Shown: positions 1-64,000 of the stretch, one piece after another
Position numbering within the stretch: the first letter of the stretch is position 1
Layout: each line of letters begins with the position of its first letter
Made by a program: the position numbers and the translations under genes
Origin: Flagellimonas pacifica
Lineage (GTDB): Bacteria; Bacteroidota; Bacteroidia; Flavobacteriales; Flavobacteriaceae
Length of the DNA: 64,000 nt
NCBI RefSeq assembly: GCF_900215465.1
Contig: NZ_OBEH01000001.1
Coordinates: forward strand, 124,001 to 188,000
Reading direction: 5' to 3'
Notes under the pieces: model-generated
Databases searched by the model: none
What the model saw: only the letters and a program-made list of their open reading frames with translations
What the model was told of the DNA's origin: nothing

Positions 1-647
1 CAAAACAGTTCTACTTTGTTTTCGCCTGGGTCTACGGATTCATCGTCAATAAAGTTTACATCCGGTGCAACCGGTGCAATACCCAATAAACGATACTTCA
101 ACTCTCCTTGACGCTTATCAAAATACCACATTCCCTTTATACGATACTCCTCAATATCAGCTGCGTTTAAATCTCTTTGGTTAATAAATTCCGCAGAAAT
201 CTGCTCACCGGCGTTGATTTGTTCGTATCCGAGGTCGGTAGTATCCACTTTGCTCAATGTAGCGCTCAAATCCTCAAACTTTCGCTTTTCAGTAAAGTAA
301 GAGTCCGTATATACCTCAGTCAAGTTCCCATTTTTGATGTTCTTCATCAAAACATGGTAGAGTGACCTTCTGTCCGCTCCAATACCTATGGTATCAGTTG
401 GGTAGTATAATGGAAAATTAACACGCTCATCCAGATCAATCACTTCCCATACGGTCTTGGACCAAAGGATATCTCTATCGTCAATGTATCCATAATCTAA
501 CGGGGCGTCATTGTCCTGTTCTATTTGGGCCTGAGTCTTTTTCCCAACCTCATCTGGCAACTTGGCATTCAAAATGTTTGCCTGTGCCATAATGGATATG
601 GGCATTAAGCTTAAAGCTCCAATCAATAATGCATTTTTCCAATTCAT
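1..647 (-). CDS. gldN: Gliding motility / type IX secretion protein GldN (C-terminus cut by window edge)
   Basis: GldN is a periplasmic partner of GldK in the ring of the type IX secretion system (T9SS), which also powers gliding. The start codon is at 647; the protein opens with MNWKNALLIGALSLM and a signal peptide ending near MAQA. The visible part carries typical GldN text such as DDRDILWSKTVWEVIDLDER and NFPLYYPTDT, and a GMWYFDKRQGELKYRLLGIAP stretch. The reading frame runs off the left edge, so the C-terminus is missing. It is the last gene of the gldK-L-M-N order, 18 nt after gldM. Identity is clear from both sequence and context. Confidence 0.95.
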   Translation of the reverse strand, partial: MNWKNALLIGALSLMPISIMAQANILNAKLPDEVGKKTQAQIEQDNDAPLDYGYIDDRDILWSKTVWEVIDLDERVNFPLYYPTDTIGIGADRRSLYHVLMKNIKNGNLTEVYTDSYFTEKRKFEDLSATLSKVDTTDLGYEQINAGEQISAEFINQRDLNAADIEEYRIKGMWYFDKRQGELKYRLLGIAPVAPDVNFIDDESVDPGENKVELF

Positions 648-665
648 GATTATCTATATACTTTT

Positions 666-2237
666 TTAGTTTGTAAGCTCAACAACAACAGGTGAAACCT
701 TCTTCAACTTATACGTCTTGTTGTTTGAAATGTAAGCTTTGATATCGAATATCTGAACCGCCTCACCTCTTTTAGCTCTTTTCAAGGCAGATTTAGCTCT
801 TCCATTCAATTTGTTTCCGTTTACTACGATTGTAGGCTGACCTGGCACTTTAAATTTGAATCCGCTAACAGCAAGGTTCAAATCAAAATCAAAGTCTTCC
901 AACATAGCTCCAATAGTAGAAATTTCTAAGTTCTTTCTCGGCATTTTAGCACTACCAGCTTCACCACGAACAGTACCTCCTGGTCTTGGAATATCCTTGA
1001 TACGGAAGGTTGCAGGTGTGCTGATTCTTTGTCCATCTGGCAATACCCCTGATGCACTAATGGTAACTTCTCTTCCTTTACCTGGGTTCATAACATACTT
1101 GCTGCCAGCTCTTCTGGTCAAACCAGGAGCAGATGCGGTAACTTTGTTATCTGGAATTCCAGGAATAGAAATCGTCATTGGGTTAGATACCCCACGATAT
1201 ACCACATTCATTTTATCAGCAGCAATTACCGCAGCGTTAGGCTTGTTGATTGTAGAGAACGTATTCTTTACTTCAACTGGAACTTCGTTACCATCCTGCA
1301 TATAAACCAATTCACCTTTAAGTTCATGGTCTCCAGCAGCACCGGCACTGATCAATAGTTTTACACCACCAGCTTCCAATTCATAATCTCTACCTTCTTT
1401 CAATTCCCTACCATCTAAAGTCAAGTTAGCTTTTTCTGGTTTTGCAGTTTTGTCCGTTTTACCAACAACAATACTACCTTGGAATTTTTCACCAGAATAG
1501 AACACAGATTTCTCTTGCTCCAATAAAGTTGAAAAGTTCTTCAATGAAACAGCTTCTGTCAAGTTACCTTCCAAAAGTCCTTTAAGAACCTCTTGCTCCG
1601 TAGCTTTAATATCAGCTTGTAATTGCGTTACCTTAGTTAAAGATGCCACTAAAGGATATCCTTCAAAGTGGTAATTGATCCAATCAACTTTTACTTTATC
1701 TCTGATTCTTTCCACTTTTCCATCCTTGTCACCTGTTTCAAACCTAGTCTGAACAGCTCCTTTGATTTCTCCCATGTTTTCTGGAAGAGCAGCAACAATC
1801 TTTTCCCTATAATTGGTCAAGTTGCTTAAGAACTCCTGACCTTCTGGCTTTAAATTATCTCCTTTAAAGAATAGGTTGTCCAAATAATCAGACTTATCCA
1901 TTACAACATAGTTGTTTGGGTCTTCTTGATCAGCCAACATACCTTTTTTCAACTCTTCCAAGTACTTATAATACTCTTGTGATAGTTGTTTTACGGTCTG
2001 AGCCTTCTCAAACAACGGGCCATACTTTATCGCATCTTCTGAAGCTTTAGTCTCTAAACCTTCAAAATAAGCCAAGTTGTTAGCATCCGCTTTTACGTTG
2101 GAAGTTTCAAGCTTTGCGTTCATTAATCCGAACGCCGCAAGGACTTCCTTACTCATATTTAGGGCCAACATCGCGATGAAGATCAAATACATAAGGTTGA
2201 TCATCTTCTGACGTGGTGTTTGTTTTCCTCCTGCCAT
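666..2237 (-). CDS. gldM: Type IX secretion / gliding motor protein GldM
   Basis: GldM forms the inner-membrane motor with GldL and spans the periplasm to reach the GldK/GldN ring. It is 523 aa, the usual length. The N-terminus has one transmembrane helix at about residues 13-35 (INLMYLIFIAMLALNMSKEVL), followed by a helical periplasmic domain and beta-rich repeat domains to the C-terminus. Arg9 and Tyr17, described as motor residues in the F. johnsoniae GldLM structure, are present here. Start ATG at 2237; the gene lies 61 nt after gldL and 18 nt before gldN, consistent with one operon. Confidence 0.97.
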   Translation of the reverse strand: MAGGKQTPRQKMINLMYLIFIAMLALNMSKEVLAAFGLMNAKLETSNVKADANNLAYFEGLETKASEDAIKYGPLFEKAQTVKQLSQEYYKYLEELKKGMLADQEDPNNYVVMDKSDYLDNLFFKGDNLKPEGQEFLSNLTNYREKIVAALPENMGEIKGAVQTRFETGDKDGKVERIRDKVKVDWINYHFEGYPLVASLTKVTQLQADIKATEQEVLKGLLEGNLTEAVSLKNFSTLLEQEKSVFYSGEKFQGSIVVGKTDKTAKPEKANLTLDGRELKEGRDYELEAGGVKLLISAGAAGDHELKGELVYMQDGNEVPVEVKNTFSTINKPNAAVIAADKMNVVYRGVSNPMTISIPGIPDNKVTASAPGLTRRAGSKYVMNPGKGREVTISASGVLPDGQRISTPATFRIKDIPRPGGTVRGEAGSAKMPRKNLEISTIGAMLEDFDFDLNLAVSGFKFKVPGQPTIVVNGNKLNGRAKSALKRAKRGEAVQIFDIKAYISNNKTYKLKKVSPVVVELTN

Positions 2238-2298
2238 GTTTTTCTAATTAGAATTAATAATTAATTTGATCTGGGTTTGGTATCCAATTAAACCCTAA

Positions 2299-2949
2299 TT
2301 AGTTTTTTGCCATAGCAGACAACATACCTCCGTATACTCCATTCAAAGAAGAAAGGTTGGTTGCCAAAGATTCCATTTGATCTTTTAATGCACCAGCATT
2401 CTGCACAACTTCCTCATTAATAGAGGCCTGACGGCTAGCACTTTCCAATTGTACTTTGTACAAGCTGTTCAAAGACTCCATTTGAGCTGCAGCATGAGAC
2501 AATTCTTCAGAATACTTCTTGGTATGCTGAATGGCATCTGTAGTAGGAGCAATTCCTTTGGCCGCACCTTCAAAATTCTTGATGCTATCTCCCAAACTAG
2601 TGAAAAGCTCAGAATCGATATTGGCATCTTTTAAAAGATCATCCAATTTTCTTGAAAGAAGACCTTCAGCCTCTTGAGCTTGCTTGGCCTCATTTTTGTT
2701 TCCTTTAGATTGACCGTTGGCCAATTCTGGGTAAACCAAAGACCAATCGTACTCGTCGTCTACTGGTTCAAATGCACTGATAGCAAATATTAATGCTTCA
2801 GTAATTAATCCAACCGCAAGAAGCAGTCCACCGGTCAGTGGTCCAAATTCCCAGTGAAGGATTTTAAATAGTGCACCAATAATTACTACCGATGCTCCAA
2901 GCCCGTAGGCCATGTTAAACAGCTTTTTTGTTGATTTTGACTGTGCCAT
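2299..2949 (-). CDS. gldL: Type IX secretion / gliding motor protein GldL
   Basis: GldL is the cytoplasmic-membrane stator that conducts protons and drives GldM. It is 216 aa with two transmembrane helices (about 12-34 and 38-58) and a long cytoplasmic helical tail. Tyr15, Lys29, His32 and Glu51 lie where the F. johnsoniae protein has its charged and polar intramembrane residues Tyr13, Lys27, His30 and Glu49, an offset of two. The motor therefore looks intact. It is flanked by gldK upstream and gldM downstream on the same strand. Confidence 0.97.
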   Translation of the reverse strand: MAQSKSTKKLFNMAYGLGASVVIIGALFKILHWEFGPLTGGLLLAVGLITEALIFAISAFEPVDDEYDWSLVYPELANGQSKGNKNEAKQAQEAEGLLSRKLDDLLKDANIDSELFTSLGDSIKNFEGAAKGIAPTTDAIQHTKKYSEELSHAAAQMESLNSLYKVQLESASRQASINEEVVQNAGALKDQMESLATNLSSLNGVYGGMLSAMAKN

Positions 2950-3022
2950 AATTCTAGTTTTAATTAAGTTATATAAATAAGTATTTGGTTACTGGTTTAT
3001 ATAATGCTCTCTCTCGTTTAAT

Positions 3023-4411
3023 TTATCTTCCCGAAGGTAATCCGTTTCTTCCGCTTGTGGAATCTTCCTCGCCCATATAATCTTGAACGGTTCTGAAACC
3101 AATATAACTTCTGGCGGAATCTTGGTATTCATAATCCCTGGTACTCACTTGCAAGAAGTATGCAACATCCTTCCAAGATCCTCCACGAATCACTTTTCTT
3201 TTGTTCTGTCCCGAACCAATATTTGGGTTCATTGTAGACAGGTATTCATAAGCTCCTTGATCAAAACTGGAGCTTGTCCATTCTGATACATTACCGGCCA
3301 TGTTATATAAGTTATAATCATTTGGCTCATAAGATTTTGCCTCTACCGTATACAATGCTGCATCTGCGGCATAATCTCCACGTTGCGGCTTAAAGTTGGC
3401 CATAAAACAACCTGTATCGCTAATTACATAAGGACCTCCCCAAGGATAGGTACCTCCTTCAATACCACCTCTTGCTGCATATTCCCATTCGGCTTCGGTT
3501 GGTAATCTAAACTGGTTTACAAATTGTTTTCCACGACTTTTTTGGTCATCGTTCTTAAACTTTGTTCTCCATGAACAAAATGCCTTTGCTTGTTGCCAGT
3601 TTACACCAACAACCGGATATTCGCTATAAGCGTCATGCCAAAAATAATCGTTGTGCATAGGCTCATTATAGGAATATTCAAAATCCTTGATCCACACTGT
3701 GGTATCTGGGTAAATTTCAGCTACTTCTTGTTTTATAAAGTCTTTTCTACGACCTGTTTTAGCTCTGGCCGCAGCTTCAATATCCATCCAATTGTACGTA
3801 TATTTCAACTGGGTGACATCTATGGTTCTTAATCCATTATAACTTTCTTCTTCTGGAAGATATAATGAATCCATTACCTCGGCATAATACTCATCTGGGT
3901 ATTCTGATGTATCCCATACCAAATCAACATCCGTATTCAATGCTCTTCCTTCATATCCTGTTTCTCCAAGACCTGCATAGTTATCGAGCATATATTTTTC
4001 ATAAACGGATATTTTGGTGGTATCGGTATCTTTAAACCCGTACTCTCCAATACCTTCGTCTTCTGGACCAAGGCCCAACTCATCAGCAAGGATGGCCAAT
4101 TTTGTTCTAGTGATAGAGTCTTTTACCCACTCCACAAACTGTCGATACTCACTATTGGTGATTTCCGTATCATCCATATAAAAGGAGCGTACGGTAACTG
4201 TTCTTGTGGGAGCGTTCAATACTTTCGCCTGATCCTCTTCAGCTTTACCCATTACATAGGAGCCGCGGGGAATCAGTTCCATTCCGTAGGGTTTCTCTGG
4301 ATACCATTTTTTTCCTTTGGCTCCAACTAGTTCACCTTTTGACTTTGAATTTGACCCGCAACTTGCGAGTAAAAAAACAAATGCTATAGATGAAAAGAAT
4401 AGCTTTCTCAT
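3023..4411 (-). CDS. gldK: Gliding motility lipoprotein GldK
   Basis: GldK is an outer-membrane lipoprotein that forms the periplasmic T9SS ring with GldN. The signal peptide ends in a lipobox (VFLLASC, Cys18). The rest is a sulfatase-modifying (FGE/SUMF1) fold: MELIPRGSYVMGK near residues 44-56, FRLPTEAEWEYAARGG, MAGNVSEWTSS and VIRGGSWKD toward the C-terminus. The cysteines used by true formylglycine-generating enzymes after the RGGSW motif are absent, as expected of a structural GldK. Length is 462 aa. It is the first gld gene of the operon, with 120 nt of upstream sequence separating it from the arginase-fold gene. Confidence 0.96.
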   Translation of the reverse strand: MRKLFFSSIAFVFLLASCGSNSKSKGELVGAKGKKWYPEKPYGMELIPRGSYVMGKAEEDQAKVLNAPTRTVTVRSFYMDDTEITNSEYRQFVEWVKDSITRTKLAILADELGLGPEDEGIGEYGFKDTDTTKISVYEKYMLDNYAGLGETGYEGRALNTDVDLVWDTSEYPDEYYAEVMDSLYLPEEESYNGLRTIDVTQLKYTYNWMDIEAAARAKTGRRKDFIKQEVAEIYPDTTVWIKDFEYSYNEPMHNDYFWHDAYSEYPVVGVNWQQAKAFCSWRTKFKNDDQKSRGKQFVNQFRLPTEAEWEYAARGGIEGGTYPWGGPYVISDTGCFMANFKPQRGDYAADAALYTVEAKSYEPNDYNLYNMAGNVSEWTSSSFDQGAYEYLSTMNPNIGSGQNKRKVIRGGSWKDVAYFLQVSTRDYEYQDSARSYIGFRTVQDYMGEEDSTSGRNGLPSGR

Positions 4412-4531
4412 ACTTTAGGTTAAATTTTCGATTTAAGATTATAAGTTGTACAACACAAATTCACTATTCTCAAAACTGTTTTTTGAATAAATTATTGTGT
4501 AAAAACAATTAATGCTTAAAATTTAATTTGT

Positions 4532-5692
4532 TTAGTTAAGACCCTTTCTATAAGCCTTGAACCACCTTTCTGGAATGTTCTGGTTGCAAGCATCCAGATA
4601 GTCCTCTTCGGTGCAAGGTAATAACGCCGCGGAATTTGTTTTAGTATGTTCTGGCAAAATTGATGGAACCTCTACCCACCAACGCTCGGTAACATGACTC
4701 TTGTAGAATATAAGTTCTTCCGTATCTGTGGGAACGGTAAACTTGGTAAAGTCCTCACTTTTAGAGCTCGGGTATTCCTTTACCCTAAAACTGATGCCTT
4801 CTATAAAATACCAGATGATCTGTGCAATCATTTGAAAGGCTTGGGGCGAGTTCTCTCCTTCGTATATCCCAAATAAAGAAACTTTATCGCTAATCCCAGC
4901 ATATCTTGCAATAGCACAGATTTCTCTTCCGGTAAATCCATTTGGAGAAAAGTTGTTGTTCAGCAATCCCATTTCACTGGCACGTATAGACCTTAAGTCT
5001 AAGCTTACAATATGGGAACTTCTTAAAATAGGTTCCGCCAGTTCAATATTAGCTGCTATCTCACCCAATCTATAAGCATCAAAAAAGAGACGTTCCATTA
5101 GATCAACCTCTTCTTGGGCATTAAAATAACTTTGGTATCCAATATTGGAGAAGTTAAAAAGATTATTGGGTTTGTCCGTAATAATTCTGGTCATGTAGGA
5201 ATGCGAAGAAATCAATTCATCATCTTCTCCAAAGTCAAAACGGCTATCAATGGACACCAGATTGACCATGTCCTTTATTTTATCGAAGGCCCTATAGGTT
5301 GGAAAAGTAATATCCTGGGTAGCACCTATTATAATAGGTATAATGTTTTCTTCAAGCAGTCCCGCCACAATTTCCTTGACCACAAAATAAGTATCCTCAA
5401 CAGTATCTCCTTCTTCAACATCTCCTATATCTAAAATTGTGGAATTCCAATTGCCCATCATTAAGCGGTACAGTTGAATTCGAATCTCATCCAAATTCAA
5501 CCTTTCCGGTTTTTTCTCAAATGCATTCCTGGACTCTTGCACTCCAAAAATTGCCACTGTTGCATTGGCAAATACGGGAAGTCCCTTTTTCTCAGTATGC
5601 TTAAAAACGTTTTTTCCCAGTGCCTGGGGTGGCAATAATTCTGAAAATGCCAGAACCTTATCTTTAATGGGGACCAAAAAATCGAACGCCAT
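4532..5692 (-). CDS. Arginase-fold (formimidoylglutamase-like) protein with degenerate metal site
   Basis: This 386-aa protein aligns by pattern with the ureohydrolase family (arginase, agmatinase, formimidoylglutamase), and annotation pipelines usually call such genes formimidoylglutamase. The three metal-binding motifs are altered. The expected GG(D/N)HS reads GATQD, DAHxD reads DSRFD, and SxDxD reads SLDLR, so three of the six usual manganese ligands are missing. I infer that it is a pseudoenzyme or has a different activity. It starts 1 nt after the topA stop and is followed by gldK, so it sits between topoisomerase and the gliding operon. No histidine-utilisation (hut) genes are nearby, which argues against a simple histidine-degradation role. 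Confidence 0.75.
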   Translation of the reverse strand: MAFDFLVPIKDKVLAFSELLPPQALGKNVFKHTEKKGLPVFANATVAIFGVQESRNAFEKKPERLNLDEIRIQLYRLMMGNWNSTILDIGDVEEGDTVEDTYFVVKEIVAGLLEENIIPIIIGATQDITFPTYRAFDKIKDMVNLVSIDSRFDFGEDDELISSHSYMTRIITDKPNNLFNFSNIGYQSYFNAQEEVDLMERLFFDAYRLGEIAANIELAEPILRSSHIVSLDLRSIRASEMGLLNNNFSPNGFTGREICAIARYAGISDKVSLFGIYEGENSPQAFQMIAQIIWYFIEGISFRVKEYPSSKSEDFTKFTVPTDTEELIFYKSHVTERWWVEVPSILPEHTKTNSAALLPCTEEDYLDACNQNIPERWFKAYRKGLN

Positions 5693-5693
5693 A

Positions 5694-8183
5694 TTACTTC
5701 TTCGTCTTTGCTTTTGCTTTGGTTTTTTTCTTAGGAGCTTTCTTTTCCAATAGAGCCTGTGCTTCTTCTAATGAGATTTTGGTTGCATCCACATCTTTGG
5801 ATAGTTCAACCTTTATTCTTCCCTTTATAATATTATGCCTGCCCCATCTTGCTTTTTCAATGCGAATTTTCTCCGCTGGCCATTCTTGAATCAGCTTTTC
5901 TGCTTCTTTTATTTTTTTGGCCTCAATAAGTTCAACAATATCAGTTTTGGAGAGATTATCAAAATCATATTTTTTGTTCACATTAATGAACATGCCATTC
6001 CATTTAATAAATGGGCCAAACCTCCCTACTCCTTTGGTAACTTCCAATTCTTCATAATGGGCTATGGGCGCGTCAGCTTTTTGCTTTTCTTTTATCAGTT
6101 CTATGGCTCTATCCATATCTACATCAAAAGCACTTTCTCCTTTTGCAAGTGAAATAAACTTTTTCCCAAACCTTACATAAGGTCCAAAACGTCCTACGTT
6201 GGCTTCCACTTCTTCTTCTTCGTATGTCCCCAATTTTCGTGGCAACTCAAAAAGTTCCATAGCCTCTTCAAAGGTTATGGTTGTAATGGACTGCTCTGGC
6301 AACAAACTGGCAAACAATGGTTTTTCTTCTTCATCAACAGTACCAATTTGGACCATTGGCCCAAAACGTCCCAATCTGGCAGCCACTTGTCTTCCTGATT
6401 TTGGATCTGTCCCCAAAACGCGTTCCCCGCTTGCTCTATCAGCATTTTCTTCTACATCCATCACTTTAGGGTGAAAATCAGTATAGAATTCCTTCATCAT
6501 CTTTTGCCAATCTTCATCTCCGGCCGCTATTTCATCAAAATTCTCTTCAACCTTTGCCGTGAAGTTGTAATCCAAGATTGTGGTAAAATGACTTACCAAG
6601 AAGTCGTTGACAATCATTCCAATATCCGTTGGCACCAGCTTTCCTTTATCAGAACCTATCATTTCGGATAATTTCTTTTCGGCAAGTTCTCCAGATTCCA
6701 AAACCAACTGTGAATAATGACGCTCTGTACCTTCTACAGTTCCTTTTTCCACATAGCCCCTATTTTGGATAGTAGAAATTGTTGGAGCATAGGTAGATGG
6801 TCTTCCAATACCCAACTCTTCCAACTTTTTCACCAAAGAAGCTTCTGTATAGCGATATGGGGGTCTTGAAAAACGCTCCGTTGCCGTAATATAATTGTTT
6901 TGCAATGCATCACCCACATTCATGGCCGGAAGCATTCCTTCCTGTTCTTCTGCCCTATCTTCTTCATCAGTACCTTCCAAATATACTTTTAGGAAACCGT
7001 CAAATTTCACCACTTCTCCATTGGCCGTGAATTCTTCATTATGGGAAGTTGCCTTAATCTTTACGTTCGTGCGCTCCAATTGCGCATCGCTCATTTGTGA
7101 AGCCAAGGTTCGTTTCCATATCAATTCATAAAGCTTGGCCTGGTCACGCTCCAATGATGGGGATTGCAATTTCATATCAGTAGGGCGTACTGCCTCATGC
7201 GCTTCTTGCGCCCCTTTGGACTTCCCAGTATAGCTTCTTACTTTACTATAGGGTTCTCCATAGTTTTGAATAATGGCGTCTTTAGCTGCACTTAATGCCT
7301 CGTTGGAAAGATTTACGCTATCGGTTCTCATATAGGTAATCAAACCTGCCTCGTACAAACGTTGCGCCACCTGCATGGTCCTGCCCACCGAAAAATACAA
7401 TTTCCGGGAAGCTTCCTGTTGTAAAGTGGATGTTGTAAAAGGCGGAGCCGGAGACTTTTTTGCCGGCTTCTTATCCAGATTGGACACGGAAAAATCGGCT
7501 CCAATATTTTGTTTCAAGAAAACCTGTGCGGCTTCTTTGGTGGGGAAAGTTTTGTTCAGTTTTGCTGAAAAAACATTTCCGTTCATAGTTTTAAACTCAG
7601 CCCTTATCCTAAAGGAAGCTTCTGGTTTAAAAACCTCAATATCGCGCTCTCTTTCAACAATCAACCTAACGGCTACGGATTGCACCCTTCCTGCTGAAAG
7701 TCCTGGTTTTATTTTTTTCCAAAGCACTGGGGAAAGTTCATATCCCACTAATCTATCCAAAACCCTTCTTGCTTGTTGGGCATTTACCAAATCGTAATTG
7801 ATTTCTCTTGGGTTTTCTATCGCCTTTTGAATTGCCGATTTGGTAATGGAATTAAATACAATTCTCTTAGTCTTATTTTTGTCCAATTTCAGTTCTTCCG
7901 CCAAATGCCATGAAATGGCTTCTCCCTCTCGGTCTTCATCACTTGCCAACCAAATAGTATCTGCTTTTTTAGCTAAGTCCTTTAGTTTTTTAACCAAGGC
8001 TTTCTTCTCTTTGTCAACAGTATATTTAGGCTTAAAATCATTTTCAACATCCACTCCAAGCTCTTTCGAAGGAAGGTCCGCGATATGTCCAAAACTAGAT
8101 TCAACCTGAAAATCTTTTCCTAAAAATCGCTCTATGGTTTTTGCTTTAGCTGGCGACTCAACAATTACTAAATTCTTTGGCAT
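5694..8183 (-). CDS. topA: DNA topoisomerase I
   Basis: Type IA topoisomerase that relaxes negative supercoils. The Toprim domain is at the N-terminus (VIVESPAKAKTIE, and SDEDREGEA for the acidic metal residues). The catalytic tyrosine is in LITYMRTDS at about residue 284 counted from the chosen start. The C-terminus has several Toprim_C repeats (xGRFGPxVxxG) in place of four-cysteine zinc ribbons and ends in a lysine-rich tail. I chose ATG at 8183 (MPKNLVIVESPAK); the reading frame extends 11 codons further upstream but that extension is unlike the family. A TACTTTTG element lies just upstream of the chosen start. Confidence 0.97.
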   Translation of the reverse strand: MPKNLVIVESPAKAKTIERFLGKDFQVESSFGHIADLPSKELGVDVENDFKPKYTVDKEKKALVKKLKDLAKKADTIWLASDEDREGEAISWHLAEELKLDKNKTKRIVFNSITKSAIQKAIENPREINYDLVNAQQARRVLDRLVGYELSPVLWKKIKPGLSAGRVQSVAVRLIVERERDIEVFKPEASFRIRAEFKTMNGNVFSAKLNKTFPTKEAAQVFLKQNIGADFSVSNLDKKPAKKSPAPPFTTSTLQQEASRKLYFSVGRTMQVAQRLYEAGLITYMRTDSVNLSNEALSAAKDAIIQNYGEPYSKVRSYTGKSKGAQEAHEAVRPTDMKLQSPSLERDQAKLYELIWKRTLASQMSDAQLERTNVKIKATSHNEEFTANGEVVKFDGFLKVYLEGTDEEDRAEEQEGMLPAMNVGDALQNNYITATERFSRPPYRYTEASLVKKLEELGIGRPSTYAPTISTIQNRGYVEKGTVEGTERHYSQLVLESGELAEKKLSEMIGSDKGKLVPTDIGMIVNDFLVSHFTTILDYNFTAKVEENFDEIAAGDEDWQKMMKEFYTDFHPKVMDVEENADRASGERVLGTDPKSGRQVAARLGRFGPMVQIGTVDEEEKPLFASLLPEQSITTITFEEAMELFELPRKLGTYEEEEVEANVGRFGPYVRFGKKFISLAKGESAFDVDMDRAIELIKEKQKADAPIAHYEELEVTKGVGRFGPFIKWNGMFINVNKKYDFDNLSKTDIVELIEAKKIKEAEKLIQEWPAEKIRIEKARWGRHNIIKGRIKVELSKDVDATKISLEEAQALLEKKAPKKKTKAKAKTKK

Positions 8184-8202
8184 GCAATGGGTTTTGAGGT
8201 AA

Positions 8203-8210
8203 CAAAAGTA
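8203..8210 (-). promoter_or_regulatory. Candidate -7 promoter element for topA
   Basis: On the minus strand the bases read TACTTTTG, an exact match to the Bacteroidota -7 consensus TAnnTTTG, 19 nt before the topA start. No clear -33 TTG is visible at the usual distance, so the call rests on one box. Confidence 0.4.
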
Positions 8211-8251
8211 TATCAATTTTTCGATTTTGGTCTTTTTGAAAAATTGATAGC

Positions 8252-8280
8252 AAAAAAATATCCCGCTAAAAACGGGATAT
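8252..8280 (-). terminator. Intrinsic terminator of the LVIVD lipoprotein gene
   Basis: A perfect 8-bp stem (ATATCCCG with CGGGATAT) around a 7-nt loop is followed, on the minus strand, by seven T residues. It lies 24 nt beyond the stop of the LVIVD gene and before topA. Confidence 0.78.
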
Positions 8281-8303
8281 TCAATATAGTTATTGCGTAT
8301 TTC

Positions 8304-9560
8304 TCAATTGAGCCCTATTTGGCTTATAAGCTTGATTTTATCATCTAAATATTCATATTGGTAAAGTACTCCATCCCCAACCATAATCAAATGGGTTTCC
8401 AAAGGAATAACATCAAACGTAACGATATCTTTAAAGTGATTTAAAGATTTTAAATCCTCAATATCCGTCTTATCATAAACTTTAAGTCCTGATTTACCAT
8501 CGCAAACAAATAATTTTTCACCTTTAATTCCCAAACCATAAGGTTCATCCATTGGGTAGTCTATTGCCAATTTAGGGTTTTCTATGTCAGAAATATCAAC
8601 AATAAAAAGACCACTTTCCAAAGCACCACATTCGTTACCTCCTCGAAGGGTCACATAAGCGTAATCTCCATCCACAACTACAGGGTCGCATGCCGTACCA
8701 TGTTCAAACTCTGAAACAAATGTTGGTTTGCTAGGAGACGAAATATCATAAATATACATGCCACGCATGCTACCCAAGAACAAATGATTCCCTCTATTAA
8801 AAATGGTCTCTATATCAAATCCTGCATAAACATCTTCCAAATCTTGTGGGTTTTCCAAATCTGAGATATCGAATATGTTTATGTTATGACTATCCACAGC
8901 ATAGAGGTAATCATCCACTATTTTAAATCGTGCCAAAGACCCTCCTTGACCTGTCCTGCTATCATTGGCAGCTTCTGCCAATGCAATATCATTAAAAAGG
9001 ACATCTCTACCCTTATTTTGCTCAACTTCTTCAATCAATCTGCGCTCGGTTACCGTATCCCAACCAATCAAAATCTCTGTTTCATAATCAAAATTAACAT
9101 TCTCAATGATATCGGCTTCAAATGGCCAAAATATATTGTTGTACAGTACGTTTTCCAGTCTGTTGATTTGTTCTATCGCATTAATATTGGATATATCAAG
9201 CACGATTAGGTCCATTAGACTATCTGCATACAAAAAATTGTCTTTAACCGAAATATCAACATTACCCGGAATCTTTATAAAAGAAATCTTTTTGGGTTGC
9301 TCAGGATTGCTATTATCTATAACATGAACGCCTTCATACTTGTCATTGACAAAAATATAATCTTCGTAAGTGTATACTTTACCAGACTCATTTATTGGTC
9401 TAGGAGGAATAATGTCAACACTACTAGCAAACTCAGCCTTACTTATGACCAGCGGCCTAGCCACCAAATAATCGGCATAATCACCATTATCATCACTGGT
9501 ATCACAAGACACAAATACTAATGTGACAAGAGATAAAATTAATAGAACTTTCTTTTTCAT
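8304..9560 (-). CDS. LVIVD-repeat surface lipoprotein
   Basis: A 418-aa lipoprotein: the signal peptide ends in LVFVSC with the lipid-anchor cysteine at residue 19. The body consists of repeats containing motifs such as VHVIDNSNPEQP, LIVLDISNIN, INIFDISDLENP, MYIYDISSPSKP and LFIVDISDIENP. These are LVIVD repeats, which are expected to fold as a beta-propeller. Such proteins are common on the Bacteroidota surface but their ligands are mostly unknown. It is transcribed alone, divergently from the cluster starting at 9697, and has its own terminator. Function beyond a propeller lipoprotein is not established. Confidence 0.85.
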   Translation of the reverse strand: MKKKVLLILSLVTLVFVSCDTSDDNGDYADYLVARPLVISKAEFASSVDIIPPRPINESGKVYTYEDYIFVNDKYEGVHVIDNSNPEQPKKISFIKIPGNVDISVKDNFLYADSLMDLIVLDISNINAIEQINRLENVLYNNIFWPFEADIIENVNFDYETEILIGWDTVTERRLIEEVEQNKGRDVLFNDIALAEAANDSRTGQGGSLARFKIVDDYLYAVDSHNINIFDISDLENPQDLEDVYAGFDIETIFNRGNHLFLGSMRGMYIYDISSPSKPTFVSEFEHGTACDPVVVDGDYAYVTLRGGNECGALESGLFIVDISDIENPKLAIDYPMDEPYGLGIKGEKLFVCDGKSGLKVYDKTDIEDLKSLNHFKDIVTFDVIPLETHLIMVGDGVLYQYEYLDDKIKLISQIGLN

Positions 9561-9696
9561 TGTTTAAGTTTTTTGGATAAAATATATTCAATAGATAGAA
9601 AGTCTTAAACAAAGTTGCGTCTGGATAGCTTTAAAAAAAGTGTAAAATTTACATTTTCAATGATAAAGTCATATTTTTAAATCCTAATCCGCAGAA

Positions 9697-10677
9697 ATGT
9701 TGAGAACATCCCTTACCTTATTTATTATGCTTTTGTGCATTCCTAGTATTGGACAAAAGAAATTTGACCCCTACAAACAGAAAATTTCTGGAACTAATTT
9801 GACCATATCTATGGTACCAATCCCTGGAGGAAGTTTTTCAATGGGGAGTCCCAATGCAGAAAAAGACAGGTCAAAAGATGAAGGGCCATTGCACAATGTT
9901 GAAATTGCCCCGTTTTGGATGGCAGACCTTGAAGTTACATGGGACCTATACCAATTGTTCATGTCAAGGGAAATAGACAATTTAAAAGACAATGGCTCAA
10001 AAGGAAATGAGGTCTCTTTGGATGTTGATGCTGTCTCTGGGGCAACCACACCATATGTAGAAATGAGCTTTGGCATGGGCACAGAGGGTTATCCCGCCAT
10101 ATGTATGACCCAATATGCAGCATCAAAGTTTTGTGAATGGCTTTCAGCCATGACTGGAAATTTCTACAGACTCCCCACAGAGGCCGAGTGGGAATATGCC
10201 TGCAGAGCAGGCACCCAGACTCCTTATTCTTTTGGTGATAGTGCTTATCAAATTAGTGATTATGCCTGGCACTCTAACAATAGTAACAACAAGTACCAGA
10301 AAGTTGGGCAAAAGAAACCAAACCCATGGGGCCTATACGATATGCATGGCAATGTTGCCGAATGGACATTAGATGCTTACAATCCTGATATTTACAGTCA
10401 TCGAAAAGGAAAGAAAACTACAAATCCTTTTGAAAAACCCGTAAAAACTTACCCCAGAGTGGTGCGGGGTGGTTCTTGGAAAGACGGATCCGAAAAGTTA
10501 AGAAGTGCATCAAGAGTTTCTTCAGAGAAAAGATGGAAAATGCGAGATCCTCAAATCCCAAAGAGCAAATGGTGGCATACCGACGCTACATTTGTTGGCT
10601 TTAGAATTGTAAGACCTTATAACACTCCAAGTCAACAGGAGCAAAAAACATATTGGAAACAAAAACATACTAAATAA
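9697..10677 (+). CDS. Secreted SUMF1/FGE-family protein lacking catalytic cysteines
   Basis: A 326-aa protein with a Sec signal peptide (cleavage near SIGQ). The remainder is an FGE-sulfatase domain: MVPIPGGSFSMGSP, FWMADLEVTW, FYRLPTEAEWEYACRAG, YDMHGNVAEWTLD and RVVRGGSWKDGSEKLRSASR. Aerobic formylglycine-generating enzymes place two cysteines just after RGGS; none is present here, so sulfatase activation is unlikely. No sulfatase gene is adjacent. It starts an apparent operon with two exported sugar-metabolism enzymes (5 nt to the next start). It might be a structural or sugar-binding member of the family; that is inference. Confidence 0.85.
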   Translation: MLRTSLTLFIMLLCIPSIGQKKFDPYKQKISGTNLTISMVPIPGGSFSMGSPNAEKDRSKDEGPLHNVEIAPFWMADLEVTWDLYQLFMSREIDNLKDNGSKGNEVSLDVDAVSGATTPYVEMSFGMGTEGYPAICMTQYAASKFCEWLSAMTGNFYRLPTEAEWEYACRAGTQTPYSFGDSAYQISDYAWHSNNSNNKYQKVGQKKPNPWGLYDMHGNVAEWTLDAYNPDIYSHRKGKKTTNPFEKPVKTYPRVVRGGSWKDGSEKLRSASRVSSEKRWKMRDPQIPKSKWWHTDATFVGFRIVRPYNTPSQQEQKTYWKQKHTK

Positions 10678-10682
10678 ATACC

Positions 10683-12029
10683 ATGGACAACCACAAAACA
10701 ATCAAAAAGAACGATGTAGTAAGCAGAAGGTCGTTCGTAAAAACTACAGGGCTAGTTACAGGCGGAATATTGGCAAGTAGCATTCCGTTGGAGGCAATGA
10801 CCCAAACAGGAAAGGTTGAAAAGCTTAAACTTGCCGTAATAGGATGTGGTGGTCGTGGAACTGGAGCCACCGTTCAAGCATTAACTGCCGATCCAGATGT
10901 TAAATTGGTGGCCATGGCAGACGCTTTTAAAGATCGACTGGAGAGTAGCCTAACTGCTATTCAGGAACATTTTGACGGAGAACGCAACATCAAGGTCAAG
11001 GAGAAAAATAGATTTGTTGGATTTGACGCCTATAAAAATGCCATTGACCTAGCCGATGTTGTAATACTTGCCACACCTCCAGGGTTCCGACCTTTGCATT
11101 TTGAGTACGCCATTTCACAAGACAAGCACGTTTTCATGGAAAAACCTGTTGCCACCGACCCCGCTGGGGTAAGACAGGTACTTAAAGCTGCTAAATTGGC
11201 CAAAGAGAAAAAATTGAACGTTGTTGTTGGACTTCAAAGGCACTACGAAAAAAAATACACCACTTTATATAACCAGGTCAAACAAGGAAACATTGGGAAA
11301 ATTGTAGCTGGTCAAATCTATTGGAACGGTGGTGGTGTCTGGGTAAGGCCACGTCAAGAAGGCCAAAGTGAGCTAGAATATCAAATGCGCAATTGGTATT
11401 ACTTTAATTGGCTATGCGGTGACCACATACTAGAACAGCACATTCACAATATTGATGTAGCCAACTGGTTTATTGGCGAGTATCCTAAAATGGCTCAAGG
11501 TATGGGCGGAAGGGAAGTACGTACAGGAAAAGATCACGGTGAGATTTTTGACCACCATTTTGTGGAATTCACATACCCTTCAGGAGCTGTAATTTCCAGT
11601 CAATGTAGACACCAAAAAGGATGTCACAACCGGGTTGACGAAGCATTTCAAGGAAGTAACGGAAGTATGGTTATGAGCAAAGGCATCATTACAGATTTGA
11701 GCGGGGATGAAAAGTATAACTATTCAAAAGCAAATGAAGGACAGCAAGATCCAAACCCTTATCAAGTAGAGCACGATAGGCTTTTTGCAGCCATTAGAAG
11801 CAAATCAGAAGTCCTTGCAGACGCTGAGCATGGTGCAAAATCTACACTTGCTGCCATAATGGGGCGAATGGCTACCTATTCGGGCGATATCATTACTTGG
11901 GAACAAGCACTGAATTCAACATTGCAATTAGTGCCTGACAATCTAAATTGGGATTCGGAAGCTCCAACACAGCCGGACGCTGATGGAAAGTACAAAATTC
12001 CAGTACCGGGAGTAACCACATTCAGTTAG
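10683..12029 (+). CDS. Tat-exported Gfo/Idh/MocA-family oxidoreductase
   Basis: An NAD(P)-dependent sugar oxidoreductase family member of 448 aa. A Tat signal is visible at residues about 14-38 (SRRSFVKTTGLVTGG). The Rossmann motif AVIGCGGRGTG follows, then the family motif EKPVATDP and a conserved HNIDVANW segment near the substrate site. Export by Tat implies folding with its cofactor before translocation. It is the middle gene of the operon 9697-12966. The exact sugar cannot be read from sequence; related flavobacterial clusters are usually linked to carbohydrate degradation. Confidence 0.9.
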   Translation: MDNHKTIKKNDVVSRRSFVKTTGLVTGGILASSIPLEAMTQTGKVEKLKLAVIGCGGRGTGATVQALTADPDVKLVAMADAFKDRLESSLTAIQEHFDGERNIKVKEKNRFVGFDAYKNAIDLADVVILATPPGFRPLHFEYAISQDKHVFMEKPVATDPAGVRQVLKAAKLAKEKKLNVVVGLQRHYEKKYTTLYNQVKQGNIGKIVAGQIYWNGGGVWVRPRQEGQSELEYQMRNWYYFNWLCGDHILEQHIHNIDVANWFIGEYPKMAQGMGGREVRTGKDHGEIFDHHFVEFTYPSGAVISSQCRHQKGCHNRVDEAFQGSNGSMVMSKGIITDLSGDEKYNYSKANEGQQDPNPYQVEHDRLFAAIRSKSEVLADAEHGAKSTLAAIMGRMATYSGDIITWEQALNSTLQLVPDNLNWDSEAPTQPDADGKYKIPVPGVTTFS

Positions 12030-12051
12030 TATCGAAAAAAAACAACAAGTA

Positions 12052-12966
12052 ATGAAAAGAAGAACTTTTATAAATAGTGCGACTATGGCCGGTGCCGCCC
12101 TTGGTGTTACTCCAACACTTTTTGGCGCAGAAACCAAACCAACGGAACACAAGTTCAACCTAAAATATGCCCCTCACCTTGGTATGTTCAAGACATCGGC
12201 AGGCGAAGACCCTATAGATCAATTAAATTTTATGGCAGATCAAGGCTTTACAGCTTTTGAGGACAATGGCATGAAAGGGAGAACCATTGACCTACAAAAA
12301 CAAATGGCCAATACCATGGAAAAGAGAGGAATTTCCATGGGAGTTTTTGTAGCCCATAAAATCTACTGGAAAGAACCCAATCTAGCTAGTGGGGATGAAA
12401 ATTTGAGAGAAGAGTTTCTTTCTCAAATAAAGGAATCTGTTGAAGTGGCAAAAAGAGTAAACGCCAAGTGGATGACCGTTGTTCCAGGACATGTTGATCT
12501 TAGACAAAATATGGGCTATCAGACTGCGCATGTAGTGGAATCCCTTAAAAGAGCTTCGGATATTCTGGAACCTCACGGATTGGTCATGGTATTGGAACCT
12601 TTAAATTTTAGAAACCATCCTGGTCTTTTTCTTTCAGAAAGTCCGCAGGCATTTGAAATATGCAAGGCGGTGGATTCACCGTCCTGTAAAATACTTTTTG
12701 ATATCTATCATCAGCAAATCCAAGAAGGGAACCTAATCCCAAATATTGAGGCATGCTGGGATGAAATTGCCTATTTTCAAATTGGTGACAATCCAGGGAG
12801 AAACGAACCCACAACTGGGGAAATCAACTATAAAAATGTATTCAAATCTATCCATGAAAAAGGATTTAAGGGAATTCTTGGAATGGAACATGGCAATTCC
12901 ATAAAAGGAACTAGAGGGGAACAAGCGGTTATCGATGCTTACAAAGCTTCAGATACATTTTTATAA
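12052..12966 (+). CDS. Tat-exported sugar isomerase (hydroxypyruvate isomerase / xylose isomerase-like TIM barrel)
   Basis: A 304-aa TIM-barrel isomerase/epimerase. The N-terminus MKRRTFINSATMAGAALG is a Tat signal with the twin arginines at residues 3-4. Metal-ligand positions of the AP-endonuclease-2 family fold are visible in MVLEPLNFRNHPG, KILFDIYHQQI, YFQIGDNPGRNEP and GMEHGNS. These resemble hydroxypyruvate isomerase more than xylose isomerase. It follows the Gfo/Idh/MocA gene by 22 nt. Together they suggest extracytoplasmic interconversion of a keto sugar or sugar acid, but the substrate is unknown. Confidence 0.87.
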   Translation: MKRRTFINSATMAGAALGVTPTLFGAETKPTEHKFNLKYAPHLGMFKTSAGEDPIDQLNFMADQGFTAFEDNGMKGRTIDLQKQMANTMEKRGISMGVFVAHKIYWKEPNLASGDENLREEFLSQIKESVEVAKRVNAKWMTVVPGHVDLRQNMGYQTAHVVESLKRASDILEPHGLVMVLEPLNFRNHPGLFLSESPQAFEICKAVDSPSCKILFDIYHQQIQEGNLIPNIEACWDEIAYFQIGDNPGRNEPTTGEINYKNVFKSIHEKGFKGILGMEHGNSIKGTRGEQAVIDAYKASDTFL

Positions 12967-13001
12967 ACAACTTAAATAAAGTATAATATTTACCTGCCAA
13001 A

Positions 13002-13033
13002 TTGTCACTAAAATGGAATATGCACTATCTTTG
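13002..13033 (+). promoter_or_regulatory. Promoter of miaB
   Basis: A TTG at 13002-13004, a 21-nt spacer and TATCTTTG at 13026-13033 match the Bacteroidota promoter pattern (TTG/TTTG then TAnnTTTG). The start codon of miaB follows at 13051, so the leader would be only about 10 nt. Confidence 0.6.
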
Positions 13034-13047
13034 CAGACCATTTTAGT
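13007..13047. repeat. 10-bp perfect inverted repeat flanking the miaB -7 box
   Basis: ACTAAAATGG at 13007-13016 is the exact reverse complement of CCATTTTAGT at 13038-13047. The 21-nt space between the arms contains the -7 element. This arrangement could be an operator, although the arms are AT-rich and chance is not excluded. Confidence 0.5.
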
Positions 13048-13050
13048 ACA

Positions 13051-14514
13051 ATGATCAAGAACGAAGAGATAGAAAAGGTTATAGATGAAAGCCAACAAGG
13101 TAGTACGTTGGCATTGGAGAAAGATGAGAAGAATGGCAGAAAGCTCTATATAGAAAGTTATGGCTGTCAGATGAACTTTTCTGACAGTGAAATTGTTGCC
13201 TCCATTCTTGCCAAAGAGGGTTTTAATACTACTCAGGAACTGGAAGAAGCAGATTTGGTATTGGTGAACACTTGCTCTATCCGGGAGAAAGCGGAAGTTA
13301 CGGTACGCAAACGATTGGAGAAGTTCAATGCTGTAAAAAGGACCAATCCAGGAATGAAAGTTGGTGTTCTGGGCTGTATGGCAGAACGCTTAAAGAGCAA
13401 GTTTTTAGAAGAAGAGAAAATTGTAGATATGGTGGTAGGCCCAGATGCCTACAAGGACCTCCCTAACCTCATTCAGGAAATAGACGAAGGCAGAAATGCT
13501 GTAAACGTAATCCTTTCCAAGGATGAAACTTATGCTGATGTTGCCCCTGTTCGTTTAAATTCCAATGGAGTATCCGCTTTTGTATCCATTACGCGAGGTT
13601 GCGATAATATGTGCACTTTCTGCGTAGTCCCCTTTACCCGCGGGCGTGAACGTAGTCGTGATCCGCAATCCATTTTGGAAGAGGTAAATGATCTTTGGGA
13701 AAAAGGATTTAAAGAAATTACGTTGCTGGGACAAAATGTGGATAGCTATCTCTGGTATGGCGGCGGACTGAAGAAAGATTTTGACAAAGCCACCAATATG
13801 CAAAAAGCCACTTCGGTGAATTTTGCAAAATTGTTGGAACTGGTGGCGCGGGCCCAACCCAAAATGCGAATTCGTTTCTCCACCTCCAATCCTCAGGACA
13901 TGACTTTGGATGTGATTGAGTCCATGGCAAAATATGATAATATCTGTAAGTATATCCATTTACCCGTTCAAAGTGGAAGCAACCGCATCCTAAAAGCGAT
14001 GAACCGTCTTCATACAAGAGAAGAATATTTTGAGTTGATCGATAATATTCGAAAGATAATTCCAGATTGTGCCATTAGCCAAGATATGATCACAGGATTC
14101 CCAACCGAAACGGAAGCAGACCATCAAGACACTTTAAGTTTGATGGAATATGTGAAGTATGACTTTGGTTTTATGTTTGCCTATTCAGAAAGACCTGGAA
14201 CACTGGCCGAAAGAAAATTGGATGATGACATTCCTGAAAAAACCAAAAAAAGAAGACTAAGTGAGGTTATTGAATTACAGCAACAACACAGTTTCCATAG
14301 AACTCAACAACACTTGGGCAAAACTGAAGAAGTTTTGATTGAAGGGCCTTCAAAAAAATCCGATGCGCATTGGATGGGACGAAACTCGCAGAACACGGTA
14401 GTGGTTTTTCCAAAGGAAAATTACAATATAGGTGATTTTGTAAACGTAAAAATCAACGAATGTACTTCTGCCACCCTTATTGGAGAAGCAATAGGACTTA
14501 GTGGAAATAATTAA
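13051..14514 (+). CDS. miaB: tRNA-2-methylthio-N6-dimethylallyladenosine synthase MiaB
   Basis: Radical-SAM methylthiotransferase that adds the 2-methylthio group to i6A37 of tRNAs reading UNN codons. The N-terminal UPF0004 domain has Cys39 ([13 protein letters not shown]), Cys75 and Cys109 for the auxiliary cluster. The radical-SAM motif CDNMCTFC gives Cys184, Cys188 and Cys191. A TRAM domain ends the protein. Length (487 aa) is normal for Bacteroidota MiaB, which has a short N-terminal extension. It is followed by a repeat element and a sigma-54 activator gene. Confidence 0.97.
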
Positions 14515-14520
14515 TTCAAT

Positions 14521-14582
14521 GTCATACTGAGCCTAAGCAAGTATGAATCAAAATATCCAGTCTTTGACAAACTCAGACTGAC
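14521..14582. repeat. REP-like intergenic element with nested hairpins
   Basis: The outer arms GTCATACTGAG (14521-14531) and CTCAGACTGAC (14572-14582) are inverted with 9 of 11 matches. Inside are two smaller hairpins: CATAC...GTATG (14523-14545) and CAGTCT...AGACTG (14559-14580). The layout resembles dispersed intergenic repeats found in flavobacterial genomes. No second copy is present in this window, so its dispersed nature is inference. Confidence 0.55.
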
Positions 14583-14593
14583 AAAAAAGACAA

Positions 14594-15868
14594 ATGGAAT
14601 CAATACAATCCATAAAACAACGCTTTGAACTCATTGGCAACGATGTAAAGCTAAATCGTGCTTTAGAAAAAGCCATTCAGGTTGCGCCTACGGACATTTC
14701 GGTTTTGGTGACCGGGGAAAGTGGTGTGGGAAAAGAGGCCATTCCAAAAATTATACACTCCCTTTCTCACCGCAAGCACGCCAAGTATATTGCCGTAAAC
14801 TGTGGAGCTATTCCAGAAGGCACCATTGACAGTGAGCTCTTCGGTCACGAAAAAGGTGCTTTTACTGGAGCAACCCAAACCCGTAATGGTTATTTTGAAG
14901 TAGCAGATGGCGGAACCATATTTCTTGATGAAGTGGGAGAATTACCCTTGACCACCCAAGTGCGATTGCTTCGTGTTTTGGAAAATGGGGAATTCCTTAA
15001 AGTAGGCTCTTCCCAAGTACAAAAAACAGATGTAAGAATTGTGGCCGCTACAAACATCAATATGTTTGAGGCCATAAAAAAAGAAAAGTTCAGGGAAGAT
15101 CTTTATTACAGGTTGAGTACCGTGGAAATCAATATTCCACCACTAAGAGAACGACAAGAGGATATTCATTTGTTGTTTCGCAAGTTTGCATCAGATTTTG
15201 GTCAGAAATATAAAATGCCAACCATTCGTTTAGAAGAACAAGCCATTCAATTACTTTTAAGGTACAGATGGCCGGGCAATATTAGACAGCTTCGAAACAT
15301 TGCTGAGCAGGTTTCGGTTTTAGAAGAAACCAGAACAATTACGGCAGCAACGCTGAACAGTTACCTCCCCAATGCAAGCAACACCAATTTACCCGCTGTA
15401 ATTGGATCCACTAAAAAGGAAAGTGATTTCAGCAATGAAAGGGAAATTTTATACAAGGTCTTGTTTGACATGAAAGGTGATTTAAACGACCTTAAAAAAC
15501 TGACCTTGGAATTGTTGAAGAACAACGATTCTGAAAAAGTTCAGGAAGAAAACGAGACCCTGATCCGCAAAATATACGGAAGCAAGGAAGAAGAGGTTTC
15601 ACAGCAGGAAAACACTACCACAGAAGTACTACATTTACCAGAACCAGTAGCTGAAACAACAGCCACGGTTGTGCAGCCCCAAACAGAAGATCGCTACCAT
15701 TTTGCCGAAGAAATAGAAGAAGAAGAAACGCTATCTTTACAGGAAAAGGAGATTGAACTCATCAAAAAGTCGTTAGAACGCAATCGAGGAAAAAGAAAAG
15801 CAGCAGCAACAGAGCTTGGGATTTCTGAACGAACGCTGTACCGAAAAATCAAACAATATGATTTATAA
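14594..15868 (+). CDS. Sigma-54-dependent transcriptional activator without receiver domain
   Basis: An enhancer-binding AAA+ regulator of 424 aa. Walker A is GESGVGKE (41-48), the sigma-54 contact loop GAFTGA is at 88-93, and Walker B is in GGTIFLDEVGEL (106-117). After a variable acidic linker of about 100 residues, a Fis-type helix-turn-helix closes the protein (RKAAATELGISERTLYRKI). There is no N-terminal receiver, PAS or GAF domain, so control must come from elsewhere, for example the linker or expression level. It lies between miaB and lptE. Targets are not evident; no convincing -24/-12 site outside the groES region was found. Confidence 0.92.
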   Translation: MESIQSIKQRFELIGNDVKLNRALEKAIQVAPTDISVLVTGESGVGKEAIPKIIHSLSHRKHAKYIAVNCGAIPEGTIDSELFGHEKGAFTGATQTRNGYFEVADGGTIFLDEVGELPLTTQVRLLRVLENGEFLKVGSSQVQKTDVRIVAATNINMFEAIKKEKFREDLYYRLSTVEINIPPLRERQEDIHLLFRKFASDFGQKYKMPTIRLEEQAIQLLLRYRWPGNIRQLRNIAEQVSVLEETRTITAATLNSYLPNASNTNLPAVIGSTKKESDFSNEREILYKVLFDMKGDLNDLKKLTLELLKNNDSEKVQEENETLIRKIYGSKEEEVSQQENTTTEVLHLPEPVAETTATVVQPQTEDRYHFAEEIEEEETLSLQEKEIELIKKSLERNRGKRKAAATELGISERTLYRKIKQYDL

Positions 15869-15898
15869 ATTGGTCACGAGATAATTGAATAAAAATCA

Positions 15899-16417
15899 AT
15901 GAAAATAAATAGCATTAAAATCGGAATCATAGGGTTGCTATTAAACCTATATGGGTGTGGAGCGTACAATTTTTCAGGAGCAGATATTGGGACCGCAGAG
16001 AGTTTTCAAGTTGATTTCTTTCAAAATTATGCCGATCAAAACCCTGGGTCAACCATTCAGCCAGGATTGGATAGATCCTTTACCAATGCGTTACAGGAAA
16101 TGATCAATAACCTGACTAGCCTATCACTTACTGGAAGCAATGGAGATTTGTTGTATGAAGGTGAAATTGTGGAATACAGGGTCACTCCCATGACAGCTAC
16201 GGCTGATCAGTTGACAGCACAAAACCGACTCACTATGAGCGTGAATGTTAGGTTTTTCAACAAGACCAAGGAAGATGCCGATTTTGAACGCCGTTTTTCC
16301 TTCTTTTATGATTTTGATGCCGCTGCTGCGTTAACATCAGTTCAAGCACAGGCACACGAGGAAATTTTTGAACGAATAACACAAGATATTTTTAATGCCT
16401 CTTTAGGTAATTGGTAA
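15899..16417 (+). CDS. lptE: LPS assembly lipoprotein LptE
   Basis: LptE plugs the LptD barrel and helps insert LPS into the outer membrane. This 172-aa protein has a lipobox-ended signal peptide (LLLNLYGC, Cys20). It continues with GAYNFSGADIGTAESFQV, typical of the Bacteroidota LptE family. It precedes an uncharacterised gene and secG, an arrangement seen in related genomes. The gene follows the sigma-54 activator by 30 nt. No LptD gene is in the window. Confidence 0.88.
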   Translation: MKINSIKIGIIGLLLNLYGCGAYNFSGADIGTAESFQVDFFQNYADQNPGSTIQPGLDRSFTNALQEMINNLTSLSLTGSNGDLLYEGEIVEYRVTPMTATADQLTAQNRLTMSVNVRFFNKTKEDADFERRFSFFYDFDAAAALTSVQAQAHEEIFERITQDIFNASLGNW

Positions 16418-16419
16418 GC

Positions 16420-17313
16420 ATGAACGTATCGGACTTCATACAAATTCTTCAGAAATCAAATACCATCTTGTCTCCCAAGCAAACAAGGGAACTGGAAGGT
16501 ATTATTGAAGAATATCCATATTTTCAAGCTGCACGGGCATTGCATTTAAAAGGGTTGAAAAACCTGGATAGCTACAAGTACAATAATTCCCTTAAGATCA
16601 CGGCCGCACACACTGCTGACAGAGATGTTCTTTTTGATTTTATCACTTCTCAAGAGTTTGTTCAAAATAATATTGCAGATGCCATAGCCGGAAGAGCTCC
16701 AAAACTTGAAGACAAGAAAACCGTTTCCGAAGAAATAGAGCCCAATCCGGACGCTGCAACCATTTTGGGCGAATCCAAGGAAAGTGCATTGCCACAGAAT
16801 ATTGAGGACGCAGAACAAATATTGAACCCCGCCCTTTTCAAGTCAAAAAAAGTAGAAGTAGAAATCCCACCTGAAAAAGCTGAAAAGGAAGAACCAGAAC
16901 CATCAGTAAATCTAAATTTGGGCAAACCCATTCCATTCACAAAAAAAGAAAAGCACTCCTTTGCTGAATGGCTACAACTAGCCTCTCAAACTCCTAATGA
17001 AAAAACTTCAGATCCTGTAACCGAGGAACAAGAAAAAAAGAAAAAGTTTGAATTACTCGATAAGTTTATTGAGAGCAGACCCAAAATAATTCCCAATAAG
17101 GATTTAAAGGCTAAAGTCAACATAAAAGAGTCCACAAAAATGGACAAAAATGAATTAATGACAGAGACTTTGGCAAAAGTATATTTGGAGCAAAAAAAGT
17201 ACAAAAAAGCCATTCAAGCCTTTAAAATATTGAGTTTGAAATATCCAGAAAAAAATGGTTTCTTTGCAGACCAAATTCGGGCGGTGAAGAAGCTGCAGAA
17301 AGAAAACGAATAA
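16420..17313 (+). CDS. Uncharacterised cytoplasmic protein with C-terminal TPR-like helices
   Basis: A 297-aa protein with no signal peptide or membrane helix. The N-terminal part (NVSDFIQILQKSNTILSPKQ, then YPYFQAARALHLKGL) is helical. The middle is acidic and low in complexity, and the end resembles one TPR unit (TLAKVYLEQKKYKKAIQAFKILSLKYP). I chose ATG at 16420, 2 nt after the lptE stop; an in-frame TTG three codons earlier overlaps lptE and is less likely. Position between lptE and secG suggests an envelope or secretion link, but no function is established. Confidence 0.8.
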   Translation: MNVSDFIQILQKSNTILSPKQTRELEGIIEEYPYFQAARALHLKGLKNLDSYKYNNSLKITAAHTADRDVLFDFITSQEFVQNNIADAIAGRAPKLEDKKTVSEEIEPNPDAATILGESKESALPQNIEDAEQILNPALFKSKKVEVEIPPEKAEKEEPEPSVNLNLGKPIPFTKKEKHSFAEWLQLASQTPNEKTSDPVTEEQEKKKKFELLDKFIESRPKIIPNKDLKAKVNIKESTKMDKNELMTETLAKVYLEQKKYKKAIQAFKILSLKYPEKNGFFADQIRAVKKLQKENE

Positions 17314-17323
17314 GACAAAGACA

Positions 17324-17692
17324 ATGAGTACGTTTACAATCTTTTTAATATTAATAATTGTAGTATGCCTTTTGTTGGTTTTGGTAATTATGGTACAAAA
17401 CCCAAAAGGAGGCGGATTATCCTCCTCATTTGGCGGTAGTGGAAACCAAGTAGTAGGTGGTGTTAAGAAAACTGGGGACTTTTTGGATAAAAGTACCTGG
17501 ACCTTGGCCACTTTATTGATTGTATTGATTTTGCTTTCCAACGTTTCCCTTAAGGGAAGTTACAGTCAAGCGGATTCTAAATTATTGCAAGGAGATGATA
17601 TTGAGACCACAGTACCTGAGACTGTTCCAGAACAAGTTCCTGAGCAGGTTCCAGCAACTGACAATACAAATCCAGCGGATACCATTAATTAA
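17324..17692 (+). CDS. secG: Preprotein translocase subunit SecG
   Basis: SecG assists SecYEG protein export. The 122-aa protein has two transmembrane helices (about 2-24 and 53-73) joined by a glycine-rich loop (NPKGGGLSSSFGGSGNQVVGG), the signature of the family. The C-terminal tail is rich in Pro, Glu and Val and variable among relatives. It is the last gene of the lptE-linked group and is followed by a strong terminator. Confidence 0.95.
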   Translation: MSTFTIFLILIIVVCLLLVLVIMVQNPKGGGLSSSFGGSGNQVVGGVKKTGDFLDKSTWTLATLLIVLILLSNVSLKGSYSQADSKLLQGDDIETTVPETVPEQVPEQVPATDNTNPADTIN

Positions 17693-17716
17693 TATTAATG
17701 ACAAAACAAATACAAA

Positions 17717-17753
17717 ATGCCAGCTTGAAATGACAAGCTGGCATTTTTGTTTT
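17717..17753 (+). terminator. Intrinsic terminator after secG
   Basis: A perfect 11-bp stem (ATGCCAGCTTG with CAAGCTGGCAT), a 6-nt loop and a T-rich tail. It separates the secG transcript from groES. Confidence 0.92.
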
Positions 17754-17770
17754 ATTATAATGTCAGTTTT

Positions 17771-17802
17771 TTTGCAATGGCATAATTTCTGCCCATTGTT
17801 TG
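17771..17802 (+). promoter_or_regulatory. Candidate groESL promoter
   Basis: TTTG at 17771-17774, a 20-nt spacer and ATTGTTTG at 17795-17802 give a near match (TA replaced by AT) to the Bacteroidota vegetative promoter. Overlapping it, TGGCAT (17778-17783) and TGC (17890 less 100, that is 17790-17792) are spaced like a sigma-54 -24/-12 site but match it imperfectly. The groES start is at 17839. Confidence 0.45.
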
Positions 17803-17838
17803 GGGAATTTTTAAAACAAATACTTAAAAATAAATAAT

Positions 17839-18117
17839 ATGGCTAAAGTTAACATCAAACCATTAGCGGACAGAGTTCTTATTGAGCCTGTTGAAGCTGA
17901 AACAAAAACAGCTTCTGGTATCATTATTCCGGATACTGCAAAAGAAAAACCACAAAAAGGAAAAGTAGTAGCTGTTGGCCCTGGAACCAAGGATGAAAAA
18001 ATCACTGTAAAAGTTGGCGATACGGTTCTTTATGGCAAATATGCTGGCACCGAACTAAAATTGGATGGTTCGGATTACTTGATGATGCGTGAGAGTGACA
18101 TATTAGCGATAGTGTAA
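17839..18117 (+). CDS. groES: Co-chaperonin GroES
   Basis: The 92-aa lid of the GroEL folding chamber. It shows [15 protein letters not shown] at the N-terminus, the mobile-loop region [21 protein letters not shown], and [13 protein letters not shown] toward the end. Length is normal. It precedes groEL by 109 nt, a spacer containing inverted-repeat sequence, and the two genes are probably cotranscribed. Confidence 0.98.
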
Positions 18118-18120
18118 CTA

Positions 18121-18200
18121 CAAATTCCAAAAATCAAAAAAACAAACTCCAAAATACCACTACCGGAATTTCAGATTTGGGATTTGGATTTTGGAAATTT
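18121..18200. repeat. Imperfect inverted repeat between groES and groEL
   Basis: AAATTCCAAAAATC near 18123-18136 is imperfectly complementary to GATTTTGGAAATTT near 18187-18200, with related TTTGG/CCAAA units in between. In RNA this would fold into a long AT-rich hairpin between the two chaperonin genes. A second small hairpin (AATTTTTT with AAAAAATT) lies just before the groEL start. Confidence 0.5.
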
Positions 18201-18202
18201 AA

Positions 18203-19861
<1,659 letters not shown>

Positions 19862-19880
19862 GCTATGCCAATAACAATTA

Positions 19881-19919
19881 ATTAAAAAACCGCTCTAAAA
19901 TTTAGAGCGGTTTTTTAAT
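19881..19919 (+). terminator. Intrinsic terminator after groEL
   Basis: A perfect 19-base inverted repeat around one central base contains the stem CCGCTCTAAA / TTTAGAGCGG with A-tract and T-tract flanks. It may work in both directions, but only groEL reads into it from the left. Confidence 0.92.
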
Positions 19920-20047
19920 TTCCATCCTTTTAGCACCAACTTATTGGCTCTAAATCTGCCGTTTAGGCTTTCCTTCATGCTCTCCATCTAATAGATACTG
20001 CAAAATGGTTTTTATTGACTACATTTTAAGTGGTAAATTCCATTGTC

Positions 20048-21253
20048 ATGAAACGTTTTCGACCACACAGTACTTTTCTAGCCTTACTCCTAATTTCCAT
20101 ATGTACGATTGCTTTTGTTCCCATTAAAAAACAAAAAGAACGCCCCATTGTAGTTATGGGTTATTATGTTCCAGAAAAGGATTATCGACCTGACCAGCTT
20201 CCCTTGGAACAACTCACCCATATCATCTTTTCTTTTACCAAGGTAATTGATGGCAAAATGAAGTTTAAAGATGAACAAACTGGAGAAAAATTGCGACAAC
20301 TGGTCGCCCAAAGAAACCAACACCCACACTTAAAAGTAATGATCGCTTGTGGTGGCTGGGGTGCCGATGGCTTTTCTGATGTGTCGCATACACCAGAAAA
20401 CCGAAAAAAATTCGTGCAAAGTGTTGTAGAATTCAACAAAGAGTACCAACTGGATGGACTGGATGTAGATTGGGAATACCCAGCAATACCTGCTGCCGGT
20501 ACTGGAGCTAGACCTGACGACAAGGAAAACTTCACCTCATTAATGAAAGAATTGCGAGAAGCCCTAAACACTTTGGATAGGGAACAGACACTAACCTTTG
20601 CTTCTGCAGGATGGAAACGTTATTATAAAAATATTGAGATTGAAGAGGTAATGAAACATGTTGATTATATGAATGTAATGACATATGATCAAATAGGCTC
20701 TAATTCACCCTTTACCGGGCACCATACAGCATTAGGCATGATTCAGGAAAAAGACGTCAGAGACACTCCGGCATGGAAATATGTAGAAGAAAAAAGAAAA
20801 GCTTCTAAGGAAAAACGAGATGCCTATGAGCCTCAATCAGCCGAAAAAATTGTCGAGTTCTGTATCGAAAATGGAGTGAAACCAGAACAGATTGTGATAG
20901 GTGCCGCTTTTTACGGAAGAGCTTGGAAAGGAGTCCCTCCAAAAAACAACGGACTCTATCAATTCAATTCTGGAGCTCATATTGGGTGGAGCGCCTATTA
21001 TCAAATTCGCAAAGAATTTGAGTCCGATGAAAATTATAAAAGGTTCTGGGACCCCATTGCAAAAGCACCCTATATTTATAACGCAAAGGACAGTATTTTC
21101 ATCAGTTATGACGATTCCGTTTCCGTTCGGCTAAAAACAGAATATGCCTTAAAAAAGAAATTAGGAGGAATCATGTTCTGGCAATTGGGTAACGATACCA
21201 AAGAAGAAAACAGCCTTTTAAAAGCAATGTATAACGCTTCCATTAAAAACTGA
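20048..21253 (+). CDS. Secreted glycoside hydrolase family 18 (chitinase-like) enzyme
   Basis: A 401-aa GH18 enzyme. The family motif DGLDVDWE lies at residues 136-143 with Glu143 as the expected acid/base. MIACGGWGADGFS supplies the SxGG-type strand, and MNVMTYDQIG and MFWQLGNDT are further barrel motifs. An N-terminal hydrophobic segment (LALLLISICTIAF) acts as a signal peptide or anchor. I prefer ATG at 20048; an in-frame GTG lies 6 codons upstream. No T9SS sorting domain or chitin-binding module is seen. Chitin, chitooligosaccharides or host N-glycans are possible substrates. It is followed by a DUF4838 gene 43 nt away. Confidence 0.9.
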   Translation: MKRFRPHSTFLALLLISICTIAFVPIKKQKERPIVVMGYYVPEKDYRPDQLPLEQLTHIIFSFTKVIDGKMKFKDEQTGEKLRQLVAQRNQHPHLKVMIACGGWGADGFSDVSHTPENRKKFVQSVVEFNKEYQLDGLDVDWEYPAIPAAGTGARPDDKENFTSLMKELREALNTLDREQTLTFASAGWKRYYKNIEIEEVMKHVDYMNVMTYDQIGSNSPFTGHHTALGMIQEKDVRDTPAWKYVEEKRKASKEKRDAYEPQSAEKIVEFCIENGVKPEQIVIGAAFYGRAWKGVPPKNNGLYQFNSGAHIGWSAYYQIRKEFESDENYKRFWDPIAKAPYIYNAKDSIFISYDDSVSVRLKTEYALKKKLGGIMFWQLGNDTKEENSLLKAMYNASIKN

Positions 21254-21296
21254 CTCAAAAATAAACCACCAACAACCAAATAAAAACACCACCCCC

Positions 21297-23525
21297 ATGA
21301 AAAAATCAGTATTAGTAATTCTGCTAGCAATAGGATTTCTTGTTTCATCCTGTTCTGGCAATCAAATTAAGATTGCAGAAAATGGAAAAACCGACTATGA
21401 AATTGTGTACATGGGCAATGCTACAAAAAGCCAACACATGTCTGCTGAATTGTTGGGAGATTATCTTAATAAAATAAGTGGTATAGAACTAGATATAGTT
21501 GATGAAAGTTCACAGACTTTAAAGAAAAAAATCTATATCGGAAATATTAAAGAAGATAATCTACAACCCGATGAAGTAAGGATAAAAACCGAAAAAGGAA
21601 ATTTGTTCATTTCCGGTGGTTCTGACAATGCTGTTCAAAACGCTGTTTACGAATTTTTGGAAAGATACTTGGATTGCAAATGGTACGCGCCTGGAGTTGA
21701 GGAAATACCTCATCACAAAACAATCAATCTAAATCCCATCGATTATAGCTATACACCAGAAATAACCACCAGAACAGTGCACTCCAAGCTTTTTTATGAA
21801 AACCATGAATTTGCGGATCAACAAAAGGTAACTTATGAGGCCTTTCCTAACTATGTGCCCGCTGCCAGAGTACACACCTTTCATAGGTTTATGCCAGAAG
21901 AAGTGTTTTACGAAGCGCATCCGGAGTATTACGCCCTTAGAAATGGAAAAAGATTGCCAACACAACTATGCCTTACCAATGAAAAGGTATTGGAAATTGT
22001 AAAAGACTCAGTTGCTTCACATTTTAAGAGAAATCCACAAACTTCTGTGATTTCAGTAAGCCAAGACGACAATCAACAACATTGCCAATGCGATAATTGC
22101 CGCAAAATTGATGACGAAGAAGGAAGCCCCGCAGGAACAATGATTCATTTTGTAAATAAGGTGGCCGAAGCCTTTCCAGAGAAAACTATTTCTACCCTAG
22201 CCTATCAATATACCAGAAAACCACCCAAAGTCCATCCAGCCGCAAACGTATTGATTACATTATGCTCTATAGAATGTGATCGTAGTGCACCAATAGCGGA
22301 AAAATGTACAGATTTTGCAGATGACTTGATTGGCTGGGGAAAACTCACCAATAATATCAGAATCTGGGATTACACAACCCAATTCACTAACTTTTTAGCT
22401 CCTTTTCCAAATATTTTCACCTTGCAACCCAACATTCAACTATTTCGTGACAATAACGCAAAATGGGTTTTTGAACAGCACAGCCACAACCCTAGCGAAT
22501 TGTTTGAACTACGTTCCTACATCACTGCAAAATTACTTTGGAACCCAAATCAAGATTTTGACGCCCTACTGAAAGAATTTACAGAAGGGTATTACCAAGA
22601 AGCAGGGCCATACATTGAAAAATACATTCGCCTGATCCATTCCAAAATTCAAGGGGATAATGATTTTTTCCTGTTTTTGTACGGAGATCCTTCCGAGGCA
22701 TTTTCATCTTATCTGAGTCCAGAACTATTGAAAGAATACTCTAACATATTTGATGAAGCGGAAAAAGCCGTTTCAGAGAAAGAAGAAGTAATAAATCGAG
22801 TAAAAATGGCACGTTTGGGAGTTGATTATGCAATTTTGGAAGCCTCTAGAAAAAACATTACAAAAAGCTACAGTCTCATGACTGTTGATGACAACTCTAA
22901 AGAAGTTATAAACCCCATGGTAGCAACCTTATTGGATAGTTTTATAAACACCGCTCGAAAAAATGATATCACTTTAATGAACGAAATGGGCTTTACCATA
23001 AACGAATACGCCACCAATTACATGTCTGCTCTAAAAATTGCCCAAAAACCCAATAAAGCAAAAGGGAAAAAAGTAGTCACATTGACCAAACCCAAAAAAT
23101 ATGCCAATGAAGACCCTATGGTTTTAACGGATAGCGCCTTGGGAGGAAGCAGTTTTTATGCCAACTGGCTTGGATATGAAGGAAACGATATGGAGGTGGT
23201 TGTTGATTTGGGAAAAATCCAAAATATCAGCAGTATTTCTATGGCATTTTTACAAGTGACCAATCATGTGGTGTTTTTTCCTTCCTCAGTAACATATCTT
23301 GGTTCTTCGGACAACACAAATTTTATTGAACTGGGAAATCTAAAAAACCCATCTCCCTTGAATAAAAAGAGTAAGGTTAACGATATAAACTACTTTGACC
23401 TTAAATTTGAACCACAAAATATCAGATACGTAAAAGTAGTGGCTAAAAATCAAGAAACACCATATTGGCACCATGCTGCAGGTTTACCTTCTTGGGTTTT
23501 TGCGGATGAAATAATCATCAACTAA
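21297..23525 (+). CDS. DUF4838 / alpha-glucuronidase-like surface lipoprotein
   Basis: A 742-aa lipoprotein; the lipobox is FLVSSC with Cys19. Residues about 30-140 look like the N-terminal domain of family 67 alpha-glucuronidases. The central part (about 150-500) is DUF4838, including an unusual cysteine cluster QHCQCDNCRKID. The C-terminal 130 residues resemble an F5/8 type C (discoidin) carbohydrate-binding module (VVDLGKIQNISSISMAFLQ, then IRYVKVVAKN). It probably acts on a surface polysaccharide. Its proximity to the GH18 gene suggests glycan use, but the substrate is unknown. Confidence 0.82.
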   Translation: MKKSVLVILLAIGFLVSSCSGNQIKIAENGKTDYEIVYMGNATKSQHMSAELLGDYLNKISGIELDIVDESSQTLKKKIYIGNIKEDNLQPDEVRIKTEKGNLFISGGSDNAVQNAVYEFLERYLDCKWYAPGVEEIPHHKTINLNPIDYSYTPEITTRTVHSKLFYENHEFADQQKVTYEAFPNYVPAARVHTFHRFMPEEVFYEAHPEYYALRNGKRLPTQLCLTNEKVLEIVKDSVASHFKRNPQTSVISVSQDDNQQHCQCDNCRKIDDEEGSPAGTMIHFVNKVAEAFPEKTISTLAYQYTRKPPKVHPAANVLITLCSIECDRSAPIAEKCTDFADDLIGWGKLTNNIRIWDYTTQFTNFLAPFPNIFTLQPNIQLFRDNNAKWVFEQHSHNPSELFELRSYITAKLLWNPNQDFDALLKEFTEGYYQEAGPYIEKYIRLIHSKIQGDNDFFLFLYGDPSEAFSSYLSPELLKEYSNIFDEAEKAVSEKEEVINRVKMARLGVDYAILEASRKNITKSYSLMTVDDNSKEVINPMVATLLDSFINTARKNDITLMNEMGFTINEYATNYMSALKIAQKPNKAKGKKVVTLTKPKKYANEDPMVLTDSALGGSSFYANWLGYEGNDMEVVVDLGKIQNISSISMAFLQVTNHVVFFPSSVTYLGSSDNTNFIELGNLKNPSPLNKKSKVNDINYFDLKFEPQNIRYVKVVAKNQETPYWHHAAGLPSWVFADEIIIN

Positions 23526-23547
23526 GCATTTTAGTGACTATTCTTGT

Positions 23548-24615
23548 TCAGTTAAGATAAATTGCCGTTTGATAGAATGCCGGTATAGAAAACCAATAGG
23601 CCATGAATGAAGCTGGAGTTGCAAGGCGTTCACCCATTCTTGGCCCAGAAACAGCATACCCAAAAATATCCCATTGGCCACCTTCATTATCTTCTATTAG
23701 AACATCCGATTCACCATTAAAAACATACGTGAACTCTAAAGTGCTATGTTCATTTTTGGGCTCAAAGGCAACCATAAAATTCTGATTGCCCACAATAAGA
23801 TAATTTCGGCCTTTAAAAGCATCCTTAATTATGTTTTGATTTTGAAAACTACCAAAACGATATGCTTTTGCATCTCCATCATTGGTAATGGCCAGTACTC
23901 TTTCTTTTGAAGGCAACCTAGTGTCCTTCTTACTTACCGGAAACAAAAACAAATTGTTGTCTGAGCTGTAATTACCGTATGGAGAAAATTCATATGTCCT
24001 GGAAAATCCTGTTTGAAGGTTTACCACTTGTGAGTTGGGATACATTTGCTTCCATGTCTTCCAATCTGTCTCAAACAGCATAGAAAGGCTAGCTTTTTGA
24101 CCCGTTAGAACCCCATTTACGGATTCATTCAAAATTTGAGACCAATTGCTCAGTGTTTCCCTATCAAAAGGAATCAAATTGGTATTGTATAACAGTCCAG
24201 AAACCCCAAATGTAGTTTCCCTACCATTGATCACTCTACCCCAACCTATTCCAGTACCAGTAAGTGGGCAATAGGTAATAGCAAGTGACGCATCGCCAAT
24301 ATTATCATTGATGATCTCATGCCAATTCAAAATAATATGAGGGTACCCCCTTACATCTTCACCATTTTTAAAACCAATGATCAAATCATCATCACCTAAA
24401 AAATCCACGCCCAATGCGGTGGTAAAATTAGGATTTTCCAAAGCTGGTATTCCATCCCTTCCGGGTCCTCCATCCAATACTTCGGCCACAGGTATGCTCC
24501 ATTGACTGTTTATCTCTGGACTAGTTGTTCCTTCATTTGTGCTTTCTTCCACACTGGAAGAGCTACAAGAAACCAACAGTCCAACAGAAGTTAGTACTAA
24601 AATCCAATTTTTCAT
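23548..24615 (-). CDS. DUF3179 domain lipoprotein
   Basis: A 355-aa lipoprotein (signal VLTSVGLLVSC). The DUF3179 domain covers most of the protein, with PVAEVLDGGPGRDGIPAL, YPHIILNWHEIINDNIG, LAITYCPLTGTGIGW and QVVNLQTGFSRTYEFSPYG. The function of this domain is unknown. I chose ATG at 24615 because it starts the signal peptide and lies 5 nt after the stop of the upstream gene; a longer frame to 24660 would overlap that gene. It is the second gene of a two-gene operon with an outer-membrane protein. Confidence 0.85.
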   Translation of the reverse strand: MKNWILVLTSVGLLVSCSSSSVEESTNEGTTSPEINSQWSIPVAEVLDGGPGRDGIPALENPNFTTALGVDFLGDDDLIIGFKNGEDVRGYPHIILNWHEIINDNIGDASLAITYCPLTGTGIGWGRVINGRETTFGVSGLLYNTNLIPFDRETLSNWSQILNESVNGVLTGQKASLSMLFETDWKTWKQMYPNSQVVNLQTGFSRTYEFSPYGNYSSDNNLFLFPVSKKDTRLPSKERVLAITNDGDAKAYRFGSFQNQNIIKDAFKGRNYLIVGNQNFMVAFEPKNEHSTLEFTYVFNGESDVLIEDNEGGQWDIFGYAVSGPRMGERLATPASFMAYWFSIPAFYQTAIYLN

Positions 24616-24620
24616 TTTTT

Positions 24621-25601
24621 CTAATTTAAAACTCCTATTTCCTTTTTCTGTAACTTCCATAACAAACCAATAGTGAATCTATTGGTAGGTGTGAGCTGGG
24701 TACCATCAACATAGCTATACAATGGCAACTCATACCGTGACACCAAAACAAAGTTTTGGGCAATATTCACTGATAACTCTGGTCTTATAAATAACCACTC
24801 CCCTCCCGTATTGGGTAGATTGGAATTATCAATACTATCAACTTGTGCTTTACGATATTTAAAGACCATCCCTGGATTAAAAATTGTGTTGAGCAGACTA
24901 AATTGATCGGTATACCCTAAATTGGCCTGCATCTCATTTCCAAATTCATATATTGAAGTATTGTTTAAATAATCTTTATTTGCTCCTGTCTCCCTATAGG
25001 TTAGGTTAGCAGAGAGTGTTGCAGATGGCCTAAAATTCAGTCCTTTGGACAATGAAACCAATCCAACAAAATCCCAAGCACCACTGCCAGGTTGAAGGTC
25101 AGCTGTGAGTTGAATTCCTTGTGGCGTAGTAAAGTCCGATCTTCCTAGAGGGGCTTTTGCGCCAGCTCCCAAACTTATGATAGAGCGTTTACCTAAAATA
25201 TCGGGAAACGCATACTTCACCAAGAAAACAGCGTCTCCAATGCCAGTGGTTTTGGTATCGGTTTCATTTCCGAACTGGGTTATGGTCCGAACTTGATTTA
25301 CCCAAGTGAAAAGAGATTCAACAGAAATTCGGTCGGAGAATGAGTATCCAACGCTCATTAAAATAGAGTTGGTTACACGCAGTCGGGAGTCATCATCCAA
25401 TTTACTCGAACCTGCATTTAAGGTATTTAAATTGTTGTAATCATAACTTAACCCTATTAACAAAATTCCTTTACCATCATTGGGCAAGCCCAAATTATTT
25501 GACAAAGGAACTCCGCCGGAACAACAAGTTTGCGAAAAAACCGATTGTCCCAGAAAAAATACGCTCAATATGAAAAATCTTGCAAAGAATCTCTTTAACA
25601 C
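24621..25601 (-). CDS. Outer-membrane beta-barrel protein (transporter-like)
   Basis: A 326-aa protein with a Sec signal peptide (LFFLGQSVFSQ cleavage), then TCCSGGVPLSNNLGLP and many alternating amphipathic strands ending with an aromatic-containing strand. It resembles the MetA-pathway-of-phenol-degradation / putative transporter family of outer-membrane barrels. The twin cysteine just after the signal is notable and could bind metal. It lies upstream of the DUF3179 gene and downstream of the metal cluster, on the same strand. Substrate is unknown. Confidence 0.7.
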   Translation of the reverse strand: MLKRFFARFFILSVFFLGQSVFSQTCCSGGVPLSNNLGLPNDGKGILLIGLSYDYNNLNTLNAGSSKLDDDSRLRVTNSILMSVGYSFSDRISVESLFTWVNQVRTITQFGNETDTKTTGIGDAVFLVKYAFPDILGKRSIISLGAGAKAPLGRSDFTTPQGIQLTADLQPGSGAWDFVGLVSLSKGLNFRPSATLSANLTYRETGANKDYLNNTSIYEFGNEMQANLGYTDQFSLLNTIFNPGMVFKYRKAQVDSIDNSNLPNTGGEWLFIRPELSVNIAQNFVLVSRYELPLYSYVDGTQLTPTNRFTIGLLWKLQKKEIGVLN

Positions 25602-25671
25602 CCTAGTTAAGTAGGGCTTAGAATGAATACCTTACAGTAAAGCAGTGCTGATAAGTGTTAAAATTACATTT

Positions 25672-26394
25672 TTACATGGCAAGCATCGAAAATGCCATAA
25701 CCAACATAATCGCATTTTCAATAAATGTAGCTTCTGTCATAGGTAAGTTTAAAGCCGTTCCTAAACATGCGCAGCGAATACTTTTTTTATCCAACAAGAT
25801 TTTGATCACTCCAATGGTTGTAAGTCCCAAAATAACAATGGTAATAATTAAAGCCGCAGTCACTTGAATGCGCATCAAAAATAGAAGACCCAGACCTAAT
25901 TCCAGAAAAGGATATACCCAACCATATGCTGGTAAGACCTTGGCCAAAGGATCATACATTCTGAAACTCTCAGGAAATCCTTTTAAGTCCAAAAACTTGA
26001 AAAAACTAAAAACGATATAAAACAAACCCATAAAGTCCAACATAGCCTCACCAAGATTCCAATTTTGGTAATTCAATAAGATAGATGCAGCAAATAAATA
26101 GGCAAAAATCAAAAATAATGGGCGCAATTGCGCCCATTTAGATTTTTCACCCATCATTTCTCCAACGGAAGACATAATTTCCCTTTGGCTTTCATTTATT
26201 GCATATTTATCTGGCAATACTGCACTAAAATCATCAATTGAAATATGATGCTCCATATTAATACGCGCTGTTGAAGCTTCCAAATCCACGTCAACATCTT
26301 TGACCCCATCTACTTTTGAAAGCTTTTCCTTAACGGACGCAACACATCCTTCACAGGTCATTCCTGTGATTGTATACGAATGTTCCATTGCCAT
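25672..26394 (-). CDS. HMA metal-binding domain fused to MauE/DoxX-like membrane protein
   Basis: A 240-aa fusion. Residues 1-70 are a heavy-metal-associated domain with the metal motif GMTCEGC (Cys13 and Cys16 type CxxC). The rest has four predicted membrane helices of the MauE/DoxX type, with a cysteine pair CACLG before the last helix. It likely passes or binds copper or another soft metal at the inner membrane. Its start overlaps the stop of the upstream HMA gene by one base, so the two are cotranscribed. Confidence 0.85.
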   Translation of the reverse strand: MAMEHSYTITGMTCEGCVASVKEKLSKVDGVKDVDVDLEASTARINMEHHISIDDFSAVLPDKYAINESQREIMSSVGEMMGEKSKWAQLRPLFLIFAYLFAASILLNYQNWNLGEAMLDFMGLFYIVFSFFKFLDLKGFPESFRMYDPLAKVLPAYGWVYPFLELGLGLLFLMRIQVTAALIITIVILGLTTIGVIKILLDKKSIRCACLGTALNLPMTEATFIENAIMLVMAFSMLAM

Positions 26395-26762
26395 TAATTC
26401 TTATTGTGATGTTGTTTGCTATCATCGGTATTATCTTCCCGGTATTTGCAGCAGGGGTGAATGTTATCATAAGCTTCTTGGGTAGCCTTCAATTCCTTGG
26501 TATCGTGCCCTGCTGCAACCAAAGCGGTCTTTATCTTCATTGGGTCCGTTTTTCTTTCATCCATAACAAGGGATAATTGATGCGAAGGTATATCCCAAAG
26601 GGCATATTTTACACCAGGAACGGCCAATGCAGCTTTTTCAATCCGCATTTTACACATTTCGCATTTACCATCTACTTCAAATGCAACTTTTTTATTCTTG
26701 TTCTGCGCAAAACCAATTGTTGAAACCAGTAAGCATATTAAAATCAAAACTCTATTTTTCAT
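26394..26762 (-). CDS. Exported heavy-metal-associated (MerP-like) protein
   Basis: A 122-aa protein with a signal peptide (LICLLVSTIGFAQ) and one HMA domain (GKCEMCKMRIEKAA, CxxC). The tail has additional potential ligands: HPCC and a histidine-rich end (KQHHNKN). It would bind a soft metal in the periplasm. It lies between the TonB-dependent receptor and the HMA-MauE fusion on the same strand, which supports a joint role in metal uptake or handling. Confidence 0.87.
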   Translation of the reverse strand: MKNRVLILICLLVSTIGFAQNKNKKVAFEVDGKCEMCKMRIEKAALAVPGVKYALWDIPSHQLSLVMDERKTDPMKIKTALVAAGHDTKELKATQEAYDNIHPCCKYREDNTDDSKQHHNKN

Positions 26763-26780
26763 TACTATATATTTAAATTG

Positions 26781-29014
26781 TTAGGATTTAAATCTAAACC
26801 CTGCATACACCATTCGTCCAAAAATTGGGGCATATACAATGGTAGTGTCAAAATTTGTTCCAAAAGGGTCGTTGGACCCCAAAACCGGATTATTTTGTTT
26901 AAAATTAGTCAAATTCTCGCCTCCAACATACACTTCAAATTTCTTGGAAAAAACTTTAGTGACTTGGGCATTCATTAAACTATATCCTTCAGCAAAATCT
27001 CCCAATTGAAAATTGATCGGATTTATAGATGTATTTGGCAATCTTTGCTCGCCAAGGGCATGCAAGGTATAATCAAACCGCCATTGAGAACCATTTTCTG
27101 TTGGTGTTGTGTTATAGCCAATGTTTGCGAAATACCGATGCCTGGCCTGTAAAGGTTTTTGCAAAAGTCCGTTTTGATAATCCGTTTTCACATCGTAGAA
27201 TTTATAAGCAGTACGCACCTCTACGTTGGGCAATACCTCATGATTCAATTCTACTTGCAAACTGTTAGCATAACTTTTTCCATCTAAATTGGAGAAAACC
27301 ACCTCATTTGGGTTTTCCCAGTCCACCACGATTTGATTATCAAAATCAGTGCGATAGAAATCCACAGAAAAATTTCCTGGCCTTTCAAAAAGTGAAAATC
27401 CTTGTATAAAACTTACCCCATAGTTTACCGCTTTTTCTGGATCAAAACCATAGATCTCCCCTCCATTGCTCTGTAATTGAATGGTTCTTGAGGAAGCAAA
27501 CAGCCGTTGGTTCTCGGCAAAAATATTGGCAGCTCTACGACCAATGCCAAAGGACCCTCTCAAACTTCCTTTCTCCCATGGTGTGTAACGGATATGGAAC
27601 CTTGGCGTAAAGAATGTCCCTAATCGGTTATGGGTGTCCAATCGGAGGCCAGCAGTAAAACTCAACTTTTCCAAATTGGAATAGCTGTATTCAAAAAATG
27701 CTCCTGCAGACGTATCGTTACGACTAAATTCTTGAGTATTCACCAATTCATTATAACCATCATATGCAAAGGTCAAGCCTGTTTTGAATTTGTTTTTGGT
27801 GTTTCCAATAATCGAATTGAACAATAGATTGGTATAGATGCTCTCATGGTCAATATTATAAATATTGAACCCATAATACGAATCCTGTTTATGACTACTA
27901 TACGAGGTCTGAAAACCAAAACTCTGATAAGGTAATTCAGGAAAAACATAGCCCAATTTTACCGACCCATCAAATCTTTGGGTATCAATTTCACTTCCCC
28001 AAGCATTGGTGGTGAATTTATCTGAATCCGGATTAAAATCAACCTGACCAATCTGCTTTTCATCATTCAAATAGCGAACATTGAAAAAGCTTACCCATCC
28101 TTTTTCTGGATCTTGGTACTGCCATCGGTTCATAATGTTGATTTGATTAGCCAAGGGATTATCCAGAAATCCATCGTCATTATTGTCCACCTCAACATCC
28201 CTTCGGTTACCATGCAGATATAATCCCGCACTCCATTTATCAGACAGCTTCGTGTTTAGATGGGTGTTCAATTCCAGCCTTCCATTTAAATTGGCATAAC
28301 CATTTACAAATACCGGGACATCGGTCAATGGTTTTTGCAATTCCGTATTGATTTGCCCCGAAATGCTTTCATAACCATTAACAACACTACCGGCTCCTTT
28401 GGTAATCTGGATGCTCTCTACCCACGTTCCCGGCGTAAACGTCAAACCATAGGTTTGGGAAGCACCTCGCACCATGGGAATGTTCTCTTGGGTAATCAAT
28501 AAATAAGGACTAGTGAGGCCCAACATCTGAATTTGTTTGGTCCCAGTAAGTGCATCATTAAAATTGACATCGATGGCCGGATTGGTCTCAAAACTTTCTG
28601 ACAAGTTGCAACATGCTGCTTTTAAAAGTTCTGCGCTATTTACTGTAACCACATTTTGAGTAGAGAAAAAGGTTTTCTGTACAGCATCGCGTTCTTTTTC
28701 CACCACAACCTCATCCAATTGATTTGAAGGAACCAACCAATGATGTACCATTTTGGGCTCATTAATGGTCAAGGTATCCGTTTTAAAACCAACAAAGCTT
28801 ATGATAATTTATTGTAATCCTTGGAGTATGGAATACTGAAAGTGCCATTTTCTTTGGTAATGGTTCCAATTTGTGAATTTAACCAGTATACATTAGCACC
28901 AGCAAGTCCAATATGTTTATTTTCTGCGTTGGCCTCCATGACCATACCCTCAATTTTATTTTGAGCGGTTAGTACCATGGGAAACCAAAAAAGTATAATT
29001 AAAATATGTTTCAT
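26781..29014 (-). pseudogene. TonB-dependent receptor of the heavy-metal cluster, broken by a single-base frameshift
   Basis: Two open frames together make one receptor. The first (29014 to 28799) has a signal peptide and the start of a carboxypeptidase-regulatory-like domain (KIEGMVMEANAENKHIGLAG). It stops at TAA just after DYNKLS. The second frame continues with SFVGFKTDTLTINEPKMV, exactly what should follow, then the plug (AACCNLSESFETN, IQMLGL) and a 22-strand type barrel to 26781. Restoring one base near 28804-28809 would rejoin them as NKLIISFVGF. It is either a real inactivating mutation, phase-variable or a sequencing error. The HMA neighbours suggest a copper or other metal ligand. 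Confidence 0.85.
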
Positions 29015-29094
29015 TGTTATGTATTGAATAATTATTGAAATAAAAATCAGTGCCCGAATCTTATGAAACGGGTAAATCATTGTTATTCAATACA

Positions 29095-29505
29095 TCAAAT
29101 CAAGAAGACTTGGTCCAAAACCTGAACGTCTCTGACCAAAATGGGAGGTGGGTATTTTTCATGGGGAACAGGAAGTTCCTCAACAGGCACGAATAAATCA
29201 AAATATGATTGAGTAAAGGCTACCAAAAAAGCTTGGTGCTCCAGCTCCAAATCATACCAAGAAAGTTTTAAATCATCCTGTCCCTTGAGTGTAAAAGATT
29301 CATCATCACAGCAATGGTTTTCACCAACTTCTGTTCCCATAGCCGCCATCGCTTCTTCCATACCACAATCATCGGCATGGGCAAAAAACGAAACATCCAT
29401 CACTCTCCCCATACACAAATGCTTATCAACTGTCCACGAAACCGTTGACAGCAACACCATAAGTGCCAAGAAGATAGAACTGATATTGCGAAAAATCTCT
29501 TTCAC
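29095..29505 (-). CDS. HYC_CC_PP family protein
   Basis: A 136-aa exported or membrane-anchored protein with an N-terminal hydrophobic segment (NISSIFLALMVLLSTVSWTV). It has the family's spaced cysteines: KHLCMG, DDCGME and HCCDDE, then a PPP motif near the end (KYPPPILV). Such proteins commonly lie upstream of TonB-dependent receptors in Bacteroidota metal clusters. Function is unknown; metal sensing or binding in the periplasm is inferred. It is the first gene of the cluster that runs to 25672. Confidence 0.85.
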   Translation of the reverse strand: MKEIFRNISSIFLALMVLLSTVSWTVDKHLCMGRVMDVSFFAHADDCGMEEAMAAMGTEVGENHCCDDESFTLKGQDDLKLSWYDLELEHQAFLVAFTQSYFDLFVPVEELPVPHEKYPPPILVRDVQVLDQVFLI

Positions 29506-29625
29506 AGCGTAAAATTACAATTTATTTGTCTTTGTGTTCATTTTCACATGTTTCCTTAACTAAAATTTAGGTAATCGATATCGTAATTTTTATCATTTCA
29601 AGCGAACTAAAAAGTCCATTTAAAA

Positions 29626-29633
29626 TACATTTG
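29626..29633 (+). promoter_or_regulatory. Candidate -7 element for the GAF gene
   Basis: TACATTTG matches TAnnTTTG exactly and lies 14 nt before the start codon at 29648. No clear -33 TTG is seen. Confidence 0.38.
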
Positions 29634-29647
29634 CAAAAAACAATTCA

Positions 29648-30100
29648 ATGCTCACATCCTTAAAACCAAAAGTGACCACCATCATTTCCAATAACGCTGA
29701 AAGTGTTGAAAATCGTCTAACCGAGCTCTGCAATTTACTCAGGGACACGGTTGATTATTACGATTGGGTGGGATTTTATTTTAAAAATGGGGACAAGGAA
29801 GAACTGAAGCTGGGACCGTACGCCGGGGAACCCACCGACCATACCATTATTCCCTTTGGGAAAGGCATTTGCGGACAGGTTGCTGTGGGCAATGAAAACT
29901 TTGTAGTGCCGGATGTTGCCGCGCAGGACAACTATATTGCTTGCAGTATTACCGTTAAGGCCGAAATTGTGGTTCCTCTGTTTAAAAATGGCGAGAACAT
30001 AGGCCAAATTGATATTGATTCCAACACTCCTAACCCCTTCACAGAGGAAGATGAACGTTTTTTGGAATTTGTAAACCAAGAAGTATCACAAATTCTTTAA
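29648..30100 (+). CDS. GAF-domain protein similar to free methionine-(R)-sulfoxide reductase
   Basis: A 150-aa single GAF domain. YYDWVGFYF, IIPFGKGICGQVA, VVPDVAAQDNYIACS and AEIVVPLFKNGENIGQIDIDS closely follow the fRMsr family. Cys75 and Cys99 match two of the three cysteines of E. coli MsrC, including the catalytic one. The third, usually about ten residues before the ICG motif, is absent. Family members use either pairing of cysteines, so activity remains possible. It has no partner domain and lies upstream of purH on the same strand. Confidence 0.82.
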   Translation: MLTSLKPKVTTIISNNAESVENRLTELCNLLRDTVDYYDWVGFYFKNGDKEELKLGPYAGEPTDHTIIPFGKGICGQVAVGNENFVVPDVAAQDNYIACSITVKAEIVVPLFKNGENIGQIDIDSNTPNPFTEEDERFLEFVNQEVSQIL

Positions 30101-30152
30101 AACTAGTGTCATTTTGTTGATAACACACTTCAATTTTTAGAGGCAAAAAAAT

Positions 30153-30160
30153 TACTTTTG
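30153..30160 (+). promoter_or_regulatory. Candidate -7 element for purH
   Basis: TACTTTTG matches TAnnTTTG exactly and is 32 nt before the purH start. A -33 box is not obvious. Confidence 0.4.
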
Positions 30161-30192
30161 TGTGCTTAATAATTTGATTTTTAAGACACAAA

Positions 30193-31725
30193 ATGAGCAC
30201 CACCAAAAAAGCTTCCGCAGCACTTATTTCCGTTTTCCATAAAGACGGTTTGGAACCCATCGTTAAAAAATTGGATGAACTTGGCGTAACCTTGTACTCC
30301 ACAGGTGGAACCGAGAAATTTATCCGAGATTTAGGCATCAATGTTGTTCCTGTTGAAGACGTTACCAGTTATCCTTCCATTTTAGGAGGGCGTGTAAAAA
30401 CACTTCACCCAAAGGTTTTTGGTGGAATTTTGAACAGACAGGACAATGATAGCGATGTGGCCCAGATGGAGGAATTTGAGATTCCACAATTGGATATTGT
30501 AATTGTTGACCTATACCCTTTTGAAAAAACAGTGACCAGTGGTGCTTCTGAACAAGATATTATTGAAAAAATAGATATTGGTGGTATCTCCTTGATCAGG
30601 GCAGCCGCCAAAAACTTCAAAGATGTGCTCTGTGTGTCGTCCATGGAAGATTATACGGACTTCTTGAATGTTATTTCCGAAGGAAATGGTTCAACAACTT
30701 TGGAAGATCGCAAACGTTTTGCCACCAAAGCATTTAACGTTTCTTCGCATTACGATTCTGCTATTTTCAATTATTTCAATGCAAAAGGCGGGGAAACTGC
30801 TTTGAAAATCAGTGAGCAAAACGGAAAAGTACTTCGATATGGTGAAAATCCGCATCAAAAAGGATATTTCTATGGTGATTTTGAAGCCATGTTCGCCAAA
30901 TTACATGGTAAGGAGCTTTCATACAACAACCTTTTAGATGTAGATGCCGCGGTAAATCTTATGGGCGAGTTTAAGAACGACGACCCCACTTTTGCTATTC
31001 TAAAGCACAACAATGCCTGTGGATTGGCCACTAGAAGTACCATTAGACAAGCTTATGTTGATGCGTTGGCAGGAGATCCTGTCTCCGCTTTTGGAGGTAT
31101 TTTAATCTCCAATGTTGAAATTGATACTCCAACTGCTGAAGAAATCCACAAATTGTTTTGTGAGGTAGTTATTGCCCCTTCCTATTCTGATGACGCTTTG
31201 GAAATATTAAAAGGTAAAAAGAACCGAATCATTCTAATTCAAAATGAGGTTGCATTACCAGAGACTTTGGTAAGAACATGTTTGAATGGTGTTTTGGTTC
31301 AGGACAAGGATTTCAAAACCGATACCGCAGAAGAACTGCAATCGGTAACAGACAAAAAGCCCACATCCGAAGAAATCGAAGATTTGATTTTTGCTTCCAA
31401 ATTGTGTAAGCACACCAAGAGCAACACTATCGTTTTGGCTAAAAACAGACAACTTTGTGCCAGCGGAACAGGACAAACTTCACGCGTAGATGCATTAAAC
31501 CAAGCCATCCATAAAGCAAGATCCTTTAATTTTGAATTGAAAGGCTCCGTAATGGCCAGTGATGCTTTCTTCCCATTCCCTGATTGTGTGGAGATTGCGG
31601 ACAAAGCAGGAATAAAAAGTGTGATTCAACCCGGAGGTTCCATTAAAGATCAATTGAGCATCGATTATTGCAACGAAAACGGATTGGCAATGGTAATGAC
31701 CGGGACTCGGCATTTTAAACATTAA
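30193..31725 (+). CDS. purH: Bifunctional AICAR formyltransferase / IMP cyclohydrolase PurH
   Basis: Catalyses the last two steps of de novo IMP synthesis. The N-terminal MGS-like cyclohydrolase domain (about 1-190) has STGGTEKFI and ILGGRVKTLHPK. The formyltransferase domain contains LKHNNACG and CKHTKSNTIVLA with the catalytic Lys-His region, and the C-terminus ends in MVMTGTRHFKH. Length 510 aa is normal. It is upstream of mreB, 55 nt away, with no terminator seen between them. Confidence 0.98.
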   Translation: MSTTKKASAALISVFHKDGLEPIVKKLDELGVTLYSTGGTEKFIRDLGINVVPVEDVTSYPSILGGRVKTLHPKVFGGILNRQDNDSDVAQMEEFEIPQLDIVIVDLYPFEKTVTSGASEQDIIEKIDIGGISLIRAAAKNFKDVLCVSSMEDYTDFLNVISEGNGSTTLEDRKRFATKAFNVSSHYDSAIFNYFNAKGGETALKISEQNGKVLRYGENPHQKGYFYGDFEAMFAKLHGKELSYNNLLDVDAAVNLMGEFKNDDPTFAILKHNNACGLATRSTIRQAYVDALAGDPVSAFGGILISNVEIDTPTAEEIHKLFCEVVIAPSYSDDALEILKGKKNRIILIQNEVALPETLVRTCLNGVLVQDKDFKTDTAEELQSVTDKKPTSEEIEDLIFASKLCKHTKSNTIVLAKNRQLCASGTGQTSRVDALNQAIHKARSFNFELKGSVMASDAFFPFPDCVEIADKAGIKSVIQPGGSIKDQLSIDYCNENGLAMVMTGTRHFKH

Positions 31726-31780
31726 TTTTAGTACATTAGCCGATAAAATTTACCGTTAATCCGAAAAACCGACGCTTTTT

Positions 31781-32809
31781 ATGGGATTTTTTGATTTCAT
31801 GACCGAGGAGATTGCAATAGACCTTGGTACTGCAAACACCCTGATCATTCATTTAGATAAAGTCGTAGTTGATAGCCCATCCATTGTGGCCCGGGACAGA
31901 ATCTCCGGAAAAATCATTGCAGTGGGAAGGGAAGCCAATATGATGCAAGGGAAAACCCATGAGAACATCAAGACTATCCGACCTTTGAAAGATGGAGTAA
32001 TAGCAGACTTTGATGCTTCTGAAAAGATGATCAATATGTTCATCAAAAATATTCCGGCATTAAAGAAAAAATGGTTTCCTCCAGCTTTACGAATGGTCAT
32101 TTGTATTCCTTCTGGGATTACTGAGGTGGAAATGCGTGCGGTTCGTGAATCAGCGGAAAGGGTAAATGGCAAGGAAGTATATTTGATTCATGAACCAATG
32201 GCCGCAGCCATTGGTATTGGGTTGGACATTATGCAACCCAAAGGAAACATGATTGTGGATATAGGTGGTGGAACCACGGAAATTGCAGTAATTGCACTAG
32301 GTGGTATTGTTTGTGATAAGTCGGTGAAAATTGCTGGTGATGTGTTTACCAATGATATTATTTATTACATGCGTACCCAGCACAACCTTTATGTGGGAGA
32401 GAGTACTGCTGAAGCCATAAAAATTGAGATTGGCTCTGCAACTGAGGATTTAAAATCCCCACCGGATGATAAATCAATCCAAGGAAGGGATCTTTTAACC
32501 GGAAAACCTAAACAAGTTCAAGTTTCTTATCGTGAAATTGCCAAAGCACTTGACAAAAGTATTTTGAGAGTAGAAGATGCTGTTATGGAAACTTTATCAC
32601 AAACTCCACCTGAGCTTGCAGCAGATATTTATAACACAGGTATTTACCTTGCTGGCGGTGGATCTATGTTAAGAGGATTAGACAGAAGACTCTCACAAAA
32701 AACAGATTTGCCAGTATATATTGCAGAAGATCCATTAAGGGCAGTTGTGCGTGGTACAGGTATTGCGCTTAAAAATTTGGAGCGATATAAAAGTATATTG
32801 ATAAAATAA
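31781..32809 (+). CDS. mreB: Rod shape-determining actin homologue MreB
   Basis: MreB filaments guide the wall-elongation machinery under the inner membrane. The 342-aa protein has IAIDLGTANTLI (phosphate 1), MIVDIGGGTTEIAVIALGG (phosphate 2) and IYLAGGGSMLRGLD (adenosine site). It is the first of five cell-elongation genes, mreB-mreC-mreD-mrdA-rodA. Confidence 0.98.
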   Translation: MGFFDFMTEEIAIDLGTANTLIIHLDKVVVDSPSIVARDRISGKIIAVGREANMMQGKTHENIKTIRPLKDGVIADFDASEKMINMFIKNIPALKKKWFPPALRMVICIPSGITEVEMRAVRESAERVNGKEVYLIHEPMAAAIGIGLDIMQPKGNMIVDIGGGTTEIAVIALGGIVCDKSVKIAGDVFTNDIIYYMRTQHNLYVGESTAEAIKIEIGSATEDLKSPPDDKSIQGRDLLTGKPKQVQVSYREIAKALDKSILRVEDAVMETLSQTPPELAADIYNTGIYLAGGGSMLRGLDRRLSQKTDLPVYIAEDPLRAVVRGTGIALKNLERYKSILIK

Positions 32810-32873
32810 TTCGGTTACCGAAACCGTTTGGGGCCATTTGAAAGTTTGCGAACTTTCCTAATGATACGATTGC

Positions 32874-33692
32874 ATGCAGCGCATCATCAATTTTGTTTTA
32901 AGGAATAGAAATACTTTTCTCTATAGTTTTCTAATGCTCATTTCTTTGAGTTTGACCGTTAGATCACATTCTTACCATCAATCCAAGTTTTTTAACTCCT
33001 CCAAATGGCTAACAGGAAATGTTTATGGAGTTGCAGCAAATGTTTCGTCCTATTTTGGACTTAGAGAAGAAAATGAAAGACTTGTTCAGGAAAACGAACG
33101 GCTTAGATTGCTGCTTTTTAATGCCAAAGAAATAACTGCCCAACAATTAGATTCTGCATTTACAACCAACTATGAAGTCTTTAGTGCCAACCTCATAAAA
33201 AACAGTTTTTCTTCCCCAAGAAACTATCTTACCATAGATAAGGGAGAAAATCAACAGGTAGAACAAGACATGGGCGTAATTACAACAAAAGGAATTTTAG
33301 GCATTGTTGAAAATGCATCTTCCAATTTTGCAACGGTACAAAGTGTTTTGAACACAAAATCAAATATCAACGCCAAAATCAAAAACACCAACTATTTTGG
33401 TTCCTTAATTTGGGATGCCCAAGACTACAATGTGGTACAACTTATTGATATCCCTAGATTGGTTCCACTTGTTGTTGGGGATACCATAGTTACCGGTGCT
33501 ATGTCCAGTATTTTTCCAGAAAACATTCCAATTGGGGTCATTAAAAGATACGACCTCAACACATCCCGAAGTTTTTACAATATTGATGTTGAACTCTTCA
33601 ATGATATGTCCAATGTGAAGAATGTGTATTTAATCAAAAATAAAAGTAGGAACGAGATAAAAGAGTTAGAAGAAAGGACAGCGAATGAATAA
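32874..33692 (+). CDS. mreC: Rod shape-determining protein MreC
   Basis: MreC is a bitopic periplasmic scaffold that activates the elongation synthases. The 272-aa protein has one membrane helix at about 12-28, a short coiled coil (EENERLVQENERLRLLLFNA), and the beta-barrel MreC domain. It overlaps mreD by 8 nt, which supports coexpression. Confidence 0.95.
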   Translation: MQRIINFVLRNRNTFLYSFLMLISLSLTVRSHSYHQSKFFNSSKWLTGNVYGVAANVSSYFGLREENERLVQENERLRLLLFNAKEITAQQLDSAFTTNYEVFSANLIKNSFSSPRNYLTIDKGENQQVEQDMGVITTKGILGIVENASSNFATVQSVLNTKSNINAKIKNTNYFGSLIWDAQDYNVVQLIDIPRLVPLVVGDTIVTGAMSSIFPENIPIGVIKRYDLNTSRSFYNIDVELFNDMSNVKNVYLIKNKSRNEIKELEERTANE

Positions 33693-34188
33693 TGCCATTT
33701 TCATAAACAGCTTACGTTTTGTACTGCTTGTTCTTACCCAAGTACTGATTTTCAATACCCTTAATTTTCTTGGCTTTATAAATCCCTTGATCTATGTTAT
33801 ATTCTTTTATTGGTACCCATTAAAAAGCAATAGGGCAATATTTATGCTTACCTCATTTTTTTTAGGGTTTATTATTGACATTTTCTCGGATACCCTTGCC
33901 CTACATTCCATAGCTGCCCTAACAGTTGCTTATGCCAGACCGGTAATCATGAGGTTTTGTTTTGGGGTTAACTACGAATTCCAAAACTTTAGCTTTAAAA
34001 ATACCACAAAAGTACAGCGGGTTACTTTTTTAGCGCTTTTGGTTCTACTTCACCAAGTAATTTTCTTTTCATTTGAAGCTTTAAGTTTTTCCCATTTCCT
34101 ATTAATTTTAAAAAAGGTTTTTGCCACAGGTATTGTAACTTTGGTATTATGTACTCTCTTTAGTTCGCTTTTTAGTCCGCAAAGCTAA
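33685..34188 (+). CDS. mreD: Rod shape-determining membrane protein MreD
   Basis: A 167-aa polytopic protein with about five hydrophobic helices, the expected size for MreD. Sequence conservation of MreD is low, so the call depends partly on position between mreC and the PBP2 gene. LGFIIDIFSDTLALHSIAAL is a recognisable segment in the family. Confidence 0.9.
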   Translation: MNNAIFINSLRFVLLVLTQVLIFNTLNFLGFINPLIYVIFFYWYPLKSNRAIFMLTSFFLGFIIDIFSDTLALHSIAALTVAYARPVIMRFCFGVNYEFQNFSFKNTTKVQRVTFLALLVLLHQVIFFSFEALSFSHFLLILKKVFATGIVTLVLCTLFSSLFSPQS

Positions 34189-34244
34189 TAAATTTGGTGC
34201 TGTTTCGTTAAAACATAGAGCTCGGGCCAGCAAATTAGTTGTCT

Positions 34245-36113
34245 ATGAAAAAACTGTTGTTATCTTCCATTATCGTTATCATTGGATTTACATTCATTGG
34301 AAGACTTTCCTATTTACAACTATTTCGTTTTTCCCCTGATCAAATTTTAGAAGATCCTGCCATCAAAAAGATATATGATTATCCAGAAAGAGGTTACGTC
34401 TATGATCGTAATGGCGAGTTAATGGTGGGCAACCAACCTGCATATGATGTCATGGTTATTCCACGTGAAGCAAAACCTCTTGATACCCTTGAGTTTTGTA
34501 AGCTTTTAAAGATTGACAAAGCGCATTTTATCAGCCAGATGAGAAAGGCTAGAAGATATTCACCTAGGCTCCCCTCGGTACTGGTACCTCAACTGTCCAA
34601 AGAGGATTACGCTGGACTTCAGGAAAAAATGCGTCATTTTGAAGGATTTTATATTCAGAAAAGATCGCTGAGATATTATAATACCAATAGTGCGGCAAAT
34701 GTATTGGGATACATCAGTGAAGTAAATGAACATGATCTGCAAAACAATCCCTATTATGTAGCAGGTGAACTGAAAGGACATACAGGTATTGAAAAGCAAT
34801 ATGAAGAACTTCTAAGAGGAAGGAAAGGGGTAAAACACATTCAAAAAGATCGTTTTAACAGGGATATTGGGCCTTACAAGGATGGTAAATTGGACACCCT
34901 ACCTGAGCAAGGAAAAGAAATTCATATTACTTTGGACAAAACACTCCAAGAGTATGGAGAACGCTTAATGCATGGAAAAAGGGGTGGTATTGTGGCCATT
35001 GAACCCAAATCAGGGGAAATTCTAGCCATGATCTCAGGGCCCACTTATGACCCCGCTTTATTAGTAGGCCGGGAACGATCAAAAAATTACAGTAAGCTAC
35101 ATTATGACACAATTTCCAAGCCCACCTGGGATCGTTCTATTTTGGCACAACCTTCGCCAGGATCGCCTTTTAAAACTTTAAATGCCCTTGTTGCCCTTCA
35201 AGAAGGAGTAATTGATCCAAGCACAAAGTTTAGATGTTATAATGGTTTTTATGTGGGAAGCACTAAGAGAGGTTGTCATTGTGGTGGTGGAGTTCGGGAT
35301 ATGAATTCTGGTATTTATCAATCTTGTAATGCCTATTTTGCTGGAACTTTCAGGAAAATATATGGAAAGTACCCAACCACTGACGAAGGGATGGATGTTT
35401 GGGAAAAGCATATGAAAAGTTTTGGATTAGGTGGGTATTTAGGCACTGACCTACCTACTGGCAGCCCTGGCAGAATTCCAAGCAAGGCATATTATGACCG
35501 GGCATATGGAGATAATAGATGGGCATCTTCCTTTATCATTTCCAATTCTATTGGCCAAGGAGAAGTAGCAGCCACCCCCTTACAATTGGCAAATATGACC
35601 GCAGCAATTGCCAATCGCGGTTATTTTTACACTCCTCATATTCTAAAAAATATTGGCAACACTGGAGCGATAGACCCAAAATTTACAGAACCGCGTTATA
35701 CAACCATAGATAGGGAACATTTTGAGCCTGTAATTAAAGGTATGGAGAATGTCTACAAATACGGTACAGGAAGGTGGGTACAAATTCCAGGAATTAACAT
35801 TGCAGGAAAAACAGGGACCGTTGAGAACTTTGTGAGAATAGACGGAGAGCGCATGCAGCTCACTGATCATTCTGTTTTTGTGGCATTTGCCCCTATAGAA
35901 AACCCAAAAATAGCACTGGCCGTTTATATTGAGAACGGGTATTATGGTTCTCGTTATGCAGGTCATATAGCTTCATTACTTATTGAAAAATACGTTAAAG
36001 GGGAGATTACAAGAAAGGACTTGGAAAAACGGATGCTTGAAAAAACATTGGAACATGAATATGCAAAACCATACAGTGGTGAACCTTTCAAGATAAATGA
36101 GTATGTCTGGTAG
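34245..36113 (+). CDS. mrdA: Penicillin-binding protein 2 (elongation transpeptidase)
   Basis: Crosslinks peptidoglycan during elongation with RodA. The chosen ATG at 34245 gives 622 aa; a TTG two codons upstream is less likely. There is one N-terminal membrane helix and a dimerisation domain (RGYVYDRNGELM). The transpeptidase motifs are SPFK (catalytic Ser307), SCN, and KTG within NIAGKTGTVEN. The cysteine-rich insert FRCYNGFYVGSTKRGCHCGGG is typical for Bacteroidota PBP2. Overlaps rodA by 17 nt. Confidence 0.97.
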   Translation: MKKLLLSSIIVIIGFTFIGRLSYLQLFRFSPDQILEDPAIKKIYDYPERGYVYDRNGELMVGNQPAYDVMVIPREAKPLDTLEFCKLLKIDKAHFISQMRKARRYSPRLPSVLVPQLSKEDYAGLQEKMRHFEGFYIQKRSLRYYNTNSAANVLGYISEVNEHDLQNNPYYVAGELKGHTGIEKQYEELLRGRKGVKHIQKDRFNRDIGPYKDGKLDTLPEQGKEIHITLDKTLQEYGERLMHGKRGGIVAIEPKSGEILAMISGPTYDPALLVGRERSKNYSKLHYDTISKPTWDRSILAQPSPGSPFKTLNALVALQEGVIDPSTKFRCYNGFYVGSTKRGCHCGGGVRDMNSGIYQSCNAYFAGTFRKIYGKYPTTDEGMDVWEKHMKSFGLGGYLGTDLPTGSPGRIPSKAYYDRAYGDNRWASSFIISNSIGQGEVAATPLQLANMTAAIANRGYFYTPHILKNIGNTGAIDPKFTEPRYTTIDREHFEPVIKGMENVYKYGTGRWVQIPGINIAGKTGTVENFVRIDGERMQLTDHSVFVAFAPIENPKIALAVYIENGYYGSRYAGHIASLLIEKYVKGEITRKDLEKRMLEKTLEHEYAKPYSGEPFKINEYVW

Positions 36114-37386
36114 AGGTCTTTTTGGAAGAATAGACTGGCTTACTATTTTTCTTTATGCTTTTTTGGTTTTCATAGGGTGGCTCAATATTTATTCCACTAC
36201 TCTTAGTAATCCCGATGTTTCAATTTTGGACTTTTCTACCCTTTATGGGAAACAGCTTTTTTTTATTGGGCTAGCCTTTGTGGGCATAATCCTTGTACTT
36301 TCTATAGAGTCAAGTTTTTTTGAGCGCTTTGCCTCTATTTTTTACATAGCTGCTATAGTTTTATTGATTGGGCTTTTCCTTTTTGGAAAGACCGTAGCTG
36401 GTGCAACTTCTTGGTATGATTTAGGTTTTTTTAATTTTCAACCCTCTGAACTTGCCAAAGTTGCCACGGCGCTTGCATTGGCCAAGTATTTAAGTGACAT
36501 CCAAACAGATATCAAAAACCGAAAGCATCAGTCCTATGCCTTACTTATTATTCTGTTGCCAGCCATTTTGATACTCCCTCAACCAGATCCCGGAAGTTCC
36601 TTAATCTATTTCTCGCTGTTCTTTGTGTTGTTTAGAGAAGGGTTTCCTCTATATTATTTGGGAGTTTTAGTTGTAATTGTGGTCCTTTTTGCCACTACCC
36701 TAATGTTTGGAACGGTTTGGATAGGGATTGGACTGGGAGTTCTCATAGTTCTGATTTTCACTTTTAAGCGGAAATCAGTTAAAATCCCAATACTACCCCT
36801 AATTGTTGCCATTGTGACCTCCATGTTATTTTCATTATCCGTAGGCTTTGTGTATGATAACGTTTTTGAACAACGTCATCGTAATCGTTTCGCCCTTTGG
36901 CTACGACTTGAGAAGGATGAAAAAAAATTGGAAGAAATTAGAAAGACCATTGGTTATAATACCTATCAATCTGAAAAAGCTATAGAATCTGGAGGTTTTT
37001 TTGGTAAAGGTTTTTTGGAGGGAACACGTACCAAAGGGGATTTTGTGCCAGAACAACACTCTGATTATATTTTTAGTTCTGTGGGGGAAGAATGGGGGTT
37101 TTTGGGTACCGTTGCAGTCATCTTAATCTTTTCCGTTTTCTTTTTACGTTTGATTTTCATCGCAGAACGTCAAAAAAATGATTTTAGCAGAATGTATGGT
37201 TATGGTGTTATTTCCATATTGTTCATACACTACTTTGTAAACATTGGAATGGTCATAGGCCTTTTGCCAACTATTGGTATACCTTTACCTTTTTTTAGCT
37301 ATGGTGGATCTAGCCTCATTTTCTTCACAATGCTCCTTTTCATTTTCTTAAAACTGGATTCCAATAGGTTGAAAGATGGAATCTAA
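36097..37386 (+). CDS. rodA: Rod shape-determining glycosyltransferase RodA
   Basis: SEDS-family peptidoglycan polymerase that works with PBP2. The 429-aa protein has about ten transmembrane helices, QPSELAKVATALALAKYL, the large periplasmic loop with FVPEQHSDYIFSSVGEEWGF (containing the conserved Asp), and the C-terminal PLPFFSYGGSSL motif. It ends the mre operon and its stop overlaps the convergent endonuclease gene by 4 nt. Confidence 0.97.
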   Translation: MSMSGRGLFGRIDWLTIFLYAFLVFIGWLNIYSTTLSNPDVSILDFSTLYGKQLFFIGLAFVGIILVLSIESSFFERFASIFYIAAIVLLIGLFLFGKTVAGATSWYDLGFFNFQPSELAKVATALALAKYLSDIQTDIKNRKHQSYALLIILLPAILILPQPDPGSSLIYFSLFFVLFREGFPLYYLGVLVVIVVLFATTLMFGTVWIGIGLGVLIVLIFTFKRKSVKIPILPLIVAIVTSMLFSLSVGFVYDNVFEQRHRNRFALWLRLEKDEKKLEEIRKTIGYNTYQSEKAIESGGFFGKGFLEGTRTKGDFVPEQHSDYIFSSVGEEWGFLGTVAVILIFSVFFLRLIFIAERQKNDFSRMYGYGVISILFIHYFVNIGMVIGLLPTIGIPLPFFSYGGSSLIFFTMLLFIFLKLDSNRLKDGI

Positions 37387-38183
37387 AATTTCCAACCAGA
37401 AGCATTCACAGTTTCCTCTACTTTTTTCTGCCAGCTTTCCGATTGATTTCTAAAAAAGTTAATTCCCGTTCTTTTTTCCACTTCATCAACAGTGACCAAA
37501 AAACTTTGTAAAGGAGCTTTACTTTCCTTATTCGGAATCAAAAAGGCGAGAACATCAACAGAATCTTTATTTTTACGAAACACCACCTTATAAAATGTAT
37601 TGGGAACATCTACGCCCTCCTCACCAATCTCTACCAGCCCATTTTGCAACACTCCTCCAGTAACGATTATTAAATCACCGTGTTTTTTGCACCAATAACG
37701 CACCCGTTGTTCCAATCTATTCCATACGCCAGCGTTAAACTCCCGGTCTTGTGGACTTATGTTACTGGTATAAAAGGTTTCATTGTAGGCATACTTGGAA
37801 AATCGCCTATCCCCAGCAGGACAAAGATGCCCTCTATCGTATCCTGAACTTTTGTAATTTCTCCAATCGGCAGATTTGGTTTTCACTTTAGGATCTTCAA
37901 TAAAATACGGACGTTTTCTATCATCATGGGTCAGATGGCTCTTTTTAAGTTCGTATGCAACCCATTCGGCCTGCTCATGAGGCTCGCTATAGGAAAGCAT
38001 TAAATGTTGGTGCCGAACAATATCCCCTGTTGTTGAGCTGGGCAAAAACTCTGATGCAATTATTGTAGTACTTTCATTGGTATTGGGGTCAGTATAAGTT
38101 GCCGGGGTATAAAAATTCTCGAATACCCAAAAACCCACCACGCAGACAACAAAAAGTAGGGTATAAATAGTTTTGTTCTTCAT
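37383..38183 (-). CDS. Secreted DNA/RNA non-specific endonuclease (NUC1 family)
   Basis: A 266-aa nuclease of the His-Me finger superfamily. The catalytic motif is DRGHLCPAGDRR, followed by FYTSNISPQDREFNAGVWNRLE with the metal-binding Asn. An N-terminal hydrophobic segment (TIYTLLFVVCVVGFWVF) directs export. I chose ATG at 38183; the longer frame to 38243 would begin inside a terminator. Likely role is extracellular or periplasmic nucleic-acid degradation for nutrition. Confidence 0.93.
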   Translation of the reverse strand: MKNKTIYTLLFVVCVVGFWVFENFYTPATYTDPNTNESTTIIASEFLPSSTTGDIVRHQHLMLSYSEPHEQAEWVAYELKKSHLTHDDRKRPYFIEDPKVKTKSADWRNYKSSGYDRGHLCPAGDRRFSKYAYNETFYTSNISPQDREFNAGVWNRLEQRVRYWCKKHGDLIIVTGGVLQNGLVEIGEEGVDVPNTFYKVVFRKNKDSVDVLAFLIPNKESKAPLQSFLVTVDEVEKRTGINFFRNQSESWQKKVEETVNASGWKF

Positions 38184-38222
38184 TTCAAGTTTTGAGCACA
38201 AAGCTAACCATCCTTTTAAAAC

Positions 38223-38250
38223 AAAAAAGCCGCCCATTCTCATGGTCGGC
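38223..38250 (-). terminator. Intrinsic terminator after the tail-specific protease gene
   Basis: On the minus strand GCCGACCAT pairs with ATGGGCGGC (one mismatch) around a 4-nt loop, followed by six T residues. It lies 21 nt after the protease stop and before the endonuclease start. Confidence 0.78.
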
Positions 38251-38271
38251 CTTTTATCCTGTAAGATGTTT

Positions 38272-40473
38272 TTATCCCTTTACACTAGCCAGTTTTCTTT
38301 CGCTGTGCTTGATATTGTTCAATTGTAGATCCCGCAATACATTAACGGCTTCTTCTACATAAATATCCTTTGCAAGGTTCTTATGCCATCTATTTCTTTT
38401 CTCACGCAAAACAGAATCTTTGGTAAACAGTTCTGTTTCATATTTTAAGGACTCGAAAGTTAATTTAGAATCGTACTCTCTAAGTCTTTTAAAATATTCT
38501 GAGCGCTTTTTATCTTTCTCAGTCTTGTTCTTATAGATATCGTAGTTTAACGAAACTATTACATCATCTTGCTGTTCTTTCAACCATTTGGCATTTTCCT
38601 CTATTAATTTGATTTGTGCATTATTGGTCATACGCTTTTTGCTATTGGCCACAGCCACCTCAAAATCAATATAGCCATCCCATATTTTATAATCGGCAGG
38701 GGTAATTTTATCCCAGCCCAATGGATTTTCCTGGTCTCTTTCTCCAAGATCTATATAACTATATCTATCTGGTACAACTATATCACTCTTTACGCCTTCC
38801 AATTGTGTAGAACCTCCATTGATTCTATAGAACTTTTGGGTTGTTAGTTTTATAGCACCCAAATCACCATGTTCATTACTTCTTACAATATTGTCCAAAG
38901 GAATCACATTCTGAACCGTTCCTTTTCCAAAGGTCTGCTTGCTTCCAATAACAACAGCTCTTTTATAGTCTTGCATGGCAGCGGCCAAAATTTCCGATGC
39001 TGATGCCGAAAGTTCATTTACCAAAATGACCAATGGACCATCCCATTGAATGCGCTCGTCCTTATCTTCATGCACTTCTTTTCTTTGTCCTGAAGATCGC
39101 ACCTGTACAATTGGTCCGTCCTTAATGAACAATCCTGCCATTTCCACAACGGTTTTCAACGAGCCTCCTCCATTATCTCGAAGATCAAGGACAATACCCT
39201 CAACGCCTTCTTGTTTTAGGCGTTCTACCTCTTTGGCCACATCTGTAGCCGCATTCCGTTCAGTATAATCTTCAAAATCTACATAGAATTTGGGCAGATT
39301 GATCAATCCGTATTTGTTCTCATCTTTTTTGACAGTAGCTGATTTTGCAAAAGATTCTTCCAATTGCACCACATCACGGGTTATGGAAATCACATCAATT
39401 GTTCCATCCACTCTTCTAACCGTTAAGTCCACTATCGTTCCTTTTGGACCTTTTATCAACTTAATGGCATCATCCAGGCGCATTCCCACAATATCGGTAG
39501 GCTCTTCTCCTTCTTGGCCTACTTTTAGAATTTCGTCACCAACTTCCAAACTCTGCTCTCTCCATACCGGACCACCTGAAATAATCTCAACAATCCTAGC
39601 CCCTTCTGGTTTTTTCTGTAAACGGGCTCCAATACCTTCAAACTTACCCGACATTCCAATATCAAATTTTTCTTTGTCATCTGGAGCAAAGTAAAATGTA
39701 TGGGGGTCAAATTCATCAACAATGGTGTTTATGTATTGTACAAACCAATCTTTCCGCTCAAAATCATCAATAAAATCAAAAAACTCATCCAAAGTGTTTT
39801 TGGTATTCTCCCTAGATGCTATCTCAATTTCCTTTACGGTTACATCCTTTAGAACTCCATTGACATTCTCCAGTTTCAGATTTACACTGGTTGAGGCAAT
39901 GTCTCCTCCTTCTCCTACCGCGGCACCAGTTGAGCTTTCAACCAGTTTGTTGTTGATTTTATTATCAAAAACACCAAGGGTGTTGTATTTAAGTTGCTTC
40001 CTCCAACGTTCTTTGAGTTGTTTCTTATTGGATGCATATTCCTGGTCTTTATAATCTATGTTGATGTCCTCCGGAATAGTATAGTCAAAAGGTTCAGAAA
40101 GAACTTCTTTATAAACTTCTTTAGCTTCATCCATACGTTTCATTAAACGTTGGTAGACAATATTAAAAAAAGTAATGTCCGTGTTTTTAATCTCATCATC
40201 AATCTGAAATCTGTACTTTTCAAACTCTCTGACATCACTTGCCAAAAAGTATCTTTTTGTAGGATCTAGGATATCTATAAAGTCATCAAAAACATTTGAA
40301 GAAAAGTTGTCATTTAAATCTTTCGGTTCGTAATGCCCTCTTTCAAGCACATAGGTTATCAAATCCAAAAGCAACTTATCCTTGTCATCATTCTCAAAAG
40401 ATTTATTGGTAAAGCTGCAGGAGGCCACTGCAACAAGAATTACCAAAAGTGCCAAGGTGAAATTCTTTTTCAT
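38272..40473 (-). CDS. prc: Tail-specific (C-terminal processing) protease Prc
   Basis: A 733-aa periplasmic S41 protease that trims envelope proteins and lipoprotein-linked wall enzymes. The N-terminus has a lipoprotein-type signal (LLVILVAVASC, Cys19). The PDZ domain is near residues 270-350 (GGPVWREQSLEVGDEILKVGQ). The catalytic Ser-Lys dyad lies in LSASASEILAAAMQ and GSKQTFGKGTVQ. The C-terminal DUF3340 region is present. A weak promoter-like pair on the minus strand lies near 40496-40524. It is divergent from surE. Confidence 0.95.
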   Translation of the reverse strand: MKKNFTLALLVILVAVASCSFTNKSFENDDKDKLLLDLITYVLERGHYEPKDLNDNFSSNVFDDFIDILDPTKRYFLASDVREFEKYRFQIDDEIKNTDITFFNIVYQRLMKRMDEAKEVYKEVLSEPFDYTIPEDINIDYKDQEYASNKKQLKERWRKQLKYNTLGVFDNKINNKLVESSTGAAVGEGGDIASTSVNLKLENVNGVLKDVTVKEIEIASRENTKNTLDEFFDFIDDFERKDWFVQYINTIVDEFDPHTFYFAPDDKEKFDIGMSGKFEGIGARLQKKPEGARIVEIISGGPVWREQSLEVGDEILKVGQEGEEPTDIVGMRLDDAIKLIKGPKGTIVDLTVRRVDGTIDVISITRDVVQLEESFAKSATVKKDENKYGLINLPKFYVDFEDYTERNAATDVAKEVERLKQEGVEGIVLDLRDNGGGSLKTVVEMAGLFIKDGPIVQVRSSGQRKEVHEDKDERIQWDGPLVILVNELSASASEILAAAMQDYKRAVVIGSKQTFGKGTVQNVIPLDNIVRSNEHGDLGAIKLTTQKFYRINGGSTQLEGVKSDIVVPDRYSYIDLGERDQENPLGWDKITPADYKIWDGYIDFEVAVANSKKRMTNNAQIKLIEENAKWLKEQQDDVIVSLNYDIYKNKTEKDKKRSEYFKRLREYDSKLTFESLKYETELFTKDSVLREKRNRWHKNLAKDIYVEEAVNVLRDLQLNNIKHSERKLASVKG

Positions 40474-40576
40474 AAATTATGGTATTAATTGGGAGCGAAA
40501 TTATTTGACCATCTCATTGTCAAATCAGCATTACGTCATCCTCCGTTTCTATTCATACGAATTCCCTAAGATACAG

Positions 40577-40616
40577 AAAAAACCGTGCCAGTCTGGTACG
40601 GTGCTTTTAATTTTTT
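40577..40616. terminator. Terminator-like hairpin between divergent prc and surE
   Basis: ACCGTGCCA (40582-40590) pairs with TGGTACGGT (40594-40602) with one G-U pair. On the minus strand it is followed directly by six T; on the plus strand by GCTTTTAATTTTTT. No annotated gene reads into it, since both neighbours diverge, so it may end an unrecognised small transcript. Confidence 0.5.
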
Positions 40617-40679
40617 GTTAAACGACCAGGGCTTCATATCCTTATGAAAAACGTATTTTTACCCTATTAATTATACAAA

Positions 40680-41459
40680 ATGAAAAAACCCCTTATTCTG
40701 GTTACCAATGACGATGGTATAACTGCTCCTGGTCTTAGGGTTTTAATACGGGTTATGAAGGAGATCGGAGAAGTAATTGTTGTAGCCCCGGACAGTCCAC
40801 AATCTGGTATGGGACATGCCATTACCATTGACAATACACTTTATTCAAAACAAGTGGTTATCGATAAGGAGGAGGGTGCCCCAAGGGAATATAGTTGCAG
40901 CGGAACCCCGGCAGATTGTGTAAAATTGGCATTGCAGGAAATATTGGATAGAAAACCAGACATCTGCGTAAGCGGCATCAACCATGGATCCAACTCTTCT
41001 ATAAATGTAATATATTCTGGCACCATGAGTGCTGCCATTGAGGCAGGTATAGAAGGAATTCCGGCAATTGGTTTTTCCCTTTGTGATTACTCTTGGGAAG
41101 CAAATTTTAACCATACCGCCCATTCCATAAAAAAAATAGTCAGTGAGGCTCTTGCACATGGAATACCTAAAGGAACAGTGCTTAATGTAAATATTCCCAA
41201 AACTGATACAGAACCGAAGGGTATAAAGATTTGTAGGCAAGCTAGAGCCAATTGGAAAGAGAAATTCGATAAGCGCATTAGTCCAACTGGCAAAGATTAT
41301 TATTGGTTAACTGGCGAATTTGAACTTTTGGACAAGGGTGAGGACACCGACGAATGGGCGCTAGCGCAAGGGTATGTTTCCGTAGTTCCCACCCAATTTG
41401 ACCTTACCGCTCATCATGCAATTCCACAAGTAAATAATTGGAGCTTAAATGAAAAATAG
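40680..41459 (+). CDS. surE: 5'/3'-nucleotidase SurE
   Basis: Metal-dependent nucleotidase acting on nucleoside monophosphates in survival and stationary phase. The 259-aa protein has the N-terminal TNDDGITAPGLRVL with the metal-binding aspartates, VVAPDSPQSGMGHAIT, GTPADCVKLAL and VSGINHGSN. Length is normal. It overlaps the next gene by 11 nt and begins an operon with lpxB. Confidence 0.97.
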   Translation: MKKPLILVTNDDGITAPGLRVLIRVMKEIGEVIVVAPDSPQSGMGHAITIDNTLYSKQVVIDKEEGAPREYSCSGTPADCVKLALQEILDRKPDICVSGINHGSNSSINVIYSGTMSAAIEAGIEGIPAIGFSLCDYSWEANFNHTAHSIKKIVSEALAHGIPKGTVLNVNIPKTDTEPKGIKICRQARANWKEKFDKRISPTGKDYYWLTGEFELLDKGEDTDEWALAQGYVSVVPTQFDLTAHHAIPQVNNWSLNEK

Positions 41460-41736
41460 AAAGGAAGTTTTAATAGGTTTTGCTGTGGGAATCATAGCAA
41501 ATACCTTTGGTACGTTACTATACATTTTGGGTTTTTCCGACTTAAGCATTATTGAGACCTTCAATGCAGCAGTTTCGCAAGGTCACGTAGGAAGTTTGTT
41601 GGCATTGGGCGCTATCCTAAATTTAGTCGCCTTTTTTGCATTCCTGCGCTTAAAAAGGGACTATAGGGCCAGAGGGGTAATGATAGCTACATTATTGACC
41701 GCTTTGGTTATTTTATATTATAAGATTTTTAGTTGA
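41449..41736 (+). CDS. Small conserved-looking membrane protein
   Basis: A 95-aa protein with three predicted transmembrane helices (about 7-27, 44-65, 73-93) and a basic segment RLKRDYRARG before the last. Its ATG lies inside surE (11-nt overlap) and it ends 15 nt before lpxB, so it is translated as part of that operon. I do not recognise a named family. The location next to lpxB is compatible with an envelope role. Confidence 0.75.
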   Translation: MKNRKEVLIGFAVGIIANTFGTLLYILGFSDLSIIETFNAAVSQGHVGSLLALGAILNLVAFFAFLRLKRDYRARGVMIATLLTALVILYYKIFS

Positions 41737-41751
41737 GCTTGAACTTTTTTG

Positions 41752-42864
41752 ATGAAGTACTACATTATAGCCGGTGAAGCCTCAGGAGACCTACATGGAT
41801 CCAATTTGATAAAGGCCTTGAAGCAACAGGATTCAGAAGCCCAGATTAGGTGTTGGGGTGGGGATTTAATGCGAAAAGCTGGCGGGGATTTGGCCAAACA
41901 TTACAAAGAAATGGCTTTTATGGGCTTTTTGGAGGTCATCAAAAATATCCCAACCATTTTCAAGAACATTTCCTTTTGCAAAGAAGACATCCAAGGGTTC
42001 AATCCTGATCTTATTGTTTTTATCGATTTCTCTGGGTTCAATCTTCGCATAGCAAAATGGGCCAAGAAAAATGGCTTCAAAACCAACTACTACATCTCTC
42101 CACAAATATGGGCCTCGCGTGAGGGTAGAATTGAAAAGATAAAGCGGGATATCGACAATATGTACGTCATTCTACCTTTTGAAAAGGATTTTTATGAAAA
42201 GAAGCACAACTATCCCGTTCACTTTGTAGGTCATCCACTTATTGATGCTGTGGAAAATACAGAAATTGTTGATGAAGCTACGTTTAGGCAGGAAAACAAC
42301 CTTCATCTGCAAAAACCCATTATTGCGCTTTTACCTGGGAGTAGAAAGCAAGAGGTGCAAAAAATGTTGACCGTAATGTTATCCGTGAGTTCCGATTTCT
42401 CTGAATACCAATTTGTGATTGCTGGAGCACCTAGTTTGTCAGATGGGTTTTATAATTCTTTTTTATCAGCGAACAAAGTGGGATTTGTGTCCAATCAGAC
42501 CTATTCCTTACTCAAACATTCACATGCTGCTTTGGTAACCAGTGGAACAGCCACTTTGGAGACGGCCCTTTTTGAAATCCCTCAAGTGGTGTGCTATAAA
42601 GGCAATTGGATTTCTTACCAAATTGCAAAGCGGATAATTACATTGGACTATATTTCGCTGGTCAATTTAATAATGAACAAAGAAGTGGTTAAGGAATTGA
42701 TTCAAAATGAATTAACTACAAAAAACCTAAAACAAGAGCTTTCAAAAATTGTAGAAGGCAAGGAACGAGATCGCATATTGTCCGACTACAAATCATTAAA
42801 AGAAAAATTGGGCGGAAATGGCGCAAGTCAATTAGCAGCCAAATTAATCATCGAAAATGCTTAA
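41752..42864 (+). CDS. lpxB: Lipid-A-disaccharide synthase
   Basis: Joins UDP-2,3-diacylglucosamine and lipid X in lipid A synthesis. The 370-aa protein starts with MKYYIIAGEASGDLHGS and has VGHPLID, LLPGSRKQEV and VTSGTATLETALF, all family signatures. I chose ATG at 41752 over the TTG one codon earlier. It is a peripheral membrane GT19 enzyme. Confidence 0.97.
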   Translation: MKYYIIAGEASGDLHGSNLIKALKQQDSEAQIRCWGGDLMRKAGGDLAKHYKEMAFMGFLEVIKNIPTIFKNISFCKEDIQGFNPDLIVFIDFSGFNLRIAKWAKKNGFKTNYYISPQIWASREGRIEKIKRDIDNMYVILPFEKDFYEKKHNYPVHFVGHPLIDAVENTEIVDEATFRQENNLHLQKPIIALLPGSRKQEVQKMLTVMLSVSSDFSEYQFVIAGAPSLSDGFYNSFLSANKVGFVSNQTYSLLKHSHAALVTSGTATLETALFEIPQVVCYKGNWISYQIAKRIITLDYISLVNLIMNKEVVKELIQNELTTKNLKQELSKIVEGKERDRILSDYKSLKEKLGGNGASQLAAKLIIENA

Positions 42865-42898
42865 TTTATACGCCAAGAGTAAAAAAAACTATTCTTGA

Positions 42899-43441
42899 AT
42901 GTTAAAAAAGTCCCTCTATTTTCTTTGCCTACTTTTAGTTTTTGGATGTGGTTCATCTAAAAAAAGAACCTACAGCAAAACCAGAACCGTCTCTGTGGAA
43001 GGGTCCACTGAAGAAACTACGCTACCAAAAAAATCCAAAAAGGAAGAAAGAAAAAACTCCAAGGCCAATGCCATAGTTTCAACAGCATTGACCTTTAGCG
43101 GTACCCGCTACAAATTTGGCGGGATCACCAAAAAAGGAATGGATTGCTCTGGATTAATATTTATTTCCTTAAAAGAGAACGATATTAGTTTTCCAAGAGT
43201 TTCCTATCAAATGGCAGAGCAAGGGAAACGAATAAAACTGACCCAAATAGAAAAAGGCGACCTCCTTTTCTTCAAAACCAGCAAACGTGGTAAACGCATT
43301 AATCATGTTGGGTTGGTTGTTGATGTAAAGGGCGTCGATGTAAAATTTATACACTCCACAACCTCAAGGGGTGTAATTGTCTCTTCCTTACGGGAAGGGT
43401 ATTGGAACCATGCGTTTGTAAAAGCAATGCGATTCTTATAG
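42899..43441 (+). CDS. NlpC/P60 (C40) peptidase lipoprotein
   Basis: A 180-aa wall hydrolase, lipid-anchored by Cys17 (LLLVFGC). After a basic linker the NlpC/P60 domain has the catalytic cysteine in KGMDCSGLIFISL and the histidine in RINHVGLVVDV. It probably cleaves stem peptides of peptidoglycan. It lies between lpxB and comEC on the same strand. Confidence 0.93.
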   Translation: MLKKSLYFLCLLLVFGCGSSKKRTYSKTRTVSVEGSTEETTLPKKSKKEERKNSKANAIVSTALTFSGTRYKFGGITKKGMDCSGLIFISLKENDISFPRVSYQMAEQGKRIKLTQIEKGDLLFFKTSKRGKRINHVGLVVDVKGVDVKFIHSTTSRGVIVSSLREGYWNHAFVKAMRFL

Positions 43442-43444
43442 TTA

Positions 43445-45460
43445 GTGAGATTTTTTGATTTTGTGTCCATACGACTGACCTTGTGTCTTGTGGCAGGTAT
43501 TATTTTGGGGGTTTATCTCGAAATCGGCCCACATATTCCCTTTTATATAGCCATAGGGCTACTTCCCTTTTTGTATTGGTTCAATAAACGACAAACCCGG
43601 AAAGGGTTTCCTTATTTTGAACTAACCACTATCCTGTTGACCTTTTTATTGGGTTTTTTTATCATCAATCTATCTCAATCAAAATATTTGGATCATCATT
43701 ATTCTCGAACCGATTTAAAAACCCAAAAAATATGGAAAATCAAGGTCAAGGAAATCCTCAAATCCAATCCTTTTAGCCAACGTTATGTAGCCGAGGTACT
43801 TTCTTTGGAAAAGAAACATGCATCTGGAAACATACTATTGAACATCCCAACTGATTCAACTTCCAAAAAGCTAAGGGTAGATGATGAACTTTTTCTGTTT
43901 GCCAAGGTTAAAGCCATCAATCCTCCCTTAAATCCCCATCAATTCAATTACAAAGGCTTTCTACAAAAGCAAGGCATTTATCATCAGATAGGAATCAGTT
44001 CAAATCAAATAACAGCCAAGAAAAATTCGTCAAAAACCATATTTGGAGTTGCCTCAAACTTTAGGGAGGACATCATTTTAAAATTGAAGACCAAAGATTT
44101 TGACAAGGATGTGTTAGGTGTAATCCAGGCTTTGTTATTGGGTCAACGTGACAATATTTCCGAAAACACTTATAACAGCTATAAAGATGCCGGAGCTATC
44201 CATATTTTGGCAGTTTCAGGGCTTCATGTTGGGATACTATTGTTGCTTTTCCAATTTCTGCTCACTCCACTTGAACGATTACCTAAAGGCAAAACCATAA
44301 AGTTAATTTGTGTAGTGTTCTTATTATGGAGCTATGCTTTTATTGCCGGACTTTCCCCTTCCATTGTTCGAGCGGTGACCATGTTCACTTTTGTGGCCTA
44401 TGCCATGCATTTGAACCGACCAACCAACTCCTTTAACATAGTTGCACTCTCCATGTTCTTTATTTTATTGATGAAACCACTTTTTCTTTTTCAGGTTGGC
44501 TTTCAAATGAGTTATGCCGCTGTGCTTGCCATTGTTTGGATTTATCCAAAACTCCAACGATTTTGGTTTCCAAATAATATTTTAATCCGAAAAACTTGGC
44601 AATTACTTTCCGTTAGTTTGGCTGCGCAGCTGGGAGTACTTCCCATTAGCCTGTATTACTTTCACCAATTTCCGGTACTGTTCTTCATCTCCAACCTTTT
44701 AGTAATTCCTTTTTTAGGGCTTATTCTAGGCATCGGAATCTTGGTAATTGGGTTATCTATAATGAATTTTTTACCCAACTTTTTGGTTAAAAGTTACAAC
44801 GCCATCATAAAAATGATGAATTCAGTAATTTCTTGGGTGGCCCAACAAGAAGGTTTTGTGATTAGGGATATTCCTTTTGATTCGTTTCAGTTACTTGTTG
44901 GATATATCGCTATTATCACAATGGTGCTGTTTCTTTCCAAGGCAAAAAAGAAAAACATTTTAATGTTTTTAACAGCTATCATTATTTTACAAACCTGGGG
45001 CATTTGGAGTCAATTCAGGCTTAAACAAAAGGAAACCTTGATCCTAGCACATCAAAACAGAAACACTATATTACTTCATCAAAAAGGTTATGTTTTAAAA
45101 GTTTATGAAGCGAATAGCTTGAACAATCGCATTGTAAAAGATTACTCCGTGGCAGAACATATACGGTCCATTTCGCACAATCCATTGCAGCACAATTTTC
45201 ATCTCAATGGGAAAAGCTTGTATATCATGGATAGTTTGGCAATTTACCCGCCAACAAAACCAGTTGATTTTCTCTTGTTGACCCAATCCTCAAAACTTAA
45301 TTTGGAACGGTTAATTGATTCCATTCAGCCTAAAATAATCCTAGCTGATGGCAGCAACTACAAATCTTATATTACCAGATGGGAACAAACCTGCCTCAAA
45401 AAAGAAATCCCCTTTCACAATACTGGTGAAAAGGGATTTTATATTTTTGATTTGGACTGA
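43445..45460 (+). CDS. comEC: ComEC/Rec2-family DNA uptake channel protein
   Basis: A 671-aa inner-membrane protein for DNA translocation in natural transformation. It has the DUF4131 N-terminus, the competence domain with AGAIHILAVSGLHVGILL, and many transmembrane helices. After about residue 515 a short soluble tail replaces the metallo-beta-lactamase domain of longer ComEC proteins and lacks its HxHxDH motif. Shortened ComEC of this kind is usual in Bacteroidota. The start is GTG at 43445, 3 nt after the NlpC/P60 stop. The last codons form a terminator hairpin. Confidence 0.93.
   Translation: MRFFDFVSIRLTLCLVAGIILGVYLEIGPHIPFYIAIGLLPFLYWFNKRQTRKGFPYFELTTILLTFLLGFFIINLSQSKYLDHHYSRTDLKTQKIWKIKVKEILKSNPFSQRYVAEVLSLEKKHASGNILLNIPTDSTSKKLRVDDELFLFAKVKAINPPLNPHQFNYKGFLQKQGIYHQIGISSNQITAKKNSSKTIFGVASNFREDIILKLKTKDFDKDVLGVIQALLLGQRDNISENTYNSYKDAGAIHILAVSGLHVGILLLLFQFLLTPLERLPKGKTIKLICVVFLLWSYAFIAGLSPSIVRAVTMFTFVAYAMHLNRPTNSFNIVALSMFFILLMKPLFLFQVGFQMSYAAVLAIVWIYPKLQRFWFPNNILIRKTWQLLSVSLAAQLGVLPISLYYFHQFPVLFFISNLLVIPFLGLILGIGILVIGLSIMNFLPNFLVKSYNAIIKMMNSVISWVAQQEGFVIRDIPFDSFQLLVGYIAIITMVLFLSKAKKKNILMFLTAIIILQTWGIWSQFRLKQKETLILAHQNRNTILLHQKGYVLKVYEANSLNNRIVKDYSVAEHIRSISHNPLQHNFHLNGKSLYIMDSLAIYPPTKPVDFLLLTQSSKLNLERLIDSIQPKIILADGSNYKSYITRWEQTCLKKEIPFHNTGEKGFYIFDLD
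45405..45446. terminator. Bidirectional terminator inside the 3' end of comEC
   Basis: AAATCCCCTTTCAC (45405-45418) pairs with GTGAAAAGGGATTT (45426-45439) with one wobble and a 7-nt loop. It has a T-rich tail on the plus strand and six T within CTTTTTT on the minus strand. It could end both comEC and the convergent transporter gene. Confidence 0.65.
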
Positions 45461-46993
45461 TCAATGAACGTTGCCCATTAACTTTTTCATGAGTGGACCA
45501 AAAACCAATACCACTATTCCCGCTACCAAAGAGTATTTGGCAATAAGACTAAAACCGTCCAGATAAACGTTCAAGGTGTCAAAACCACCCACATTACTAT
45601 CTGTGCTTTCTATTGCCAATTGTTTGGAAATAAACCCAACAATTTGAAAGGCATAGGCCGATGATAAAAACCAGACCCCCATCATAAAAGCCACAATGCG
45701 TTTAGGTGATAAATCGGTTATTTTGGAGAGCCCAACTGGAGACATAAATAATTCTCCAACCGAAATCAAGAAATACAATGCCAATAAATAGGAAAATGGC
45801 ACCATTCCGTTTTCATCCGCACTTGCCCCACTGAGAGACACTACATAGAAAGCCAAACCGGCCAATACCAGTCCCATTCCAAACTTATATGGTGTCCTTG
45901 GGTTAAGTTTGTTTCTTGCCAATTTTGTCCACATTATAGAAATTGGAATGGAAAGGATAACAATAAATATAGAGTTAAGAGCATTGGTCTGACTTGCATT
46001 GATCAACGAAAGGTTTACGTTTCTTGCCGCAAAAAGTGTAATGACACTTCCATGCAACTCATGAAATCCCCAAAAAATTGTCATGAAAAAGGTAATCAAC
46101 ACAGCCATTAAGAGTTTCTTTCGCTCATCAGGTTTGGATTTAATCATTATGGTTCCCATATACACAACCACAGCAATTCCAATGAGATAAAATAGTAAAT
46201 TGACAACATTGGTGTCCGCAAAAGCGGTTCCCTCTCCTCCCAAAGATTTATAGGAATACAATAAAAACGCAATTAATGGGGCAGATAAAAAAGCAAGAAT
46301 TGGAATCAAATGTTTTTGAGGAACACCCATTATCTTTCTCTCATACACCTCCATACTAGGTGGTTTACCCCCTTCTCCAAAGACATTCTTTTTAATCCCG
46401 CTCCAAAAGAAAAGTAGTCCTGCCAACATTCCTATGCCCGCCAAGCCAAAACCATAGTGCCAACCGTAGGTTGCCCCAAGCCATCCACAAAGTAAAGGAG
46501 CAATAGCACCTCCTATGTTTATTCCCATATAAAATATGGTAAATCCAGAATCTTTTCGGGTATCTCCATCTTTGTATAAGGTCCCCACAAAGGTTGAAAT
46601 GTTGGGTTTAAAAAATCCATTTCCAACAATGATAAATGCTAAGGCCAAAAAGAAAGCAGTGTTATTCTCAATGGCTAACACAAAATGTCCCAAGGCCATT
46701 AAAACTCCTCCTAAAAAAATGGAGGAACGCATTCCTAAAATAGAGTCAGAAATTTTACCTCCAATTACGGTTGAAGCATATACTAAAGACCCATAAGACG
46801 CATAAACCGCTGCTGCTGCGTAATCCCGTGTTGACAAGGCCTCGAAAATAACATTGACCATGTACAACGTGAGCAATGCGCGCATTCCGTAGAAGCTGAA
46901 ACGCTCCCATAGTTCTGCAAAAAACAGGTAAAAAAGGCCTTGCGGATGACCGAAGAGTTGCTTCTCATCGGACGGTTTTACAATATCTGACAT
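45461..46993 (-). CDS. Proton-coupled oligopeptide transporter (POT/PTR family)
   Basis: A 510-aa major-facilitator transporter for di- and tripeptides. The family motif appears as LWERFSFYGMRALLTLYMV near the N-terminus, and FYMGINIGGAIAPLLCGWLG matches the second POT signature. About 12-14 helices are visible. It is downstream of a DPP-IV-like peptidase by 16 nt, so secreted peptide cleavage and peptide import look linked. Its stop abuts the convergent comEC gene with no gap. Confidence 0.95.
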   Translation of the reverse strand: MSDIVKPSDEKQLFGHPQGLFYLFFAELWERFSFYGMRALLTLYMVNVIFEALSTRDYAAAAVYASYGSLVYASTVIGGKISDSILGMRSSIFLGGVLMALGHFVLAIENNTAFFLALAFIIVGNGFFKPNISTFVGTLYKDGDTRKDSGFTIFYMGINIGGAIAPLLCGWLGATYGWHYGFGLAGIGMLAGLLFFWSGIKKNVFGEGGKPPSMEVYERKIMGVPQKHLIPILAFLSAPLIAFLLYSYKSLGGEGTAFADTNVVNLLFYLIGIAVVVYMGTIMIKSKPDERKKLLMAVLITFFMTIFWGFHELHGSVITLFAARNVNLSLINASQTNALNSIFIVILSIPISIMWTKLARNKLNPRTPYKFGMGLVLAGLAFYVVSLSGASADENGMVPFSYLLALYFLISVGELFMSPVGLSKITDLSPKRIVAFMMGVWFLSSAYAFQIVGFISKQLAIESTDSNVGGFDTLNVYLDGFSLIAKYSLVAGIVVLVFGPLMKKLMGNVH

Positions 46994-47009
46994 AAATTAT
47001 GGTATTTGG

Positions 47010-49169
47010 TTACAAATTATCTTTAACAAAGTTGGTCATCTTGGTAAATAGATGAAGTCTTGTGTTTCCGCCATAAATCCCGTGATTTTTATCAGGATAA
47101 ATAGCCCATTCAAATTGCTTGTTAGCCTGTACCAAGGCCTCAATCATACGCATAGAATTCTGCACATGCACATTGTCATCTCCAGAGCCATGCACCAATA
47201 AATATTTCCCTTTCAAAAGTTCAGGGTAGTTAAATGGAGATTCATTATCGTATCCTTCAGGATTTTCCTGTGGGGTGCGCATAAACCGTTCTGTATAAAT
47301 GGTGTCGTAAAAACGCCATGAGGTCACCGGTGCCACAGCAATCGCCATTTCAAAAGTGTCATTCCCTTTTAAAAGGCAATTCGTACTCATATGCCCTCCG
47401 TAGCTCCATCCCCATATACCTGTTCTGTTTTCATCAATGTATGGGAGTTTGCTTAGCTTTTTGGCCGCTGCTATCTGGTCTTCGGTCTCATATTTAACCA
47501 AATTTAAATATGTCACTTTTTTAAAGTCACGTCCCTTGTAACCCGTGCCACGCCCATCAACACAGGCCACAATATAACCTTCAGAAACTAACATTTGATG
47601 CCAGTAATCATTGGACCCAAACCATCTGTTTGCAACTTGTTGCGACCCCGGACCGCTATATTGAAACATTAAAAGAGGGTATTTCTTGTTTTCATCAAAA
47701 TCCGACGGTTTTATGATATACATATTTAAGTCGTTACCATTAATGGATATGGTAGAAAATTCCTTAGGACTCAACTCATATTCTTCCAACTGATTATCTA
47801 AAACAGAATTATCCTTGATATTTTTAAGCTTCTGTCCATCTGATGCTTTGTGCAGGGTAAACTCATAAGGAGTTGTTGCACTGGAAAATGTATTGATGAA
47901 ATAAGTGTAATCTGCACTGAAGTCAGCTGAATTTGTTCCTGTTTTAGAGGTCAACCGTTTTTTCTTTTTCCCATTGGTCCCAATGCTGTACACATCCCTA
48001 TTGATAGATCCATTCTCCGTAGATTGGTAATAAATCTTGTTTGCCTTTGCATTATAACCATAATAACTGGTTACTTCCCATTCACCTTTGGTGATTTGGT
48101 TTTTTAATTTACCATCGTTATTATAAAGGTAGATGTGGTTATAACCATCCATCTCACTGGTCCAAATAAAGCTATCGTCGGCCAAAAAGGTCAAATCATC
48201 AGTTATATCAACATAGGCTTCATCCTTTTCTTCCATTAAAATAGATGATGAATTATCCAAAGCATTTACCGAGTGTAGCTTCAAATGGTTTTGATGTCGG
48301 TTTAGCGTCTGAACACTCAAATGATTTGGATTGTTCATCCATTTGATTCGGGGAATGTAGTATGCATTTCCCAAGTTCACATTAGATGTGCTTGCAGAAG
48401 CCACATCATACATATGCAAGGAAACCTCTGCATTCTCTTCCCCAGCCTTTGGATATTTAAATTCGTATTGGAAGGGATATAGGTTTTCTCCAAAAACATC
48501 CATTGAAAAATGGGGCACGTTTGTTTCATCAAACCGAAGGAAAGCAATTTTGGTTCCGTTACTGTTCCAATCAAAAGCTCGCACAAAGGCAAATTCCTCT
48601 TCATACACCCAGTCCGTCACTCCATTTATAATGGTGCCTTTACTTCCGTCTGCGGTAATTTGTTTGGTGTTTCCTGAAGCAATATCCAAAACATAGATAT
48701 TGTTTTCTCGAACATAAGCTACTTTAGAACCATCCGGAGACAACAAAGGTTCCTGAATTTTGTCATCAGAAACCTTTGTAATTTTTTTGGTGGCAACATC
48801 ATACACATAATATACACCCAGACGCGAATGTCTAAATATGGCCTCAATTTCCGTAGCCAGTATTATTTTTGATTCATCATCGCTAAACGTATACGAGCTA
48901 AAAAAGGGAATTACGTCTGATGAAGCAACTATTGTTTCTACCTTTTCCAAGGATTTATAGTCATACTTATCCAAACTGCTGGTTCGTGGCGAACGATTGA
49001 AATTTAGGATAGTGTACTGTTTTCCATTTTTCATGGAACGGAGCACATCCATATATTCCGTTCTAAACTCACCACCCCAAATATCTTCGAGGGTGATTTT
49101 TTTCTTTTGAGCTGTTGATAGGGTTAAAAATCCGAAAGTAATCAGGAACAGAAGAAACTGTTTTCTCAT
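47010..49169 (-). CDS. Secreted S9B dipeptidyl-peptidase IV-like protease
   Basis: A 719-aa serine peptidase with a Sec signal peptide (LLFLITFGFLTLSTAQ). The N-terminal beta-propeller (DPPIV_N) is followed by an alpha/beta hydrolase domain with nucleophile GWSYGGHMS, acid near HGSGDDNVH and histidine in DKNHGIYGG. VYEEEFAF matches the Glu-Glu motif that binds the substrate amino end. It would release dipeptides for the adjacent POT transporter. Confidence 0.95.
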   Translation of the reverse strand: MRKQFLLFLITFGFLTLSTAQKKKITLEDIWGGEFRTEYMDVLRSMKNGKQYTILNFNRSPRTSSLDKYDYKSLEKVETIVASSDVIPFFSSYTFSDDESKIILATEIEAIFRHSRLGVYYVYDVATKKITKVSDDKIQEPLLSPDGSKVAYVRENNIYVLDIASGNTKQITADGSKGTIINGVTDWVYEEEFAFVRAFDWNSNGTKIAFLRFDETNVPHFSMDVFGENLYPFQYEFKYPKAGEENAEVSLHMYDVASASTSNVNLGNAYYIPRIKWMNNPNHLSVQTLNRHQNHLKLHSVNALDNSSSILMEEKDEAYVDITDDLTFLADDSFIWTSEMDGYNHIYLYNNDGKLKNQITKGEWEVTSYYGYNAKANKIYYQSTENGSINRDVYSIGTNGKKKKRLTSKTGTNSADFSADYTYFINTFSSATTPYEFTLHKASDGQKLKNIKDNSVLDNQLEEYELSPKEFSTISINGNDLNMYIIKPSDFDENKKYPLLMFQYSGPGSQQVANRWFGSNDYWHQMLVSEGYIVACVDGRGTGYKGRDFKKVTYLNLVKYETEDQIAAAKKLSKLPYIDENRTGIWGWSYGGHMSTNCLLKGNDTFEMAIAVAPVTSWRFYDTIYTERFMRTPQENPEGYDNESPFNYPELLKGKYLLVHGSGDDNVHVQNSMRMIEALVQANKQFEWAIYPDKNHGIYGGNTRLHLFTKMTNFVKDNL

Positions 49170-49300
49170 TGATGTTGTGAATTAATTAAAAACTGTCAAG
49201 TTTACTAATATTTATTCAAAAAATAAACTTTGATATTGCATTTGTGATAATATCCCATCCAAAGTCCAAAGTGTCAAAAAATCAAAACAAGCATTATCCG

Positions 49301-49308
49301 TATATTTG
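49301..49308 (+). promoter_or_regulatory. Candidate -7 element for the HMG-CoA reductase operon
   Basis: TATATTTG matches TAnnTTTG exactly, 19 nt before the start codon. No clear -33 box was found. Confidence 0.42.
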
Positions 49309-49327
49309 AATCCTTTAACCACGCACT

Positions 49328-50644
49328 ATGAACACTCCTGTTGAAGGATTTTCGAAGCTTTCCAAAGCTGAAAAAATAGATTGGATCGCAACCCATTTTA
49401 CCAAGAATCCAGAAAAATCCATGCAGTTATTGCAACAATATTGGAATACTGATGCTGAAGTTCAAAAGCTTCATGATGAGTTTATAGAGAATACCGTTTC
49501 CAATTACTATTTGCCCTTTGCTATTGCCCCCAACTTTTTAATCAATGGCACTCTTCATGCCATCCCAATGGCAATAGAAGAAAGTTCGGTGGTAGCCGCT
49601 GCCAGCAAGGCCGCTAAATTTTGGCTGAACCGTGGTGGTTTCCAAACCAAAATAATTGGTACGGAAAAAGTTGGTCAGGTGCATTTCATCTTTAATGGGG
49701 ATTTTAATAAACTGAAAGATTTTTTCGGCAATATCAAACCAGATTTCTTTTCTGACTCCTCTTCCATTACCCAAAATATGCAAAAACGGGGAGGTGGCAT
49801 CAAAAATATTGAGCTCAGGGATTTGAGTGACAAGGTTGATAATTACTATCAATTGCATTGCACTTTTGAGACATTGGATGCCATGGGTGCCAACTTCATC
49901 AACTCCTGTTTAGAACAATTTGCCAAGACCTTAAAGCAAAAGGCCAGTTCCAATCCTGATTTCACCCCAGAGGAAAAAGAAATTGAAGTGGTCATGAGCA
50001 TCCTTTCCAACTATGTTCCCAATTGTTTGGTAAGGGCAGAGGTAAGTTGCCCGGTTGAAACACTTAATGAGGATGATATGCTTCCAGAAGAATTTGCAAA
50101 GAAAATTGTGCGGGCCGTTGAAATTGCCAAAGTTGAACCCTACCGTGCCGTAACGCACAATAAAGGAATTATGAACGGGATTGATTCGGTAATTTTGGCA
50201 ACAGGAAATGATTTTAGGGCCGTAGAAGCAGGGATTCATGCCTTTGCCGCTAAAGATGGCAGCTATTCCAGTTTAACACACACCAGTATAGAAAATGGCA
50301 TCTTTAAGTTTTGGATTGAAGTTCCCATGGCTCTGGGCACGGTGGGAGGATTGACTTCCCTTCATCCTTTGGTAAGGTTGGCTTTGGAAATTCTTCAAAA
50401 CCCAACAGCCAAGGAACTGATGCAAATTGTGGCAGTAGCCGGATTGGCCCAAAATTTTGCCGCCCTTCGCTCATTGGTAACCACCGGTATCCAAAAAGGA
50501 CATATGAAAATGCATTTATTGAATATGCTCAATCAAATGGGAGCTTCTGAAAGTGAGAAAAAACAATTGGTGCACTACTTTAAAAATCAAACTGTGACCA
50601 ATTCCTCTGTCAAAGAAGCTTTGCAAAAGATTCAATCCCAATAA
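49328..50644 (+). CDS. Hydroxymethylglutaryl-CoA reductase, class II
   Basis: Reduces HMG-CoA to mevalonate (or the reverse). The 438-aa protein is the class II size. Catalytic positions appear in AIEESSVVAAASKAAKFW (Glu), HNKGIMNGID (Lys), TGNDFRAVEAG (Asp) and GIQKGHMKMH (His). Class II enzymes are often labelled degradative, but in Flavobacteriaceae it is likely the mevalonate-pathway enzyme for isoprenoids. It shares one base with the next gene, a GHMP kinase. Confidence 0.93.
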   Translation: MNTPVEGFSKLSKAEKIDWIATHFTKNPEKSMQLLQQYWNTDAEVQKLHDEFIENTVSNYYLPFAIAPNFLINGTLHAIPMAIEESSVVAAASKAAKFWLNRGGFQTKIIGTEKVGQVHFIFNGDFNKLKDFFGNIKPDFFSDSSSITQNMQKRGGGIKNIELRDLSDKVDNYYQLHCTFETLDAMGANFINSCLEQFAKTLKQKASSNPDFTPEEKEIEVVMSILSNYVPNCLVRAEVSCPVETLNEDDMLPEEFAKKIVRAVEIAKVEPYRAVTHNKGIMNGIDSVILATGNDFRAVEAGIHAFAAKDGSYSSLTHTSIENGIFKFWIEVPMALGTVGGLTSLHPLVRLALEILQNPTAKELMQIVAVAGLAQNFAALRSLVTTGIQKGHMKMHLLNMLNQMGASESEKKQLVHYFKNQTVTNSSVKEALQKIQSQ

Positions 50645-51561
50645 TGCGAAAAGAATTCCATAGTAACGGAAAATTACTGCTCTCTGGAGAGTATGCTATC
50701 TTGGAAGGTGCCCAAGGACTTGCAATTCCAACCCAATATGGGCAATCTTTAACCATCAAACCAACCAATTCAAAATTATTGGAATGGACAAGCTTAGATG
50801 AAAAGCAAAATGTATGGTTTGAAGGAACCTACACCTTGGATTCCCTAAAGGGGATATCCATATCTGACAATGCCATTTCCTCTACTTTAATACTTCTACT
50901 TAAGGAAGCTAAATCTCAAAATCCCGGCTTTTTAAATGACCATAACGGAATTAAAGTTGAGACTAATCTCAGTTTTCCAAGAGATTGGGGACTGGGCACA
51001 TCATCTACTTTAATCAATAACATTGCTCAATGGGCAAATATAGATGCGTACCAACTTTTATGGAATGCCTTTGGAGGCAGTGGTTATGACATTGCCTGCT
51101 CCAGACACAACTCCCCAATCTTGTACCAAATAGTTGATGGAACACCCAAAGTAGAAGAAGTAAATTTTAATCCTCCATTCAAAGATTCTATTCATTTTGT
51201 GTATTTAAATCAAAAACAGAGCAGTAAGGAAGCTATAGCGGCCTTTAGAGAACGAGATTTTAATAAAAATCAATTGATTTTAGATATCTCGGATGTGACA
51301 AAAGGCATGGTCGATGCCCAGACCTTGACAGATTTTGAGTCTATGATGACGAAGCATGAAGAGGTTTTATCCAAAATATTGGGATTACCCCCTATAAAAA
51401 GTAAATTTTTCAAGGATTACCCTGGAGCAATTAAAAGTTTAGGGGCATGGGGAGGTGATTTTATAATGGCAACTGGAAAACAGAATGCTTTAGACTATTT
51501 TAGTGACAAAGGGTTCAATACTATTTTCTCTTTTTCAGAAATGATTCTCCAAAATGCTTGA
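50644..51561 (+). CDS. GYDIA-family GHMP kinase
   Basis: A 305-aa small-molecule kinase of the GHMP superfamily. The glycine-rich ATP loop is FPRDWGLGTSSTLINN and the family-naming motif is GGSGYDIACSRHNSP. The third GHMP motif is GAWGGDFIMATG. Family members are known in Bacteroidota but their substrate is not settled. Translational coupling to HMG-CoA reductase points to mevalonate or phosphomevalonate as substrate; that is inference. Confidence 0.88.
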   Translation: MRKEFHSNGKLLLSGEYAILEGAQGLAIPTQYGQSLTIKPTNSKLLEWTSLDEKQNVWFEGTYTLDSLKGISISDNAISSTLILLLKEAKSQNPGFLNDHNGIKVETNLSFPRDWGLGTSSTLINNIAQWANIDAYQLLWNAFGGSGYDIACSRHNSPILYQIVDGTPKVEEVNFNPPFKDSIHFVYLNQKQSSKEAIAAFRERDFNKNQLILDISDVTKGMVDAQTLTDFESMMTKHEEVLSKILGLPPIKSKFFKDYPGAIKSLGAWGGDFIMATGKQNALDYFSDKGFNTIFSFSEMILQNA

Positions 51562-51574
51562 TGATACAAACTAT

Positions 51575-52306
51575 ATGAAAATATTAAAAATCTGTTCATT
51601 TATTGTTCTTACTATACTTGGTTGTAAAACTGAAAAAAAGAACATCAATTATAAAAGTGAAAACCTAACCGTTCAACAACTCACTGAGAATTCATTTGTA
51701 CACGTTTCCTATTTAGAGACCGAAAGCTTTGGTAGAGTAGCATGTAATGGAATGGTGGTGGCTAACAATGGAGAGGCCATCATATTTGATACCCCTTCCA
51801 ATAATGAAGTTTCTGCGGATTTAATCAACTGGGTAAAAAAAGAATTGAATTGCACAGTAAAAGCAGTGGTAGCCACTCATTTTCATGTAGACTGTATTGG
51901 TGGATTGGAAACATTTCACAACAACGATATTCTTTCATATGCCAACGATAGAACTATTGAATTGGTTAAAGAAACGAATGGCATAGTGCCAAAAAATGGC
52001 TTTTCCAATTCCATGGAACTTCATTTTGGAAGTGAAAAAGTAATCTTGGATTATCTTGGAGAAGGCCATACAAGTGACAACATCATTGGTTATTTCTCCA
52101 AAGACAGGATTATGTTTGGTGGTTGCTTGCTTAAATCGATTGGGGCAGGAAAAGGAAATTTAGAAGATGCCAATATTGGTGAATGGTCAAATACTGTGGC
52201 TAAAGTAAAATCCCAATATCCTGAAGCTACTGTTGTGATTCCTGGCCATGGAAAAACTGGTGGCAGAGAACTGCTTGATTTCACCATTGAACTTTTTAAA
52301 AATTAA
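51575..52306 (+). CDS. Subclass B1 metallo-beta-lactamase lipoprotein
   Basis: A 243-aa zinc hydrolase. All B1 zinc ligands are visible: His102, His104 and Asp106 in THFHVDCIGG, His165 in GHTSDN, Cys184 in FGGCLLKS and His225 in IPGHGKTGG. Lys187 (the Lys224 equivalent) and the Asn of GKGNLEDAN are also present. The signal peptide ends in a lipobox (LTILGC, Cys17), so it should be membrane-anchored. ATG at 51575 is preferred; an upstream ATG at 51554 overlaps the kinase gene. It is probably an intrinsic chromosomal beta-lactamase; activity on carbapenems is untested. Confidence 0.9.
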   Translation: MKILKICSFIVLTILGCKTEKKNINYKSENLTVQQLTENSFVHVSYLETESFGRVACNGMVVANNGEAIIFDTPSNNEVSADLINWVKKELNCTVKAVVATHFHVDCIGGLETFHNNDILSYANDRTIELVKETNGIVPKNGFSNSMELHFGSEKVILDYLGEGHTSDNIIGYFSKDRIMFGGCLLKSIGAGKGNLEDANIGEWSNTVAKVKSQYPEATVVIPGHGKTGGRELLDFTIELFKN

Positions 52307-52311
52307 CAATT

Positions 52312-52339
52312 AAAAAAGCCTCCTTTAAAGGAGGCTTTT
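52312..52339. terminator. Bidirectional terminator between the metallo-beta-lactamase and PpiD-like genes
   Basis: A perfect 13+13 palindrome (core AAAGCCTCC / GGAGGCTTT) with A and T tracts on each side. It lies 5 nt after the plus-strand stop and 22 nt after the minus-strand stop. Confidence 0.88.
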
Positions 52340-52361
52340 AAATATATTCAGACGTAGTTTC

Positions 52362-54482
52362 TTAGTAAAAAGTAGCACGTTTATCCTCAATCTCAGCTCC
52401 TTCTTTTAAAGCATTGTATACAGCGCTGTTCACTTGGTTTGCTGCATTGCTTTTTAGTGTATTGGCATAGGTGCTGTAATTGTCCATATCCGGAGCAGCC
52501 TCTTTTTTGGTCACCTTAACCATAAACACACCTGTCTCCCCTTCAATAAGTGTAGATGTAGCATCCTGAGCCAAAGCAAAAGCGGTTCCTACAACCAAAG
52601 GCTCTCTTCCTGCTCCGGGAATTGTTGGAGATTTCATGGTTAAAGATGAAGCATTGGACACGGCAACATTGTTGTCCTTTGCCAAAGCATCCATAGCCTT
52701 TCCTTTATTCCCGTTCATAATCTGCTCTGCCTTACGCTCTTTTCTAATTTTTGGCAATGCAGTTGCCGAAGCATCTTCTGTTGACATTAGCCCTTCTTTG
52801 TACTTTTTGGTCAACTGTACTACAGCATATCCGTTGTTAATACTGAACCTTTTGATATCACCTACTTTGGTTTCATCATTAAAGGCCCACTGAACAACAC
52901 CACGTTGCGCCGTTAATCCTGGAAGGTTCTCATCCATTTCCTTGATTTTGTTCACAGGTCTAACAATATAAGTGCTTTCCTTGGCAATGTCTCCAAAAGC
53001 ATCAGGTTCTGCATCCGTAGCTGACATTTCAAACTTTGTGGCGTCTGTAAACAATGTATTGATTGTTTCTTCAGATGGCTCTATCTCTCTTGAAAGCGTT
53101 GCTACTTGAACAACGTCCTGCTTATCATCAACCTTTATCACGTGGAAGCCAAACTGTGTTTCTATCAAGTCAATGGTTCCAACTTCATTTCCAAAACAGA
53201 AATCATTGAACTCATCTGCCATTACTCCTTCTTGGAAATACCCCAAATCACCACCTCGTGGTGCAGACGGTCCATCAGAGTTGTCTCTTGCCAGAGTTGT
53301 GAATACCGCTCCTTCTTTTTTAGCTTCAGCCAAAATCTCTTTTGCTTTTGCCTCGGCTTCTTCTTTTGTTCTTGTTATGCTAGGGTTAGCTCTCTCTGCA
53401 CCTTGCCAGGTAAACAATATATGACTGGCTTTAACGGTACCATTGACTTTCTTGTCCATCATTTTGGAAACCTTAAAGAAATCTCCATCTCGGTAAGGAC
53501 CATAAATCCCTCCTATTTGTAATGCCAATAGACTATCTGCCGCTACTGTTGGTAAATCATTCTTAGCTTTAAATATGGTATCAAATTTACTATCCGAGTT
53601 TCTGTCCAAGAAAGCTACCATGTCTTTGGTATTTCTAAAACCCAAAATGGTATCATTGGCATCTCTTTCTTGTGAATATTCCACAGAATCATCAAGCAAT
53701 GCCGTAATGGCATCTTCTAGGGTTTTTTCATCTTCAGCCGAGGCTTTTTCCTCAAAAAACACAAAACGGATATCCCTTGCTTTTTCTTGTTTAAAATCAT
53801 CTTCATGCTTACTTATGTAGGCTTGGATATCGGTTTTAGAAACTTGAATGGTACTATCCGCAATTGAAGTGTAAGGCACTCTTACGTATTGGATATCTAC
53901 TTTTTCATTGGCCATCATATAATCGAACTTCCCCTCCGACAATGTTGCTCCAACACCACCTTTGATCAAGTTAAAGTACAAACGTTCTTTGGCTGATTGA
54001 ATAATTCTTGTTTCATCTTGCAACCAAGCATCATATCTTAAAGGATCGTTGGCTTTCCAATCGGCAATGGCACTTTTAAAGACCGCTTCATTAAAAATTC
54101 CGTTTTCATCTTGAAAATCTGGAATTTGAGCGTATCCTGATGTTTTTACAAATTCTATAATTTGATCACTCTCCACATCTATACCTAAATCTTCAAACTG
54201 TTGTTCCAAGATGGTCTTTCTAACTTCCCTATCAAAAACAGTGTTCACCAATTGTGTTGACGAAAAGCTTGGGCCATATTGTCTAGAAGCATTTTCCACT
54301 TCCCTTCTAAAATCGTCAATGGAAACACTCTCTCCATTAATTTCCGCTACTGCCGAACCTACTTTTCCACCTCCAAGATCATTACTGGTGAAGATTCCAG
54401 ATATTACGAATGCGAACAATGCCATACCTATGATCAAAATTAGTACGGTTGTTCGTTTTCTAATATTCTCTAATATTGCCAT
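52362..54482 (-). CDS. PpiD/SurA-like periplasmic peptidyl-prolyl isomerase
   Basis: A 706-aa membrane-anchored chaperone. One transmembrane helix at about 10-30 (TTVLILIIGMALFAFVISGIF) precedes a SurA_N/PpiD N-terminal domain (VAEINGESVSIDDFRREVE). A parvulin rotamase domain is near residues 345-455 (VKASHILFTW, GGDLGYFQEGVMADEFNDF, TQFGFHVIKV). It would help fold outer-membrane and secreted proteins. The gene follows the CNNM/CBS gene after 248 nt. Confidence 0.92.
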   Translation of the reverse strand: MAILENIRKRTTVLILIIGMALFAFVISGIFTSNDLGGGKVGSAVAEINGESVSIDDFRREVENASRQYGPSFSSTQLVNTVFDREVRKTILEQQFEDLGIDVESDQIIEFVKTSGYAQIPDFQDENGIFNEAVFKSAIADWKANDPLRYDAWLQDETRIIQSAKERLYFNLIKGGVGATLSEGKFDYMMANEKVDIQYVRVPYTSIADSTIQVSKTDIQAYISKHEDDFKQEKARDIRFVFFEEKASAEDEKTLEDAITALLDDSVEYSQERDANDTILGFRNTKDMVAFLDRNSDSKFDTIFKAKNDLPTVAADSLLALQIGGIYGPYRDGDFFKVSKMMDKKVNGTVKASHILFTWQGAERANPSITRTKEEAEAKAKEILAEAKKEGAVFTTLARDNSDGPSAPRGGDLGYFQEGVMADEFNDFCFGNEVGTIDLIETQFGFHVIKVDDKQDVVQVATLSREIEPSEETINTLFTDATKFEMSATDAEPDAFGDIAKESTYIVRPVNKIKEMDENLPGLTAQRGVVQWAFNDETKVGDIKRFSINNGYAVVQLTKKYKEGLMSTEDASATALPKIRKERKAEQIMNGNKGKAMDALAKDNNVAVSNASSLTMKSPTIPGAGREPLVVGTAFALAQDATSTLIEGETGVFMVKVTKKEAAPDMDNYSTYANTLKSNAANQVNSAVYNALKEGAEIEDKRATFY

Positions 54483-54710
54483 TTTGCTTCTTGTTTTCCG
54501 TGAACTCTTTTAAACTCTTCCAAATTGGTTGAAAAATTCCTGTTTCGCCACTATACATCGTCTTTTCCTTATTCCTTAGCCCTGCTGTGCAATGCGAAAA
54601 AGCCTTCATTTGGCACTAAAACTTTTAATTTTCACTTCAATCCAAAAAACTTAAATGAGTTCAATAATTTCAGTGGGCGAAAATACCATTTTCTTTTCAA
54701 ATAGGAAAGC

Positions 54711-54744
54711 GCAATAAAGCCCTGAAATTGTTAATCTTCAGGCT
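54711..54744 (-). terminator. Weak terminator overlapping the CNNM/CBS gene stop
   Basis: On the minus strand AGCCTGAA pairs with TTCAGGGCT (one bulge) around a loop holding the TAA stop, followed by a short TTTATT. The 248-nt gap 54483-54730 otherwise shows no ORF, repeat or clear promoter. Confidence 0.35.
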
Positions 54745-56020
54745 GAACGTGAACACTTACCAAATCAATTTTGGTATTGGACACCTCTAAGATGCGGAAC
54801 GTGAAATTCTCTGTCTTTATTTCGGAGTCCAGCTCGGGTATTTCTCCTGTTTCACTCATGATCAAACCACCCAATGTTTCGTACTCTTCACTTTCAGGCA
54901 GTTCCAACTTATAATTTTCGTTGATGTAGTCCACTTCCAAACGGGCTGAAAACTTATATACATTTTCACTCAATTGTTCTTCATGTAGATCGGTACTATC
55001 ATGCTCGTCCTCGATCTCCCCAAACAATTCTTCTATAATATCTTCTACGGTCATAATTCCAGAAGTTCCACCGTATTCATCCAAAACAACGGCAATACTT
55101 TTGCGCTTTTTAGTCAAGACATTTAGAATTTCTTGAATAAGCATGGTCTCCGGAACAAATTCCACAGGCAACAAAATGCTTTTAATGGTCTTGGGTTTTT
55201 TAAACAGTTCATAAGAGTGTATGTAACCAATTATCTCGTCAATACTTTCCTTATAAACCAATATTTTGGAATAACCCGTTTCTGAAAATAACTTTGCTAG
55301 GTTTTTAGGGGTCTCGTCAATTTCTACGGCTGTAATTTCGGTTCTGGGCACCATAACCTCCCGAGCTTTTACCGCTGAAAATTCCAAAGCATTCTGGAAT
55401 ATCTGAATCTCGGAATCCACTTCATCTTCCTCTTCAACAGTTTCCATTTGTTCCGTGATGTAATCTCCAAGCTCCAATTTGGTAAACGCTAATTGCACCT
55501 CATCTCCATCGGTTTTAAAAAACACACGCAGGATAAAGTCGGAAACCTTGATCACAAACCACGAAATGAAGGAGAACAGGATATAAAAGAAATATGCGGG
55601 AATTGCAAAAACCTTCAGCAGCGTATTGGAATATATCTGAAAGAGTACTTTGGGCAAAAATTCTGCTGTGAGCAATATTATCAGTGTAGAAATAATTGTT
55701 TGGGAAAGCAGACTAAAATCCGTTAGCAAAGCATTCAAAAACTCCGATGTTGTAGGAAGTAGACTTTGAAACCATTCCATGAGTACATCTCCCATAAAAA
55801 GTCCGTAAATCACCAAGGCTATATTGTTGCCAATTAGCATGGTGGCAATAAATTTGGAAGGTTTTTCAGTAAGCCAGGTAAGTACCTTGGCAAAAAAACC
55901 TTCTTGCTTTTTTTCTATCTCAATATGAATCCTGTTGGCGGATACGAAGGCAATCTCCATTCCGGAAAAAAATGCCGAAAACAGCAGGGAAAGAATTATA
56001 ATAAGTAATGAGATGTCCAA
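54731..56020 (-). CDS. CNNM/CBS/CorC-domain membrane protein (hemolysin family)
   Basis: A 429-aa protein. An N-terminal DUF21/CNNM domain with about four membrane helices (1-190) is followed by a CBS pair (MVPRTEITAVEID, then IAVVLDEYGGTSGIMTVEDIIEELFG) and a CorC_HlyC transporter-associated domain. Such proteins are thought to handle magnesium or other cations; the hemolysin name is historical. Gliding protein GldE is a relative, but there is no gldD next to this gene, so I do not assign gldE. It is the last gene of the coaX-lptC operon. Confidence 0.9.
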   Translation of the reverse strand: MDISLLIIILSLLFSAFFSGMEIAFVSANRIHIEIEKKQEGFFAKVLTWLTEKPSKFIATMLIGNNIALVIYGLFMGDVLMEWFQSLLPTTSEFLNALLTDFSLLSQTIISTLIILLTAEFLPKVLFQIYSNTLLKVFAIPAYFFYILFSFISWFVIKVSDFILRVFFKTDGDEVQLAFTKLELGDYITEQMETVEEEDEVDSEIQIFQNALEFSAVKAREVMVPRTEITAVEIDETPKNLAKLFSETGYSKILVYKESIDEIIGYIHSYELFKKPKTIKSILLPVEFVPETMLIQEILNVLTKKRKSIAVVLDEYGGTSGIMTVEDIIEELFGEIEDEHDSTDLHEEQLSENVYKFSARLEVDYINENYKLELPESEEYETLGGLIMSETGEIPELDSEIKTENFTFRILEVSNTKIDLVSVHVQPED

Positions 56021-56027
56021 CTATTTG

Positions 56028-56228
56028 TTATTGGTTGCCCTTTTTTCGTTGTTCAAAACGTTTACGGTATTTTCTTCTAAAAAGAAACATTGCAATGGAA
56101 ACAACTGCAAAAAACATAAAAATGTATGTCTCTTTTGGATCAATGGCCCAAAGTGTTGCTATTTTATAGATAGAAACAACGGCAACTGCCAAGTATAAAT
56201 ATTCGGTGTATCTTAAAATTTTAATCAT
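56028..56228 (-). CDS. Small two-helix membrane protein
   Basis: A 66-aa protein with two transmembrane helices (about 9-27 and 36-50) and a very basic C-terminus (FRRKYRKRFEQRKKG). It starts 1 nt after the lptC stop and ends 7 nt before the CNNM/CBS gene. Tight coupling and plausible topology support a real gene. Family not recognised; similar small proteins occur at this position in other flavobacteria. Confidence 0.8.
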   Translation of the reverse strand: MIKILRYTEYLYLAVAVVSIYKIATLWAIDPKETYIFMFFAVVSIAMFLFRRKYRKRFEQRKKGNQ

Positions 56229-56229
56229 A

Positions 56230-56844
56230 CTATTCTTCTTCGTTAACCTTTTCTCTAATGGTCATTAACCCATATGTTTTATGGGCCTTAAAATAATTGA
56301 ACTCTCTATTAAGATCCAATCCCTCCCCATCCATTACCGAACCATCTTCTAGGTTGGTGTAAGTGAAGGCCTCCTCAGTAAAAATCCAATTGTTTGACTG
56401 ATCAAAAAATAATTGCGGGGTTTCCAATTTTTTTCCATCATGGGTTTCTATGACCACATTGCCCTGCAGGTCTATTAAATTGGTCTGGGAATAAATAATT
56501 CCATAATCTGCGGTTATTACACTTTTCTGATTTTTTTCATCAAAAAAGTCAACTTTCAATCCATCTGGAAAGGTTCTGTATTTAAAGCTCTGATTATCAA
56601 AATTTTCCGTGACAGGACTATTCAAAACAGCTATTACCTTGGTTTTTGATGAATCCAAGCTACTCATTTCTTTTGGAGATTCTGTATAGGTAAGCTTATA
56701 ATTTTCGGCAACCCATTGTGGGAAAACAGGCTTTACCGCCTCTTCTCCAACCCGTTTGTAGTTGTCCTTACAGGATATAAAAAGGATTGCCACGGTAAAA
56801 ACCGTGGCAAAACACTTTATTTTATTCTTAGATGTCCGTTTCAC
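56230..56844 (-). CDS. lptC: LPS export protein LptC
   Basis: LptC is the membrane-anchored periplasmic part of the LptBFGC exporter. The 204-aa protein has an N-terminal lipoprotein-like signal (VFTVAILFISC) and the jelly-roll LptC domain (DGLKVDFFDEKNQKSVITADYGIIY, LIDLQGNVVIETHDGKKLETPQLFFD). A lipobox-type anchor in place of a simple helix is common in Bacteroidota LptC. It precedes the small membrane protein and follows the TPR gene by 1 nt. Confidence 0.93.
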   Translation of the reverse strand: MKRTSKNKIKCFATVFTVAILFISCKDNYKRVGEEAVKPVFPQWVAENYKLTYTESPKEMSSLDSSKTKVIAVLNSPVTENFDNQSFKYRTFPDGLKVDFFDEKNQKSVITADYGIIYSQTNLIDLQGNVVIETHDGKKLETPQLFFDQSNNWIFTEEAFTYTNLEDGSVMDGEGLDLNREFNYFKAHKTYGLMTIREKVNEEE

Positions 56845-56845
56845 A

Positions 56846-58216
56846 TTACAAACTGGGCACTTTAACGCTACCGCCTACCCAACAATTAAAAGTAATTCTT
56901 TGTCCTGCCTTTCCAGAGCTGAATATCATCTCTTTAGTAGGTGCTTTTGCAGAATAACTTGCTGCAGATTTATTGGCCCTACCACTTAAAGATGGGTCTA
57001 CCCTACCTGCTTTTCTTGCCATCTCTGCGGCTTTCCAGTAGATTGCTCTTTTTTCAAAGGCTGTTGCTCCACAAGCATTGGCACTACCCGCATAAAGGTT
57101 TGCAATTAACAAATATGCTTTTCCGTTTGCCGGATTGGCATCAATTGCTTTTAAGGCATAACTCCTAGCTTGCGATTTGCTGCTTCTTCTAACGGTAGTC
57201 GCAATTTTATATAGAATGTTAGATTTTCTATGTGAATCTGTTTCCAATTCAACTGCCTTGTTAAAGTCCGCAATAGCGCCTTTACTGTCTCCTGATTTTT
57301 GCTTTAATACACCTCCGTACATATAGGCATCTGCAGAGGGATCTAAAGCTAGCTGAGCTTCAAATAGTTTTCTAAACATTGGGTCATCTGTACATTCTTT
57401 AGAAAACATCCTACCCACAGCTCTTTTTACCCAGTTTACGTCGCCCTTTTTCTCCTCATAGCTTTTCTCATAAAGCGGAATTAAGTTGCCACAATCTGCA
57501 AGGGCTCCTAATTTAGAGTCTATACTTCCGGCAATCTTACCATAAGATTTTGAGTTTACGGTTGCCGCTCTAAACTGTCTTTTTTCTTTGGATGTCATTG
57601 TTCCCAGTGAATCTTTAGGAAGCAACTTAGTAACAATGTTAGTCAGCTTTTTATTTTCCTCTTCCACCTTTTCAGTCACATTATCATAAACATCAAATAC
57701 TTCCTGAAGGTCCTTTTTACCAGTTCCGTGTAAATCTACCAAGGTTGAAAAGTATAGGTATAGGGCTTTAGGGTTTTTAAAGTTTTTTGCATCTTCTTTA
57801 AATGCATTTCCAAGCATATTATAGAGTTGTTCATCCGATGCCATCTTGTTGTCATAGGACAAAAGTGCCTTATCAATAGCAACTCCTGCTTTACTAAATT
57901 TCTTAGGGAAGTATTTTAGGCTATTATCATATAATGACATTAAATCCTGGATGTATCCATCTTTATCGGTTCCAGAGGAGTTCTTGATTTTATGGGAAAG
58001 GATTTTTTCTCCATAAGAAAAATTGGCCTTGTTTATATCTGGGCAACTTTCATAAACCATTTTCCATGGCTCGTATGCAGCATCGTAGTTTTTAACTTTT
58101 GCGTGTTCTGCGTAAATGGAAAGATTGGTCATACACTCAGGGTTTTGAGCTTGAGCCATACTTAATCCAATCGACATAAAGATCGCTATCATCGTTAAGT
58201 AGTTTTTCTTCGTCAT
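56846..58216 (-). CDS. Exported tetratricopeptide-repeat protein
   Basis: A 456-aa protein with a signal peptide (LTMIAIFMSIGLSMAQAQ). It has several TPR-like units, clearest in DAYMYGGVLKQKSGDSKGAIADFNKAVEL and the following SKSQARSYALKAIDANPANGKAYLL. The start is ATG at 58216; a longer frame adds ten codons without a better signal. It is part of the coaX operon between the outer-membrane protein and lptC. Function unknown; periplasmic scaffolding is possible. Confidence 0.87.
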   Translation of the reverse strand: MTKKNYLTMIAIFMSIGLSMAQAQNPECMTNLSIYAEHAKVKNYDAAYEPWKMVYESCPDINKANFSYGEKILSHKIKNSSGTDKDGYIQDLMSLYDNSLKYFPKKFSKAGVAIDKALLSYDNKMASDEQLYNMLGNAFKEDAKNFKNPKALYLYFSTLVDLHGTGKKDLQEVFDVYDNVTEKVEEENKKLTNIVTKLLPKDSLGTMTSKEKRQFRAATVNSKSYGKIAGSIDSKLGALADCGNLIPLYEKSYEEKKGDVNWVKRAVGRMFSKECTDDPMFRKLFEAQLALDPSADAYMYGGVLKQKSGDSKGAIADFNKAVELETDSHRKSNILYKIATTVRRSSKSQARSYALKAIDANPANGKAYLLIANLYAGSANACGATAFEKRAIYWKAAEMARKAGRVDPSLSGRANKSAASYSAKAPTKEMIFSSGKAGQRITFNCWVGGSVKVPSL

Positions 58217-58320
58217 CTTACTAATTTTAAAGTGGTTAATGTACAAATTTTAATGAAAAAATCATCTTAAAAGGAACATATATTGGTGGTTATTTATAGA
58301 TTTTTCAAAAATGGTTCTTA

Positions 58321-59586
58321 TTAATTTATTCTTCTTTTAACAAACCATCTGTCATTTAGAGATAATCCCACATTGATTTTAAGATAATCCTCCCTGATTA
58401 GGCTTGCATCTGTCGTTCCCCTTCTTCCCAACTCAAATCCTACATTCAAATTGGAAAAGCTATTCCCCAACGGCAACCCAAGTCCAAAAGTTATGCCAAA
58501 GTTATTTATCTCTTTGTTGTTCACTTCTAAACCTGTAACGTCATACTTAAGTCCTGCTCTATACGTAATCCTTTTGAAATAGCTGGAAAGTGAGGTATAC
58601 TCAGGAATAAAATATCCACCTAAAGAATAGGTGTTGGCGTCTTTGTAGGTCACATTTTCCAATCCTAAAAAACGGTTTTCAAAATCACTGAACTTTTGGA
58701 AACTATATTCTCCTCCAGCGAACCATTTTTTATCCTCTCCAAAGCCCAATCCAAGGGTAGTCCTTGTAGGTATCTTCAGTTCTGTATTTTTTAGGTTAGA
58801 GGCATCCAAATCAACATCAATGACCTCAACATCGGTACCATTTACCAAAGAAAACGAACCTAATCGTTCTGAATTTGTTGATATTAAGTTTCCTTGGGTG
58901 TTCACTAAAACAGAGGTATATAAAGTATACTTATCTTTTATGGTAGGGGTATAGTTTACCGCATAGTTAAAATCATAACCACTTATACGGGATTCTCTGC
59001 TATTCAAAGTTCCAAATTGCACGTCTTCCACACTTTGTATCCTTCTATACTCTAACGTTCCAAAATTAAAATTCGCAGTTACTCCCAGACTCAGGTTCTT
59101 TATTGGCTCATAGCCAAAGGATAGGTATGCTCTGTTAAGACCTCCTTCTCCAGTGAATGCGTTGGTTACCAATTGTCCATCAACATTTTGGCTCTCGGAA
59201 ATTAAATTGTACCCTACCGAAGATAAAGGCATAAGACCAAAGCCCATTCCTGCATTTTTTGCAATAGGAAATCCTATGGCCAAATAGTCTAAACTGGTTA
59301 CTGAAACGTTTTGTTTTTCCGTGAAATCTTCAAGCCTATATTGAGTATTGGAAATTCCTGCTGTATATACAGTCAACCGTAATTTAGAATAAGCGGCAGG
59401 GTTGTTCAAGTTAATATGGATACTATCGCCATACATGCTCAGCCCCCCCATCATTTGGTTTTCAACCGTACCATTGTTCCTAAGATCTCCAATTCCAAAA
59501 AATGAATATGGTGATATAGTACCGTTTTGCGCAAAAATGCCATGTGCAGTTACGCAAAAAAAAGCAATCAAAAATTTCTTAACCAT
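58321..59586 (-). CDS. Outer-membrane beta-barrel protein (PorV/FadL-like)
   Basis: A 421-aa protein with a signal peptide (LIAFFCVTAHGIFAQ). NGTISPYSFFGIGDLRNNG and LNNPAAYSKLRLTVY resemble the N-terminal plug region of the FadL/PorV-like barrels of Bacteroidota. The rest consists of alternating amphipathic strands. It starts directly next to the coaX stop (no gap). It could transport hydrophobic compounds or act in envelope assembly; neither is shown. Confidence 0.78.
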   Translation of the reverse strand: MVKKFLIAFFCVTAHGIFAQNGTISPYSFFGIGDLRNNGTVENQMMGGLSMYGDSIHINLNNPAAYSKLRLTVYTAGISNTQYRLEDFTEKQNVSVTSLDYLAIGFPIAKNAGMGFGLMPLSSVGYNLISESQNVDGQLVTNAFTGEGGLNRAYLSFGYEPIKNLSLGVTANFNFGTLEYRRIQSVEDVQFGTLNSRESRISGYDFNYAVNYTPTIKDKYTLYTSVLVNTQGNLISTNSERLGSFSLVNGTDVEVIDVDLDASNLKNTELKIPTRTTLGLGFGEDKKWFAGGEYSFQKFSDFENRFLGLENVTYKDANTYSLGGYFIPEYTSLSSYFKRITYRAGLKYDVTGLEVNNKEINNFGITFGLGLPLGNSFSNLNVGFELGRRGTTDASLIREDYLKINVGLSLNDRWFVKRRIN

Positions 59587-60315
59587 CTAGCGTTTATTGT
59601 ATTCCAGCAAGTAATTTAGCCCCTCCAAGAGAAATTTAGAATTCGCAAATATGGTATTTTTTAGCCGTTTAGCAAAAAAATGAGAGTCTCCGCCTGTTAA
59701 AATAACTGTTAAATCTTGAAAGCGAGTTCTATACTGACTTATTACGCCATCTAATTCTTGTAAAGCTCCATTAACAACCCCACTGTGCATGCTGGTTTGG
59801 GTTGAATTTCCAATAAAATCCAAAATATCTTCTAACTGCAACAGTGGAAGCTTTGCGGTTTGGTTGTGCAAGGCTTTATAGCGCATCCGTATTCCTGGAG
59901 AAATTGCACCTCCAACATACTCGCCAGAATCGTTGATCATATCGTAAGTTATACACGTTCCCGCATCGATAACCAAAGTGTTTTTTCTTGGATTTTGATA
60001 AAATGCGGCAGCGGCCAAAGCAATACGGTCCATACCCAAGGTATTTGGAGTGGCGTAACTATTTTTAAAAGGTATTTTTGATTCACTTGAAAGTACATGG
60101 ACCTTACAGAACAATGAAACAATGTCGCGTTCCTTTTTTTCTAAAGGTCCTACAGAAGAAATCAAAGCATGGTCAATCTTGGGGTATTGCTCAAAGAGTT
60201 CCTTTATTTTAGACAAAAAAATATTAGATTCCGAACCCTGGTCAAATATGATTGTGCCATTTTCGAAAACGGCGTACTTTATTAAGGTGTTTCCAATGTC
60301 GATAACCAAGTTCAT
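59587..60315 (-). CDS. coaX: Type III pantothenate kinase
   Basis: First step of coenzyme A synthesis. The 242-aa protein starts MNLVIDIGNTLIKYAVFENG, containing the phosphate-binding motif. GMDRIALAAAAFYQNP and TLVIDAGTCITYDMI are further ASKHA motifs of CoaX. I chose ATG at 60315 because the family begins at that point; the longer frame adds 15 unrelated residues. It heads the operon that runs to the CNNM/CBS gene, and is divergent from tRNA-Phe. Confidence 0.96.
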   Translation of the reverse strand: MNLVIDIGNTLIKYAVFENGTIIFDQGSESNIFLSKIKELFEQYPKIDHALISSVGPLEKKERDIVSLFCKVHVLSSESKIPFKNSYATPNTLGMDRIALAAAAFYQNPRKNTLVIDAGTCITYDMINDSGEYVGGAISPGIRMRYKALHNQTAKLPLLQLEDILDFIGNSTQTSMHSGVVNGALQELDGVISQYRTRFQDLTVILTGGDSHFFAKRLKNTIFANSKFLLEGLNYLLEYNKR

Positions 60316-60367
60316 ACTGCAAAGATGGAGAATTGAAAAAAAACCCTTGCCTTTTTTCAAGTTTTTG

Positions 60368-60398
60368 TTTGTATATCCTAATTTTGAAATTATATTTG
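60368..60398 (+). promoter_or_regulatory. Promoter of tRNA-Phe
   Basis: TTTG at 60368-60371, a spacer of exactly 19 nt and TATATTTG at 60391-60398 form a perfect Bacteroidota vegetative promoter. The tRNA starts 19 nt further on. Confidence 0.8.
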
Positions 60399-60416
60399 CA
60401 CCCGCTTTATGAGCAT

Positions 60417-60489
<73 letters not shown>

Positions 60490-60496
60490 CTAGAAA

Positions 60497-60543
60497 AAAA
60501 TCGCAATTATCTTAAAACTAAGATATTGCGATTTTCTTGTTTT
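60497..60543. terminator. Terminator after tRNA-Phe
   Basis: AAAATCGCAATTATCTTA pairs with TAAGATATTGCGATTTT (one bulged base) and is followed by a T-rich tail. It lies 7 nt after the tRNA. The A-tract on its left could let it also end the minus-strand RidA operon. Confidence 0.82.
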
Positions 60544-60559
60544 ATAGGTTTAACGGAAG

Positions 60560-61138
60560 TTATTCCACCTCAACAATCATTTCAATTTCCACTGCAATAT
60601 TACTAGGTAAGGATCCCATTCCAACGGCTGCACGAGCGTGTTTTCCTTTTTCACCAAAAACCGCCACCATTAAATCAGAGTATCCGTTGATTACTTTCGG
60701 ATGATCGGTAAAATCCGGAGTGGCATTTACCATGCCCAGTACTTTAACAATCCGTTTTACCTTGCTCAAATCGCCCAGCTCAGCTTTAAGTACTGAAAGT
60801 TGGTTGATGGCCGTAACCCTAGCTGCATAATATCCTTCTTCAATGGATAAATCCGCTCCAATCTTCCCAGTAATATTTTCTCCGTTAGACTGCAAAGGTC
60901 CCTTTCCAGCCATAAAAATCAAATTTCCAGTACGCACAGCATTGACGTAATTGGCCACAGGAGCAGAGGGTGTACTAAGCTCAATGCCCAATTCTTTTAG
61001 TTTGCCTTCTGGGTTGTAATCAGAAATTGCTTTTTCTTCAACAATATCCTCTTTGGGAGTTTCTTGTTTTTTCTGTTGCGACTGTTCGCAGGAAATCATC
61101 AGTACTAAAACAAGGATTCCCGAAAAATAGGTTTTCAT
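60560..61138 (-). CDS. RidA-family lipoprotein
   Basis: A 192-aa protein with a lipobox signal (LVLVLMISC, Cys17) and a RidA (YjgF/YER057c/UK114) domain. TGNLIFMAGKGPLQSNG starts the domain and GKHARAAVGMGSLPSNIAVEIEMIVEVE ends it, with an Arg at the position used by RidA enzymes. RidA normally hydrolyses reactive imines in the cytosol, so a lipid-anchored form is unusual. ATG at 61138 is the start of the signal peptide. It is the last gene of the exported cluster. Confidence 0.88.
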   Translation of the reverse strand: MKTYFSGILVLVLMISCEQSQQKKQETPKEDIVEEKAISDYNPEGKLKELGIELSTPSAPVANYVNAVRTGNLIFMAGKGPLQSNGENITGKIGADLSIEEGYYAARVTAINQLSVLKAELGDLSKVKRIVKVLGMVNATPDFTDHPKVINGYSDLMVAVFGEKGKHARAAVGMGSLPSNIAVEIEMIVEVE

Positions 61139-61167
61139 GGTCAAAAATTTATACGATTTGCATAAAA

Positions 61168-62400
61168 TTAAGCGTTTTCCAACACTTCCTTCACTCTTTG
61201 CGCAACGATTCTTTCCTGACCGGGAACCATCATCCATGTGGTAATGCCAATGGTATCTTTGTTTCCCACTGTGGCTATGGAAGGGTGACCATCCTTCAAT
61301 TTCTTTCGTGCATCTTCTGCCGTGATTTTCACCACATTTTCATCCCATGTAATCCTCAAAGAAGGCACATGGTTGGCATGGGGCGGTACATGAATTTCAG
61401 TTTTCACACCTTTTACCGACAAGGCACTATCACTAATCAGTTTTATCTGACTTTCCCATAGTTTCCATTCTGCATCATGGTCTTTTTGCAAATAAGTTTC
61501 CACAGCTGCCAGCATCCCCAACACTTCTTCTTTATTTACTTTCATACCTCTACCTATGGTAGTTCCCCTAGGAGGAGTATGCAACCTGGCTGCTTCTATA
61601 TGTTTACGTTTGCCCAACAGAAGTCCAGCACTCTGTGGCCCTCGAATTCCCTTTCCTCCTGAAAAAGCAACCAAATCAAACCCCATTTTGGTAAACTTAA
61701 ATAAGTTCTCCACCGGAGGTACATCAGCAGCACAATCAATAAAGGTTGGTATTCCATGTTTTTTACCCACGGCCACAAATTCTTCCCTTTTAATTTCCCC
61801 TTCTTCGGTATTCGCATTCAAAAACCAAAGCATTGCAGTATTCTTGTTGATGGCTTTTTCCAACTCTTTTGCTGTTTTTACCCGAACCAACTTACCACCA
61901 ACATTAGTCAAAGCTTGGGAATATCCAATATTATGCGCTTCTTGAAGGATTACCTCATTTTTAAGCCCCGTAGTGTCAGGAAGTTGAGAAACTTTACTGG
62001 TATCCATTCCGCATAAAACTCCAGCCATACCAATAGACATAGCTCCAAAAGCTCCTGAGGTTACCGTGGCATACTCACATTCCAATAATTCGGCGATACG
62101 CTCTCCAACTTTATCCTGAAGCTCATCCAAATCTACGTACTCTGTAGCTCCAAAAGTAATAGCAGACAATACATTATCTGACATCAAAGAACCCGTCATA
62201 GAGGTATAGGTGCCCGCAGCATTGATAAATGTCCGCAAACCTAATTCTTTAAAAAAATTACGAGACGCAGGTGTTTCAACTGCAGCATGCATCATTTGTG
62301 GGGTAAGCAATCCTGTTCCCACCAATCCACCAACAACAGGGAGACTGGAGAGTGTTTTTAACAATTTTCTTCTAGTAAGTTTATCTTGTGATTTTTTCAT
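61168..62400 (-). CDS. Tat-exported PLP-dependent enzyme of the SelA / ammonia-lyase-like fold
   Basis: A 410-aa fold-type I PLP enzyme with an N-terminal Tat signal (LTRRKLLKTLSSLPVVGG). FINAAGTYTSMTG and the Lys in SGGKGIRGPQSAG (Lys250) with Asp222 for the pyridine nitrogen are visible. It looks closer to D-glucosaminate-6-phosphate ammonia lyase and SelA-like proteins than to typical aminotransferases. Its substrate is unknown. Export by Tat fits a cofactor-loaded enzyme. It lies between two RidA genes, which suggests that it produces an imine or enamine intermediate. Confidence 0.85.
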   Translation of the reverse strand: MKKSQDKLTRRKLLKTLSSLPVVGGLVGTGLLTPQMMHAAVETPASRNFFKELGLRTFINAAGTYTSMTGSLMSDNVLSAITFGATEYVDLDELQDKVGERIAELLECEYATVTSGAFGAMSIGMAGVLCGMDTSKVSQLPDTTGLKNEVILQEAHNIGYSQALTNVGGKLVRVKTAKELEKAINKNTAMLWFLNANTEEGEIKREEFVAVGKKHGIPTFIDCAADVPPVENLFKFTKMGFDLVAFSGGKGIRGPQSAGLLLGKRKHIEAARLHTPPRGTTIGRGMKVNKEEVLGMLAAVETYLQKDHDAEWKLWESQIKLISDSALSVKGVKTEIHVPPHANHVPSLRITWDENVVKITAEDARKKLKDGHPSIATVGNKDTIGITTWMMVPGQERIVAQRVKEVLENA

Positions 62401-62412
62401 TTTTCTGTTTTT

Positions 62413-62880
62413 TTAATCTATTGCAGCAATACAATCAATCTCTACTAACGAGTCACCCGGCACTCCACCATAAACAGCTACCGTTGTCCTTACAGGTGGA
62501 TTCTCTCCAAAACGTCCCCTATAAACAGAATTCATGCCATGATAATCTTCCAAATCATGCAGGTACACATTTACCTTTAACACTTTGTCCATGGAAGAGC
62601 CATTCTTCACCAATTCTTTTTCTATCTCTTTCAGCACATGATCTGTATGTGATTTGATATCTCCTTCAAAATGCGCTCCTTTTCCAGCAACGTATAGTGT
62701 ATTGCCATGCTTCACCGCTCCAGAAAAAAGTGGAATCTTTTTGTCCTGTACAATCTCGCCCACCACTTCTTTTTTTGGTTTGGATTCTTTTCCCATGGCT
62801 TTTACCGTACCCACTCCTAATATGGCAGCAACGCCCATCCCTAATTTTTTAAATGCTGATCTTCTATCTGTTTTTTCCAT
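62413..62880 (-). CDS. Tat-exported RidA-family protein
   Basis: A 155-aa protein with a Tat signal (DRRSAFKKLGMGVAAILGVG) before a RidA domain. GNTLYVAGKGAHFEGDI, KVLKVNVYLHDLEDYHGMN and NPPVRTTVAVYGGVPGDSLVEIDCIAAI carry the family's catalytic Arg. It is one of two exported RidA proteins around the PLP enzyme. It probably clears reactive imines in the periplasm; substrate is inferred only. Confidence 0.9.
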   Translation of the reverse strand: MEKTDRRSAFKKLGMGVAAILGVGTVKAMGKESKPKKEVVGEIVQDKKIPLFSGAVKHGNTLYVAGKGAHFEGDIKSHTDHVLKEIEKELVKNGSSMDKVLKVNVYLHDLEDYHGMNSVYRGRFGENPPVRTTVAVYGGVPGDSLVEIDCIAAID

Positions 62881-62922
62881 TTTTAAATTTTTTGGTTTAT
62901 GATTCTTGTCTTCTTATCTACT

Positions 62923-63852
62923 CTACCACATTCGTTTTTTCAATAGTTCCTTAACTTGTTCCTTTGGAACAGGAAGTTCATCTATATGACTCCTTAACCA
63001 TTGAGAAAAGTCTTTTTCAATTTCTTCTGTCCATTTATTATCAATTTGTCCCGGGGTGTATTTCCCTTCTTTCAATCTTGATATTCCGAATAGATCCCTC
63101 AGTCTGACCACTTCTGAAGTTACAACCACTTGTTCCGCCAGATGGGATGGAATAAACATAACTCCTTCTTTTTTAGCCAAAACTATATCACCTGGAAGCA
63201 CCGTAGCAGCTCCCATCCGTATAGGTGTATTAATACTAAGCAGCATCACCTCGGTAAGAAAGGATGGGTCCCACCCCCTGACAAAAGCATTGAACCCTTC
63301 AATTTCCGAAAGTCCTTCCATATCCCGACTAGATGCATTGAACACCACTCCGTTTTTGGATTTGGCATAAATGGAATTCCCCAAATTGTCACCAATCAAA
63401 GTCCCGTTCACAATTTTTCCAAAGGCATCGGCCACATACACATCACCTTCAACCAACATATCAATGGGCCATGAATTGGTGTTACCTATTCTACCATCGG
63501 CTTTCCCTTTTTTCTTTATCTGGTCCGACACATCCGGGCGATTGGGCATGTATTGCACGGTGAGTGCACGACCAACAACGGGCACATCATCATGCAGTGG
63601 TTGCCAACCACTTTCAAACTGATTGTGATAGCCTTCGTTTCTCAATACACCCCACGCTTCTTCTATGGTTACATTTTTCATACGTTCCAGAACGTCATCG
63701 GCCACTTTAGGCCTGCCATCTTCAAATCGTTCCCCTGTCCATTGAGGTGTGAGGAATACCATCTGTTCTTTGGAAAGGGTTTGTGCGGTCACATTTCCAA
63801 AGGCAAACAACATAAGTCCCAAGGAAAAAATTAATCTATAGCTAAACTTCAT
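62923..63852 (-). CDS. Sec-exported RraA-family aldolase-like protein
   Basis: A 309-aa protein with a Sec signal peptide (LIFSLGLMLFAFGNVTAQ). The RraA-like fold (4-hydroxy-4-methyl-2-oxoglutarate/oxaloacetate aldolase relatives) shows in RALTVQYMPNRPD, GNLGNSIYAKSK-type text, FNASSRDMEGLSEI with the conserved Arg-Asp, and PGDIVLAKKEGVMFIPSHLAE. It is longer than RNase-E regulator RraA because of N- and C-terminal extensions. It probably acts on a keto acid. The chosen start is ATG at 63852. It is upstream of the RidA and PLP genes on the same strand. Confidence 0.87.
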   Translation of the reverse strand: MKFSYRLIFSLGLMLFAFGNVTAQTLSKEQMVFLTPQWTGERFEDGRPKVADDVLERMKNVTIEEAWGVLRNEGYHNQFESGWQPLHDDVPVVGRALTVQYMPNRPDVSDQIKKKGKADGRIGNTNSWPIDMLVEGDVYVADAFGKIVNGTLIGDNLGNSIYAKSKNGVVFNASSRDMEGLSEIEGFNAFVRGWDPSFLTEVMLLSINTPIRMGAATVLPGDIVLAKKEGVMFIPSHLAEQVVVTSEVVRLRDLFGISRLKEGKYTPGQIDNKWTEEIEKDFSQWLRSHIDELPVPKEQVKELLKKRMW

Positions 63853-63868
63853 TTTAAAAAATTTGGTT

Positions 63869-64000
63869 CTATTCATTTGATGTTTGTGTTTCTATAGGTT
63901 CATCTGAATTCTTATCCGGGTCTTTGTCTCTCCACCAGGTTGCCAAGGAGGATCCTGAAATGTTCATCCATGGGCCAAAAACGGCTGGTGCCAATCCAAT
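63869..64000 (-). CDS. C-terminal fragment of a probable membrane protein
   Basis: The last 43 codons of a gene entering from the right edge. The visible end is IGLAPAVFGPWMNISGSSLA, then TWWRDKDPDKNSDEPIETQ to a TAG stop at 63869. A hydrophobic stretch followed by a short charged tail fits the end of a membrane transporter, but the family cannot be named. The stop is 16 nt before the RraA start, so it is probably cotranscribed with the exported RidA/PLP/RraA cluster. Confidence 0.6.
   Translation of the reverse strand: MGLAPAVFGPWMNISGSSLATWWRDKDPDKNSDEPIETQTSNE

Follow-up and report, generated by a model that had tools for sequence, protein, structure and literature searches.

A probable extracytoplasmic route for the oxidative breakdown of N-acetylated amino sugars in Flagellimonas pacifica

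At the end of a 64,000-nucleotide stretch of the genome of the marine bacterium Flagellimonas pacifica (hereafter, the window) lie four genes for proteins with export signals. They form the downstream part, half of the whole, of an operon crossing the window edge. This operon probably encodes a pathway that oxidises N-acetylated 2-amino aldoses outside the cytoplasm and without phosphorylation; judging from the enzyme families, GlcNAc would be the most likely substrate, with other epimers possible.

Organization of the operon

The genes are ordered as follows: a CBM9 lipoprotein, an AA12/PQQ-type sugar dehydrogenase fused to cytochrome c (GSDH), a COG3964-type amidohydrolase, a BASS transporter, an RraA-like protein, a Tat-exported RidA (Tat-RidA), a Tat-exported PLP enzyme, and a RidA lipoprotein. 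Their positions, beginning with those in the window, are:

60560..61138, minus strand: RidA-family lipoprotein, 192 aa; PF14588 77.2 bits, PF01042 52.2 bits
61168..62400, minus strand: Tat-exported PLP enzyme, DgaE/SelA-like, 410 aa; Schiff-base Lys250; PF03841 and PF00266 above cut-off
62413..62880, minus strand: Tat-exported RidA, 155 aa; PF01042 77.6 bits
62923..63876, minus strand: Sec-exported RraA-like protein, 317 aa; PF03737 64.1 bits
63869..64000, minus strand: 3' end of the gene for a BASS-family transporter, PanS-like; PF01758 146.7 bits
G000:C5:189070-190317: secreted COG3964-type amidohydrolase, same operon, outside the window
C5:190330-192099: GSDH-cytochrome c, same operon, outside the window
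C5:192452-193180: CBM9 lipoprotein, same operon, outside the window

The original prediction, made from the window alone, had described four adjacent minus-strand genes with export signals, small gaps between them and a probable membrane protein upstream. All of this was borne out: the signals are present, the gaps are of 29, 12 and 42 bases, the Pfam matches of the four products exceed the cut-off, and the membrane protein is the BASS-family transporter (PF01758), whose gene overlaps that of the RraA-like protein by 8 bases and runs on to window-equivalent position 65008 (G000:C5:187869-189008). The gene of the RidA lipoprotein starts at the ATG at 61138, which yields a signal peptide and a lipobox; a 225-aa ORF reaching 61237 starts too early and was rejected. 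SusC/SusD-type genes, expected beyond position 64000, adjoin the module in some relatives; at the locus itself, the ORF lists of approx. 25 kb past the window edge, inspected by eye, show no ORF of SusC size (the largest has 589 aa). An SMP-30 protein was likewise not found at this locus, and no chitin genes were seen next to the module in the sequence inspected.

Export signals

The RidA lipoprotein carries the lipobox MKTYFSGILVLVLMISC, and the PLP enzyme and Tat-RidA carry the twin-arginine motifs LTRRKLLKTLSS and DRRSAFKKLG, respectively; TatC is encoded in the genome. The arginine pair of the PLP enzyme is kept in 90/90 full-length homologues (89 without the window's own protein, 90 with it) and that of Tat-RidA in 56 of 57. 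A Tat heuristic was positive for 75/77 PLP homologues and 53/57 RidA homologues versus 24/558 other neighbouring ORFs, and a lipobox heuristic for 58 of the 64 RidA lipoproteins versus 131/558; against this same background, the lipobox calls were mixed for GSDH (32/65) and CBM9 (26/46). These counts leave out ORFs cut at the locus start or scoring below 100 bits. The RraA-like protein shows a Sec signal with an AQ site and an N-terminal extension ahead of the Pfam match, which begins at residue 78. A test for a hydrophobic region alone was dropped as uninformative, since it was positive in 368 of 558 controls; because it does not discriminate, the Sec signal rests on the protein's own sequence and this extension.

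Conservation of the gene set

Absence of the gene set from relatives had been named beforehand as a refuting result, but co-occurrence was found. Among 199 sampled genomes of the family, 12 have the full-length PLP enzyme, with scores of at least 688 bits. The amidohydrolase reaches at least 514 bits in the same 12 and in no others (the next best match has 47 bits), and GSDH reaches at least 695 bits in these 12 and in genome G050, which has CBM9, GSDH and TRAP genes without the lyase or the deacetylase. The bit thresholds were set by us, and the candidates scored per genome were at most nine for the amidohydrolase, six for GSDH and four in another first look, so that copies can be missed; among the matches listed, none for GSDH lies near the PLP gene of G032. 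In view of the distribution shared by the three proteins, an artefact or chance adjacency was rejected.

The gene set is also present in distant Bacteroidota. The search for loci was seeded with peptides identical to parts of the window enzyme; it favours close relatives, and its species overlap with the 199 genomes. Of 79 loci, 52 (among L005 and L007-L084) offered at least 19 kb of sequence. In these 52, the amidohydrolase is present in all, at least one RidA in 51 and GSDH in 48; absence here means that a gene was not found in the stretch examined, as was the case for RidA at L075, GSDH in 4 loci, RraA in 19 and all three types of transporter in 6. An SMP-30 protein occurs in 14/52 loci; the counts for SMP-30, TRAP, PIG-L and DUF5690 come from a greedy set of non-overlapping ORFs, in which copies can be missed. 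RraA and BASS are linked, with both found in 30 loci, neither in 17 and one alone in 3 and 2 (Fisher 7.5e-9, for loci that are not independent). In seven further loci, RraA and BASS are single-copy or jointly absent within the 20 kb fetched, an SMP-30/gluconolactonase-like protein is present in six (Pfam was run on one copy, from L068), and the copy numbers of the PLP enzyme and the amidohydrolase are equal in 7/7, from one to three each and 13 + 13 in total; multiple copies are matched in five of these loci and both genes are single in two.

These data bear on what the substrate could be. The original prediction allowed an amino acid, hydroxyproline or an amino sugar acid, and the genes of the operon could accordingly serve to break down, in the periplasm, a free amino acid (D-serine, D-threonine, hydroxyproline) or a ready-made amino sugar acid, the remaining genes being incidental. 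The logic of PLP enzyme, RidA and RraA by itself would permit this, and OngC, a PLP enzyme discussed below, also deaminates D-serine and D-threonine according to the available part of PMC9537276. However, neither the exported amidohydrolase found in every one of the 52 loci nor the dehydrogenase-cytochrome found in 48 is needed for a free amino acid, and the PLP enzyme and the amidohydrolase keep equal copy numbers in all seven further loci, so that we consider this explanation improbable. Because the operon adds an amidohydrolase, a dehydrogenase-cytochrome c and CBM9, an amino sugar that undergoes extracytoplasmic oxidation is a more likely substrate than hydroxyproline or a free amino acid. 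The half of the operon that points to amino sugars, i.e., the dehydrogenase and the deacetylase, lay outside the window; the earlier reading, in which amino sugar acids were one of the options, is partly supported.

A somewhat unlikely variant, which keeps the same chemistry and is a sub-case of the amino-sugar pathway, is that the substrate is FucNAc, QuiNAc, ManNAc, GalNAc or a sugar derived from muropeptides instead of GlcNAc from chitin. The matched multiple copies in five of the seven loci suggest more than one epimer, and the chitin genes not seen beside the module, as well as the fold of the dehydrogenase (see below), also speak for it; on the other side, there is no positive sign for any of the listed sugars, and two observations lean to GlcNAc. 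One is a gene of the PIG-L family (GlcNAc de-N-acetylase), which we take to be the same as CE14, directly ahead of the amidohydrolase in two loci (Pfam was run on one), and the other is a parallel with haloarchaeal chitinase clusters described below. GH20 was detected in 12/12 carrier genomes versus 124/187 others (one-sided p 0.009), which gives weak support to a link with chitin; in one distant locus a GH32 gene lies directly next to the module, and this neighbour does not suggest chitin.

The dehydrogenase and the amidohydrolase

The GSDH domain (PF07995, 49.3 bits) is accompanied by a cytochrome c domain. The best folds for the GSDH domain are AA12 quinoprotein dehydrogenases (6i1q, 6i1t and 6h7t rank 1-3, with TM of 0.73-0.75 by target length), followed by PQQ and aldose sugar dehydrogenases; by predicted fold it is therefore a candidate AA12/GSDH-type sugar dehydrogenase with PQQ as its putative cofactor. 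AA12 enzymes prefer sugars such as L-fucose and glucosone. A search of the genome for PqqC found none, and all 14 control genomes were equally silent.

The amidohydrolase exceeds the curated cut-off of PRK09237 'amidohydrolase/deacetylase' (445.1 versus 371 bits), and H86, H88, K189, H244 and D306, presumably the metal ligands of the superfamily, are each conserved in 82/82 homologues. D-aminoacylase 1rjp matches it weakly (0.00069). A COG3964 protein studied by Ornelas et al. in 2013 reportedly acts on acetyl-(R)-mandelate and similar substrates.

The PLP enzyme

In NCBIfam, the PLP enzyme matches the DgaE ammonia-lyase subfamily best; strict membership was rejected, given that both curated cut-offs are missed (TIGR01437, 201.5 versus 385.3 bits; the other, 166.8 versus 600), as was an identity as SelA, the selenocysteine synthase (36.7 versus 267.9 bits). 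The Schiff-base Lys250 is conserved in 90/90 homologues; such residue counts, here and for the partner proteins, disregard ORFs below a length limit set between 130 and 380 aa, and their totals vary accordingly. The basic residue that binds the carboxylate in DGL, R226, aligns with K264, a position with Lys or Arg in 85/89 homologues.

Residue roles in DgaE, among them those of the phosphate-site arginines and His-163, are described in PMC9529869. R301 corresponds to S347 in both of two alignments. The two differ on R332, whose counterpart is V378 or N380, and on R346, whose counterpart is W389 or G394, but neither places an Arg there; among the 90 homologues, Arg occurs at position 347 in two, at 380 and 394 in one each, and at 378 and 389 in none. 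In a loop whose alignment is uncertain, His-163 corresponds to N197 and T198 or to a gap, with His in 10 of the 90 homologues at the neighbouring position 197 and in one at 198. As aligned, the enzyme thus appears to lack both the phosphate-site arginines and the proton-donor His-163. From the first feature we propose that it uses an unphosphorylated substrate; the second fits the presence of RidA partners, since loss of this histidine frees the enamine in DgaE, the H163A variant of DGL being concluded to release free enamine (PMC9529869).

The model of the enzyme (pLDDT 85.5) leaves room for a different chemistry, i.e., a Cap15-like oxidase or oxygenase that requires oxygen, with which the operon would carry out the periplasmic oxidation of a beta-hydroxy-alpha-amino acid derived from a sugar. 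Cap15 (8t7j, TM 0.79) and DGL (7lc0, TM 0.78) tie as best fold with E 5.6e-30 each, and the substrate of Cap15, grouped with PvdN in the available part of PMC7497351, is itself a beta-hydroxy-alpha-amino acid. Nevertheless, DGL is closer by sequence (131 versus 109 bits) and by profile (185 versus 155), the best NCBIfam match is the DgaE lyase subfamily, and RidA in 51/52 loci suits a lyase that releases an enamine; this makes an oxidase the least probable of the alternatives considered.

RidA and RraA proteins

Inside cells, RidA guards PLP enzymes against enamines. Arg169 and Glu184 of the RidA lipoprotein, whose best solved relative is 3d01, are each invariant in 70/70 homologues, and Arg131 and Glu147 of Tat-RidA in 66/66; these are presumably the catalytic pair, Arg105 and Glu120 of E. 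coli RidA. By family and residues both proteins are predicted RidA imine deaminases that would hydrolyse imines.

The RraA-like protein aligns to the HMG/CHA aldolase 3noj, and conserves Asp163 in 51 and Arg184-Asp185 in all 52 homologues, with what we take to be the exact spacing of the Asp...Arg-Asp motif of class II pyruvate aldolases. In the HMG/CHA aldolase, Arg-123 and Asp-124 have catalytic and metal-binding roles (PMC5065237). Aldol cleavage is accordingly predicted from these residues. An RNase E regulator was rejected, given the signal peptide, the aldolase residues and a score of only 26 versus 136 bits on RraA. Because RraA was not found in 19/52 loci, aldol cleavage is a non-obligatory step.

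Proposed pathway

In the amino-sugar pathway proposed here, the lipoprotein dehydrogenase would oxidise C1 and pass electrons through its own cytochrome c to the respiratory chain, and an SMP-30-type lactonase, where the locus has one, would open the lactone. The exported amidohydrolase would then strip the acetyl group from the aldonate, and the PLP enzyme would eliminate the C3 hydroxyl of the free, unphosphorylated 2-amino-aldonate and, without the proton donor His-163, release an enamine. Hydrolysis of the enamine/imine by the two exported RidA proteins would yield ammonia and a 2-keto-3-deoxy acid (KDG or an epimer), and this keto acid may be taken up by BASS or TRAP, or first be split by RraA to pyruvate and an aldehyde. 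Of the periplasmic PLP/RidA/RraA catabolism originally suggested, the location and the RidA logic are retained, with RraA as a possible downstream enzyme instead of an obligatory cleavage. The genome also encodes a member of the KDPG aldolase family, which permits the use of KDG but is general.

A wider proposal, put forward tentatively as not far from an even call, is that a range of Bacteroidota do most of their amino-sugar breakdown outside the cytoplasmic membrane. There C1 would be oxidised, with transfer of electrons to the respiratory chain, and deacetylation, PLP elimination, RidA hydrolysis of the enamine and often aldol cleavage would take place as well; the reactive enamine would be kept away from the PLP enzymes of the cytoplasm, and keto acids alone would be imported. 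If true, this would be an unrecognised route of amino-sugar carbon and nitrogen in this phylum, in which both the capture of electrons and the release of ammonia are extracytoplasmic, and would give functions to gene sets that otherwise bear family names only (SelA-like, amidohydrolase, RraA). With two exported RidA proteins next to an exported PLP lyase that appears to lack the enamine-quenching His, RidA catalysis would also be placed away from the PLP pool of the cell.

Comparison with known systems

The operon would work like the oxidised-chitin pathway ong of Pseudoalteromonas prydzensis (OngB, OngC and OngD) but is not ong, from which the published descriptions of the Ong proteins set it apart. 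According to the available part of PMC9537276, ong follows the order of chemistry proposed here: an N-acetyl-aldonate is deacetylated and then converted to KDG by PLP deamination, with no phosphorylation, and a RidA-family protein is obligatory, the essential OngD, whose role is stated there as unknown. In contrast to the operon, with its export signals, OngB and OngC are predicted to be cytoplasmic; OngC is of fold type III and not of the DgaE/SelA fold, OngB is of the D-aminoacylase type and not COG3964-type (PRK09237), ong begins with the products of LPMO and takes up GlcNAc1A through an SSS transporter, and the ong cluster as listed has no dehydrogenase or RraA.

A second parallel is the GlcNAc route predicted for the haloarchaea Natrarchaeobius, which includes a CE14 deacetylase and, drawn within chitinase clusters, a glucose dehydrogenase, a DgaE-like lyase (putative) and a gene of the RutC family (PMC12343721, available part). 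This parallel made us marginally more confident of the amino-sugar reading. There, however, a kinase and a 6-phosphate substrate are predicted, deacetylation precedes oxidation, and RutC is read as a repressor; the available text mentions neither 'periplasm' nor 'RidA'. Comparable oxidations of glucosamine, mannosamine and galactosamine to amino-aldonates are reported for acetic acid bacteria (PMC9171043, available part).

At the level of single proteins, the PLP enzyme shares with DgaE/DGL (PMC9529869) the fold, the Schiff-base lysine, the carboxylate-binding basic residue and the expected beta-elimination, but has a Tat signal and RidA partners and does not conserve the phosphate-site arginines or His-163. 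The RraA-like protein has the Arg-Asp catalytic/metal pair and upstream Asp of the HMG/CHA aldolase (3noj; PMC5065237), yet with an N-terminal signal peptide. GSDH has the beta-propeller fold of AA12 and aldose-type PQQ sugar dehydrogenases, but is fused to cytochrome c, with a lipobox-like signal and putative PQQ. PvdN of Pseudomonas is also a PLP enzyme placed outside the cytoplasm, although its role is the modification of pyoverdine and not catabolism. We know of no RidA partner for PvdN. Since PvdN works in the periplasm, by the titles cited in the available part of PMC7497351, an extracytoplasmic PLP enzyme has a precedent; the titles and abstracts searched describe no exported PLP/RidA/RraA or periplasmic glucosaminate pathway. 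The operon looks built for the oxidation, deacetylation and deamination of an amino sugar on the outer side of the cytoplasmic membrane, ahead of uptake, by chemistry comparable to that already described inside cells.

Organization of the operon and its surroundings

The window edge falls within an operon whose genes are arranged on the minus strand in the order CBM9 lipoprotein, sugar dehydrogenase-cytochrome c, amidohydrolase, BASS transporter, RraA-like protein, RidA (Tat), PLP enzyme (Tat) and RidA (lipoprotein); only the last four of these genes and the tail of the BASS transporter gene lie within the window. From the dehydrogenase onward the intergenic gaps, calculated from the listed ORF starts, are 12, 61, -8, 42, 12 and 29 bases, and the CBM9 gene is 352 bases further upstream of the dehydrogenase. 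Near relatives are found in Flagellimonas/Allomuricauda, with an identity of the PLP enzyme of up to 97%. The features that follow the operon in the window are:

60417-60490, plus strand, tRNA-Phe gene, directly downstream of the operon and convergent with it
54731-60360, minus strand, neighbour genes (names by eye): CBS-domain transporter-like, LptC-like lipoprotein, TPR protein, CoaX-like kinase

The minus-strand neighbours have a housekeeping look. The tRNA-Phe gene is located between the operon and the downstream gene that, by eye, looks CoaX-like; it is possible that the operon, as an accessory element, was inserted on the tRNA-Phe side. Among 71 genomes of the genus, 12 have a full-length relative with an identity of at least 75%, which indicates that the module is accessory.

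Conservation and export of the module

The original prediction was a periplasmic catabolic pathway formed by the PLP lyase, RidA and RraA, and the same gene set was indeed found in other genomes. Seeded scanning yielded 78 loci, most of them from Flavobacteriaceae. Counts were made on 52 loci with enough flank (51 of these and the window's own): every one has the amidohydrolase, 51 encode one or more RidA proteins and 48 the dehydrogenase; RraA was found in 33 and BASS in 32. Among 199 genomes drawn evenly from the family and selected blind to the module, the PLP enzyme (at least 688 bits) and the amidohydrolase (at least 514 bits) occur in the identical 12 genomes, the next amidohydrolase match being of 47 bits. 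If the genes were independent, this exact overlap would have odds of about 1 in 10^18.8, but genes of one cluster are not independent draws. The dehydrogenase (at least 695 bits) occurs in those 12 genomes and in one more, G050; in genome G032 no dehydrogenase was seen near the PLP gene among the matches listed.

Twin-arginine signals are present in the PLP enzyme and the shorter RidA, a lipobox in the longer RidA, and Sec-type signals in RraA and the amidohydrolase; the dehydrogenase and the CBM9 protein have lipobox-like signals, which are mixed among their homologues (32/65 and 26/46, respectively). The arginine pair of the PLP enzyme is kept in 90/90 full-length homologues, and a heuristic detected Tat signals in 75 of 77 PLP homologues and 53 of 57 RidA homologues versus 24 of 558 control ORFs. 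The N-terminus of the PLP protein is approx. 44 residues longer than that of Salmonella DgaE (query residue 47 aligned to chain residue 3). The Pfam match of the genome's ordinary RidA takes up 118 codons of a 129-aa open frame, so there is no space for a signal peptide, and TatC is encoded in the genome. It is almost certain that these genes form a conserved unit, exported and directed at a single class of substrates.

Dehydrogenase and amidohydrolase

The dehydrogenase domain, fused to a cytochrome c domain, has a fold like those of AA12 quinoprotein dehydrogenases and PQQ or aldose sugar dehydrogenases. In G050 a CBM9-dehydrogenase pair adjoins a TRAP transporter in a cluster (L139:7044-12669) without PLP enzyme or deacetylase; this arrangement agrees with the dehydrogenase forming an acid, and the cluster is perhaps a simpler oxidise-then-import version.

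The amidohydrolase exceeds the curated cut-off of the amidohydrolase/deacetylase group, and its nearest solved relatives are 8je0 (an amidase), 2ogj, 8wzy and 2ics; the residues that we take to be metal ligands are kept. Acetyl-(R)-mandelate is a substrate of COG3964 members, and C2 of D-glucosaminate has the R configuration too. In two loci, L031 and L060, a PIG-L family gene is inserted before the amidohydrolase, with a Tat-like start in the L031 copy, the one read.

PLP enzyme, RidA and RraA

Both RidA proteins keep, in every homologue counted (66 and 70), the Arg and Glu that are presumably catalytic. The PLP enzyme groups with DgaE (7lc0) and Cap15 (8t7j) by sequence and fold, and is below the curated DgaE cut-offs. 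In work on DgaE, docking put the phosphate of the substrate close to Arg-301, -332 and -346 and its carboxylate close to Arg-226; His-163 protonates C3, and from the H163A mutant the authors concluded that free enamine is released (PMC9529869). In the window's enzyme other residues take the place of the phosphate arginines, a Lys stands for the carboxylate residue, and the His-163 position is Thr or a gap, with a His at the neighbouring position in 10/90 homologues. For these reasons its substrate is probably an unphosphorylated 2-amino-aldonate and the product that it releases an enamine. The same paper states that RidA breaks down such enamines (PMC9529869), and for this reason enamine release would explain the RidA partners: the PLP lyase would release the enamine and the exported RidA proteins would break it down. 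That RidA acts in this way on the released enamine seems rather likely.

The aldolase residues of RraA are kept, and class II pyruvate aldolase is the likely identity of most homologues that have motifs of this kind (PMC5065237); the chances are about even that the keto acid so formed is split by RraA. Both RraA and BASS are present in 30 of the 52 loci and neither in 17, with RraA only in 3 and BASS only in 2. Since the presence of RraA tracks that of BASS, BASS may import a product of RraA, for instance pyruvate; there are BASS proteins that carry pyruvate, and ketopantoate transport is part of the PanS family name. The 20 loci without BASS have a TRAP transporter (4), a DUF5690 protein (10) or none of these (6). 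All ten DUF5690 loci are from Arenibacter, with the gene several kb away or not contiguous; this putative protein is perhaps a transporter, and perhaps unrelated to the module. In the reduced Arenibacter modules (loci L013-L018, L020-L022, L034 and L080) a DUF5690 protein is encoded downstream; BASS, RraA and Tat-RidA were not found in the stretches examined of these loci.

Rearranged modules elsewhere in the phylum

A survey of 395 genomes of the phylum revealed relatives of at least 400 bits in 8, six of them from other families. Seven stretches of 20 kb, from these six and from G080 of the window's family, contain this gene set in rearranged form. Copy numbers of PLP enzyme and amidohydrolase are equal (3/3, 2/2, 2/2, 2/2, 1/1, 1/1 and 2/2), counting a truncated PLP copy in locus L133 of genome G437 (a 226-aa fragment, L133:6059-6739), and RraA and BASS are single or absent, invariably together. 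We infer that deacetylase and lyase are consecutive steps, duplicated for different substrate epimers, and that the later steps are shared. An SMP-30/gluconolactonase-like protein, recognized by similarity to the L068 copy (PF08450), occurs in 6/7 stretches; a SusC-size/SusD pair is also present in L133 and L136, and a FecR regulator also in L136.

A short amidohydrolase remnant lies between the dehydrogenase and PLP genes of G080 (G080:C1:1971380-1971535); this remnant and the truncated G437 gene point to decay within duplicated modules. The duplicated module of G080 has a further exported-looking amidohydrolase (L137:17588-18793, PF01979; NagA-like by eye) a few kb away. A second, more distant DgaE-like group (34-39% identity, open frames of 523-573 aa) was seen at L131:10235-11869 (minus strand), at G622:C12:84464-85696 and in G624, G585 and G638; in the L131 copy the start is of the twin-arginine type and there is an additional C-terminal domain.

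Comparison with known systems

No description of an exported PLP/RidA pathway was found in the open-access literature searched, a coverage that leaves most subscription journals outside. Titles of cited papers describe PvdN as a PLP enzyme able to work in the periplasm. Acetic acid bacteria oxidise glucosamine and its epimers to amino-aldonates (PMC9171043). Work on the Pseudoalteromonas ong pathway describes a deacetylase, a PLP deaminase, a KDG kinase and an essential RidA protein acting on GlcNAc1A, an LPMO product (PMC9537276). The window's system would follow the same order of deacetylase and PLP deaminase, with RidA; however, the ong deacetylase and deaminase are predicted to be cytoplasmic and the ong PLP enzyme is of fold type III (PMC9537276). 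The system described here works as ong does, yet it is not an ong member.

By gene families, a closer parallel than ong is the GlcNAc route predicted for Natrarchaeobius haloarchaea, with a CE14 deacetylase, a glucose dehydrogenase, a kinase and a DgaE-like lyase, and a RutC-family gene within the same chitinase clusters; the authors themselves call the scheme hypothetical, and neither RidA nor periplasm occurs as a word in the text (PMC12343721). This parallel supports the amino-sugar reading, and it narrows the novelty of the system to its location, to its doing without phosphorylation, and to the amidohydrolase, RraA and transporter that it has in addition. The substrate is fairly probably an N-acetylated 2-amino aldose, with GlcNAc itself as a tentative candidate.
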